Below are positions 1 to 64,000 of a stretch of 64,000 nucleotides of DNA, piece by piece. The stretch spans positions 173,628 through 237,627 of the forward strand of contig BDSI01000164.1 of assembly GCA_003117195.1 (NCBI GenBank), read 5' to 3'. Within the stretch, counting starts at the first letter, position 1. Each line of letters begins with the position of its first letter. Source of the stretch: Eudorina sp. 2006-703-Eu-15 (Eukaryota; Chlorophyta; Chlorophyceae; Chlamydomonadales; Volvocaceae). The position numbers and the translations under genes were made by a program. The notes under the pieces are model-generated. The model was not told where the DNA came from, did not search any database, and saw only the letters and a program-made list of their open reading frames with translations.

Positions 1-304
1 AAGGGAGGCGAGGGCGGAGCGGACCCATGTGATGCGGCGGGGGCCGAAACTGGAATTGGAGGTGTGTCGGGGTATAGAAAATTGGTAGACTTGTTCAAAC
101 GTTTTTTGGGGGAGATAAGGACTATAGCCCCATTCCAAAACCGGATCACATAGGATCAGCTGCGTCCACCGACGTACTCCGACCCAGCAAGGCGTTTCCC
201 TTCCACCTACACCGCTTCCTTCTTGACGCACTGCGGGTTACAGCCCGTTTCCACCCACCCGCCTGGCCCTTGCCCAAGGCTTGTCGCCCCTTCACCCCTC
301 TTAC
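1..304 (-). other. ABCE1 intron (incomplete)
   Basis: The stretch follows the exon-5 donor. I see no continuation of the ATPase domain (an EPPDW-like segment is expected next), so the intron is at least 300 nt long. It contains one copy of a dispersed motif at 69-100. Confidence 0.6.
69..100 (+). repeat. Dispersed ATAGGAAATTGGTAGAC-type motif, copy 1
   Basis: Reads GGGGTATAGAAAATTGGTAG followed by ACTTGTTCAAAC. Related copies lie at 19362, 27239, 29711, 36929 and 62116. No coding content; probably part of a transposon-derived repeat family. Confidence 0.55.
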
Positions 305-2502
305 CGTGAACCTGCCCAGGTTGGGTTTAAGCTTCCCCGCCAGCACCTTCAGCGCCGTGGACTTCCCAATGCCGTTGGTGCCCACCAGGCCCAGCACCTG
401 GCCGGGACGGGGCATGGGCAGCCTGCGGTGGGGCGGCGAGGAGCAGGCGAAGTGGGGCGCCACTATTGAGCGGAGTGAGGCGACTGGTTGTAAAAGCGGG
501 CAGCGGCGGACGATGACGCCATACTAGGGTACACGCTGGGTGCCAGAGGGCTAGGACAACGGTAGGTTCAACCCACAACCCAGCGCCGGCTGGGAGCGGG
601 GCAGCGCGGGAGACCGGGGAACTGGGCCTGCCCAGTCCTGGGCTGTGGCTTACCGCCTCTCCCCCAAACACACACGCTTGACAGTCTTCAATTACCTGTA
701 CCCCGCCGACCCCTCATTCTTCATGGGCTGTACTTCCTACAGCCTTCAGCCCCCGGGTCCCTCATCCTCCGCACAGTCACCCCAACTGACGGATCCACCA
801 ATGTCCCTCCCTCTAGTGCCTCAACCCCCAGCCAGGTACCTCCATCTCAGATACGTCCATGACCGTCATTGTCCTCTCGCCCTCTTTGGCCCTTTGCATA
901 CGAACGTGACACCGCCCGATGTCATATTAGTGATGGTCTGCGCCTTGGGCCAACCGCAACAACGGCTCTCCACTCCCCTCGTCAATCTGCGCCCCGGGCG
1001 CCTCTTGACCCCCCCCCCACGGCAGCCCGGCCAGCGCCCACCTGTGCAGCTTGAACGAGTTGGGTCCATAGCGGTGGGTCGTCTCCTTCTCGAGGTCCTT
1101 GGGCAGGTTGATGATCATAATCGCCTCGAACGGACATTTCTGAGAGGGCCCAGGGAGGACGTCGGGGGCGGATGCACGGCGGGCGGGCGGCGGGGTGGGT
1201 AAGGACGCCTGCTTCCGCATGGGACGAGTGCTAGAGCGATTCCCAGCAGGGGCCAGTGGGGTGCAAAATCATTCCGGCAACCGTTCATGGCTCCGGGCCG
1301 CAAGAGGGCACGCTGCTTCGTGCAGGCTGCTCGCGCTTAAACCTTCCTGCAACTTCACGTTGCTGATCTCCTTTCTTTCTCGCCGCCCCTCCGTGTGATT
1401 CCCACTATGCCCTCCGCGCGTGCAGTCACACTGGCCAAATCCAGCAGGTCCTCAAGGCGGCATGCATGCCCATGGGTCGCGCACAAGAAACCACATAATA
1501 ATTCCTTCTAAGGGTTGATGGCGGTGGCGGCGGCTGCCGCTGGGCGGCGACTGAATTCTGACTGATGGCGCCAGCTCCTGTGATTGCCGCTGCTGCCCTT
1601 GCTGTTACAACCGCCACCGCCCTCACGGCTCCACTGTTGCTGCTGCCGGTACAGTCCGATTAACTTGTGGCACGCCTGCGACATCGAGGGCTCCTGTTGC
1701 CAATCCGGAGCACCCAGTCACCGCACAACACGAGCACGTCCACGAGATGACCCGCAGAGCTCCCCGCGAGTCTGTACGACAGACCGCAACCACGGGATGA
1801 CTCCAAAGGTCCGCTGCCTTCACCATGTAGAGCGTCCTCAAGCTGTCGCGCCTCTGCCTCATGTCACTGTCCCACCCACAGCCGCGGACTGTCCACGTTA
1901 TGCGCGGCAGCGGGGCAGCCCAGTACACACGTGGGACCGGGCACGACCGAGTCTGTTCCAGGTGCACCTGCCGCCTCTCCGGATAGCTGCTTCCTGCTGC
2001 CGCTGCTGCTGCCGCGCACCTCCTCCGCGGATCTGTGCCTCAGTGCTGCTCCGCTCAGTACAGCACGATGCAACAGCATGGCAAGCTCACCTTCACACAG
2101 ATACCGCAACCGATGCACAGCTCCTCGGAGATCCACGCAATTTTGGAGGACGGCGCGACCTCGATGCACAGCTTGCCTGAATTATGCAGGGCACCCTTGT
2201 AAATGTCGGGGCTCAGTAAGTAAGGGCCAACTACCGCGTGCAGTACCTACCAACTTTAACGACTGGGCAGCTCTTCTTGCACTCTTGCCGGCACTTCTTC
2301 GGCTTGCATCTGCACCAGCGACAGCGCGCGTGAAATCGAGCCGCCTAGCCGCGACGCCGCTCAGTAGACAGCGAAGACGAGAAATTCAAAGCTGGATCTA
2401 AAAGTACTTGACTCCGAAAACGCACTTGTCCTCACTGACGATGGCAATACGTGTCAACGTCTCCTCGCCGCCCTTTCGGTCCTCGCCCTTCTTGGGCGGC
2501 AT
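305..2502 (-). CDS. ABCE1: ABCE1/RLI ribosome-recycling ATPase, 5' half (partial)
   Basis: ABCE1 (RLI1) is a soluble twin-ATPase with two 4Fe-4S clusters. It splits ribosomes after termination and acts in ribosome biogenesis. Five exons fit GT/AG borders and phase: 2426-2502, 2251-2309, 2091-2176, 1042-1139 and 305-422, giving 146 residues of a protein normally near 600. Exon 1 starts at ATG 2502 ([20 protein letters not shown]). Exon 2 carries the first ferredoxin-like cluster ([15 protein letters not shown]). Exons 3-4 carry the second (CIGCGICVK joined to KCPFEAI) and the conserved [15 protein letters not shown]. Exon 5 has the first Walker A ([12 protein letters not shown]) and ends at NLGRFT before donor GTAAGAGG. 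All eight cluster cysteines are present. The rest of the first ATPase domain, the hinge and the second ATPase domain lie left of the window. Identification is secure; only the exact start is inferred. Confidence 0.95.
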
Positions 2503-3645
2503 CCTGACAACTTTTCTTCCTTTGTAAGTTGTGTAAGCTGTAAAATTTTAAAGTAAGTAGCTACGTTTAACGTGGCCGTATGGCACTCGTCTCAGTGCAC
2601 AAGTCCCACCCCAGCTGAGGTGTGATGAAAAAATTAACCCGGTCAATAGGCTGGCGCGCCCTGCCCAGCGCTCCTCGTGAAAGAGGGTGACAACTGCGCA
2701 GCACAGCCCAAAGAAAGAGGAATAGTTGCCGTATAAGCCGTACGCATTTCAAAGTGTCCAAAAAAACATCCTTGTAGTCACGGACGATATGAACATCGTA
2801 TCATTGAACGAATTCTGTCTAGGTTCTCTGTCCTTCATGGTCTGTAAAATACTTTGAGATGTGGTCAAGGCGTAAACTGTAAACAGACAGGTGCAACGAT
2901 CCTGCATCACACTCCATAGCGTCACAATATGATAAGGGCGTGCCCATACGTGCTGTGAAATTGGCAGTTGAACAGGCATGCATGCCACCAGGCCCCGGGA
3001 TGCGTTCCTATCATCCATTGTATAATACAATTCACCAAGCATCAACGGCACTCCTGCCTATCTTTCATCTTCTTGTGCTGCATCTCAACCTGTTGACCTC
3101 AACCTGCACAGTAACGACATTCGGCTTAGGCAACAACTTGACGCGACGTCTGGTGTCCCAACAGCTGACGGACTCTCGCCGTGACAGAACACTCCATCAC
3201 CACCCGATTGTTCGCTTCTCTGTTGCAGAACGTGTGGGTCCCCTCCTTCTCTCATGGGATTCAGTTTGACACGCCCTCGTGTTCAGAGCGGGGTTGAGGG
3301 ACCCCGCTGTGCTCGTGACTGTTCGTCAACCTCATCATTAGCCATGCGATGGTGTCGATGACCTGCACAGATTCCATCTTGCCACTGAACCGACTCTCTT
3401 TGACGGGGCGTACGACAGCTGTGAAATCCACAGACTGGCTTGCCAAGGCGGCAAGGCCTGCTTCGTTGAAAGAGGTTCACAATTATTTGATATAAAGTCA
3501 ACCATGCCATTCATTTGAATGGATGTTACGAACCAGCTTAACTGAAGGGGAGTCGATGAGACAATTTTTTGGTACAATTTTGGCCTGACAGAAGACTAAC
3601 AAGTTTGGATCGCTTGCAAAGTCGCCGCATGATTTCCAATGCGCA
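2503..3645. other. Intergenic region between divergent genes
   Basis: This AT-richer stretch lies between the ABCE1 start and the next plus-strand gene and should hold both 5' ends. Open frames here are short and match nothing I recognise. I see no convincing TATA box placed for ABCE1. Confidence 0.5.
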
Positions 3646-6600
3646 ATGCTGCGAATAAACGCATCTCTGCCGTTTAAGCGTCGGTTTGGCGTTGAAGAGG
3701 ACGATGACGACGATGAGCAGTTCCAAGTGGGGTACGCGGAGGACATCGATGAGCGGCGGGCCGAGCTGCTTCGCCGGCTGGATTTTAAGGCAAGGCTGGG
3801 ATTTGACAGTCGTGAGAGCCCTTGCATTCCAACCAGGGGTGTACCGCTGACGATAGGCAGGAGTCATCATGGTCCTCTTCTGCATGGTTTCACAAGCGAA
3901 TTCGACAGAGCGGCGGGCAGGACGGCGCTTGATACAAAACCCGCACTGCGGCCTGTCAATTGCCTGCATTTCCAGCTCGACCTTCGCTGAGCAGCCCTGT
4001 CCCCGTCTCGGCAGACCTCCGGCCCCGCCAAGCTCATCAATCCATGGGCGGCGCCCGCAGGTGCGGACTGTTCCACGTACTGGCGCAAAAGCAGTCTGAA
4101 GAAGCAACTGGAGCGCAGTAGTGACGCGGTGCAACCATTTTCAGGGCGGAAGCCCAGTGCGCCAGGGTGCGCCACAAAGAGCAGCAGCAATGCACAGGCT
4201 GACCCAGATCACAGGCAGGCCTGCACAGGCTGACAGGCGAAACGCGACCCGGATGCAGCCAGGAATGAGGCAGGAAGCCTAACAATCGTTGCCGGAGCCT
4301 TGTTTTTCACCAGAGCCGTTACATCCTCCGTGCTGGCACTCCTCGCGCCCTGACCAACACAACCCCGTGCCTTCCCCCGCGATACTGCTGCTTGGCCCCC
4401 AGTTGCGGGGCCGCGGGCCTGTCCCCCCGAGGGCGCCCTCATGTTGGAAGCGGACCTGCAGGTGCGCGGACCGGGCGTGCAGGTACCCGTGGGCGCACAC
4501 GCCGATCCGTGCGACTCCCCGGCACCCCAGGATTCCATATGAGGTGGTCGTTGTCTGGGATCGTGCAACACCCTGCTTTTCTGTTCGATGGGGCGTACAA
4601 CCAGATGGTCGAGCCCTCCTGACCTGGGCTGGGGTGCGGGCCGTTTTGCCATGGGAGATGGAGCGCTGGTGCAGACGCCGCATAACATCAGCTGAGGAAT
4701 TGAAGAGCTGGCCGCTGATGCCCTTTGCCTCTCTTAACCCCTCAACTTAACCCTCTCAACAACCACATGGGTTCCCCGCCGCCGCCAGCTGGATGGCGAC
4801 GGCTCCGGGCCCAGCCAAGGTGGCGACGGCCCCGGCTGCGGTGGTCCCGCGCTTCCGGCGGGTCCGACCACTGCGACGACCACCACGGGCAGTGCTGCGG
4901 CGGTGGCGGACGTGGACCGACTGCTGCAGGTGGGCCGCCCGCCGCGCGCGAGTGTGGGCACGGTTTACCGACGCAGCTCAGATACCGGTAGCGCCCACCT
5001 GTCCGCTGGACCAGGTATTAGTACCCGTCCCAAGCGTGCCTGCCGGCATGCGACAGCAAAAACCCAGATCACTGCGGGTGCAAACCCGTCCGTGGATCTA
5101 CCATTCTGGTCTCCAGTCTCAACCAGCCGACGGCTGGAAACCGAGGCTTTATAAACATCCTTGTAATGAATGAATGAATAGCGTTACCCCAGTCAGTGCA
5201 GTCATCGGCTCGCAGGATCCAAGTGTGCCCATATGCCACCCGTTCCGCTCCTCGGGTTGCACCTTGTTCGTTACGCTGGGCCGCGGCTGTCCTTCGGGAA
5301 CCTTGTGACGCAGGACCTCGAGCGCTCCGCCGCTGGGGCAGTGGAGACTGGGGCCATCGGCGATGCAGCTCACCGAATGGTCGCGGGTGCAGCGGAGGCG
5401 AGACCGACAGGCGGGGCTTCATATGGAGGTGGGATGCACAGTGCATTCAAACGGGCCGCGATTGAGGTGCAGATATATTGATTGCGATGCGACTGGCACC
5501 GGCCCAGCCTGCTTGTACCGTCGCCGCACTTGGTTGTCGTCCATGACCGATCGGCGCTTGGGCGAGGGCTGCAGCTGCTAGCGTGCGTGTCGTACCGTAC
5601 TGCATATCTGCATCGTGTGATGCTATTATCGCGGATGCGATGGAACAGCCTGCTGCAGCGGTCAAAGATACTCCGCCGCCTGTTGTGAACGAAAACTGCC
5701 ACTCCCTGACGCGGCCCGCAAACCTGGCTGGGCCTGCGGCGCCGCCCTCCTCAGGAATCGGCACCACGCCTGCGCGCGCAGGGCCCCCGTTGCCGCTGCC
5801 GCAGTCGTCGGGCCAGCCGCCTGGACACCGCGGTCGAACAACGCCGGGGCCCGCGGCCGCGAGTCCCTATGCTGCGCTCCTGGGTACACCGGGGATTCCC
5901 GGCGCCTCGGGCGGCGGACGGCCGGGGCCCCTCGCCGGGACGCGGCCGTCACCGTTGCCGCGCTGTGCTGCACCGAATCGCAGTGGCAATCGTCCGGGCG
6001 GTGGCGGCACCATGACGACGACGACGACGAGGCCGGCTGGCGGCGCTGGTGGTGGTGGGGGTTTGACGGGTTTGCTGTCGTTGCCGGGCAGCAGCAACAG
6101 CGCCCAGAAGGCGAAGAAGGCCAAGTTCGTCATCCGCGACGCGCAGGACCCCTCTGCGGCCACCGATGCGCGCGATGGAGGTGGTGGCGGAGGCGATGGC
6201 AGGCCGGCGCCAACTCAGCGGGATGGCGCATGTGCAGAAGTCGCGTCGGGCACGCAGATTGCTGGGGCCGGCAGCTCCGGGCTTGCAGGCAAGGAACTGG
6301 CTTCAGACGGGAGGCCGCTGATGTATGGGTCGTTGACACGGAACTTTGAATGTCCGCTACAGTCAAATTTTGGACATTTCTGCCAGCCTGACTTACTCAG
6401 CACAGGCCAACCAGTCTACACCATCACTACCACCCACAGTTTCACACAGACGTTGCTTTCTCCAACTCACACATAGTACGCAACTGCGATACTGCGTCAT
6501 CCATTTCACCACTTGTTTTACGGCAGCTGACCACACGTCCTGCCGTTTCCATCTGCACCCCATGTCCTGCCCCACGCCATATTTCCGCCACGCCATGTCG

Positions 6601-8596
6601 CCCTCCTTCGCTGTGCTGCCCTTTCATAGCCCTGCTGGGCTCGGGGCCGCCCCCGCTGCCTCCCTCCTCGGCGGCCAAGCACACAGCCGCGACGGCGGCC
6701 AGCACGCCGCTGACCGGCAAACTGCAGCGTTTCTCCGCACCCTCCCCACGCACCGGCGCCAGCGCAGCCTCCGCGGGCAAGCCTGGGCTCCCGGGTCTCG
6801 CCGCTGTCGTCGCCACGCCGGTTCGCCTGGGGCAGCAGCACCAGCACCCCGCCTTGACCGCGCCCGTGGTTGAGCCGCCGCCCGACGGGCCGGTTCGCAG
6901 CGCCGCGACCGACAACAGGCTGTGCCCAACCGCCGCGGGGCAGCCGCAGTTCCAGCAGCAGTTCCAGCCGCGACCCGGTCAGCGGGATGCGCCTACGCCG
7001 CTGCGCGCGACGCCTCGCGCAGGTGCCGCAGCCGGGTCGCTGCGCGAGCTGCTCCTGCCGCAGCCGAGGGCGGCCTGCATCGCAACGCCCGAAGCTCACC
7101 ACACAGGCGCTGCCGCCGCTGCTGGTGACCGTTCCGGTCTTGCTGCTGCGGATGGTGATGGTGATGGTGCTGCCGGTCCTTCGGGGGCCCCATCCCTCGC
7201 CCGAACGGACGCCGACCGGGACGCCCAACGCCACGATGCGCCCGGCAGTCCGGGCTCCTCCCCGCAGCTGCACCACCCCCAGCATGCACAGGGCCCCGGG
7301 CGGCACATGCCGCCGCTGAGCCAGAGGGGGGCACGCGATGGCGAGGAGGAGGAGCAGCAGGATTTGCAGCAGCAGCAGCAGCCGTGGGGTCACCAGCGGC
7401 GGCAGAGCAACACGCTGGAGCTGATGGGCCGGCAGTCCATGCGGCAGCGGGAGTTCCTGCAGGGCCTGGGGACGCCCGCCCCGCCTTCGGCCCTGGGCCT
7501 CAGCCGCCGGGGCAGCGCGGGCGGGCGGGGAGGCGCAGGGCTGGCGGGTCTCCAGGGGCGGCTCCAGGTGCGATGCGGGGTTTGCATGTAGAGCCTGGGG
7601 CCAAAGGCCGCCTGGCTCCGAAGCGGGGCACACCGCCGCGAATGAACGAACGCGACATTAAGGCGTATGGGCAGCGAGGCGGGTATTGGTCACTCTGAGG
7701 ATCTACCTGCTCGTGCAATCCGTTACCGCACGACCGCAGGCGGTGATGGCGGACCTGAAACTGGCGTTCGATCGGGAGGCTGAGTTGGCGGCGTCCGGGC
7801 GCTCGCCGCCACCGCCGCCAGGTAGGGACCGCCTGCCTCCGGGGCTCTCCGAACCCTTTGGGGCGGGCAAGTCAAAGTGTAGCACAGCCGGGGGCGGGGT
7901 CAGGGGCAGTGCCATGTTGCCGTCGCCTCGACGAACCCGTGGTGCTTCTCACCGCGTGGAACCCCCACTTCGCATCTCCAGTCGCATTTCAACGGTTCCT
8001 AGAGCCCAGGCCCGCTCTCGCCCTGTCCCGCCCACACTCCGCGCTTCCGTTCCTGCTCCTGACCCCTGGGTGCAGCCACCAGCCTGCTGGTGGAGGTGGT
8101 CGGCCGGACACGCGAGGCGCACCTCACCAAGGCCAGCTGCAGGCTGCAGCGCGTATACGCCGCAGCGGACGCCCCCGGCGGAGGCGGCAGGGCGGGCGGC
8201 TCGCAGGCGCCGCCTGCCCCGCCGCCCCTCCTGCCCCCGCCGGGCCACTCGCTGACCGTGTTCCTGGACTCCAAGCGGGGCGACTGGGGAATGGAACCGG
8301 GGGAGAGGCTGCTGGTCTTGCCGCCGTACAAGGTCCTGCACATCCGCGCGGATGCGCTGCTGAGCGGTGCGGGGGAGGCGGGGGCCGCGATGGGGGATGG
8401 GGGAGCGACGGGCGACGGCGGGAGCGGGACCACCGCTGCAGGGCCTGCAGCTGATGGAAGTTTGGACGCGGGCTGGAACGCGGCGGATGGCGGCAACGGA
8501 GGCGGCGACAGGGCTGGCTCGCAGGCCGAGACGGGTGGTGTGGTGGTGGTGCTGGCGTACATAACCCGGAGGTGGAGTGGCGTGGGGGTCACGTAG
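3646..8596 (+). CDS. Uncharacterised low-complexity protein (multi-exon model, uncertain)
   Basis: The family is not recognised. The 3' end is the firm part: an exon about 6630-7567 (Gln/Ala/Pro-rich, includes RRQSNTLELMGRQSMRQREF), exon 7740-7821 (AVMADLKLAFDREAELAASG) and exon 8076-8596 (LLVEVVGRTREAHLTKASC, then GDWGMEPGERLLVLPPYKVL, stop at 8596). Borders and phases agree (CAG|GTGCG, GCAG|GCGG, CAG|GTAGG, GCAG|CCACC). Probable upstream exons are 3646-3792 (acidic; GC-type donor GCAAGG), about 4790-4928, about 5275-5466 and about 5650-6340 (KAKKAKFVIRDAQDPS). Whether all belong to one gene is unclear. The last exon alternates hydrophobic beta-like strands and could be a small OB-like fold; that is inference only. 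A TGTAA at 9449 is the nearest poly(A)-like signal. Confidence 0.45.
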
Positions 8597-10126
8597 TGGG
8601 CTGCCGGGAGCGGCTCCAAGCCAAGCCCCAGCCGACTGCGTCGCAAGGCTGTGCACCGCAGTAAGGAAGCCCGGTTTTGTACAGTCCCCTGCAAGAGGGG
8701 GCCCTTATAGGGATGTCCTGCAACAGGTGATGTGGTTTGTATTTGTGTAGCGCAGTGGATATGTGCGGCAGGAGCTGCAACGTCACCGGACATGACATCC
8801 GCCCAGGTGCCCGTCATGATTCCGCCTGACTTGGCCGGGACGGCTGTCTTAGGGACTAACACAGGACTAACACATGCAGGGGATAGGACAGTGCTCGCTG
8901 GACGCGGTGAGGGGTGACGGTCGAGCAGCCCAGCGGTGGTGTCATATGCAGCCGCACAGCCAGCACCATGTGGCGCCGCACTTCTTCACACGCGGGCGAG
9001 GCGTTGGGTGGGCGCGACGGTCTGGACCATGGGCCTCTGCTGGAGTGGATATGCATACCGGGGGTACCGTACATAGCCACAAGCCCCGCTGGCTCTGACG
9101 ATGTACAAGTGTGCACCCGCACTCTTACCGGGCGTGCGTCTGTGCTACTGTAGCTAATCCTCGGACGACGCAAGGCCAGGATCATCCAACGCTGAGCCAG
9201 CCATTCGGAGCCAACACAGTTGGGTGCCTAGCTGGTCACCGCAGCGAGCCGCTGCACAAGCGCCACACTCCGGTCATCAACCCACACACACCACGGCTGC
9301 CTACGACACGGACGACATATGCACCGCAAGCGCTACACACTCCCACACATACGCGTCAGGCGCAAGGCCCCAACGCAAAGAGAAAATGCACTAATGAAAC
9401 CCCTCAAGAAGAGCATTACGCATTTTATTCCATTTCCACCGACACACCTGTAAGACAACCCCATGTACAGACGACGACGCCGATGCCGGGCTTCCTAGCG
9501 AATGTAGCAATCTACGTTCCCGCCGTCCGCGCTGACACACGCGCGGCGGCTGTAGGAACGCCGACTCGGGGCGCAACGACCACCAGGAAGGCGCAGCGTC
9601 CTCAACTCAATTTCAGCTGCAAAACTAGATGCAGGATGATTTATTTGTGGCGCGCGCGCACGCAGCCAGTGCGACCGTGGTACGCTGAGCCCGCTCGCTG
9701 CCAACACTGCACGACAACGTTCTTCACGTAGTCAAGGCACCCATACGAGCGCCTCTCCCCGTCCGCCAACCAGCGGGCCACCCGTCCAAAGACGTCTCCG
9801 GAAAGCACACCACTCGACGCGAGTATTCATGTCAGGACTGCTGTCCTCAAACCAGCAAGCAAACCCGCATCGCCAGCGCCCCAGGGCACGCAAGGTCTTG
9901 AGCCCCCAGTCCGAGCAGTCCTACCTCTTGCCAAACCGGTCAGCGCACCGCACCCACCTCAAACGGGCCCGAGCATCCCCAGCACCGGTCACGGCGATCA
10001 CCGTGAGCTGACCCAAATCTCTTCCTCACGCTTGACACACTGACAAACTGGACCGGCACGCTTCACCTTCACCGAGGCAGCTTGACTGAATCTTCGGTAT
10101 CTGTCGATCCGCCCTGTGTGTGGCGC
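8597..10126. other. Intergenic / 3' UTR region
   Basis: Two genes converge here. The only signal I see is TGTAA at 9449-9453 (+). Frames are open only by base composition and carry no recognisable protein. Confidence 0.5.
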
Positions 10127-12827
10127 TCACGCCAGCGCCTCCGCGGCAGAGGGTGCCTCGCCCTCCTCACCCGGAGGGGCGCCGCCCCGGCCGCGGCCGC
10201 GACCTCCCCGGCCTCGCCCCCGCCCTCTCCCGCGGCCCCGCCCCCGGCCGCCTTCCGGCGCGCCGACGTCGCCCGCATCGCCCTCCACGCCGGCCTCAGC
10301 GCCCACCGCCGCCGCTGCGCCAGCGCCGCGGCCACGACCGCCGCCGCGCCGGCGGCCCCTGCGACCCCATCCGACACGTCACGTCAAAAGGACCACGTTA
10401 CCGGCGGTATCGATGAGGTACATCGCAGCGCGCAGACGTCTCACGCCGTGTGTTAACGAGAAGCCCGCCCGCCGTGTGTACTTCGCGAGGACCCAGTTCA
10501 TATCCCGTGTTATGTGTGGCCAACGAGAGGGCTTTGGCGTTCGCATGTGTGTTCAGCGAGAAGCCCGGCCGAGTGTGTTCAAGGAGTACTGAGCGGCGAG
10601 ACAGGAAGCATGTTACCACGAGGGCAGTGAAAGAACGCATCACCCCCAAGTCAGCTCCAAGATGAGGTCCATGCGGGTCTGCGGATACGTTCTTGGGCAG
10701 GCAATCAGGAGAGTGTGTGTGTGTGTGGCAGGCGAGACCGGAGCCGCGCGACCATGAAAGCAATGGCCCGCTGCTGCACGCGTACCTGCCCCGGCCACGA
10801 CCGCCCTCTCCAGGGGCGCCCTCAGCCGCAGCCACGCCGCCTTCGGCGGCGCCCTCCGCGGGGACCGCACCCTCCGCACCGGCCAGCACGCCGCCGCGCC
10901 CGCGGCCCCTGCGTCGTCACACAACAACGCGGATAGCAGCCGGGCACTTGTGGTAGGTTCGTTGGTGCACCCGTGCAAGGCAATACGCTACGACGATGTC
11001 CGGCGCGGTCCGTGTTGGAGCGCATCTGACCAGCCGTGGGACACAACGGCGCACATCTTGGTTGGGCTTCCAGCGATTCGGCATGACCGCCTAAGAAAGT
11101 GGGCATGCCTGCCTACGAAAGTGAAAGCAGAAACCAGTCTGCTTAAAAAGCACGATTCAAATCGGTGCTGTGCATCCTGCACGACTGCGTTGCTCGTCTT
11201 GAAGGTGACGCCGTGTCACAAAATCCTTTTCGCGAACTACATCTGCATGTACACAATGTGTAATGCTTGTGGTGAGCGTATTTTGCACGACGACACGCGC
11301 CAACAGCATTCGACCACGCACCTGCCGCGGCCCCTGCCGCGCCCCCGGCGGCCACCCTCGCCCCCGCGGCCGCCGCCGCCCCGACCCCGCGCCGGCGCCC
11401 GGTCCTCCAGCAGCTGCCTCTCCACATCGTCCAGCTCCAGCTCGTCAGCCGGCGCGGGGGCGGCGCCGCCCTCCTCGCCCGCCGTGGCCGGGGCGGCGGC
11501 GCGGGGCGGCTGCTCCGGCTTGACCTGGTCGGGTGGCAGCGGTGTCTGGTAGCCCGGGTGGGCGGTGTCCAGGGGGTCCAGGGAGAGGGTGATGGTGAGC
11601 ACCGACACGTTGCGGGAGACCTGCGGCAGCCGGGTGGAGGGTGGCGGGCGCCAGGAGGGGGTGAGGGCGAAAGTAAGGACAGGGCGCGACGGGGCGGGTC
11701 GGCGCGCAAAATGGACACACGGGGCCTGATCCAGCAAGGAGTTTCACACACAGGTGTGCCGTCGTACAGGTCTCTTGGGTGACTGAGACAGGCTCTGAAG
11801 AGTGAAGAGCCCATCCTGGAGTGCGACCTCGGGACGATGGGCCCCGGGGCGCCGGTAGAGAATATTATATTCTGCAAAACGCATGCATGCATCCAATCTA
11901 GTGCATAACGAGCATGGGTTTTTACTTGGTGGTGCCACCCCCCGGTGTTGGTTGTGCACGCAGAGGCATGCGGCCCGTTTCGACCATGATAAAATATTAG
12001 TGGGCACACCGTGGGCACACCGTGGGCACACAACAGCCCGTATAAGGTCAGTTGCGAACCCACCCAACCACCCACCTGAAGGGGATCGAGGCCCGGCTGG
12101 TTAGGCTCGTACTCGTCGACCAGGGTCATACTGGACGTCTCGGACAGCTGGTGCAGCCCCGCGACTCGGCGCTTAAGGACCTCGGCTGCGGATGTGGTGG
12201 AAGCGGCCACAGGAAGGGACATCACAAGCCGGTGATCAGACGACCAGGACGGTGTTACGTAAACTGGTCTTTAGTTGAAACGGAAAAGCGAAGCAGACGG
12301 CTGCCAAGCAGCAGGGTTACATTTCGGACCGAAAGCTGTACGTCAGTGCCCGTTATTGGAAATAGGGCGGTTGGTCCGTACATGCATTTTACCTGCGCGC
12401 AGCACGATCTGATGCGAGAGAGGGACAGCACTAAAGTTTGCGTGTCGACGTACCAATGGCAACAGTCTTGTTTATGGCCTTGCCCATGGCCTTCAGCACT
12501 ATCGTGCGGAACCCGATATCGCGGAAGAGGACCAGAGCATGCGAGACGTAGTTGCGTGTCTGCTCCGTCGACCGCACTCGAACCTGTCCAAGGGGACGTG
12601 ATGCGACACGCATGGCGGGACCCCGTGCTCCTTACCACGCCTCAGCTCAATCCTAACAGCACACAAACGTGCAATTTCCGATTACCACATGAAGAATTCA
12701 CATCACTGGATACATCTGGGTGATGCCCGCCGAGCTCTTACTTGTCCCATACCGCCGGGACCCGCACCTCATTCTCTGCGGCAGGAGCCTCGTCACGAGG
12801 CTTGTGGACCCTTGTATAGTTCTCCAT
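10127..12827 (-). CDS. Alba-domain RNA/DNA-binding protein with RGG tail
   Basis: Six exons join in phase: 12768-12827, 12454-12583, 12076-12185, 11322-11620, 10786-10908 and 10127-10358, coding 317 residues. The start is ATG 12827 (MENYTRVHKPRDEAPAAENE). Exons 1-3 form an Alba domain of the Rpp25/Mdp2 type: VRVRSTEQTRNYVSHALVLF, TIVLKAMGKAINKTVAI, then AEVLKRRVAGLHQL. In this family the KAMGKAINKT segment is the nucleic-acid loop. Exon 4 adds the domain's last strands (VSVLTITLSLDP), an acidic linker and a first RGG block. Exons 5 and 6 each add another RGR/RGG block separated by Ala/Gly/Glu spacers. Alba-RGG proteins of plants and protists bind RNA, some also R-loops or telomeric repeats. 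The precise target here is unknown. No TGTAA signal was found downstream. Confidence 0.9.
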
Positions 12828-13796
12828 CAGTTAACACTGCTGAGCCAAAACACCCTGCTGTCGTGAGACTGCCCGCTCGACGATCCTACTTCACTTGGAA
12901 AGAGCACCGTCGCCCGTAAACCTATGGCAAAAGAGAGTATAGCTTGAAGGCGTGGTTGCGCGCGCTGAGCTGATAAGCAGTGCGAGTGCAGTATGACGCC
13001 AGATCTCGCGAAAAGGTGTTGAGCAAGTGAACAAGTATTAGTAACTTCTCCACATATCTACATATCTTGCCAGCTCTGAGAGAGTATTTACAGCGAATTC
13101 TTCCGTCCTGACACGCTGGAAGGACAGAATACGGACAATCGTACAGTCAAGGATGCTCGTCGATGTTTCGTGTCCGTTGTAATCATTTTATGTTGCAAGC
13201 CATGACAGCAGATGTCCGTGCTCAGGACGCTCAGAGCCTGTTTCAAGCGGCGGAGAGCTTTTGCAAGTGGCCAAACAAGAAACCTTTGCGATTACGAGGT
13301 CTCGGCCATAATGCACCATCAGCCATATTCCTGGGAGGCTTTGAGTATGGCATGGGCGGCATTTTCGTCTCCTGCGATTGCGCATGCTGCGCGAACAAGC
13401 CAACGCTTGTTGGGGACGAAGTCGTGGAGGGGGAAAGTAAGAATCATGCGAGGTAGTGACTCTAAACCTGCATTGTTATCAAGGAATCTCTGCCGATGCA
13501 CCACAGAAATTGCTCTTGACTCATGTGGGCCCAAGGGTCGTTCTGGATCGTTTTCTTTCGCGACGTCGTCAGCTCTCCCGCCTGGGTGACCTTGATAACT
13601 GAATTATCCATACAAGGTCTGACCATCTTTGCATGGGCCAGTCATAGCTTTCTTACCGCACACCACGCCCCTACCCGCGACCGCCTGCTCGGCCCCTAGC
13701 CACGCATCCCCTTTGTCAATAACGACAGCGACCTCCCCCCCTCTTCCACACACCCCTCTCCTCTCCTCCCCACCCCGCCCCGCCCCTACCCTCCAG
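12828..13796. other. Intergenic region and 5' part of the next gene
   Basis: AT-richer DNA to about 13,600, then a long pyrimidine tract (13,660-13,796) ending CCCTCCAG, which looks like a splice acceptor. An untranslated or short coding exon of the next gene may lie here. Open frames at 13,160-13,590 on both strands are not recognisable. Confidence 0.45.
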
Positions 13797-16700
13797 GCCG
13801 AGTCATGTCACTGCTCGAGTTCTCCATCCACTGCGGACTCGCGGAACTGATCGAACAGCGACTGTACGACGACGGGCAGTTGGACGAGGCGGCCACGTAC
13901 GAGACCGCGACCCGCCTGCTGCTCGACCTGCTCTTCGTGCTGGACGTCCCCGGCGGCGATGCGCGGACGGCCCGAGCGGCGGCGTCAGCGTCAGCGTCGG
14001 CACAGCCGCGGACCAGCGGCGGCGGCGGCGGCGGCGGAGGACGAGCAGGCGGTGGCGCCCTGGGGATCTTGCCGCTGTCGGAGTTCCTGCGCCAGGTGAG
14101 CGACACCGCCCGCCTTCACCTCCCCTCACCTCGCCTCCCCTCCCCTCCGCGCATGTGTGTGACCCTCGCGGGCCCACGCGCCCTCTTAACCCCCTCCTGC
14201 GAAGGTTTCCCCCCCGGCTGGTCCCCTTCCCCCTCCCCGCCCTCAGCGAATAGACACACGCTGTCCGGGTCCGGGTCTTTTGAGGCTGTTCCGCCGAGGC
14301 CACCAGCCGCGACCGACCGCCGCCGCCGCTTGCTCCTCCTTCCCACGCAGACAGGCGAGGCCGCGGGCGGCGCTGCGCTGATCGGCCGCCGAGTGCGCCT
14401 CTTCGTCTTCCCCCGCGCCGCCGACACGCCCAACGGGGCCCCTCCTGCAGCAGCAGCAGCAGCAGGGGGCACCTCGGGGGCCGCCGCCGCTCTCACCCGG
14501 GGGGCGCCGGGGCCGGGGGCGGGCGGGGGCGCGGGAGTTCCCGCCTCCGGCGTCTCCTCGGCCGACGGAGCAGCAGCCGGCGGGGGGCTGCTCGGGGGCA
14601 CCCTGGTGGCGTACGACCAAGGCACAGGTCAGTCAGTCAGTCAGTCAGTCAGTTAGTCAGGGGCAACCCCCACGACCCACACGAGTGCGGGTGCGGGTGC
14701 GTACGGCAACAGCGGGGGAGGGAGGGGGTTCGTCCGCAACATCCGGGGGGCGGTGTGGGCATGGACGGGGTTAACAGGGTCGATCTGGGCACAGGCCGGG
14801 GCGATGGCATCCTCTGCTCGGAGGTCGATGGTGCGGCAGGGAGGAAAGGGGAGGGGGACGGGGCGGGCCGACGGACCTAAAGCCCCCGTCTTTTGCGGTT
14901 GGACACAGAGGGCCAACAACAGCGGCAGCATGTGCCGCCATCGTGAAGGTGTGCGGTGAGATGTTGTGTCGGGGCGTCGGGGTTGAGAGCGGGAGGGTCG
15001 TTTGCCGTACCGACCCGTGGGTCGCGACCCGCAGGCACGTACCGCGTCCGACTCGACGCGGACCCAGGCGGGCTCTGGCGCGTCGCCGAGGATGCGGAGG
15101 ATGCGGACGGCGAGGGCGCGGGCGAGGGCTGGATCCATCTGGCCGCCTGTCACGTGGATCTGGATCCGGATCTGGATGTCGTGGACGAGTGGGAGGCCGT
15201 GTGCGCGCGACGGGGACTCCGAGGGCCGTTCCGCCGTACCATCCAGGTGCGTACGACATGCCGGACGGCCATAGCAAGTGCTGCCGCCACGCCCAAAATT
15301 ACCTTACAGAACTTCCTTCTGGATCTGCGTGTGTAAAAGGAAACTGTGTGTGTGTGTGTGTTTTCCTGTGGGCGGTGCGGTCTCTCAACCCCAGCACTCG
15401 GGCGGTCACAGGCCGGTGCCCCGGGTCCGTCAACCCCAGGAGCGGGGCGGGGTGGGGCGGCCGCATCCTGCAGGCGGTGTGATGTGACCCGGTGGGACCG
15501 GAGTCGTTCCGCGGGCTTGGTCAGCCTCGTTACGGGTCCCACCCCTCTCCGCTGGCCGCATCGCATCCAGATCCGGGTCCCACCCCTCTCCGCTGGCCGC
15601 ATCGCATCCTGATCCGGGTCCCACCCCTCTCCGCTGGGCCACCGCAGGAGGTGCCCTCACACTGGGATGCCGAGCGGCTGGACCCGCTGCTCCGACGCCG
15701 CCTGCCGCCCGCCGATGAGGATGCGGCCGCGGGCGCCGCCACCGCCGCCGGCGGACCAGCTTCGCGGGCGGCAGTGGTGATGGAGGCTGCGGCCCCCCGG
15801 GAGGAGCCACCCGCCCCGGCGGTGGCTGCGCCGGTGGCGGAGGCGGTGGCCGTGGGCGACCTCAGCGCGGCATTCGCGGCGGCGGCCCGCGTCAACGACG
15901 GCGACGGCGACACAGACGCATCCATGAGCGGGCGGCGGGAGGACGCGGCCAACGGGGAACAACAACCGCCAATGGCCGAAGCCCTCGCCGCCGCCGTTGC
16001 TGCTGCTGCCCCTGCAGCAGCTGCTGCTGCTCCTGATGCTGTCGCAGCGGCTCCTCCAGGGAGCTCCCCGGCCGAGCTTGGGCTGGCGGTGGAGTCCGTC
16101 CCGACGGCGGCGGAGGCGGGGAGGGGGGTTGGGGCTGCGACCTGCGGAGACTTGGATGACGTCATGGAGGTGGACATGGCGGGGCCGGCAGGGGCAGCGG
16201 CAGGGACAGCGGCAGGGACAGCGGCAGGAGCAGCGGCAGGGACAGCGGCAAGGACAGCTCTCATGGCTGTGGAGGAGGCGGAGGAGGAGGCGGAGGCAGT
16301 GGACGATGCAGTAGTGCTTGGGTCGGTGCCGGGCAGGGAGGGGGAAGAGGAGGTGCGGAGCGCCCTCGAAAGGGGAGGGGGAGGGGGCGAGGCGACCGGG
16401 GGCCTGGGAGCCGCCGGGGGAGCAGGTGGCAGCGGAGCAGGTGGCAGCGGCGGCGGAGGAGAGCACGGGGGGGCCGTCGACACCCGGGTGGCGGAGGCGG
16501 CTGCTGCAGGGACAGCCAGCGGAGGCGACGAAGCGGCACCGGCGGAGGTGGCGGAGGCGGCAACTCCAGCAGTAGCAGCAGCAGCGGTTGCGGCGGTGGC
16601 CTCCGCCGTGCCCGCGGCGGTCGCGGTGTCAGTTCGGCCCGGCGGCGCCTGGTTCACGGAGGGGGAGCTCCGACAGCTGCTGGAGCGGGCAGAGGCGCTG

Positions 16701-17326
16701 CCGCAGCCGCCCTCATACTCGCCGCCGCCGCAGGAGGGGCACCTGCAGCAGCAGCAGCCGGAGGGGCACCTGCGGGGGCGGCCGCCGCCGCCGCTGGGGG
16801 TGATGATGGGGTGTGAGGCGGATCTGCAGCCGGCGGGGCTGTTGGAGCCGGAGGAGATGGCGAGGTGCGACGGGGTGGACGCCCTGGATGAGGCGGCGCT
16901 GAGGCTGCGGCTGGAGCCGGCCGCCCGGGCGACACTGCTGCTCAGCGCCTGGCTGATGCCGTCGTGGCAGGTAGGGGGCGGGGGCCCGGGGGAAGGGGGC
17001 CGGGACAGTCCGGGCCGGTCGCCTTACGGCCCGAAGGCAGAGGGCAAGCACGGGGGGGCGGCCCATCGGCCGGGGGCAACAAACCCTAGGGGCACAGGCT
17101 GCGCACACGGGTGGTTTTTTTGCCGTACGGGCCACAGCAGGGCTGTGTCATCTGCCGTACATGTGAATGTCATGACGTACTGCACGACCACCCGCAGGTT
17201 CGCTTCCTCGCGGAGGAACTGCAGCAGCGCGGGTCGGCGGCGGCGGCGACGGCGGCGGCGGCAGCTCGGGCCGCGGTCGCAGCCGGGGAGCTGCCCCTGG
17301 CTCCGGAGCTGCAAGCGCAGCGCTGA
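13797..17326 (+). CDS. Tudor-like domain protein with long Ala/Gly-rich region
   Basis: Five exons join in phase: 13797-14095, 14351-14627, 15035-15246, 15648-16970 and 17198-17326. Translation from ATG 13805 gives 743 residues (MSLLEFSIHCGLAELIEQRL). A pyrimidine tract and AG just before 13797 leave room for an upstream exon. Exons 2-3 carry a Tudor/agenet-like barrel split by low-complexity inserts: LIGRRVRLFVFP, GGTLVAYDQGTGTYRVRLDA, GLWRVAED and GWIHLAACHVDL. Such barrels usually read methylated lysine or arginine in chromatin proteins. Exon 4 is mostly Ala/Gly/Glu with an ordered end (FTEGELRQLLERAEAL; LLLSAWLMPSWQ). Exon 5 ends VRFLAEELQQRG plus an Ala-rich tail. The domain call rests on pattern only; the gene structure is well supported. 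Confidence 0.75.
14628..14660 (+). repeat. (CAGT)n microsatellite containing a splice donor
   Basis: Eight CAGT-type units begin exactly at the donor of exon 2 in the Tudor-like gene (CACAG|GTCAGTCAG). Every unit repeats GTCAGT, so several donor-like sites sit 4 nt apart. Confidence 0.7.
15534..15639 (+). repeat. Intronic tandem repeat, period 41 bp, about 2.5 copies
   Basis: Copies start at 15534, 15575 and 15616. Each begins GGGTCCCACCCCTCTCCGCT; the first two continue GGCCGCATCGCATCC. They lie in intron 3 of the Tudor-like gene, and the last partial copy runs into the acceptor of exon 4. Confidence 0.8.
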
Positions 17327-17801
17327 ACGGTCGTCCGTCCGTCCGTCCGTCCGTCCGGGGGGTATCCGGCGACGACGACAACGACGCCGACCCGACTACG
17401 GCGGCGGTGGTGCTGGGCTGGGCTGGGCGGCAGGCTGCCGCTGTCACCGCAGACCGCCCCGCGGGTCGGCCCATCTGCCCCCGAGTACGGAAACGCACGG
17501 CAGCAGCGGTGTCCTCCAGGGGGGGAAGAGGGGGAAGGGGGGGCAGCGGACGGGCGGGGGGCGCTCCCTGCTTGCGTGCCAATACACACACGCACATGGG
17601 CTCGGTCGGGCGGGTTCGGGGTTCATTTTCTAAACACACACGCAATGCACATCGCGACCCGTACGGACGGCTGCAGTCGGGTGTCCTGCGGATCTTTCTC
17701 CCATACATGCGCATATTCGCATATACACATATACGCGGGCGGGTCTCTTCTCTAAACACATATTCGCACTCTTATAATCTGATACGCACGCATACATGTA
17801 G
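17327..17801. other. Intergenic region
   Basis: Begins with a (CGTC)n run just after the Tudor-like stop, then CA-rich sequence with repeated TAAACACA. No gene seen. It ends at a retrotransposon insertion point. Confidence 0.5.
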
Positions 17802-19229
17802 GCTACCAGCGGCCTGGGTGGCAACAGCCCTAGCGGCACGAGCGAACGGGGTCCAGGGGGCGAATGTGCCCACGGAAGAGGAGGTGACGGCCATGTTGCT
17901 CGATCGCATGGGTTGGAGGTTGAATAATGGGTTGAAGGTGGCCCTGAGCGAGTACTCTGTTCGAGTGGGGACAGCGATGCAACTAGCCCAGGTGGCGGAA
18001 CGCCGCAGCGCGGCTCACTTGCTGTTTGCCTGTGAGGCGGTAGGACTGGGAGCCACCGACCCGATTTCTCAGGTGGCGGCCGCCCGGATCCAGGGGCTGC
18101 TGAGCCGCCTTTGGCTCAGTATCCGGTGGGAAAATGAGCATAAGGAGGCCTTTTGGCGCCTTACAGTCGATGGCGTCCCGTTGTTGGGCAATTCCCATAT
18201 GCGACACGCGAGGGTGACGCGGTGTGGATGCGGGGGATACCCAGCGGAAGGCGGGGGGTCAGAGACACCCCGACAGCACCATTTCTGGTCATGCCGAGTG
18301 GCCCAGGCGGTGGTGGGTCAGTTGGAAGCGCGCCTAGGGGCACGGATACGGAGGCCGCAGGTCTGGCTGGCGGAACCCCCGCCACCCGTGGAGCAAGTTG
18401 TTTGGGATGTGGTGGTGTTGGCCGCGATTGCGGCCATGGAGACTGGTCGCCGATTCATGGCGGCCACCCTGCGTCGGTCAGCACCTGGTCAGGGTCAGAC
18501 GATCCGGCCGGGACCGATATTGGCAGAACAAGGGGAGCGGCGCGCAATCGCTGACTTTTGGGGGCGCCTCCACGGCTTCGCCCAGTTGGGGCTCCCGAGA
18601 CGGGGTTGGAGCTCAGTGGGCCCTTTCCACCCTTTCTTGAAAGTGGCGGGGGGAGTCCTGCGATGTGCGGGACCTGCTCCTGAAGAAGGATGAGGCGCGG
18701 GTTCCCCGCCCTCTGTCTGTTTATCGTCGGGCTCTCCGAACCGGGGTTCAAGTTGGGGACCGGGCCTCCCCTCAGATTGGGGTGGAGGTTGGGCTCCCGT
18801 TGGCATTTTGGTGTTTTGGCCAAGTTATTTCTTATGATGCGGGTTACCCCACTAGCGGTCGCTGGGCAGTGTCACGAGCCAGGCGTGGGCCTTCCAAGAC
18901 CTCGAGAGGGTGCTGCGTTGGGTGCCTCAGAGGTGGTGGTAGCTGGGTAATGGGGTGCCTGTGTGGGCGACCTCCCCTGTGCTTGGCTTTATCCACTTCT
19001 GGGGATTATGCCCGCTGCTGTGCCTATCCCTTTGGTAGTGTTGCCCCGCTGCGCGCCTCTGCTTGCTTCGGTGTCTGACTGGTTGGGGTTATGGCCCGGT
19101 GTGTTTTCTTTGGGTGCGGCGTTGTGGTGTGGAGGTGACCTGCCGCCTTGGCGGTGGGGCCCACTGGGGCTTGCTCTGGTATACACCGATGATCCCGTTG
19201 GGGTCCGCTGTAACATTCATTCATTCATT
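17802..19229 (+). mobile_element. 5'-truncated LINE-type (non-LTR) retrotransposon
   Basis: An open frame from the left edge to 18693 carries the C-terminal part of a LINE reverse-transcriptase polyprotein: SIRWENEHKEAFWRLTVDGV, then a Cys/His knuckle (CGCGGYPAEG, HHFWSC) and VWDVVVLAAIAAMETGRRFM. A non-coding tail of ~530 bp follows. The element ends in (CATT)n at 19214-19230, as many LINEs end in short tandem repeats. CATGTAG occurs at 17795-17801 and again at 19230-19236, a candidate target-site duplication. No polymerase active-site motif is present, so the copy is truncated and cannot move by itself. The family is inferred from the knuckle and overall layout. Confidence 0.65.
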
Positions 19230-19361
19230 CATGTAGCGCGGTACCGCATATCCTTCTTTCCAGGAGCACTTGTGGTTGGGGTTTTGGGGTTTTAATTCTA
19301 CGGGACTGCCGGCACTTGCTCTTTAATCCACAGGCTGTTCTGCGAGAGGGTGTGTGTGAGT

Positions 19362-19395
19362 GGGGGGGAGGTATAGGAGATTGGTAGACATATAT
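19362..19395 (+). repeat. Dispersed ATAGGAAATTGGTAGAC-type motif, copy 2
   Basis: Reads GGTATAGGAGATTGGTAGAC then ATATATATACT, preceded by a G run as in the other copies. Confidence 0.55.
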
Positions 19396-20096
19396 ATACT
19401 GTGTGTGTGTGTGGTGGTGGGGGGGGTAAATTGAGAAAAATATCAGTATACTTACGTAATGCGGTACCTGCATAGCAACGGAAAGATAGAGACCGCGCGC
19501 GGGCGCGTGGCGGCGGGGTGTGGGGGGGGGGCCCACCGAGCGTCTGCTTCGGTATCAGATTCGTGATGCGGGATGCTTGGGTCCCGACTCTTGATGGGGG
19601 GCGCTTGGGTTTCGGAGGAGCGGAGAGCCGCAAGCGGCGCCCGCGGGGGTCCACGGGTCCATGGGCCGGGTGGCTGTTGGCGCGGGCTGGCGCCGGCGGG
19701 CTGAGAGACCCAGTAAAACGACCCAGTGTGTCTTGCGAGGCTGAGGGCGGGGCCGGGCACCGCACCCCGGGCGCCCCGAAGGTGGCGCCGAGGTGAGGTG
19801 AGGTGGAGTGCCGCGGCTGGATGTGGGCGAGGGACGAGATGGGGGGCCCGCCGATGAGACCGCGAGGAGCCGGCAAGCAGTGGAAGAGCCCCCCGCGCGC
19901 GTGAGGGAGCGCGGACGTCGCCTTGCGGGTTGAGTCGTCCCCGGCCCTTCTTCCCCTGAGGGTGGTCCCCCCCTTCCCCTTCCCCTTCCCCTTCAGGACC
20001 CCGATACCGGGATGTACACAGCTGTGCCCCCCCCTGGAGGTCAGGGGCCGGGGTGGGGGCTGGGTCGGGGTCTAGGGCAGTCAGGAAGCTGCACCC

Positions 20097-20145
20097 TTCC
20101 ATCCATCCTTCCATCCATCCTTCCATCCATCCTTCCATCCATGCA
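20097..20145 (+). repeat. (CCATCCTT)n minisatellite
   Basis: Near-perfect 8-bp units (CCATCCATCCTT pattern) that drift into CATGCATGCATCC. Confidence 0.85.
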
Positions 20146-21158
20146 TGCATCCACCCAAGGGGCCCCATCCCGCTCACCGCGCGCCGCCCGCCATCCATTT
20201 CCAAACCGGTACCCGGTACGCCGGTTACCGTACGATACCGTATGGTACGGTACCGTATTTCCACAGGACGAGCTGTGCGCGCGACCCGCCCCCTGGGTCC
20301 GTCCGCAACCGGTTGTCTCCGCTACTCAGTCCGCCACCCGCCACTCGCCTGAGTGACGGACTGACGGACCGACGGATGGGCTCGCCGGACTGCCGCTGTG
20401 CGCACCCACCCCCGGTGTGGGAGGGTGTGGGAGGGGAGCGGCCCGGTAGCCCCAGACCCGCCCGCGCGCCCTGCCCTTTGGTCAACCACGGCGGCGAAAG
20501 TGCAACCAAGTCACCCAATGGGCAGCGGCCCCCCTTCCGCCTCACCCCTCACCCCTCACCCCCTCCGGGCGACCTGCCGTCGTGCAGCCCATGTGACGAC
20601 CCCCCCCCCACACACACACCTGCCTGCACCTGCCCCCTGCGACCTCTTCCAGTCTTCGTCCCCCCTCTGCCGCAATGAGGTCATCCCCCCCCCCACACAC
20701 AGTGATTCTCCAGCACCCCCCCTCTATCAGTGCAGCTCCAGCACCCCCCTCTATGCGCCTACCTGAGCATCGCCACCGATGACGACCCGTACGTCATGGA
20801 GGTGGCCCGACTGGCCATCTCCGCACCGCTGCCTTGCCGCCTCGCCAGCTGCCCCATCAGGTCAATGCAGCACAGACTGCTGCTGCTGCTGTTAGTACTG
20901 CTGCTGCTGCTAGTGCTGCACTTCGTGCCGCTGGTCCTCGACCTTGAGATCCACTGGCGAGCTCCCCGGGGGCGGGGAGGGGAGGGGGAGATCGTTCGCT
21001 GCTCCCCGAAGACCTCTCCCCCCCATTTGGGTTCTTCGGTACGTCCGGTGCCCGAAAGCCAGTCCCCCACCCCACCCCACCCCACCCACCCCACAGACGA
21101 TGAAGCCGCCCCCTCTCGCCCCCTCTCGCTCCCTCTCGTTCCTTTGTGACCGCCGCCA

Positions 21159-32445
<11,287 letters not shown>

Positions 32446-33611
32446 ACATGGTTGGGAGTTCTAGTCTCCAACCAAGCGCATGGTTAGTTACGGTTGGGAC
32501 GAAGCTCTTGGATCTGGGTATCGGCATTGGATGCGATAATAGGTTAATGAAAGAGGAGCGCAGGTTTTGTGTAAGAAGGCCTCCGCGCCGGGCTGCAGCT
32601 GGCTTACGCAGCACACGTACGCAATTGCGCCGACATACCTAAGCCCGCCACGACGCCATCCCATGATTGTATTGGCCTCCATTTGATCAATAAGCGAGAT
32701 CACACTGCACAAGATTCAGACCGGAACGAGTTGTCGCTCCACCGCATGCTGGCTTGCAACCCGCAGGTTTCACTTCGCGCAGAGTTCATGGCACCGAACC
32801 TAGCATGTGTCGTAATTGAAGAGATTTGGTAATGCTTTATCAATCCACTTGTGAATCCTGGTTATCTTTTGCCCTTGACCGTAGTCTGTTGCACGCAAGC
32901 TTTTTTGGCGAACCCTTGTCCGTTTGAGGCCAAATCTGCAACGACGATGTATGTACAATATAGTTTTGAAGATTGCTGATGAGTGACCGTCTCCTCCCGA
33001 AAGTGGTAGTTTAGCCGTAAACGGACCCTCGTACATAAACCTGAAAACCTTTCATAATTTGCGGCCATGCTACACACTAGAGCACATCTACATGCACCTC
33101 CATAGCGGCAAACGGGTTGTAGCTTTGGCTTGCGGCCTTGGCTGCTGGTTGAGTCGCATCATCGAAGCATGTCACGATGTCAGTGCTCATACAGGCCGTC
33201 AGTCGGGCCTTGCGCGTGCGGGAGGACGCAGATGGACCGTCCGGCCTCCTTCCACTCACTCACCCACACCAGCCACAGGCGGCAAGCAACCTGCTGGCCG
33301 TCTGCACACACGTACGCAACCGGCGGTCCTGACCGGTGTGTTGAGTGTGGATGTGGATATGTTTGGGGGGAGGGCACAGCTGTGGCCCGCGCCAGGGTCC
33401 TCAAGAGCCGCACGGCTGTCGGGCCCGGGGTCAAATGGTGTGAGCTGGTCTTGCAAGACGGTGTATCAAACGAGCTGGTTGCGGTGAGGCGTCACCCACG
33501 CTGGGCCCCCGCTGTCGAGCAGTGCCGACGCCAGGAGAGCAAAACGTGCCGCCCAGCATTATCCATCCATCCCTTCCATCCCCATGGCCTGCGCCTCGCG
33601 GTCCCCCCGCC
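32446..33611. other. Intergenic region
   Basis: AT-richer DNA at about 32,450-33,150 upstream of the OPR-like gene, then GC-rich sequence that should hold the 3' UTR of the next minus-strand gene. No gene or clear promoter motif seen. Confidence 0.5.
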
Positions 33612-35018
33612 TCACACCATCGTCGGCTCCACGACGGGCATGCCCTCGTTCCCGCCGCCCACGCCGCCACCGCCTCCCCCTTGCCCATCGCCCCCGTCCC
33701 CGCCCCCGTTCCCGTTGCCCTCCCCGCCGGCGTCCTCTCCGCCTCCTGGCCCCCCGTCACCCCTCCCACCCGCCGGCGCCCCCGCGCTCTGCATCCTGTC
33801 CAGCACCGCCATCGCCTCGCCGCGGATAATCTCCAGCCGCGCAATCACCGCCGCATTCACGCCCACCCCCTCGCTGCTTCCTCCTCCACCTCCTCCCCCA
33901 CTGCCGCTGCCGCCACCGCCACTGGCCGCCGCCACGTCCGCCTCCTGCAGCTGCACCACCATGGACTGCAGCGTCGCCAGGAACCGGCCCGGCCGCACCC
34001 AGTCCGGCTGGTTGGCGTGGAAGGCCGTCTGCGGCTTCTGCCGTGGCGCGGCGCCGTCCCAGTCCCGCTCGAACGCCGCCGCCAGCAGCCCCACGCGCCG
34101 CACCGGGTCGCCCACCGCCACCAGCTCCTTGAGGAAGGCCGCGCAGCGCTGCGGCACATTGGTGCGGACGGGCTCCTGCGGCACACCCGCGTCGTCCCCC
34201 GCCGTGAAGCGCGCCTCCTCGCGCAGCATCCGCAGCTCCTCGCGCACCAGCACCAGCCGCGCCAACAGCCGCCGGTCGGGCACCTCCGCCGCCTCCTCCA
34301 TCTCGTCGATGAACTTGGAGGCGGTGGCGGACAGGGTGTCCAGGTCGGTGCCGCCGGCGTCGCCGGCGGCTTCGCCGGCGGCGTCCGCCGCCGCGCGCAG
34401 CACCGCGACGCGGTCATCCTTGTCCGCGTGGCGCAGCGCCGAGTCCAGGACCTGGGCCGCGGGGGGCATCCGGGCGGACACCTGGCGGAGAACCTCCTGA
34501 CGGATGGCGGTGAGGAGGGACCCCAGTTGCGTGTCGCCGCGCTGGACGCAGACGTGCTGGAAGCCCTCGAGCGCCGTCAGGAAGTTCGCGTCCAGGAAGT
34601 CCAGCCGACGCGCGACCGCGTCGCGCACGGCCGAGTTCTGGGTCTGGTCGGAGGCGTCGTTCTGGAGGTAGGCGACGGCCTCCGAGACGAACAGCTCGCG
34701 CGTGACCTCGTTGACGATCTCGCCCAGCATCGACGCCGCGCGCTCGACATTGGCGGCGATCTCCGCGCGTTTCTGGGCCGGGTCGGGCTGCGCGGGTGGA
34801 GGAGGTGAGGATGGACTGGTGCCGTCGGAACCGTTCGCGGTAGCGCCGGCTGGGGCGTGGAGGCCAGGGCGGCGGCGAGGCGACGATGCGAGGAGCGATG
34901 ACGGCCGGCGGGCTGGCGGGATGGGCGGCACCGGTGCGGCGGCGCTTTGCCGGACCGGCGCCGATTTATCCTGACGCAGCTGGTGTTGGGATGGCGGATA
35001 CAGGATGCCCAAATGCAT
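33612..35018 (-). CDS. Conserved-looking intronless protein of unknown function, possibly plastid-targeted
   Basis: A single open frame of 468 residues. About the first 75 residues are Pro/Ser/Arg/Ala-rich with almost no acidic residues (PPARRPSSLLASSPRRRPGL), as in algal transit peptides. The ordered core follows: RAEIAANVERAASMLGEIVN, LFVSEAVAYLQNDASDQTQN, VARRLDFLDANFLTALEGFQ, LLTAIRQEVLRQVSARMPPA and DRRLLARLVLVREELRMLRE. It is strongly helical. A later segment (FHANQPDWVRPGRFLATLQS) is followed by a Gly-rich tail ending GMPVVEPTMV. The core reads like a conserved domain of photosynthetic eukaryotes, but I cannot name the family. ATG 35018 is the first methionine in frame; the true start could be upstream if there is an intron. 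Coding use is far more convincing than the overlapping plus-strand frames. Confidence 0.8.
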   Translation of the reverse strand: MHLGILYPPSQHQLRQDKSAPVRQSAAAPVPPIPPARRPSSLLASSPRRRPGLHAPAGATANGSDGTSPSSPPPPAQPDPAQKRAEIAANVERAASMLGEIVNEVTRELFVSEAVAYLQNDASDQTQNSAVRDAVARRLDFLDANFLTALEGFQHVCVQRGDTQLGSLLTAIRQEVLRQVSARMPPAAQVLDSALRHADKDDRVAVLRAAADAAGEAAGDAGGTDLDTLSATASKFIDEMEEAAEVPDRRLLARLVLVREELRMLREEARFTAGDDAGVPQEPVRTNVPQRCAAFLKELVAVGDPVRRVGLLAAAFERDWDGAAPRQKPQTAFHANQPDWVRPGRFLATLQSMVVQLQEADVAAASGGGGSGSGGGGGGGSSEGVGVNAAVIARLEIIRGEAMAVLDRMQSAGAPAGGRGDGGPGGGEDAGGEGNGNGGGDGGDGQGGGGGGVGGGNEGMPVVEPTMV

Positions 35019-35095
35019 GTCGCCTTGTCGTTCCGGCCTTGGTTCCGGCTGTTCGGGGTACTTTGTTTTGCGAAGCTATTGATTGTATGGAAGTA

Positions 35096-35310
35096 TACTC
35101 GATAACAATTACAGTGATGCAGTGGTAAGATAAAACTAGGAACAGTTGTTGCAACTGTACTTGAATAAATTGAGGCGACTGTACTCAAAGCACCCCCGTG
35201 GTCCTATCGAGTTGCAACTATAGTCAATAAGAATTACAATAATGCAATGGTAATATTCATTTGGGGCGATTGTACATTGAGCAACCCCGTTGTCGTATCG
35301 AGTTATGAGC
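35096..35310 (+). repeat. Diverged tandem duplication in a bidirectional promoter region
   Basis: Two related AT-rich stretches: about 35096-35215 and 35221-35310. Shared blocks are AATTACAGTGATGCAGTGGT versus AATTACAATAATGCAATGGT, and GGCGACTGTACTCAAAGCAC versus GGCGATTGTACATTGAGCAA, each followed by CCCCGT and ATCGAGTT. The second copy lacks about 35 bp and ends with ATCGAGTTATGAGC, which holds the start codon of the next gene. Confidence 0.75.
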
Positions 35311-35884
35311 GCGCCAGACCGGCTGTCGGATAACAGAACCGCGGTGGCGGAAGCAATATCAAGCTGCGTAAAGACTGCTCTAAAAATCCCAGAGCTGATT
35401 GCGAAGGACCAGGGCACGGCGGTGAGAACGGCTGTCGCACTGCACCCCGACCGGATTGTATCACGGCCCCACGATCATTCTGATCTATCAATTTCTTATC
35501 TCATCGGGCTGCCACAACAAATCTATAGCTGCGACGCAGCACAGCGCTGACAGTCTCCTTCCTCGGATGCCTTGCCTCTTGACGCCTCCCTCACCACGCC
35601 CCTTCAACCCCCAACAGCTGACGGAGCTGAGTGATGGCCTCCTCTCCCGCGAGCCGCTGATCGCCTACACCTGCGACGTGGCGGAGCAGCAGCTGGGCAA
35701 GGCGGTGGACTCGTACGCCGCATCCCTGGAGTCGGCCGCGCTGCCCGTGCGCCGACTGCTGGCCAGCGCGGGCCGGCTGGAGGCGGTCCTGGCGGTGCAG
35801 GAGGCCAACGCCGCGCCGCGCCCCTCCCAGCAGCCGGGCCAGGACCCGGACCCGGACCTGGGCCCCGGTGGGGGATCGCACTGA
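35305..35884 (+). CDS. Small helical protein of unknown function
   Basis: Two exons, 35305-35421 and 35618-35884, code 127 residues. The donor is GCG|GTGAGA and the acceptor CCCCCAACAG|CTG, both phase 0. The N-terminal half is MSAPDRLSDNRTAVAEAISS then CVKTALKIPELIAKDQGTA. Exon 2 continues LTELSDGLLSREPLIAYTCD, VAEQQLGKAVDSYAASLESA and LPVRRLLASAGRLEAVLAVQ, with a disordered Pro/Asp/Gly tail. It looks like a short helical-bundle or coiled-coil subunit, for example of a tethering or microtubule-linked complex, but no family is recognised. It is divergent from the 33.6-35.0 kb gene with under 300 bp between them. Its start codon sits in a duplicated promoter segment. Confidence 0.7.
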
Positions 35885-36350
35885 AAGAGGCAGGGGCAGG
35901 GGCAGGCGCAAGACAAGGAGTAGGAAGGCGGCAGAGCGAGGGCGCCGCGGGGGAGCAGTCCGCGGCGGTCCCGACCTTCGACTGACCGGCCGGGGTCGTC
36001 TGGGTCGTCTGGGCGCATCCGTTGCCCCTGCCGGCGGCGGTTAAAGTGCCTCCCGGGTTTCGTCGGCATCCTTCGTCGGCATCCTTCCCAGTGGGCCACA
36101 GCCGGCGCCGACAGTTGACAGCCCACTTGTCAACTGTAGCAGCAGCCAGTTCCACAGCCCACAGTCCCACGGGCCTGCAGCTCCCCGTGCGGGAAGGGGA
36201 CATGCGCAGTGGGGCGGCGGCTGGGAGGCGCTGACGGGGGAGTACGGCAGCGTCCTGCACCTGTCCCACGGGCCTCACACGGCCAGTACGGCAGGTGGCA
36301 CGAAGATCACCCATTGGTGTGGAGGACAGCCGGGCCCCGCCCCGCCCCTC
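35885..36350. other. Intergenic region
   Basis: Lies between the small gene and the J-domain gene. Contains CTTCGTCGGCATC repeats near 36058 and two GTACGGCA octamers (36243 and 36288). No gene seen; the 5' UTR of the next gene may start here. Confidence 0.4.
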
Positions 36351-38848
36351 ATGGGGGACACCCCGGGGGTAGGGGTAGGGGTAGCGGCGGTGGCACCTGC
36401 TGCGGCGACGGGTACGGAGGGCGGAGGGGGAGATCTCTGGCAGAGGGTTTCGGAGCTGCTCACCGCCGGCGAATGGAGGCGGTGCAAGTCGCTGCTCGAG
36501 CGGGAGCTGCTGGCGGGTTCGCCGTCGGGCGGGGCAGCGGAGCGCGCCGCCACGTCAGGCCGTGATGTACGGGAAGTACCGCCTGTCAGCGGCCGCGATG
36601 ACGGCAGGCAGCTGGATGGTGCCGGTAGTGGCGGGGGCGGGGGCGGGGCGACAGGCGAGCGGGACCCGGTCGCCTGCGGCAGCGGCTCAGATGCTGCTGC
36701 TGCTACTGCTGTGGCGGCGGTGGCGGCGGCCTCCGGGGCACGTGAGGGAGCACGAGCCATCCCGCCCGCGGGAGCACCTCCTGGCCGGCCTCCAGGAGGT
36801 CGGCAAGATCGGAGACCGGAGGGGGCGCGGCGGGATGACCTGGTGGGTCGGGAACGGCCGGGCGGGCGGCTGGGAGATGAGCGGCTGGTCCGCTGGCACC
36901 GCTGGCACCGCTGAGGAATCCGGGTACTGGGGGGCATAGAAGATTGGTAGACAGGTAGGGTACTGGGGGGCATAGAGACAGGTAGGGTACTGGGGGGCAT
37001 AGAGACAGGTAGGGTACTGGGGGGCATAGAAGATTGGTAGACAGGTAGGGTACTGGGGGGCATAGAGACAGGTAGGGTACTGGGGGGCATAGAAGATTGG
37101 TAGACAGGTAGGGTACTGGGGTTTTCAGTGAGGAGGAGGTCGGTGCACCGGGGCGGGCCGGTGCGGGGCCGCGGTGACGGGACGGGACGTGTGACGGGAC
37201 GGGACGGGACGGGACGGGACGGGGGACGGGACGGGGGACGGGACGGGAAGGCAGAGCTCCGTTGTGACCGCCTCAACGAAGGGTGCTTCAGAATCTATAC
37301 CTACCGAACTCCGACGTCGGGCCTCACTAGCTCAACCCCGCGCTGGGGGCGACGAACGAATCAGTGATCAGGGCTGTGGGCTCATCGGGTTGGCGGTGGC
37401 GGAGCGCCGAGTGCCCGTGTCTGCTTGGCCCCGTCTCCCCCACCGGCCCCCCGGCGCCTTTCTCAATGGCTCCCTCGCGGCGGTGCAGAATCTGATGCGA
37501 GCTCTGCTAGTGGCCAAGATACACCTCTCCGTGGCGGGGCCGCGGGCGGGCGCAGGGGCAGGCGCAGGCGCAGGAGTGCCAGCCGCCACCGACGCGGAGG
37601 GGCGAAGGGGGCCCTGCAGCTGGGCGGAAAGCGGCGACCGCAGCAGCAATAGCAGTAGCAGTTGCAAGGGTACGGCGGACAGCGCAGCGGCAGTGCTCCA
37701 CTGGGCGATTGAGCGGCTGGATCGCAGCCGCGGCGGAGGCGGCGGAGGCGGTATCTTGACGGCGTCGGACGCCGCCGGCAGCGTAGCTGGTGGCGGCTTT
37801 GCCGCCGGCGGCGCCAGCACCGGGCCGCCACTCCCGTCCCTCAGCTGTACGGCAGTTGTCCGGACCTGGTACCGCCGCATCGCGGCGCTCGTACATCCGG
37901 ACAAATGCCGTACAGTCGTGCCCGAGGCCGTGGCGACGTCAGCGTTCCGGTTGCTGCAGGAAGGCTGCGACGCCTTGTTGGGACAGCTGCTGCTGCGGGC
38001 GGCTTCGGGGCCGGGGCCGCCCCGGGGCGGCGGTGGCGGTGGCGGTGGTGGTGGGACACGGAAGCGCGGCCGGTCCCACCCCGAGGATTACGGAGGCGGC
38101 ACGCAGAGTTGGGACCACAGCTGGGCCGATGAGGCGGATCAGGGCGGCAGCGAAGCAGACGGGGGCGATGACGACGCGTGGTGGGCTGAGTGGCGGGATG
38201 TCCGCCCTCCCCGTCGCCGTACGGAGGACGTGGAGGCGGCGGTGGCGCGCGAGAACCCGCCGGCTCGTGCCCCAGCAGCTGTCCCTCGGAGGCGGACGAG
38301 GAGCCGCACCTGTGGGAGCTGGGCTTGGACGTGAGTGCGACCCATCGACCGACCGACCCATCGACCGACCGACCGACCGACCCGCGGGTCAATGTCGCAA
38401 CGCAGTCGGTTGTGCTGCGTGGAGGATGCCCGAGCCAGGGCCCTCATCTCGCAACGCCGTACATGCCACTCACCCATCCGACCCGAATCTTTGCACTGCA
38501 CTGCACCCCAACTGTCTACCAACCGCCTCTCGTCCAACTCGCTGTGCCCTCTCCGCTGTGTACCTTCCGCCCCCCCAGGAGCTGAGGCGGGAGGTGGCCC
38601 TCCGCCAGGCCCACGTGCTGCGGCCGCCCCGGGCAGCCCGGCCGCCGCCGACCCCATCCACCTCCGCCAGCGCCGCCTGCGAGTGGCCAGGAGCGTGCTG
38701 GCGGAGCGGACCACGGGGTCGGGCGGAGCAGCGACCCCCTTCAGAGGCTTCGGACTGGCCCCGGCAGTGGGGGCGGCAGTGGGGGCGGGGCGGCGCTGCC
38801 GCCGGCGGATGCGTTGGCGACTGGGAGGGCGGTTTCGTGCGGGAGTGA
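36351..38848 (+). CDS. J-domain (DnaJ-like) protein, exon structure uncertain
   Basis: A frame open from 37264 to 38334 carries the core: AFLNGSLAAVQNLMRALLVA, VLHWAIERLDRS, then AVVRTWYRRIAALVHPDKC and FRLLQEGCDALLGQLL. The HPD tripeptide (about 37,894-37,902) preceded by WYRRIAALV is the J-domain signature that stimulates Hsp70 ATPase. Helix I is not obvious, and Gly/Ala runs interrupt the domain. ATG 36351 opens MGDTPGVGVG and LWQRVSELLTAGEWRRCKSL, which may be the first exon. A small intron at about 38180-38277 would bring the frame to EADEEPHLWELGLD before a strong donor at 38333 (GAC|GTGAGT). The last exon starts after CCCCCAG (ELRREVALRQAHVLRPP) and ends at 38848. The start, the 36.5-37.4 kb region and the exact stop are inferred. 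Confidence 0.6.
36929..37125 (+). repeat. Tandem minisatellite built from the dispersed ATTGGTAGAC motif
   Basis: Two unit types alternate. The long one is GGGGGGCATAGAAGATTGGT plus AGACAGGTAGGGTACT. The short one, GGGGGGCATAGAGACAGGTA plus GGGTACT, lacks the AGATTGGT part. The order is long, short, short, long, short, long. It lies in a probable intron of the J-domain gene. Confidence 0.9.
37190..37250 (+). repeat. (GGGAC)n minisatellite
   Basis: GACGG/GGGAC units in tandem just before the open frame that carries the J-domain. Confidence 0.9.
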
Positions 38849-39102
38849 CCGGGCGGGGTGGGCCATCGGATCACCGTCACAGGTCGGGACCCCTAGGTGG
38901 AGACGAGCACGGGTTTTGCCCGAGTCGGAGCTCGGAGGTGCCTTTGCCTGCCACGTGATCACACCGTACTGGATGGACGCGCTGTGGACTCGTGTTGAAC
39001 AATAGACGGAAACCATGTTGAATGAAGGGATGAATGAATGGATTAATGAACGGTTCAGCGGACCCCGAAAAGGGATCGACGGTGTATGCCAGCGTTTATC
39101 GT

Positions 39103-39107
39103 TGTAA
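39103..39107 (+). terminator. Candidate poly(A) signal TGTAA of the J-domain gene
   Basis: TGTAA is the usual volvocine poly(A) signal. This copy lies ~250 bp past the proposed stop at 38848. Confidence 0.5.
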
Positions 39108-40622
39108 CGGAAGGAAGGGCCACGGAGGTGCAGAGACTGTTGGCGTTCCGTTGGCAACATGCTAGTTGGGATAGGAGGGTAGACATCCGCATCCATCCCC
39201 ACTTTCCGGTCTGTTCCGGTAACCTCTTCCTTTGGGCGGCGTGAGATGCAACGCACGACACGACCAAATTGTCCCAAAGCGCGCTCCCTGAACGTGGATG
39301 TGCGAGTAATGGTACTAGTTGTGCTAGTTGTTTCCCGAACCAGGCGGCGCTGGTGCCGTCGACAACGATCGAACCTCAAGAAAGCGTCAGGAAAGCTTTA
39401 CATTACAATCATGCTGCACGTATCGATAGCGTAGAAAATTTGATGTTCGTGATCAATTACCGGTTGCTCTGCTGTGCGGCCGCAGGCATCGGTTGCGGTC
39501 ACAGAGTTCGGCTATGTATGAGAAACGGGGCTACAGTTACAAACAACATCGTATGCGTCCCGTGCACATATAAAACTTTGACCTTGCACCTATACACCTT
39601 AGGAGCGGACGGCTGGGTGACATAGGGCCCAACATTGTTGTACACGAAGCACAGGTTTTTCCACCTTCAAATTGCAGCTCGCATTGTCTTTCGAGTATAG
39701 ACGTAACGAGTTACTTGAACATCGGACCTGCAATTTGATCGGCTCGCCTGGTGCCTTTAGTTGTCCTAAAACCAAGCGCATTGCAACGGCCCCAGTCTGT
39801 GGAAGGCACCTCGGTCGCAGTAGGACTGCTTCTAGTAATTCTGAAGCACGTTCAGCTGCCGATATTGCGCCTTTTGTGTGCGACGTGGGCTTGACTTGCG
39901 TCGCGGGTTGTGACCTTAACCACTGCTAATGCCCTCACCGAGAGTCGATTTGTTGTTGCTCAAGCAATGTTTTCGGCTTAAGGTTTTCAACTCAATGGGT
40001 GAGTTCCGGCTGCTGGCGACAGGGATGGCGCTTGCGACACCGCAACGTGAGAGGAAGGTCATGGATTGCAGGCACTCTTACCAGGTATACAAGCGAAGCT
40101 TATAAAATGCGTCTATCAATACTAAATCGACAACGCAACGGTGCTTTACATGCCGGTACGTTTGTGACAGTTTGTGAACTTTGACATGTATGGGTAATAG
40201 TGAATCGCTTGTAGAATAGTGCCCTTGAGATAAGATTGCCTATGATTGACGAGCGGGGCATGGTTCTTTCTTACGAGCGTAACAACGGCAACCGTCCTCG
40301 CGGCAACATTCACTACTGTTAAACTGTCCTACAATTTTCTGCAGCTTTGCAATGTGTCAATTTGTCAGAAACAATTCCCAGACTTATGTCCAAGGAACTG
40401 CAGACTTGGTGAGCACACGCGGAACGATGTCGACGTCCGCACATCTTGGAATTGTAGTATATCACAGAATACATGACGAGATGAAGATCGCACGTGTATT
40501 GTATCTTTGCATCTCGCCTGCCGTAAAGCCTCTGTCCCAACTCCCTTTTTACACAGCAGCAAGCAGAGCAACGCCGGTATGACGCAAGGGCAATCCCCCT
40601 GAATCCCCAAGATCCTAAGCTC
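39108..40622. other. AT-richer region upstream of the satellite array
   Basis: Base use is unlike the flanks. Open frames are short on both strands with nothing recognisable. TATA-like sequences on the plus strand (CATATAAAAC at about 39567; CTTATAAAATG at about 40094) could serve transcription into the array, but their spacing to the ATG at 40623 is long. Confidence 0.4.
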
Positions 40623-43600
40623 ATGTCGCCTTCGCGTGTGCCTTCGCCGAAACGGGATCCCGTATCCGGAAGGCTGGGCTCGGTTTCATGTGGAGCTCAT
40701 CGGAAGGGGAGGTCCGCCAGGGGTGTGGGTAAGTCTCGACTCGATGGCACGTCCGTACTCACTTGTGTGCGCAGCTCCCTTTAGGGCATGAGCTGACGCA
40801 TCGCGTCTTTGCTTGCAGGCGGGCTCATCGGAAGGGGAGGTCCGCCAGCGGTGTGGGTAAGTCTCAACTCGATGGCATGTCCGTACCCACGTGTGTGCGC
40901 AGCTCCCTTTAGGGCATGAGCTGACGCATCGCGTCTTTGCTTGCAGGCGGGTCATCGGAAGGGGAGTTCCGCCAGCGGTGTGGGTAAGTCTCCACTCGAT
41001 GGCAAGTCCGTACCGCGTGTCTGCGCAGCTCCGTTCAGGGTATGAGCTGACGCATCGCGTCTTTGCTTGCAGGCGGGCTCATCGGAAGTGGAGGTCCGCC
41101 AGCGGTGTGGGTAAGTCTCGACTCGATGGCATGTCCGTACCCACGTGTGTGCGCAGCTCCCTTTAGGGCATGAGCTGACGCATCGCGTCTTTGCTTGCAG
41201 GCGGGCTCATCGGAAGGGGAGGTCCGCCAGCGGTGTGGGTAAGTCTCGACTCGATGGCACGTCCGTACCCACTTGTGTGCGCAGCTTCCTTCAGGGTATG
41301 AGCTGACTCATCGCGTCTTTGCTTGCAGGCGGGCTCATCGAAGTGGAGGTCCGCCAGCGGTGTGGGTAAGTCTCCGACTCGATGGCTAGTCCGAACCCCC
41401 GTGTGTGCGCAGCTCCCTTTAGGGCATGAGCTGACTCATCGCGTCTTTGCTTGCAGGCGGGCTCATCGGAAGGGGAGGTCCGCCAGCGGTGTGGGTAAGT
41501 CTCCGACTCGATGGCATGTCCGTAACCACGTGTGTGCGCAGCTCCCTTTAGGGCATGAGCTGACGCATCGCGTCGTTGCTTGCAGGCGGGCTCATCGGAA
41601 GGGGAGGTCCGCCAGCGGTGTGGGTACGTCTCAACTCGATGGCACGTCCGTACCCGCGTGTGTGCGCAGCTCCGTCAGGGTATGAGCTGACTCATCGCGT
41701 CTTTGCTTGCAGGCGGGCTCATCGGAAGGGGAGGTCCGCCAGCGGTGTGGGTAAGTCTCCGACTCGATGGCTAGTCCGTACCCACGTGTGTGCGCAGCTC
41801 CCTTTAGGGCATGAGCTGACTCATCGCGTCTTTGCTTGCAGGCGGGCTCATCGGAAGGGGAGGTCCGCCAGCGGTGTGGGTAAGTCTCCGACTCGATGGC
41901 ATGTCCGTAACCACGTGTGTGCGCAGCTCCCTTTAGGGCATGAGCTGACGCATCGCGTCGTTGCTTGCAGGCGGGCTCATCGGAAGGGGAGGTCCGCCAG
42001 CGGTGTGGGTACGTCTCAACTCGATGGCACGTCCGTACCCGCGTGTGTGCGCAGCTCCGTCAGGGTATGAGCTGACTCATCGCGTCTTTGCTTGCAGGCG
42101 GGCTCATCGGAAGGGGAGGTCCGCCAGCGGTGTGGGTAAGTCTCCGACTCGATGGCTAGTCCGAACCCCCGTGTGTGCGCAGCTCCCTTTAGGGCATGAG
42201 CTGACTCATCGCGTCTTTGCTTGCAGGCGGGCTCATCGGAAGGGGAGGTCCGCCAGCGGTGTGGGTACGTCTCAACTCGATGGCACGTCCGTACCCGCGT
42301 GTGTGCGCAGCTCCGTCAGGGTATGAGCTGACTCATCGCGTCTTTGCTTGCAGGCGGCTCATCGGAAGGGGAGGTCCGCCAGCGGTGTGGGTAAGTCTCC
42401 GACTCGATGGCTAGTCCGTACCCACGTGTGTGCGCAGCTCCCTTTAGGGCATGAGCTGACTCATCGCGTCTTTGCTTGCAGGCGGGCTCATCGGAAGGGG
42501 AGGTCCGCCAGCGGTGTGGGTAAGTCTCCGACTCGATGGCTAGTCCGTACCCACGTGTGTGCGCAGCTCCGTTCAGGGTATGAGCTGACTCATCGCGTCT
42601 TTGCTTGCAGGCGGGCTCATCGGAAGGGGAGGTCCGCCAGCGGTGTGGGGTAAGTCTCAACTCGATGGCACGTCCGTACCCGCGTGTGTGCGCAGCTTCC
42701 TTCAGGGTATGAGCTGACTCATCGCGTCTTTGCTTGCAGGCGGGCTCATCGGAAGGGGAGGTCCGCCAGCGGTGTGGGTAAGTCTCCGACTCGATGGCAA
42801 GTCCGTACCGCGTGTGTGCGCAGCTCCCTTTAGGGCATGAGCTGACGCATCGCGTCTTTGCTTGCAGGCGGGCTCATCGGAAAGGGAGGTCCGCCAGCGG
42901 TGTGGGTAAGTCTCAACTCGATGGCATGTCCGTACCCACGTGTGTGCGCAGCTCCCTTTAGGGCATGAGCTGACGCATCGCGTCTTTGCTTGCAGGCGGG
43001 CTCATCGGAAGGGAGGTCCGCCAGCGGTGTGGGTACGTCTCAACTCGATGGCACGTCCGTACCCGCGTGTGTGCGCAGCTCCGTCAGGGTATGAGCTGAC
43101 TCATCGCGTCTTTGCTTGCAGGCGGGCTCATCGGAAGGGGAGGTCCGCCAGCGGTGTGGGTAAGTCTCCGACTCGATGGCTAGTCCGAACCCCCGTGTGT
43201 GCGCAGCTCCTTTAGGGCATGAGCTGACTCATCGCGTCTTTGCTTGCAGGCGGGCTCATCGGAAGGGGAGGTCCGCCAGCGGTGTGGGTAAGTCTCCGAC
43301 TCGATGGCATGTCCGTAACCACGTGTGTGCGCAGCTCCCTTTAGGGCATGAGCTGACGCATCGCGTCGTTGCTTGCAGGCGGGCTCATCGGAAGGGGAGG
43401 TCCGCCAGCGGTGTGGGTACGTCTCAACTCGATGGCACGTCCGTACCCGCGTGTGTGCGCAGCTCCGTCAGGGTATGAGCTGACTCATCGCGTCTTTGCT
43501 TGCAGGCGGGCTCATCGGAAGGGGAGGTCCGCCAGCGGTGTGGGTAAGTCTCCGACTCGATGGCTAGTCCGTACCCACGTGTGTGCGCAGCTCCCTTTAG

Positions 43601-46600
43601 GGCATGAGCTGACTCATCGCGTCTTTGCTTGCAGGCGGGCTCATCGAAGGGGAGGTCCGCCAGCGGTGTGGGTAAGTCTCCGACTCGATGGCTAGTCCGT
43701 ACCCACGTGTGTGCGCAGCTCCGTTCAGGGTATGAGCTGACTCATCGCGTCTTTGCTTGCAGGCGGGCTCATCGGAAGGGGAGGTCCGCCAGCGGTGTGG
43801 GTAAGTCTCAACTCGATGGCACGTCCGTACCCGCGTGTGTGCGCAGCTTCCTTCAGGGTATGAGCTGACTCATCGCGTCTTTGCTTGCAGGCGGGCTCAT
43901 CGGAAGGGGAGGTCCGCCAGCGGTGTGGGTAAGTCTCCGACTCGATGGCAAGTCCGTACCCGCGTGTGTGCGCAGCTCCCTTTAGGGCATGAGCTGACGC
44001 ATCGCGTCTTTGCTTGCAGGCGGGCTCATCGGAAAGGGAGGTCCGCCAGCGGTGTGGGTAAGTCTCAACTCGATGGCATGTCCGTACCCACGTGTGTGCG
44101 CAGCTCCCTTTAGGGCATGAGCTGACGCATCGCGTCTTTGCTTGCAGGCGGGCTCATCGGAAGGGGAGGTCCGCCAGCGGTGTGGGTACGTCTCAACTCG
44201 ATGGCACGTCCGTACCGCGTGTGTGCGCAGCTCCGTTCAGGGTATGAGCTGACGCATCGCGTCTTTGCTTGCAGGCGGGCTCATCGGAAGGGGAGGTCAG
44301 CCAGGGGTGTGGGTAAGTCTCCGACTCGATGGCATGTCCGTACCCACGTGTGTGCGCAGCTCCCTTTAGGGCATGAGCTGACGCATCGCGTCGTTGCTTG
44401 CAGGCGGGCTCATCGGAAGGGGAGGTCCGCCAGCGGTGTGGGTACGTCTCAACTCGATGGCACGTCCGTACCCGCGTGTGTGCGCAGCTCCGTCAGGGTA
44501 TGAGCTGACTCATCGCGTCTTTGCTTGCAGGCGGGCTCATCGGAAGGGGAGGTCCGCCAGCGGTGTGGGTAAGTCTCCGACTCGATGGCTAGTCCGTACC
44601 CACGTGTGTGCGCAGCTCCCTTTAGGGCATGAGCTGACTCATCGCGTCTTTGCTTGCAGGCGGGCTCATCGGAAGGGAGGTCCGCCAGCGGTGTGGGTAA
44701 GTCTCCGACACGATGGCTAGTCCGTACCACGTGTGTGCGCAGCTCCGTTCAGGGTATGAGCTGACTCATCGCGTCTTTGCTTGCAGGCGGGCTCATCGGA
44801 AGGGAGGTCCGCCAGCGGTGTGGGTAAGTCTCAACTCGATGGCACGTCCGTACCCGCGTGTGTGCGCAGCTCCGTTCAGGGTATGAGCTGACTCATCGCG
44901 TCTTTGCTTGCAGGCGGGCTCATCGGAAGGGAGGTCCGCCAGCGGTGTGGGTAAGTCTCCGACTCGATGGCAAGTCCGTACCCGCGTGTGTGCGCAGCTC
45001 CCTTTAGGGCATGAGCTGACGCATCGCGTCTTTGCTTGCAGGCGGGCTCATCGGAAAGGGAGGTCCGCCAGCGGTGTGGGTAAGTCTCAACTCGATGGCA
45101 TGTCCGTACCCACGTGTGTGCGCAGCTCCCTTTAGGGCATGAGCTGACGCATCGCGTCTTTGCTTGCAGGCGGGCTCATCGGAAGGGGAGGTCGCCAGCG
45201 GTGTGGGTACGTCTCAACTCGATGGCACGTCCGTACCCGCGTGTGTGCGCAGCTCCGTTCAGGGTATGAGCTGACGCATCGCGTCTTTGCTTGCAGGCGG
45301 GCTCATCGGAAGAGGAGGTCCGCCAGCGGTGTGGGTAAGTCTCCGACTCGATGGCATGTCCGTACCCACGTGTGTGCGCAGCTCCCTTTAGGGCATGAGC
45401 TGACGCATCGCGTCTTTGCTTGCAGGCGGGCTCATCGGAAGGGGAGGTCCGCCAGCGGTGTGGGTAAGTCTCGACTCGATGGCACGTCCGTACCCGCGTG
45501 TGTGCGCAGCTCCCTTCAGGGTATGAGCTGACTCATCGCGTCTTTGCTTGCAGGCGGGCTCATCGGAAGGGGAGGTCAGCCAGGGGTGTGGGTAAGTCTC
45601 GACTCGATGGCAAGTCCGTACCCGCGTGTGTGCGCAGCTCCGTTCAGGGTATGAGCTGACGCATCGCGTCTTTGCTTGCAGGCGGGCTCATCGGAAGAGG
45701 AGGTCCGCCAGCGGTGTGGGTAAGTCTCCACTCGATGGCATGTCCGTACCCGCGTGTGTGCGCAGCTCCCTTCAGGGTATGAGCTGACTCATCGCGTCTT
45801 TGCTTGCAGGCGGGCTCATCGGAAGGGAGGTCGCCAGCGGTGTGGGTACGTCTCAACTCGATGGCACGTCCGTACCGCGTGTGTGCGCAGCTCCCTTCAG
45901 GGTATGAGCTGACTCATCGCGTCTTTGCTTGCAGGCGGGCTCATCGGAAGGGGAGGTCGCCAGCGGTGTGGGTAAGTCTCGACTCGATGGCACGTCCGTA
46001 CCCGCGTGTCTGCGCAGCTCCTTCAGGGTATGAGCTGACTCATCGCGTCTTTGCTTGCAGGCGGGCTCATCGGAAGGGGAGGTCAGCAGGGGTGTGGGTA
46101 AGTCTCGACTCGATGGCACGTCCGTACCCGCGTGTGTGCGCAGCTCCGTTCAGGGTATGAGCTGACTCATCGCGTCTTTGCTTGCAGGCGGCTCATCGGA
46201 AGGGGAGGTCAGCCAGGAGTGTGGGTAAGTCTCGACTCGATGGCAAGTCCGTACCCGCGTGTGTGCGCAGCTCCGTTCAGGGTATGAGCTGACGCATCGC
46301 GTCTTTGCTTGCAGGCGGGCTCATCGGAAGAGGAGGTCCGCCAGCGGTGTGGGTAAGTCTCCACTCGATGGCATGTCCGTACCCGCGTGTGTGCGCAGCT
46401 CCCTTCAGGGTATGAGCTGACTCATCGCGTCTTTGCTTGCAGGCGGGCTCATCGGAAGGGGAGGTCCGCCAGCGGTGTGGGTACGTCTCAACTCGATGGC
46501 ACGTCCGTACCGCGTGTGTGCGCAGCTCCCTTCAGGGTATGAGCTGACTCATCGCGTCTTTGCTTGCAGGCGGGCTCATCGGAAGGGGAGGTCAGCCAGG

Positions 46601-49600
46601 GGTGTGGGTAAGTCTCGACTCGATGGCACGTCCGTACCCGCGTGTGTGCGCAGCTCCGTTCAGGGTATGAGCTGACTCATCGCGTCTTTGCTTGCAGGCG
46701 GGCTCATCGGAAGGGGAGGTCAGCCAGGAGTGTGGGTAAGTCTCGACTCGATGGCAAGTCCGTACCCGCGTGTGTGCGCAGCTCCGTTCAGGGTATGAGC
46801 TGACGCATCGCGTCTTTGCTTGCAGGCGGGCTCATCGGAAGAGGAGGTCCGCCAGCGGTGTGGGTAAGTCTCCACTCGATGGCATGTCCGTACCCGCGTG
46901 TGTGCGCAGCTCCCTTCAGGGTATGAGCTGACTCATCGCGTCTTTGCTTGCAGGCGGCTCATCGGAAGGGGAGGTCCGCCAGCGGTGTGGGTAAGTCTCA
47001 CTCGATGGCACGTCTCGTCACGGGCCCGCGTGTGTGTCTCGACTCGATGGCACGTCCGTACCCGTGTGTGCGCAGCTCCCTTCAGGGTATGAGCTGACTC
47101 ATCGCGTCTTTGCTTGCAGGCGGGCTCATCGGAAAGGGAGGTCCGCCAGCGGTGTGGGTAGTCTCAACTCGATGGCACGTCCGTACCCGCGTGTGTGCGC
47201 AGCTCCGTTCAGGGTATGAGCTGACGCATCGCGTCTTTGCTTGCAGGCGGGCTCATCGGAAGGGAGGTCCGCCAGCGGTGTGGGTAAGTCTCCGACTCGA
47301 TGGCATGTCCGTACCGCGTGTGTGCGCAGCTCCCTTAGGGCATGAGCTGACGCATCGCGTCTTTGCTTGCAGGCGGGCTCATCGGAAGGGGAGGTCCGCC
47401 AGCGGTGTGGGTAAGTCTCGACTCGATGGCACGTCCGTACCCGCGTGTGTGCGCAGCTCCCTTCAGGGTATGAGCTGACTCATCGCGTCTTTGCTTGCAG
47501 GCGGGCTCATCGGAAGGGGAGGTCGCCAGCGGTGTGGGTAAGTCTCGACTCGATGGCACGTCCGTACCCGCGTGTGTGCGCAGCTCCGTTCAGGGTATGA
47601 GCTGACTCATCGCGTCTTTGCTTGCAGGCGGGCTCATCGGAAGGGAGGTCCGCCAGCGTGTGGGTAAGTCTCCACTCGATGGCAGTCCGTACCCGCGTGT
47701 GTGCGCAGCTCCCTTCAGGGTATGAGCTGACTCATCGCGTCTTTGCTTGCAGGCGGGCTCATCGGAAGGGGAGGTCCGCCAGCGGTGTGGGTAAGTCTCC
47801 ACTCGATGGCACGTCCGTACCCACGTGTGTGCGCAGCTCCGTTCAGGGTACGAGCTGACATCGCGTCTTTGCTTGCAGGCGGGCTCATCGGAAGGGGAGG
47901 TCGCCAGGGTGTGGGTAAGTCTCCACTCGATGGCAGTCCGTACCCGCGTGTCTGCGCAGCTTCCTTCAGGGTATGAGCTGACTCATCGCGTCTTTGCTTG
48001 CAGGCGGGCTCATCGGAAGGGGAGGTCGCCAGGGGTGTGGGTAAGTCTCGACTCGATGGCACGTCCGTACCCGTGTGTGCGCAGCTCCCTTCAGGGCATG
48101 AGCTGACGCATCGCGTCTTTGCTTGCAGGCGGGCTCATCGGAAGGGGAGGTCGCCAGGGTGGGGTAAGTCTCGACTCGATGGCAAGTCCGTACCCGCGTG
48201 TGTGCGCAGCTCCGTTCAGGGTATGAGCTGACTCATCGCGTCTTTGCTTGCAGGCGGGCTCATCGGAAGGGAGGTCGCCAGCGGTGTGGGTAAGTCTCCG
48301 ACTCGATGGCATGTCCGTACCCACGTGTGTGCGCAGCTCCCTTTAGGGCATGAGCTGGCATCGCGTCTTTGCTTGCAGGCGGCTCATCGGAAGGGGAGGT
48401 CCGCCAGCGCTCTCGATGGCAGTCCGTACAGGGGTACGAGCTGACTCATCGCGTCTTTGCTTGCAGGCGGGCTCATCGGAAGGGGAGGTCCGCCAGCGGT
48501 GTGGGTAAGTCTCACTCGATGGCAAGTCCGTACCGCGTGTGTGCGCAGCTCCGTTCAGGGTACGAGCTGACGCATCGCGTCTTTGCTTGCAGGCGGGCTC
48601 ATCGGAAGGGGAGGTCGCCAGCGGTGTGGGTAAGTCTCACTCGATGGCAAGTCCGTACCCGCGTGTGTGCGCAGCTCCCTTCAGGGTATCGAGCTGACTC
48701 ATCGCGTCTTTGCTTGCAGGCGGGCTCATCGGAAGGGGAGGTCCGCCAGCGGTGTGGGTAAGTCTCGATCGATGGCAAGTCCGGCGTGTGTGCGCAGCTC
48801 CCTTCAGGGTTCGAGCTGACTCATCGCGTCTTTGCTTGCAGGCGGGCTCATCGGAAGGGGAGGTCCGCCAGCGGTGTGGGTAAGTCTCGACTCGATGGCA
48901 CGTCCGTACCCGCGTGTGTGCGCAGCTCCTTCAGGGTGAGCTGACGCATCGCGTCTTTGCTTGCAGGCGGGCTCATCGGAAGGGGAGGTCCGCCAGCGGT
49001 GTGGGTAAGTCTCGACTCGATGGCACGTCCGTACCCGCGTGTGTGCGCAGCTCCGTTCAGGGTACGAGCTGACTCATCGCGTCTTTGCTTGCAGGCGGGC
49101 TCATCGGAAGGGGAGGTCCGCCAGCGGTGTGGGTAAGTCTCACTCGATGGCAAGTCCGTACCCGCGTGTGTGCGCAGCTCCTTCAGGGTACGAGCTGACT
49201 CATCGCGTCTTTGCTTGCAGGCGGGCTCATCGGAAGGGGAGGTCCGCCAGCGGTGTGGGTAAGTCTCAACTCGATGGCAAGTCCGTACCCGCGTGTGTGC
49301 GCAGCACCGTTCAGGGTACGAGCTGACGCATCGCGTCTTTGCTTGCAGGGGGCGAGCTGACGCATCGCGTCTTTGCTTGCAGGCGGGCTCATCGGAAGGG
49401 GAGGTCCGCCAGCGGTGTGGGTAAGTCTCAACTCGATGGAACGTCCGTACCCGCGTGTGTGCGCAGCTTCCTTCAGGGTTCGAGCTGACTCATCGCGTCT
49501 TTGCTTGCAGGCGGGCTCATCGGAAGGGGAGGTCCGCCAGCGGTGTGGGTAAGTCTCGACTCGATGGCAAGTCCGTACCCGCGTGTGTGCGCAGCTCCCT

Positions 49601-52600
49601 TCAGGGTTCGAGCTGACTCATCGCGTCTTTGCTTGCAGGCGGGCTCATCGGAAGGGGAGGTCCGCCAGCGGTGTGGGTAAGTCTCGACTCGATGGCAAGT
49701 CCGTACCCGCGTGTGTGCGCAGCTCCTTCAGGGTTCGAGCTGACTCATCGCGTCTTTGCTTGCAGGCGGGCTCATCGGAAGGGGAGGTCCGCCAGCGGTG
49801 TGGGTAAGTCTCAACTCGATGGAACGTCCGTACCCGCGTGTGTGCGCAGCTCCGTTCAGGGTACGAGCTGACTCATCGCGTCTTTGCTTGCAGGCGGGCT
49901 CATCGGAAGGGGAGGTCCGCCAGCGGTGTGGGTAAGTCTCGACTCGATGGCAAGTCCGTACCCGCGTGTGTGCGCAGCTCCTTCAGGGTTCGAGCTGACT
50001 CATCGAGTCTTTGCTTGCAGGCGGGCTCATCGGAAGGGGAGGTCGCCAGCGGTGTGGGTAAGTCTCAACTCGATGGCAAGTCGTACCCGCGTGTGTGCGC
50101 AGCTCCGTTCAGGGTCGAGCTGACGCATCGCGTCTTGCTTGCAGGCGGCTCATCGGAAGGGGAGGTCGCCAGCGGTGTGGTAAGTCTGGACTCGATGGCA
50201 AGTCCGTACCCGCGTGTGTGCGCAGCTCCGTTCAGGGTACGAGCTGACCATCGGTCTTGCTTGCAGGCGGGCTCATCGGAAGGGGAGGTCCGCCAGCGGT
50301 GTGGGTAAGTCTCGACCGATGCAAGTCCGTACCGCGTGTGTGCGCAGCTCCGTTCAGGGTCGAGCTGACGCATCGCGTCTTTGCTTGCAGGCGGGCTCAT
50401 CGGAAGGGGAGTCGCCAGCGTGTGGGTAAGTCCGACTCGATGGCAAGTCCGTACCGCGTGTGTGCGCAGCTTCCTTCAGGGTTCGAGCTGACTCATCGCG
50501 CTTTGCTTGCAGCGGCTCATCGAAGGAGTCGCCAGCGGTGGGTAAGTCTCGACTCGATGGCACGTCCGTACCCGCGTGTGTGCGCAGCTTCATTCAGGGT
50601 TCGAGCTGACTCATCGAGTCTTTGCTTGCAGCGCGGGCTCATCGGAAGGGAGGTCCGCCAGCGGTGTGGGTAAGTCGCGACTCGATGGCCAAGTCCGTTA
50701 CCCGCGCCTGTCGTGCGCAGCTTCCTTCAGGGCTTGTCGAGCTGACTCATCGCGCCTTTGCTTGCAGGCGGGCTCATCGGAAGGGGAGGTCCGCCAGCGG
50801 TGTGGGTAAGTCTCAACTCGATGGCAACGTCCGTACCCGCGTGTGTGCGCAGCTCCGTTCAGGGTACGAGCTGACTCATCGCAGTCTTTGCTTGCAGGCG
50901 GGCTCATCGGAAGGGGAGGTCCGCCAGCGTGTGGTAAGTCTCACTCGATGGCAAGTCCGTACCCGCGTGTGTGCGCAGCACCGTTCAGGGTACGAGCTGA
51001 CGCATCGCGTCTTTGCTTGCAGCGGGCTCATCGGAAGCGGAGGTCCGCCAGCGGTGTGGGTAAGTCGCGACTCGATGGCACGTCCGTACCCGCGTGTGTG
51101 CGCAGCACCGTTCAGGGTACGAGCTGACTCATCGCGTCTTTGCTTGCAGGCGGGCTCATCGGAAGGGGAGGTCCGCCAGCGGTGTGGTAAGTCTCCGACT
51201 CGATGGCACGTCCGTACCCGCGTGTGTGCGCAGCACCGTTCAGGGTACGAGCTGACTCATCGCGTCTTTGCTTGCAGGCGGCGCTCATCGGAAGGGGAGG
51301 TCGCAGCGGTGTGGGTAAGTCTCAACTCGATGGCAAGTCCGTACCCGCGTGTGTGCGCAGCTCCTTCAGGGTTACGAGCTGACTCATCGCGTCTTTGCTT
51401 GCAGGCGGGCTCATTCGGAAGGGGGAGGTCCGCCAGCGTGTGTGGGTAAGTCTCAACTCGATGGAACGTCCGTACCGCGTGTGTGCGCCAGCCCCTTCAG
51501 GGTTCGAGCTGACTCATCGCGTCTTTGCTTGCAGGCGGGCTCATCGGAAGGGGAGGTCCGCCAGCGGTGTGGTAAGTCTCCGACTCGATGGCACGTCCGT
51601 ACCCGCGTGTGTGCGCAGCTCCTTCAGGGTTCGAGCTGACTCATCGCGTCTTTGCTTGCAGGCGGGCTCATCGGAAGGGAGGTCCGCCAGCGGTGTGGGT
51701 AAGTCTCCGACTCGATGGCACGTCCGTACCCGCGTGTGTGCGCAGCACCGTTCAGGGTACGAGCTGACTCATCGCGTCTTTGCTTGCAGGCGGGCTCATC
51801 GGAAGGGGAGGTCCGCCAGCGGTGTGGGTAAGTCGCGACTCGATGGCACGTCCGTACCCGCGTGTGTGCGCAGCTTCCTTCAGGGTTCGAGCTGACTCAT
51901 CGCGTCTTTGCTTGCAGGCGGGCTCATCGGAAGGGGAGGTCCGCCAGCGGTGTGGGTAAGTCTCGACTCGATGGCACGTCCGTACCCGCGTGTGTGCGCA
52001 GCTCCCTTCAGGGTTCGAGCTGACTCATCGAGTCTTTGCTTGCAGGCGGGCTCATCGAAGGGGAGGTCCGCCAGCGGTGTGGGTAAGTCGCGACTCGATG
52101 GCAAGTCCGTACCGCGTGTGTGCGCAGCTTCCTTCAGGGTTCGAGCTGACTCATCGCGCCTTTGCTTGCAGGCGGGCTCATCGGAAGGGGAGGTCCGCCA
52201 GCGGTGTGGGTAAGTCTCGACTCGATGGCAAGTCCGTACCCGCGTGTGTGCGCAGCTCCCTTCAGGGTTCGAGCTGACTCATCGAGTCTTTGCTTGCAGG
52301 CGGGCTCATCGGAAGGGGAGGTCCGCCAGCGTGTGGGTAAGTCTCAACTCGATGGCACGTCCGTACCCGCGTGTGTGCGCAGCACCGTTCAGGGTACGAG
52401 CTGACTCATCGAGTCTTTGCTTGCAGGCGGGCTCATCGGAAGGGGAGGTCCGCCAGCGGTGTGGGTAAGTCTCGACTCGATGGCACGTCCGTACCCGCGT
52501 GTGTGCGCAGCTCCTTCAGGGTTCGAGCTGACTCATCACTTCTTTGCTTGCAGGCGGGCTCATCGGAAGGGGAGGTCCGCCAGCGGTGTGGGTAAGTCTC

Positions 52601-55600
52601 CGACTCGATGGCAAGTCCGTACCCGCGTGTGTGCGCAGCCCCCTTCAGGGTTCGAGCTGACTCATCGCGTCTTTGCTTGCAGGCGGGCTCATCGGAAGGG
52701 GAGGTCCGCCAGCGGTGTGGGTAAGTCTCAACTCGATGGCAAGTCCGTACCCGCGTGTGTGTGCAGCTCCATTCAGGGTACGAGCTGACTCATCGCGTCT
52801 TTGCTTGCAGGCGGGCTCTTCGGAAGGGGAGGTCCGCCAGCGGTGTGGGTAAGTCTCAACTCGATGGCAAGTCCGTACCCGCGTGTGTGCGCAGCTCCCT
52901 TAAGGGTGTGACCTGACGCATCGCGTCTTTGCTTGCAGGCGGGCTCATCGGAAGGGGAGGTCCGCCAGCGGTGTGGGTAAGTCTCAACTCGATGGCAAGT
53001 CCGTACCCGCGTGTGTGCGCAGCACCGTTCAGGGTACGAGCTGACGCATCGCGTCTTTGCTTGCAGGCGGGCTCAGCGGAAGGGGAGGTCCGCCAGCGGT
53101 GTGGGTAAGTCTCCGACTCGATGGCACGTCCGTACCCGCGTGTGTTCGCAGCACCGTTCAGGGTACGAGCTGACTCATCGCGTCTTTGCTTGCAGGCGGG
53201 CTCATCGGAAGGGGAGGTCCGCCAGCGGTGTGGGTAAGTCTCAACTCGATGGCAAGTCCGTACCCGCGTGTGTGTGCAGCTCCGTTCAGGGTACGAGCTG
53301 ACTCATCGCGTCTTTGCTTGCAGGCGGGCTCATCGGAAGGGAGGTCCGCAGCGGTGTGGGTAAGTCTCAACTCGATGGCAAGTCCGTACCCGCGTGTGTG
53401 CGCAGCTTCCTTCAGGGTTCGAGCTGACTCATCGCGTCTTTGCTTGCAGGCGGGCTCATCGGAAGGGGAGGTCCGCCAGCGGTGTGGGTAAGTCTCCGAC
53501 TCGATGGCACGTCCGTACCCGCGTGTGTGCGCAGCTTCCTTCAGGGTTCGAGCTGACTCATCGCGTCTTTGCTTGCAGGCGGCTCATCGGAAGGGGAGGT
53601 CCGCCAGCGGTGTGGGTAAGTCTCCGACTCGATGGCACGTCCGTACCCGCGTGTGTGCGCAGCACCGTTCAGGGTACGAGCTGACTCATCGCGTCTTTGC
53701 TTGCAGGCGGGCTCATCGGAAGGGGAGGTCCGCCAGCGGTGTGGGTAAGTCGCGACTCGATGGCACGTCCGTACCCGCGTGTGTGCGCAGCTTCCTTCAG
53801 GGTTCGAGCTGACTCATCGCGTCTTTGCTTGCAGGCGGGCTCATCGGAAGGGGAGTCCGCCAGCGGTGTGGGTAAGTCTCCGACTCGATGGCACGTCCGT
53901 ACCCGCGTGTGTGCGCAGCTTCCTTCAGGGTTCGAGCTGACTCATCGCGTCTTTGCTTGCAGGCGGGCTCATCGGAAGGGGAGGTCCGCCAGCGGTGTGG
54001 GTAAGTCTCCGACTCGATGGCACGTCCGTACCCGCGTGTGTGCGCAGCACCGTTCAGGGTACGAGCTGACTCATCGCGTCTTTGCTTGCAGCGGCTCATC
54101 GGAAGGGGAGGTCCGCCAGCGGTGTGGGTAAGTCGCGACTCGATGGCACGTCCGTACCCGCGTGTGTGCGCAGCTTCCTTCAGGGTTCGAGCTGACTCAT
54201 CGCGTCTTTGCTTGCAGGCGGGCTCATCGGAAGGGGAGGTCCGCCAGCGGTGTGGGTAAGTCTCGACTCGATGGCACGTCCGTACCCGCGTGTGTGCGCA
54301 GCTCCCTTCAGGGTTCGAGCTGACTCATCGAGTCTTTGCTTGCAGGCGGGCTCATCGGAAGGGGAGGTCCGCCAGCGGTGTGGGTAAGTCGCGACTCGAT
54401 GGCAAGTCCGTACCCGCGTGTGTGCGCAGCTTCCTTCAGGGTTCGAGCTGACTCATCGCGCCTTTGCTTGCAGGCGGGCTCATCGGAAGGGGAGGTCCGC
54501 CAGCGGTGTGGGTAAGTCTCGACTCGATGGCAAGTCCGTACCCGCGTGTGTGCGCAGCTCCCTTCAGGTTCGAGCTGACGCATCGAGTCTTTGCTTGCAG
54601 GCGGGCTCATCGGAAGGGGAGGTCCGCCAGCGGTGTGGGTAAGTCTCAACTCGATGGCACGTCCGTACCCGCGTGTGTGCGCAGCACCGTTCAGGGTACG
54701 AGCTGACTCATCGAGTCTTTGCTTGCAGGCGGGCTCATCGGAAGGGGAGGTCCGCCAGCGGTGTGGGTAAGTCTCGACTCGATGGCACGTCCGTACCCGC
54801 GTGTGTGCGCAGCTCCCTTCAGGGTTCGAGCTGACTCATCACTTCTTTGCTTGCAGGCGGGCTCATCGGAAGGGGAGGTCCGCCAGCGGTGTGGGTAAGT
54901 CTCCGACTCGATGGCAAGTCCGTACCCGCGTGTGTGCGCAGCCCCCTTCAGGGTTCGAGCTGACTCATCGCGTCTTTGCTTGCAGGCGGGCTCATCGGAA
55001 GGGGAGGTCGCCAGCGGTGTGGGTAAGTCTCAACTCGATGGCAAGTCCGTACCCGCGTGTGTGCGCAGCTCCCTTAAGGGTGTGACCTGACGCATCGCGT
55101 CTTTGCTTGCAGGCGGGCTCATCGGAAGGGGAGGTCCGCCAGCGGTGTGGGTAAGTCTCGACTCGATGGCACGTCCGTACCCGCGTGTGTGCGCAGCTCC
55201 CTTCAGGGTTCGAGCTGACTCATCGCGTCTTTGCTTGCAGGCGGGCTCATCGGAAGGGGAGGTCCGCCAGCGGTGTGGGTAAGTCTCCGACTCGATGGCA
55301 AGTCCGTACCCGCGTGTGTGCGCAGCTCCCTTAAGGGTTCGAGCTGACTCATCGCGTCTTTGCTTGCAGGCGGGCTCAGCGGAAGGGGAGGTCCGCCAGC
55401 GGTGTGGGTAAGTCTCAACTCGATGGCAAGTCCGTACCCGCGTGTGTGCGCAGCTTCCTTCAGGGTTCGAGCTGACGCATCGCGTCTTTGCTTGCAGGCG
55501 GGCTCATCGGAAGGGGAGGTCCGCCAGCGGTGTGGGTAAGTCTCGACTCGAAGGCAAGTCCGTACCCGCGTGTGTGCGCAGCTCCCTTAAGGGTGTGACC

Positions 55601-58600
55601 TGACGCATCGCGTCTTTGCTTGCAGGCGGGCTCATCGGAAGGGGAGGTGCGCCAGCGGTGTGGGTAAGTCTCGACTCGATGGCAAGTCCGTACCCGCGTG
55701 TGTGCGCAGCTCCCTTCAGGGTTCGAGCTGACTCATCGCGCCTTTGCTTGCAGGCGGGCTCATCGGAAGGGGAGGTCCGCCAGCGGTGTGGGTAAGTCTC
55801 AACTCGATGGCAAGTCCGTACCCGCGTGTGTGCGCAGCTCCCTTAAGGGTGTGACCTGACGCATCGCGTCTTTGCTTGCAGGCGGGCTCATCGGAAGGGG
55901 AGGTCCGCCAGCGGTGTGGGTAAGTCTCAACTCGATGGCAAGTCCGTACCCGCGTGTGTGTGCAGCACCGTTCAGGGTACGAGCTGACTCATCGCGTCTT
56001 TGCTTGCAGGCGGGCTCTTCGGAAGGGGAGGTCCGCCAGCGGTGTGGGTAAGTCGCGACTCGATGGCACGTCCGTACCCGCGTGTGTGCGCAGCTCCCTA
56101 AGGGTTCGAGCCGACTCATCGCGTCTTTGCTTGCAGGCGGGCTCATCGGAAGGGGAGGTCCGCCAGCGGTGTTGGTAAGTCTCGACTCGATGGCAAGTCC
56201 GTACCCGCGTGTGTGCGCAGCTTCCTTCAGGGTTCGAGCTGACTCATCGAGTCTTTGCTTGCAGGCGGGCTCATCGGAAGGGGAGGTCCGCCAGCGGTGT
56301 GGGTAAGTCTCGACTCGATGGCACGTCCGTACCCGCGTGTGTGCGCAGCTCCCTTCAGGGTTCGAGCTGACTCATCACTTCTTTGCTTGCAGGCGGCTCA
56401 TCGGAAGGGGAGGTCCGCCAGCGGTGTGGGTAAGTCTCCGACTCGATGGCAAGTCCGTACCCGCGTGTGTGCGCAGCCCCCTTCAGGGTTCGAGCTGACT
56501 CATCGCGTCTTTGCTTGCAGGCGGGCTCATCGGAAGGGGAGGTCCGCCAGCGGTGTGGGTAAGTCTCAACTCGATGGCAAGTCCGTACCCGCGTGTGTGC
56601 GCAGCTCCCTTAAGGGTGTGACCTGACGCATCGCGTCTTTGCTTGCAGGCGGGCTCATCGGAAGGGGAGGTCCGCCAGCGGTGTGGGTAAGTCTCGACTC
56701 GATGGCACGTCCGTACCCGCGTGTGTGCGCAGCTCCCTTCAGGGTTCGAGCTGACTCATCGCGTCTTTGCTTGCAGGCGGGCTCATCGGAAGGGGAGGTC
56801 CGCCAGCGGTGTGGGTAAGTCTCCGACACGATGGCAAGTCCGTACCCGCGTGTGTGCGCAGCTCCCTTAAGGGTTCGAGCTGACTCATCGCGTCTTTGCT
56901 TGCAGGCGGGCTCATCGGAAGGGGAGGTCCGCCAGCGGTGTGGGTAAGTCTCCGACTCGATGGCAAGTCCGTACCCGCGTGTGTGCGCAGCTCCCTTAAG
57001 GGTTCGAGCTGACTCATCGCGTCTTTGCTTGCAGGCGGGCTCATCGGAAGGGGAGGTCCGCCAGCGGTGTGGGTAAGTCTCAACTCGATGGCAAGTCCGT
57101 ACCCGCGTGTGTGCGCAGCTTCCTTCAGGGTTCGAGCTGACGCATCGCGTCTTTGCTTGCAGGCGGGCTCATCGGAAGGGGAGGTCCGCCAGCGGTGTGG
57201 GTAAGTCTCGACTCGAAGGCAAGTCCGTACCCGCGTGTGTGCGCAGCTCCCTTAAGGGTGTGACCTGACGCATCGCGTCTTTGCTTGCAGGCGGGCTCAT
57301 CGGAAGGGGAGGTCCGCCAGCGGTGTGGGTAAGTCTCAACTCGATGGCAAGTCCGTACCCGCGTGTGTGCGCAGCTCCCTTAAGGGTGTGACCTGACGCA
57401 TCGCGTCTTTGCTTGCAGGCGGGCTCATCGGAAGGGGAGGTCCGCCAGCGGTGTGGGTAAGTCTCAACTCGATGGCAAGTCCGTACCCGCGTGTGTGCGC
57501 AGCTCCCTTAAGGGTGTGACCTGACGCATCGCGTCTTTGCTTGCAGGCGGGCTCATCGGAAGGGGAGGTCCGCCAGCGGTGTGGGTAAGTCTCAACTCGA
57601 TGGCAAGTCCGTACCCGCGTGTGTGCGCATCACCGTTCAGGGTACGAGCTGACGCATCGCGTCTTTGCTTGCAGGCGGGCTCATCGGAAGGGGAGGTCCG
57701 CCAGCGGTGTGGGTAAGTCGCGACTCGATGGCACGTCCGTACCCGCGTGTGTGCGCAGCACCGTTCAGGGTACGAGCTGACTCATCGCGTCTTTGCTTGC
57801 AGGCGGGCTCAGCGGAAGGGGAGGTCCGCCAGCGGTGTGGGTAAGTCTCCGACTCGATGGCACGTCCGTACCCGCGTGTGTGCGCAGCACCGTTCAGGGT
57901 ACGAGCTGACTCATCGCGTCTTTGCTTGCAGGCGGGCTCATCGGAAGGGGAGGTCCGCCAGCGGTGTGGGTAAGTCTCAACTCGATGGCAAGTCCGTACC
58001 CGCGTGTGTGTGCAGCTCCGTTCAGGGTACGAGCTGACTCATCGCGTCTTTGCTTGCAGGCGGGCTCTTCGGAAGGGGAGGTCCGCCAGCGGTGTGGGTA
58101 AGTCGCGACTCGATGGCACGTCCGTACCCGCGTGTGTGCGCAGCTCCCTAAGGGTTCGAGCCGACTCATCGCGTCTTTGCTTGCAGGCGGGCTCATCGGA
58201 AGGGGAGGTCCGCCAGCGGTGTGGGTAAGTCGCGACTCGATGGCAAGTCCGTACCCGCGTGTGTGCGCAGCTCCCTTCAGGGTTCGAGCTGACGCATCGC
58301 GTCTTTGCTTGCAGGCGGGCTCATCGGAAGGGGAGGTCCGCCAGCGGTGTGGGTAAGTCGCGACTCGATGGCAAGTCCGTACCCGCGTGTGTGCGCAGCA
58401 CCGTTCAGGGCACGAGCCGACTCATCGCGTCTTTGCTTGCAGGCGGGCTCATCGGAAGGGGAGGTCCGCCAGCGGTGTGGGTAAGTCGCGACTCGATGGC
58501 AAGTCCGTACCCGCGTGTGTGCGCAGCTCCCTTCAGGGTTCGAGCTGACGCATCGCGTCTTTGCTTGCAGGCGGGCTCATCGGAAGGGGAGGTCCGCCAG

Positions 58601-59226
58601 CGGTGTGGGTAAGTCGCGACTCGATGGCAAGTCCGTACCCGCGTGTGTGCGCAGCACCGTTCAGGGCACGAGCCGACTCATCGCGTCTTTGCTTGCAGGC
58701 GGGCTCATCGGAAGGGGAGGTCCGCCAGCGGTGTGGGTAAGTCGCGACTCGATGGCAAGTCCGTACCCGCGTGTTTGCGCAGCTTCGTCACCGCCTCCGC
58801 CACCACCCTCTGTCACCGCCTCCGCCACCGCCTCCGCCACCGCCTTCGTCAGCAGCCTTCGTGAGCAGCCTTCGTCACCCCCTTCGCGACAGCCTCCGTC
58901 GCCGCCTCCGCCACCGCCTCCGCCACCACCGTCCGTCGCAGCCTCCGGCACCGCTTCTTGACGACGAAGACGACCTGCGTGTGTACCGAGTCATGGACTG
59001 CGACTCCTTCGAGTACCTTCGGGTGGCCGAACATTCTCCAAGCAGCAGCAATGGGCGTTCACGAGGATCCACAGAGGGGGTGGCCGTCAGCTGCTTCAGC
59101 TGCTTCAGCGACCTGAGAGGTGTTGGTTGCGCACCGCGGATTTCATGCGCGTCATGCGCGCGTGTGAGGCAAGTTGAGAGGTCAGTGGAAGTGTTACCCG
59201 CCTGTCAACCAGCAGTTAGCAGTTAG
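40623..59226 (+). CDS. Candidate gene made of ~140 tandem mini-exons (hypothetical)
   Basis: A possible transcript, not a proven gene. A leader frame starts at ATG 40623 (MSPSRVPSPKRDPVSGRLGS) and runs into the first array unit up to the donor at 40728/40729. Each later unit offers a 38-nt exon. Three successive exons would encode a 38-residue Arg/Gly/Ser-rich repeat with segments AGSSEGEVRQRC, RAHRKGRSASGV and GLIGRGGPPAVW. After the last unit donor (58737), a C-rich tract leads to acceptor CGTCCGTCGCAG and an exon from 58942 (PLLDDEDDLRVYRVMDCDSF, EYLRVAEHSPSSSNGR), open to a stop at 59226. The 46-nt alternative ending at 58782 looks too short for an intron. A TGTAA follows at 59347. Single-base indels in units change phase but not openness. 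Alternatively the array is plain satellite DNA with fortuitous splice-like signals, and the flanking exons are coincidental. Confidence 0.3.
40695..58782 (+). repeat. Giant ~128-bp tandem array with exon/intron-like units
   Basis: About 18.1 kb, close to 140 head-to-tail units. Each unit starts GCGGGCTCATCGGAAGGGGA and continues GGTCCGCCAGCGGTGTGG (38 nt together). Then come GTAAGTCTC, a variable middle (ACTCGATGGCA, GTCCGTACC, CGTGTGTGCGCAGC), GAGCTGACTCATCG and TCTTTGCTTGCAG. The 38-nt block and both splice-like ends vary least; most differences fall in the middle. Units at the left tend to read TTTAGGGCATGAGCTGACGC, those at the right TTCAGGGTTCGAGCTGACTC. From about 47.5 to 51.5 kb the units carry many small indels. 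Multi-unit blocks are duplicated, for example three-unit blocks near 41.6 and 42.0 kb and a two-unit block at 58.25-58.75 kb. A collapsed or expanded assembly is possible. Confidence 0.97.
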
Positions 59227-59346
59227 CTCAAGGCCTTCCCGGTAAGTATCTCGCTGGTGGTATGTCAGCCAGGATACGGCAGTCTGGACGAGCGAGCGAG
59301 CGAGCTCGAGCCAACAGCGGACCTGTGTGGCAGCTCTTGCTGGCCA

Positions 59347-59351
59347 TGTAA
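59347..59351 (+). terminator. Candidate poly(A) signal TGTAA downstream of the array
   Basis: TGTAA about 120 bp past the stop at 59226, in the sense needed for a transcript crossing the array. Confidence 0.35.
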
Positions 59352-60230
59352 CATGCTGGGCGGAGGAGCGAGAGAGGGGAAGAGGGGGACGATGACGGGA
59401 GTGTCCTGAAGGGACCATTGCCGAATGCGGCAACTGTGATGTGATCGATTTCGGGGGAGAGGGGCGTAAGGGGCCTCTGTCCCCTCGCTCTCAACCAAGG
59501 GCGCGCGCCCGATCCCTGAGGTATGTGTGTGAATCGTTACATATCTGCCGGGCCAACGCTGGCCCGTTTGTGTGTGTGTGTTTGTGCGGGGAAGGGGGGA
59601 AGAGGGAAAACTGGTTGCAGGGAGGGGAGAATCCCCTGGAGGTGTGGGACAGGACCATCGCCGTCAGCCACCGACGGGAAACGACTGTGATGCCACAAGG
59701 CCCATATCTTACAGTTCTGGACTCCTCGAGCATCCTTCTCCGCCGGCCAGAACGGAACGCAGCACACAAATACAGAGGGAACAGAGCGCAACGGAACCCG
59801 CCACGATGCACGTCTTGGACGGAACAGGGGGTTGGGTGGGAACGGGAGGTGGGAAAGGGGAGAGGGAAGGAGGGCGAATAAACTTCCTATCCGCAGCTGC
59901 AACTACACCAGCTACATCCATCGTGATGCGGGGTGATGCGCCCACCCCAGCCGGAAGCACAGGGATCGATGCCACATTATCACCACCACACCACCGCCAA
60001 CTACACCACCTCGCACCAACAGCACCAAGAACATCCGCAGTGGCAGAAGCAGCTGCAGCAGCCGTCACCGGACACACACCCGTCGGTCGGTCGGTCGGTC
60101 GGTCGATCAGTCGGTCGGTCGATCAGTCGGTCTTGCTAAAGGGAGGCGGTCCGCCAACACACCAAGCCTTGGGAGGACAGGCCTGACCCCAGGTAGGGCT
60201 TCTTTCAGCCAGGCACCACATCCGCCATTG
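59352..60230. other. Intergenic region with repeat remnants
   Basis: Contains dispersed-repeat copy 2 (59455-59566), a TG-rich stretch at about 59568-59590 and (TCGG)n at 60086-60130. No gene seen. Confidence 0.45.
59455..59566 (+). repeat. Dispersed repeat, copy 2 (block X then block Y)
   Basis: Block X GGGGCGTAAGGGGCCTCTGT, CCCCTCGCTCTCAACC and GGGCGCGCGCCCGATCCC, then TATGTGTGTG and block Y AATCGTTACATATCTGCCGG. Identical over most of the length to 22811-22965 but with the blocks in swapped order. Confidence 0.8.
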
Positions 60231-60239
60231 TATAAATAG
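60231..60239 (+). promoter_or_regulatory. Candidate TATA box TATAAATAG
   Basis: A perfect TATAAATAG in a GC-rich setting, followed by CA/CCA-rich sequence such as a 5' UTR could have. The next plus-strand ATG in an open frame is at 60329, about 90 bp downstream. Confidence 0.4.
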
Positions 60240-60328
60240 AAGCTACACCCACCCACCACACACGCACACACACCATCAACACCCACCTACCACACAATCA
60301 CAAGTTCTCGCGGCTCGATTCCTTGAAC

Positions 60329-60766
60329 ATGAACACACACACACACACACACACGTCCCAATCCCCCGTCCGTCACAAGAGCCACAAAAGATCCGCCGAG
60401 ACGGGAAGGCTTCGGATCCACACCGTCGTACACTCGCTGTGCCGATGCCTCCCCCCATACACACACATTATACACATACACGCGCCGCAACACGCTCTCA
60501 CCACCATCAACACCACCACCAACAGCAACAACACAGTTGGGGGGGACACAGTTTTGCACCATAGGCAGGCAAATATGCACTCCAGGTACGACAGTGTGTC
60601 CATCATTGTCGTATCCCGCTATGTTGCTCATTCGCTGTGGCATGCGCCTATAGCATGCAAGCAAGCAGCACATAACCATACACACCACCAAACCGCCGTA
60701 CTGCACCAAGAGTCTGCATTTTTCAGGAGGTCGATCACCCAACAGAGGGGTATGCGGCGCTGCTAA
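60329..60766 (+). CDS. Doubtful open frame downstream of a TATA box
   Basis: 145 codons from ATG 60329 (MNTHTHTHTSQSPVRHKSHK); no family recognised. The start overlaps a CA microsatellite, so openness is partly trivial. A donor-like CTCCAG|GTACGA at about 60586 and an acceptor CCTTTCAG|GTGCCGG at about 61041, followed by VITLGKYSGWQFWIFRTPW, could make a spliced gene. It is reported because of the TATA box upstream; a chance frame is equally likely. Confidence 0.18.
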   Translation: MNTHTHTHTSQSPVRHKSHKRSAETGRLRIHTVVHSLCRCLPPYTHIIHIHAPQHALTTINTTTNSNNTVGGDTVLHHRQANMHSRYDSVSIIVVSRYVAHSLWHAPIACKQAAHNHTHHQTAVLHQESAFFRRSITQQRGMRRC

Positions 60767-61865
60767 TTCCACCGTACGCCACAGAGCACTCTACGGCCCA
60801 GACCTGTACGGCACACAATGTCGTACACGTCACGATTGCCGCACCACGCTACACAGATGTAGGCGCGGACAGCACCCCTGGAGCACGCGGCGGTCACCCC
60901 TGCCCCAACTCGCTCCGGCGGCACAGCCCCCACAGTTGTACGGTGCCTCGCCCGTCTCTGCTTCACAGCCCCGAAACGCTGCGACGCGAATCTCCCTCCC
61001 CGTCATCGCCCCACACCCTCCCCCAACGCGCCTTTCAGGTGCCGGTCATCACCCTTGGGAAGTACTCTGGCTGGCAGTTTTGGATTTTTCGAACCCCCTG
61101 GAGGCCCCCCGCCCGAACGGCTCCCGCGCACCGCGCCTCCACACACCAACTTCCCCAATACGCGCGGGGGATCATCACCGCCACGGCCCCGCCTAATATA
61201 TTATATATCATCCCAATCCACGTGTGCGCACCGTATCTTGCCATGCCACGCGCATCGGCTGCACGGACACTACATGTGTAGATGTGTGTCGCAGTCGTAC
61301 TCGTCGTAGTACTGCCCTTTCAAAATTCCTGTTCGTGTCCTCGTTCGCCCTCCCTCGACCGATTGACCGGCCCAGCCAAACCGGCAGCCGCCGGGCCAGA
61401 CCTGGCCATTTGGGGCGCGTTGGACCACAACCGCCGCGCACCCACATGGCACCTGCCCTTCCTATCATGCACCCCCCTGCAACCTCCCGCCTGTACGTCC
61501 CCCCACCCTCTTATTCATATCGACCGATGCCCCGCCCGCCCTGCCCGCCCGCCCGCCCGCCCGCCCTGCCCGCCCGCCCGCCCCTCCTCTGGGCCGCTCG
61601 CCTAGGAGCGAGACACGGCGACGGGGGGCGGGCGGGCAGGCAGGTCCGCAGCTTATTTGGGCGCTAGAGCGCTGCCCAGGGGGGCGCCCTCCAACGAACT
61701 AATTCTAGGCGGAGAGCCAAGTAACCCGGTGGGACGGCGCTCCGCCCTCGGCGACGTGACACCCCCCCTGGAGTAGGGACGGGTACGGCTCTACCGCACC
61801 CTACCCGCAAGCTGCCGCGCACAAACACACCCGCATGCGGCCTCGGGGCGTCCCCAATGGTCAGC
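60767..61865. other. Intergenic / 3' UTR region
   Basis: Contains the possible exon at about 61041 described with the preceding frame, a CCCGCC run (61538-61580) and the expected 3' UTR of the riboflavin gene. Nothing else supported. Confidence 0.4.
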
Positions 61866-63719
61866 TCACGCACTGGCCGACGTGCCGTTGCCGCCCCCCG
61901 CCCCCGCGTCCGCCCCCGCCAGTGCGCCCACGGGCACCACCCGCCCGTTGTCGCCGTGGGCCAGACCCGCCGGCAGGTCCATGCCGCCCTTGGCGTAGGC
62001 GGTGGACACGGCCTGCAGTGGGACCGGGGACCGTCAGGGACCAGTGGACCGTCAGGGACCAGTGGACCGTCAGGGACGTGACAAACAGGAGAAGGCGGGT
62101 AGCATGACCATGCCGTGGGGGATCGGAAATTGGTTGACATATTCATACTGCGCTGCTGCCAGTGGGAGGAGAGGATGGGTGTGTGGATGGAGAAGAGAGT
62201 CTGCGCCGCGAGGAGAGGAGTCCAGCACCAGTTGTTACGGCGGCCTCGCGAGCCCCTCCCCCTCATCCGGGGGCCTGACCCGGCCGACCCCCAAAGCCCG
62301 CCCAGTCCCAATCCGCTCCGGATGAGAGGAGGATACGTCGACGAGGGAGCGAGGCGACCCTGCCTCCGTGGCCCCCCGCCCGGCCTCCTCCCCCCCCCCC
62401 ACCCCCACCTGGGTGGGCTCCCCGTCGTGGTCCCAGAAGCAAAAGTCCCCGTTGAGCTCCCCCTCGGCCTTCGCGGCGCCGGCCCCGTTGGCCTCCTCCC
62501 AGCCCGAGTCGCCGCCCTCGCTGTCCCCACTGCCGGACAGCATGTGCGCCATTCGGTCCCGCTTGGCCTCCAGGTAGCCCTGAAGGGGGGCGGGGGGGGG
62601 GGTAGGGAGAGGAGGGGAGAGGAGGGCGAGGGGGAGGAGGGGGGTTTGTAGGGAGAGGAGGGGAGAGGAGGGCGAGGGGGAGGGGGGGAAGCGTGTGTGT
62701 ATGTGCATGTGTGGCAAGGGGGGGTGCGGTCAGGTGGCCAGGTGTATGGGACCGTGTAGCCATACGATGAACCCCCCTATCCCCCCTATCCCTCTATGTA
62801 GCCTTCCTGGGACAGGGACCCCGGGTCGAGGACCCCCGGCTGCGGCCCACGGGACTTCCACCAGCTGGGCGGCTGCGACCCCGCGCACCCCTCACCGCTC
62901 CTGACCCCTCCTCATCCAGCCCGCCCAGCCCACCCGCCCAGCCAGCCAGCCCACCCACCTGGTTGTATTTGCCCGCCGCCACCAGACAGGGGATGCGACC
63001 CGTCACGTCGATGCCCAGCTTGGTGAGCACGTTGATCTTGCGGGGGTTGTTGGTCTGAGTGGGGGAGGAGGGGGAGGGAGGCGAGGAGGGGAGGGGGTGG
63101 AGGGAGGAGAGGAGGAGGAGGGGGAGGGGCAGGGGGGGGAGGGGGAGGGGGGGGAGGGGAGGTCGGGTCCACGAGGGTCGGGAGGGCAGCGAGGGCGGCG
63201 AGGGCGACGATGACGGATTGCAGAAGCAGGCGGCTCAGCACCAAGGTGGTGGTGATCGTGATGGTGATGGTGATGCGAGGCGGCGCGATGCAGGCTCCGG
63301 GTGACAGGTCCCGGACAGGTCCCGGACAGGAAATCTGGCGACATGGCCCCCAGCCTTCTACACACACCATCGCGGCCCGCGGGTCTTCCGGCATGCAGGA
63401 CCCAGGCTGGGCCCTCCCGCAAACCGCCACCACCATCCGCCCCGGTTTCATCCCCCCGCCCGCTTAGACTCCCCTAGACCCCCCTTCGTCAGCCAAGACA
63501 GCGAAATCGCGACGAGTCCCTGAGGCAGGGTAGTAGTCACCCTCCTCCCTCCCTCCCCCCACCCCGGTCCCCGCCCCCCCCCCCTAGCACCCCACTCACG
63601 ATGAGCCTGATGCTCTTTATGCCCAGGTCCCGCAGCATGTTCCGCACGCTGGTGTACTCGCGGCAGTCGTCCGGCAGCCCCAGCGCCCGGTTGGCGTCCA
63701 CCGTGTCCAGGCCTTGCTC
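61866..63719 (-). CDS. GTP cyclohydrolase II (RibA-type), C-terminal part
   Basis: GTP cyclohydrolase II opens the riboflavin pathway by turning GTP into 2,5-diamino-6-ribosylamino-pyrimidinone 5'-phosphate, formate and pyrophosphate. In algae it is plastid-located and often fused to RibB. Four exons in phase: 63600-63719, 62959-63054, 62409-62579 and 61866-62012, giving the last 177 residues. Family landmarks: [31 protein letters not shown] joined to [20 protein letters not shown], then YNQ joined to [14 protein letters not shown]. After this the protein carries a Gly/Asp/Glu-rich insert ([15 protein letters not shown]) and [13 protein letters not shown] short extension follows ([20 protein letters not shown], stop at 61866). 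The zinc-binding cysteines and GTP-binding core lie right of the window, so RibA alone and RibBA fusion cannot be told apart. The last intron has three GGACCGTCAGGGACCAGT-type repeats at 62031-62072. Confidence 0.9.
62116..62165 (+). repeat. Dispersed ATAGGAAATTGGTAGAC-type motif, copy 6
   Basis: Reads GGGGATCGGAAATTGGTTGA then CATATTCATACTGCGCTGCT. It lies in the last intron of the riboflavin gene and shares ACTGCGCTGCTGCCAG with copy 3. Confidence 0.65.
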
Positions 63720-63727
63720 CTGGGAGG

Positions 63728-64000
63728 GGAGGGGGGGAGGGGGAGGGGGGAAGGGGGAGGGGGAGGGGGGGGGGGGAGGGGGGGGGAGGGGAGGGGAGGG
63801 GGGGGAGGGGAGGGGGAGGGGGAGGGGGAGGGGAGGGGGAGGGGGAGGGGGAGGGGGAGGGGGAGGGGGAGGGGGAGGGGGAGGGGGAGGGGGAGGGGGA
63901 GGGGGAGGGGGAGGGGAGGGGGAGGGGAGGGGGAGGGGGAGGGGAGGGGGGGAGGGGGAGGGGGGGGGGAGGGGGAGGGGGAGGGGGGAAGGGGGAGGGG
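63728..64000 (+). repeat. G-rich GGGGGA/GGGGA tract reaching the window end
   Basis: Nearly pure G with single A every four to six bases. On the riboflavin gene strand it is a long CCCCCT pyrimidine tract ending at the acceptor of exon 63600-63719. It could form G-quadruplexes and is likely a weak point of the assembly. Confidence 0.95.

Follow-up and report, generated by a model that had tools for sequence, protein, structure and literature searches.

The window, a stretch of 64,000 nucleotides of Eudorina sp. 2006-703-Eu-15 at the end of contig C164 (BDSI01000164.1), contains a long head-to-tail array directly preceded by a dispersed repeat, here called leader B (Table 1). TRF reported the array with 90% matches and 3% indels, bearing out the ~18-kb satellite of ~128-bp units proposed in the initial annotation. 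A gene at 33615-35018 on the reverse strand has its best homologues in Pleodorina (67%), Gonium (67%), Volvox (63–66%) and Chlamydomonas (54–64%).

Table 1. Features of the window (strand + is the forward strand).
Feature	Position	Strand	Remarks
Leader B	39101..40690	+	Dispersed repeat adjoining the array on its 5' side
Tandem array	40695..58784	+	141.6 copies; 128-bp unit of ~38-nt exon-like and ~90-nt intron-like block
Example exon-like block	40819..40856	+	38 nt
Example intron-like block	40857..40946	+	Donor GTAAGT 40857-40862, CTGAC 40921-40925, CAG ending 40946
Rearranged unit	46954..47119	+	166 nt
Rearranged unit	48379..48466	+	88 nt, without GTAAGT
Partial unit	49349..49382	+	34 nt, branch point and acceptor only
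GC-rich minisatellite	58786..58954	.	12-bp unit, unrelated; adjoins the 3' edge of the array

A unit consists of the exon-like block GCGGGCTCATCGGAAGGGGAGGTCCGCCAGCGGTGTGG followed by an intron-like block, GTAAGT...GAGCTGACKCATCGCGTCTTTGCTTGCAG. When units were cut at a mid-intron anchor, the donor read GTAAGT in 127 of 140 window units and GTACGT in 10, and CTGAC, acceptor and donor occurred together in 135. In nearly every unit CTGAC lay ~20 nt before CAG, and ~38 nt separated the acceptor from the following donor, as the initial annotation had described (the CTGAC of the 40819 unit, for instance, stops 21 nt short of the intron end). Its description of the mini-exons as identical was wrong: the exact consensus was present in 78 of the 140 parsed blocks, and lengths ranged from 30 to 41 nt (38 nt in 100 blocks, 37 nt in 28, 36 nt in 8, and 41, 41, 35 and 30 nt in the remaining four).

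Under the general sequence rules for introns (donor, branch, acceptor), the units exhibit what a spliceosomal intron requires, namely a GT donor, a branch sequence and an AG acceptor at workable spacing. Chance occurrence was assessed with dinucleotide-preserving shuffles of the circular unit (60000 trials), a one-unit estimate being appropriate for copies that share a single ancestral unit. CTGAC with an AG-free pyrimidine-rich stretch and CAGG arose in 133 of the 60000 shuffles, this acceptor module together with a GTRAGT one intron length away in 5, and the module with the strict donor GGTAAGT in 0; the reverse complement of the unit had no such module. The units are therefore shaped as intron and exon far beyond chance.

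A protein gene with ~140 mini-exons was also considered. In silico joining of 139 exon-like blocks gave 5225 nt free of stops in all three frames. These open frames say little about coding, because the 38-mer holds no stop triplet, and the frame was not kept, since 29 of the 139 blocks measured 37 nt and 7 measured 36 nt. Exons were also less conserved than splice sites (see below), and no predicted protein matched at E ≤ 0.001 among 7996 candidates scored. Protein coding by the array is unlikely, and we give such a gene almost no credence. Two RNA candidates were rejected as well. The exon consensus folds into a hairpin at -11.9 kcal/mol, but some variants from C249, C37 and C80 fold otherwise, which speaks against a structured RNA, and a spliced-leader RNA gene array was ruled out because the units also carry an acceptor. 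Rfam gave no match in the window at the gathering score and none at E ≤ 1 in pieces L068, L075, L050 and L067.

At least three units were rearranged (Table 1; this listing covers the array up to about 49800), and the array ended 3' inside an intron, with the donor present and the acceptor absent. TRF scored a 384-bp period at 26865 vs 24271 for the 128-bp period; unit similarity in the window was nearly flat with lag (0.9426 at lag 3, 0.938 at lag 1), so that any such effect was weak here. Similarity peaked at lags 17, 32 and 15 in the C32 array and at lag 18 in the C249 array, the pattern left by satellite growth through multi-unit exchange.

The unit was not confined to the window. A 27-mer spanning the acceptor-exon junction, allowed up to 3 mismatches, had 2616 matches (1743 + 873) in the genome searched (181 Mb, 3033 contigs) and a reversed-pattern control had 0. 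Head-to-tail units longer than 10 bp, as in a satellite, were present at several loci. Exact donor-side matches marked other long arrays, one covering C37:8789-23417 and another starting at C37:774291 and reaching at least 785493, and short copies comprised one unit in C44 and about 1.5 in C8. About three diverged, older units were found in C88, where two of three acceptors were intact; part of the C88 sequence is 70% similar to leader B. For comparison between units we read 317 units in 12 sets: C164 (140 units), C32 (45), C249 (56), C12 (11 + 23, two pieces 0.7 kb apart that are probably one array), C37 (11 + 12, two arrays), C72 (11), C74 (5) and one unit each from C50, C80 and C8, with no whole unit contributed by C44. 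A 99.7% copy of the window leader and array start lies on another contig (C290:36937-40726, L047); this locus may be a duplicate or a second haplotype, and was left out of the unit counts.

The array stood directly behind one of two leaders at 10 of the 13 places read, always with the leader 5' on the spliceable strand. Leader A was directly upstream in C249, C80, C50 and C32, and leader B in the window, C290, C37 (two places), C72 and C44. Neither leader was matched in the ≤1.5 kb fetched upstream in C74 and C8, and the sequence read at C12 comprised the array and its 3' edge. A second leader-A copy in C80 (259841-261354, reverse strand) had 128-bp unit matches adjacent to it, as judged by coordinates only. 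No reading frame longer than 126 aa lay wholly inside leader A or B. Judged by eye, the leader contains a site that could plausibly serve as the first donor at C249, C80, C50 and one C37 array (C37a). The window copy of leader B looks 5'-truncated, because the two C37 copies and the C72 copy have further common sequence upstream of the point where it begins. The pieces of leaders A and B that were compared had no BLAST match to each other, and their alignment suggests only a short common block near the array. Leader A had at least 57 matches in the genome (40 of 70 candidates scored), of which 18 small secondary fragments were dropped, leaving 39 places for analysis.

Related satellites occurred behind diverged leaders. 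Eight downstream pieces were read behind leaders 74–82% similar to leader A. At C195:80600-86880 (L068 and L075), behind a leader 74–75% similar, there was a separate satellite with a ~1073-bp unit, itself composed of pieces resembling introns and exons and present in five copies in the 6.3 kb read; each unit had three (once four) CTGAC...CAG ends with GTAGGT or GTAAGT donors, and pieces of the same kind were present in C181. C11 and C231 (L071, L072) had long GGTCG-type repeats in the position occupied elsewhere by the 128-bp array, C31 and C132 had GGGACTATGCG-type repeats, and CGCTGACACC or CGATGACACC stretches followed further on in C11, C132 and C31. The pieces read from C165 and C74 (368720) had no array.

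For leader A alone, the putative C-terminus of a tyrosine recombinase was encoded 572–1035 bp upstream on the same strand, at 11 of the 39 loci (three in C85, four in C195, and one each in C1359, C74, C165 and C469). The fragment contains HSLR, HGRW and a Tyr nine residues after the Trp, and was judged by the residue spacing of Cre-like enzymes; by profile and homology it was weak (Pfam Phage_integrase E 0.035, below the cut-off; Cre E 0.74). No recombinase match was found upstream of the five leader-A loci known to bear the 128-bp array (C249, C80 at two places, C50 and C32), nor on any leader-B contig, the window included. We withhold the recombinase link from leader B, which seems to share no more than the short block with leader A. 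PAT-like DIRS elements, which carry a tyrosine recombinase, are present in all species examined for repeats in PMC8226300. The putative recombinase end upstream of leader A may belong to an element of this kind or to a Crypton-like one; of the 150 RVT_1 (reverse transcriptase) candidates scored out of 1052, none lay beside these loci, and the leader-B contigs had no recombinase match. In C85, the recombinase C-terminal frame recurs three times at ~22.5-kb spacing in the same orientation (L080, C85:317570-317752).

A recombinase gene end near these leader copies would suit a reading in which the exon core is a tyrosine recombinase site and a recombinase of the neighbouring type adds units like cassettes. 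The core consists of inverted arms around ATCGGAAG, the arms are perfect over 8–9 bp in C195, and the motif GCTCATCGGAAGG is common to the 128-bp and 1073-bp satellites. However, only the 3' edge in C32, of the edges seen, lies at the core, the core itself varies (ATCGAAAG, ATCCAAAT), and in the 128-bp unit the arms are imperfect and several variants fold otherwise. We consider this origin very unlikely.

The array edges also bear on whether the array consists of introners, mobile elements that create introns and here would have inserted in tandem. Units end GT...AG, the 5' edge coincides with the donor in C74 and lies close to it in C8, and two of the nine 3' edges seen fall on an acceptor or immediately behind one (C80, C44). 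Against this, at most one edge per locus seen falls at a splice site: four 3' edges are inside the intron (window, C50, C8, C74) and three in the exon (C249, C32, C12). Each unit moreover includes a ~38-nt exon, and no copy was shown to sit within a host gene, which leaves an introner array improbable.

Across the 317 units read, GTAAGT was present in 294, GT in 314, CTGAC in 310 and CAG in 311, with branch point, acceptor and donor together in 307; the hexamer TGGCAC was kept in 168, and is a hard control because its last bases are polymorphic within arrays. Pooled over the eight sets of at least 10 units (including the two pieces of what is probably one C12 array), relative variation was lower at the splice positions (0.32, cf. 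0.85 in the exon and 1.32 in the other intron positions) than under any other of the 129 rotations of the mask, and a value this low came up in 1 of 50000 random sets. CpGs fall at none of the splice positions, and a non-CpG comparison agreed. Permutation of positions set by set gave p < 0.05 in C164, C249, C37a and C37b, and no significant deficit at splice positions in the other four of eight (C32, C12a, C12b, C72). Between the 12 set consensuses, 1 of 24 splice positions varied vs 46 of 105 others; at the eight loci that were recovered by searches other than the acceptor pattern, alone or in addition to it, the figures were 0 of 24 vs 42 of 105 (Fisher 4.6e-5).

Whole-genome exact counts pointed the other way. 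The full 35-mer occurred 464 times, rising to 662 with the donor hexamer masked (70% intact) and to 588 with the control hexamer TGGCAC masked (79% intact), so that the donor hexamer was not better kept than the control. Among the first 100 places listed, all in C8 and C37, the donor was intact in 93 and the control in 88; since donors do better there, other loci must hold many altered donors. An ATAAGT donor appeared in 2 of the 59 strings shown. Units of the same array do not count as independent observations, so fixation of another donor in a few arrays could account for the genome-wide gap, and the low variation in the arrays read may partly reflect recent shared ancestry. Maintenance of the splice signals is supported in the pooled arrays and opposed by the genome-wide counts. 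A genome search for the predicted exon-exon junction gave no match at 0 or 1 mismatch; at 2–3 mismatches there were 538, and the 100 listed all came from the acceptor ends of normal units. Spliced copies, exact or nearly so, have therefore not been written back into the assembly, an absence that is compatible with splicing.

These data divide over the proposal, made in the initial annotation, that the units are spliceable mini-exons and mini-introns. In its favour are the shape of the unit, the low variation at splice positions in the units read and the plausible first donors in four leaders; against it are the genome-wide donor counts, which do not exceed the control, the lack of a junction match at 0–1 mismatch and the loss of one in three acceptors in the old C88 copy. 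The same evidence bears on an inert satellite, founded by a real intron and exon but silent or unspliced, in which the signals stay intact through youth and homogenisation by unequal exchange. The genome-wide donor and control counts, the absence of processed copies at 0–1 mismatch, the variable array ends, the multi-unit duplications and the decay in C88 all fit such a satellite. Homogenisation alone, however, does not predict that donor, branch and acceptor should jointly be the least variable parts, both in pooled arrays and between loci. We regard an inert satellite as a serious possibility, albeit one we would not bet on.

The explanation we prefer is that one exon-intron module, just downstream of a conserved and apparently non-coding leader, was amplified in tandem into a satellite. 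Origin of the array from such a module is likely. Arrays would lengthen by unequal exchange of multi-unit blocks, and copies would spread with their leaders and in a few places without them. A transcript would begin in or before the leader, and the units would be spliced out singly, leaving ~38-nt blocks, or together; growth of the array would then cost the transcript little, because the units are spliced out, and the splice signals would persist as the remaining unit sequence diverges. We assign this full account, i.e. a module amplified behind a leader, spliced and with its signals retained, a probability of about 0.5. Taken by itself, splicing of the array in cells, as predicted from its sequence, falls somewhat short of an even chance. 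More speculative, and in our judgement rather unlikely, is a general form of the idea in which a satellite's own donor, branch point and acceptor would let transcribed arrays be spliced away at any length, the signals would be the constrained part, and the 128-bp and 1073-bp satellites would use the same trick. Transcripts would then have a period of 38 as opposed to 128 in DNA, and exon circles might form. If the arrays are transcribed and spliced, a satellite could expand unnoticed within a transcription unit, its growth would be linked to intron origin, and the locus would offer a natural experiment on spliceosomal pairing among ~140 donors and acceptors that are nearly alike. Otherwise, they would still be a clear case of an exon-intron module made into a satellite beside a dispersed repeat that is partly linked to mobile elements.

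Several known systems share parts of this arrangement. The Chlamydomonas element TOC1 reportedly has an array of 76-bp repeats borne on a mobile element, and Helitrons likewise carry satellite or minisatellite arrays. As in these, a tandem array of variable length adjoins conserved, non-coding sequence belonging to a dispersed element; unlike them, nearly every unit here has the full set of spliceosomal signals, and the array reaches 18 kb. In tandem exon duplication, an exon and its flanking intron ends are duplicated head to tail, as they are here, but the window has ~140 copies, mostly of 38 nt (not a multiple of 3) and apparently non-coding. Introners (PMC9860276) are also repeats that bring their own splice sites, whereas the present units form head-to-tail arrays with a small exon each and were not shown to be precise introns of host genes; the words 'tandem', 'satellite', 'Chlamydomonas' and 'Volvox' are absent from the main text of that paper. 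We found no published description of such an array in the open-licence literature, which is a weak negative.

Other repeats were observed in the window. At 59450-59564, a 72-bp stretch was identical at no fewer than 38 other places (40 of 1072 candidates scored), and many copies are accompanied by an adjacent 44-bp partner piece; this is a young, high-copy short repeat. GGGGGA/CCCCCT-type repeats occur at 63722-64000, the end of C164, and at C249:1-300, the start of that contig, and both contig ends are likely assembly breaks. A perfect (GT)96 run lies at 22618-22810.
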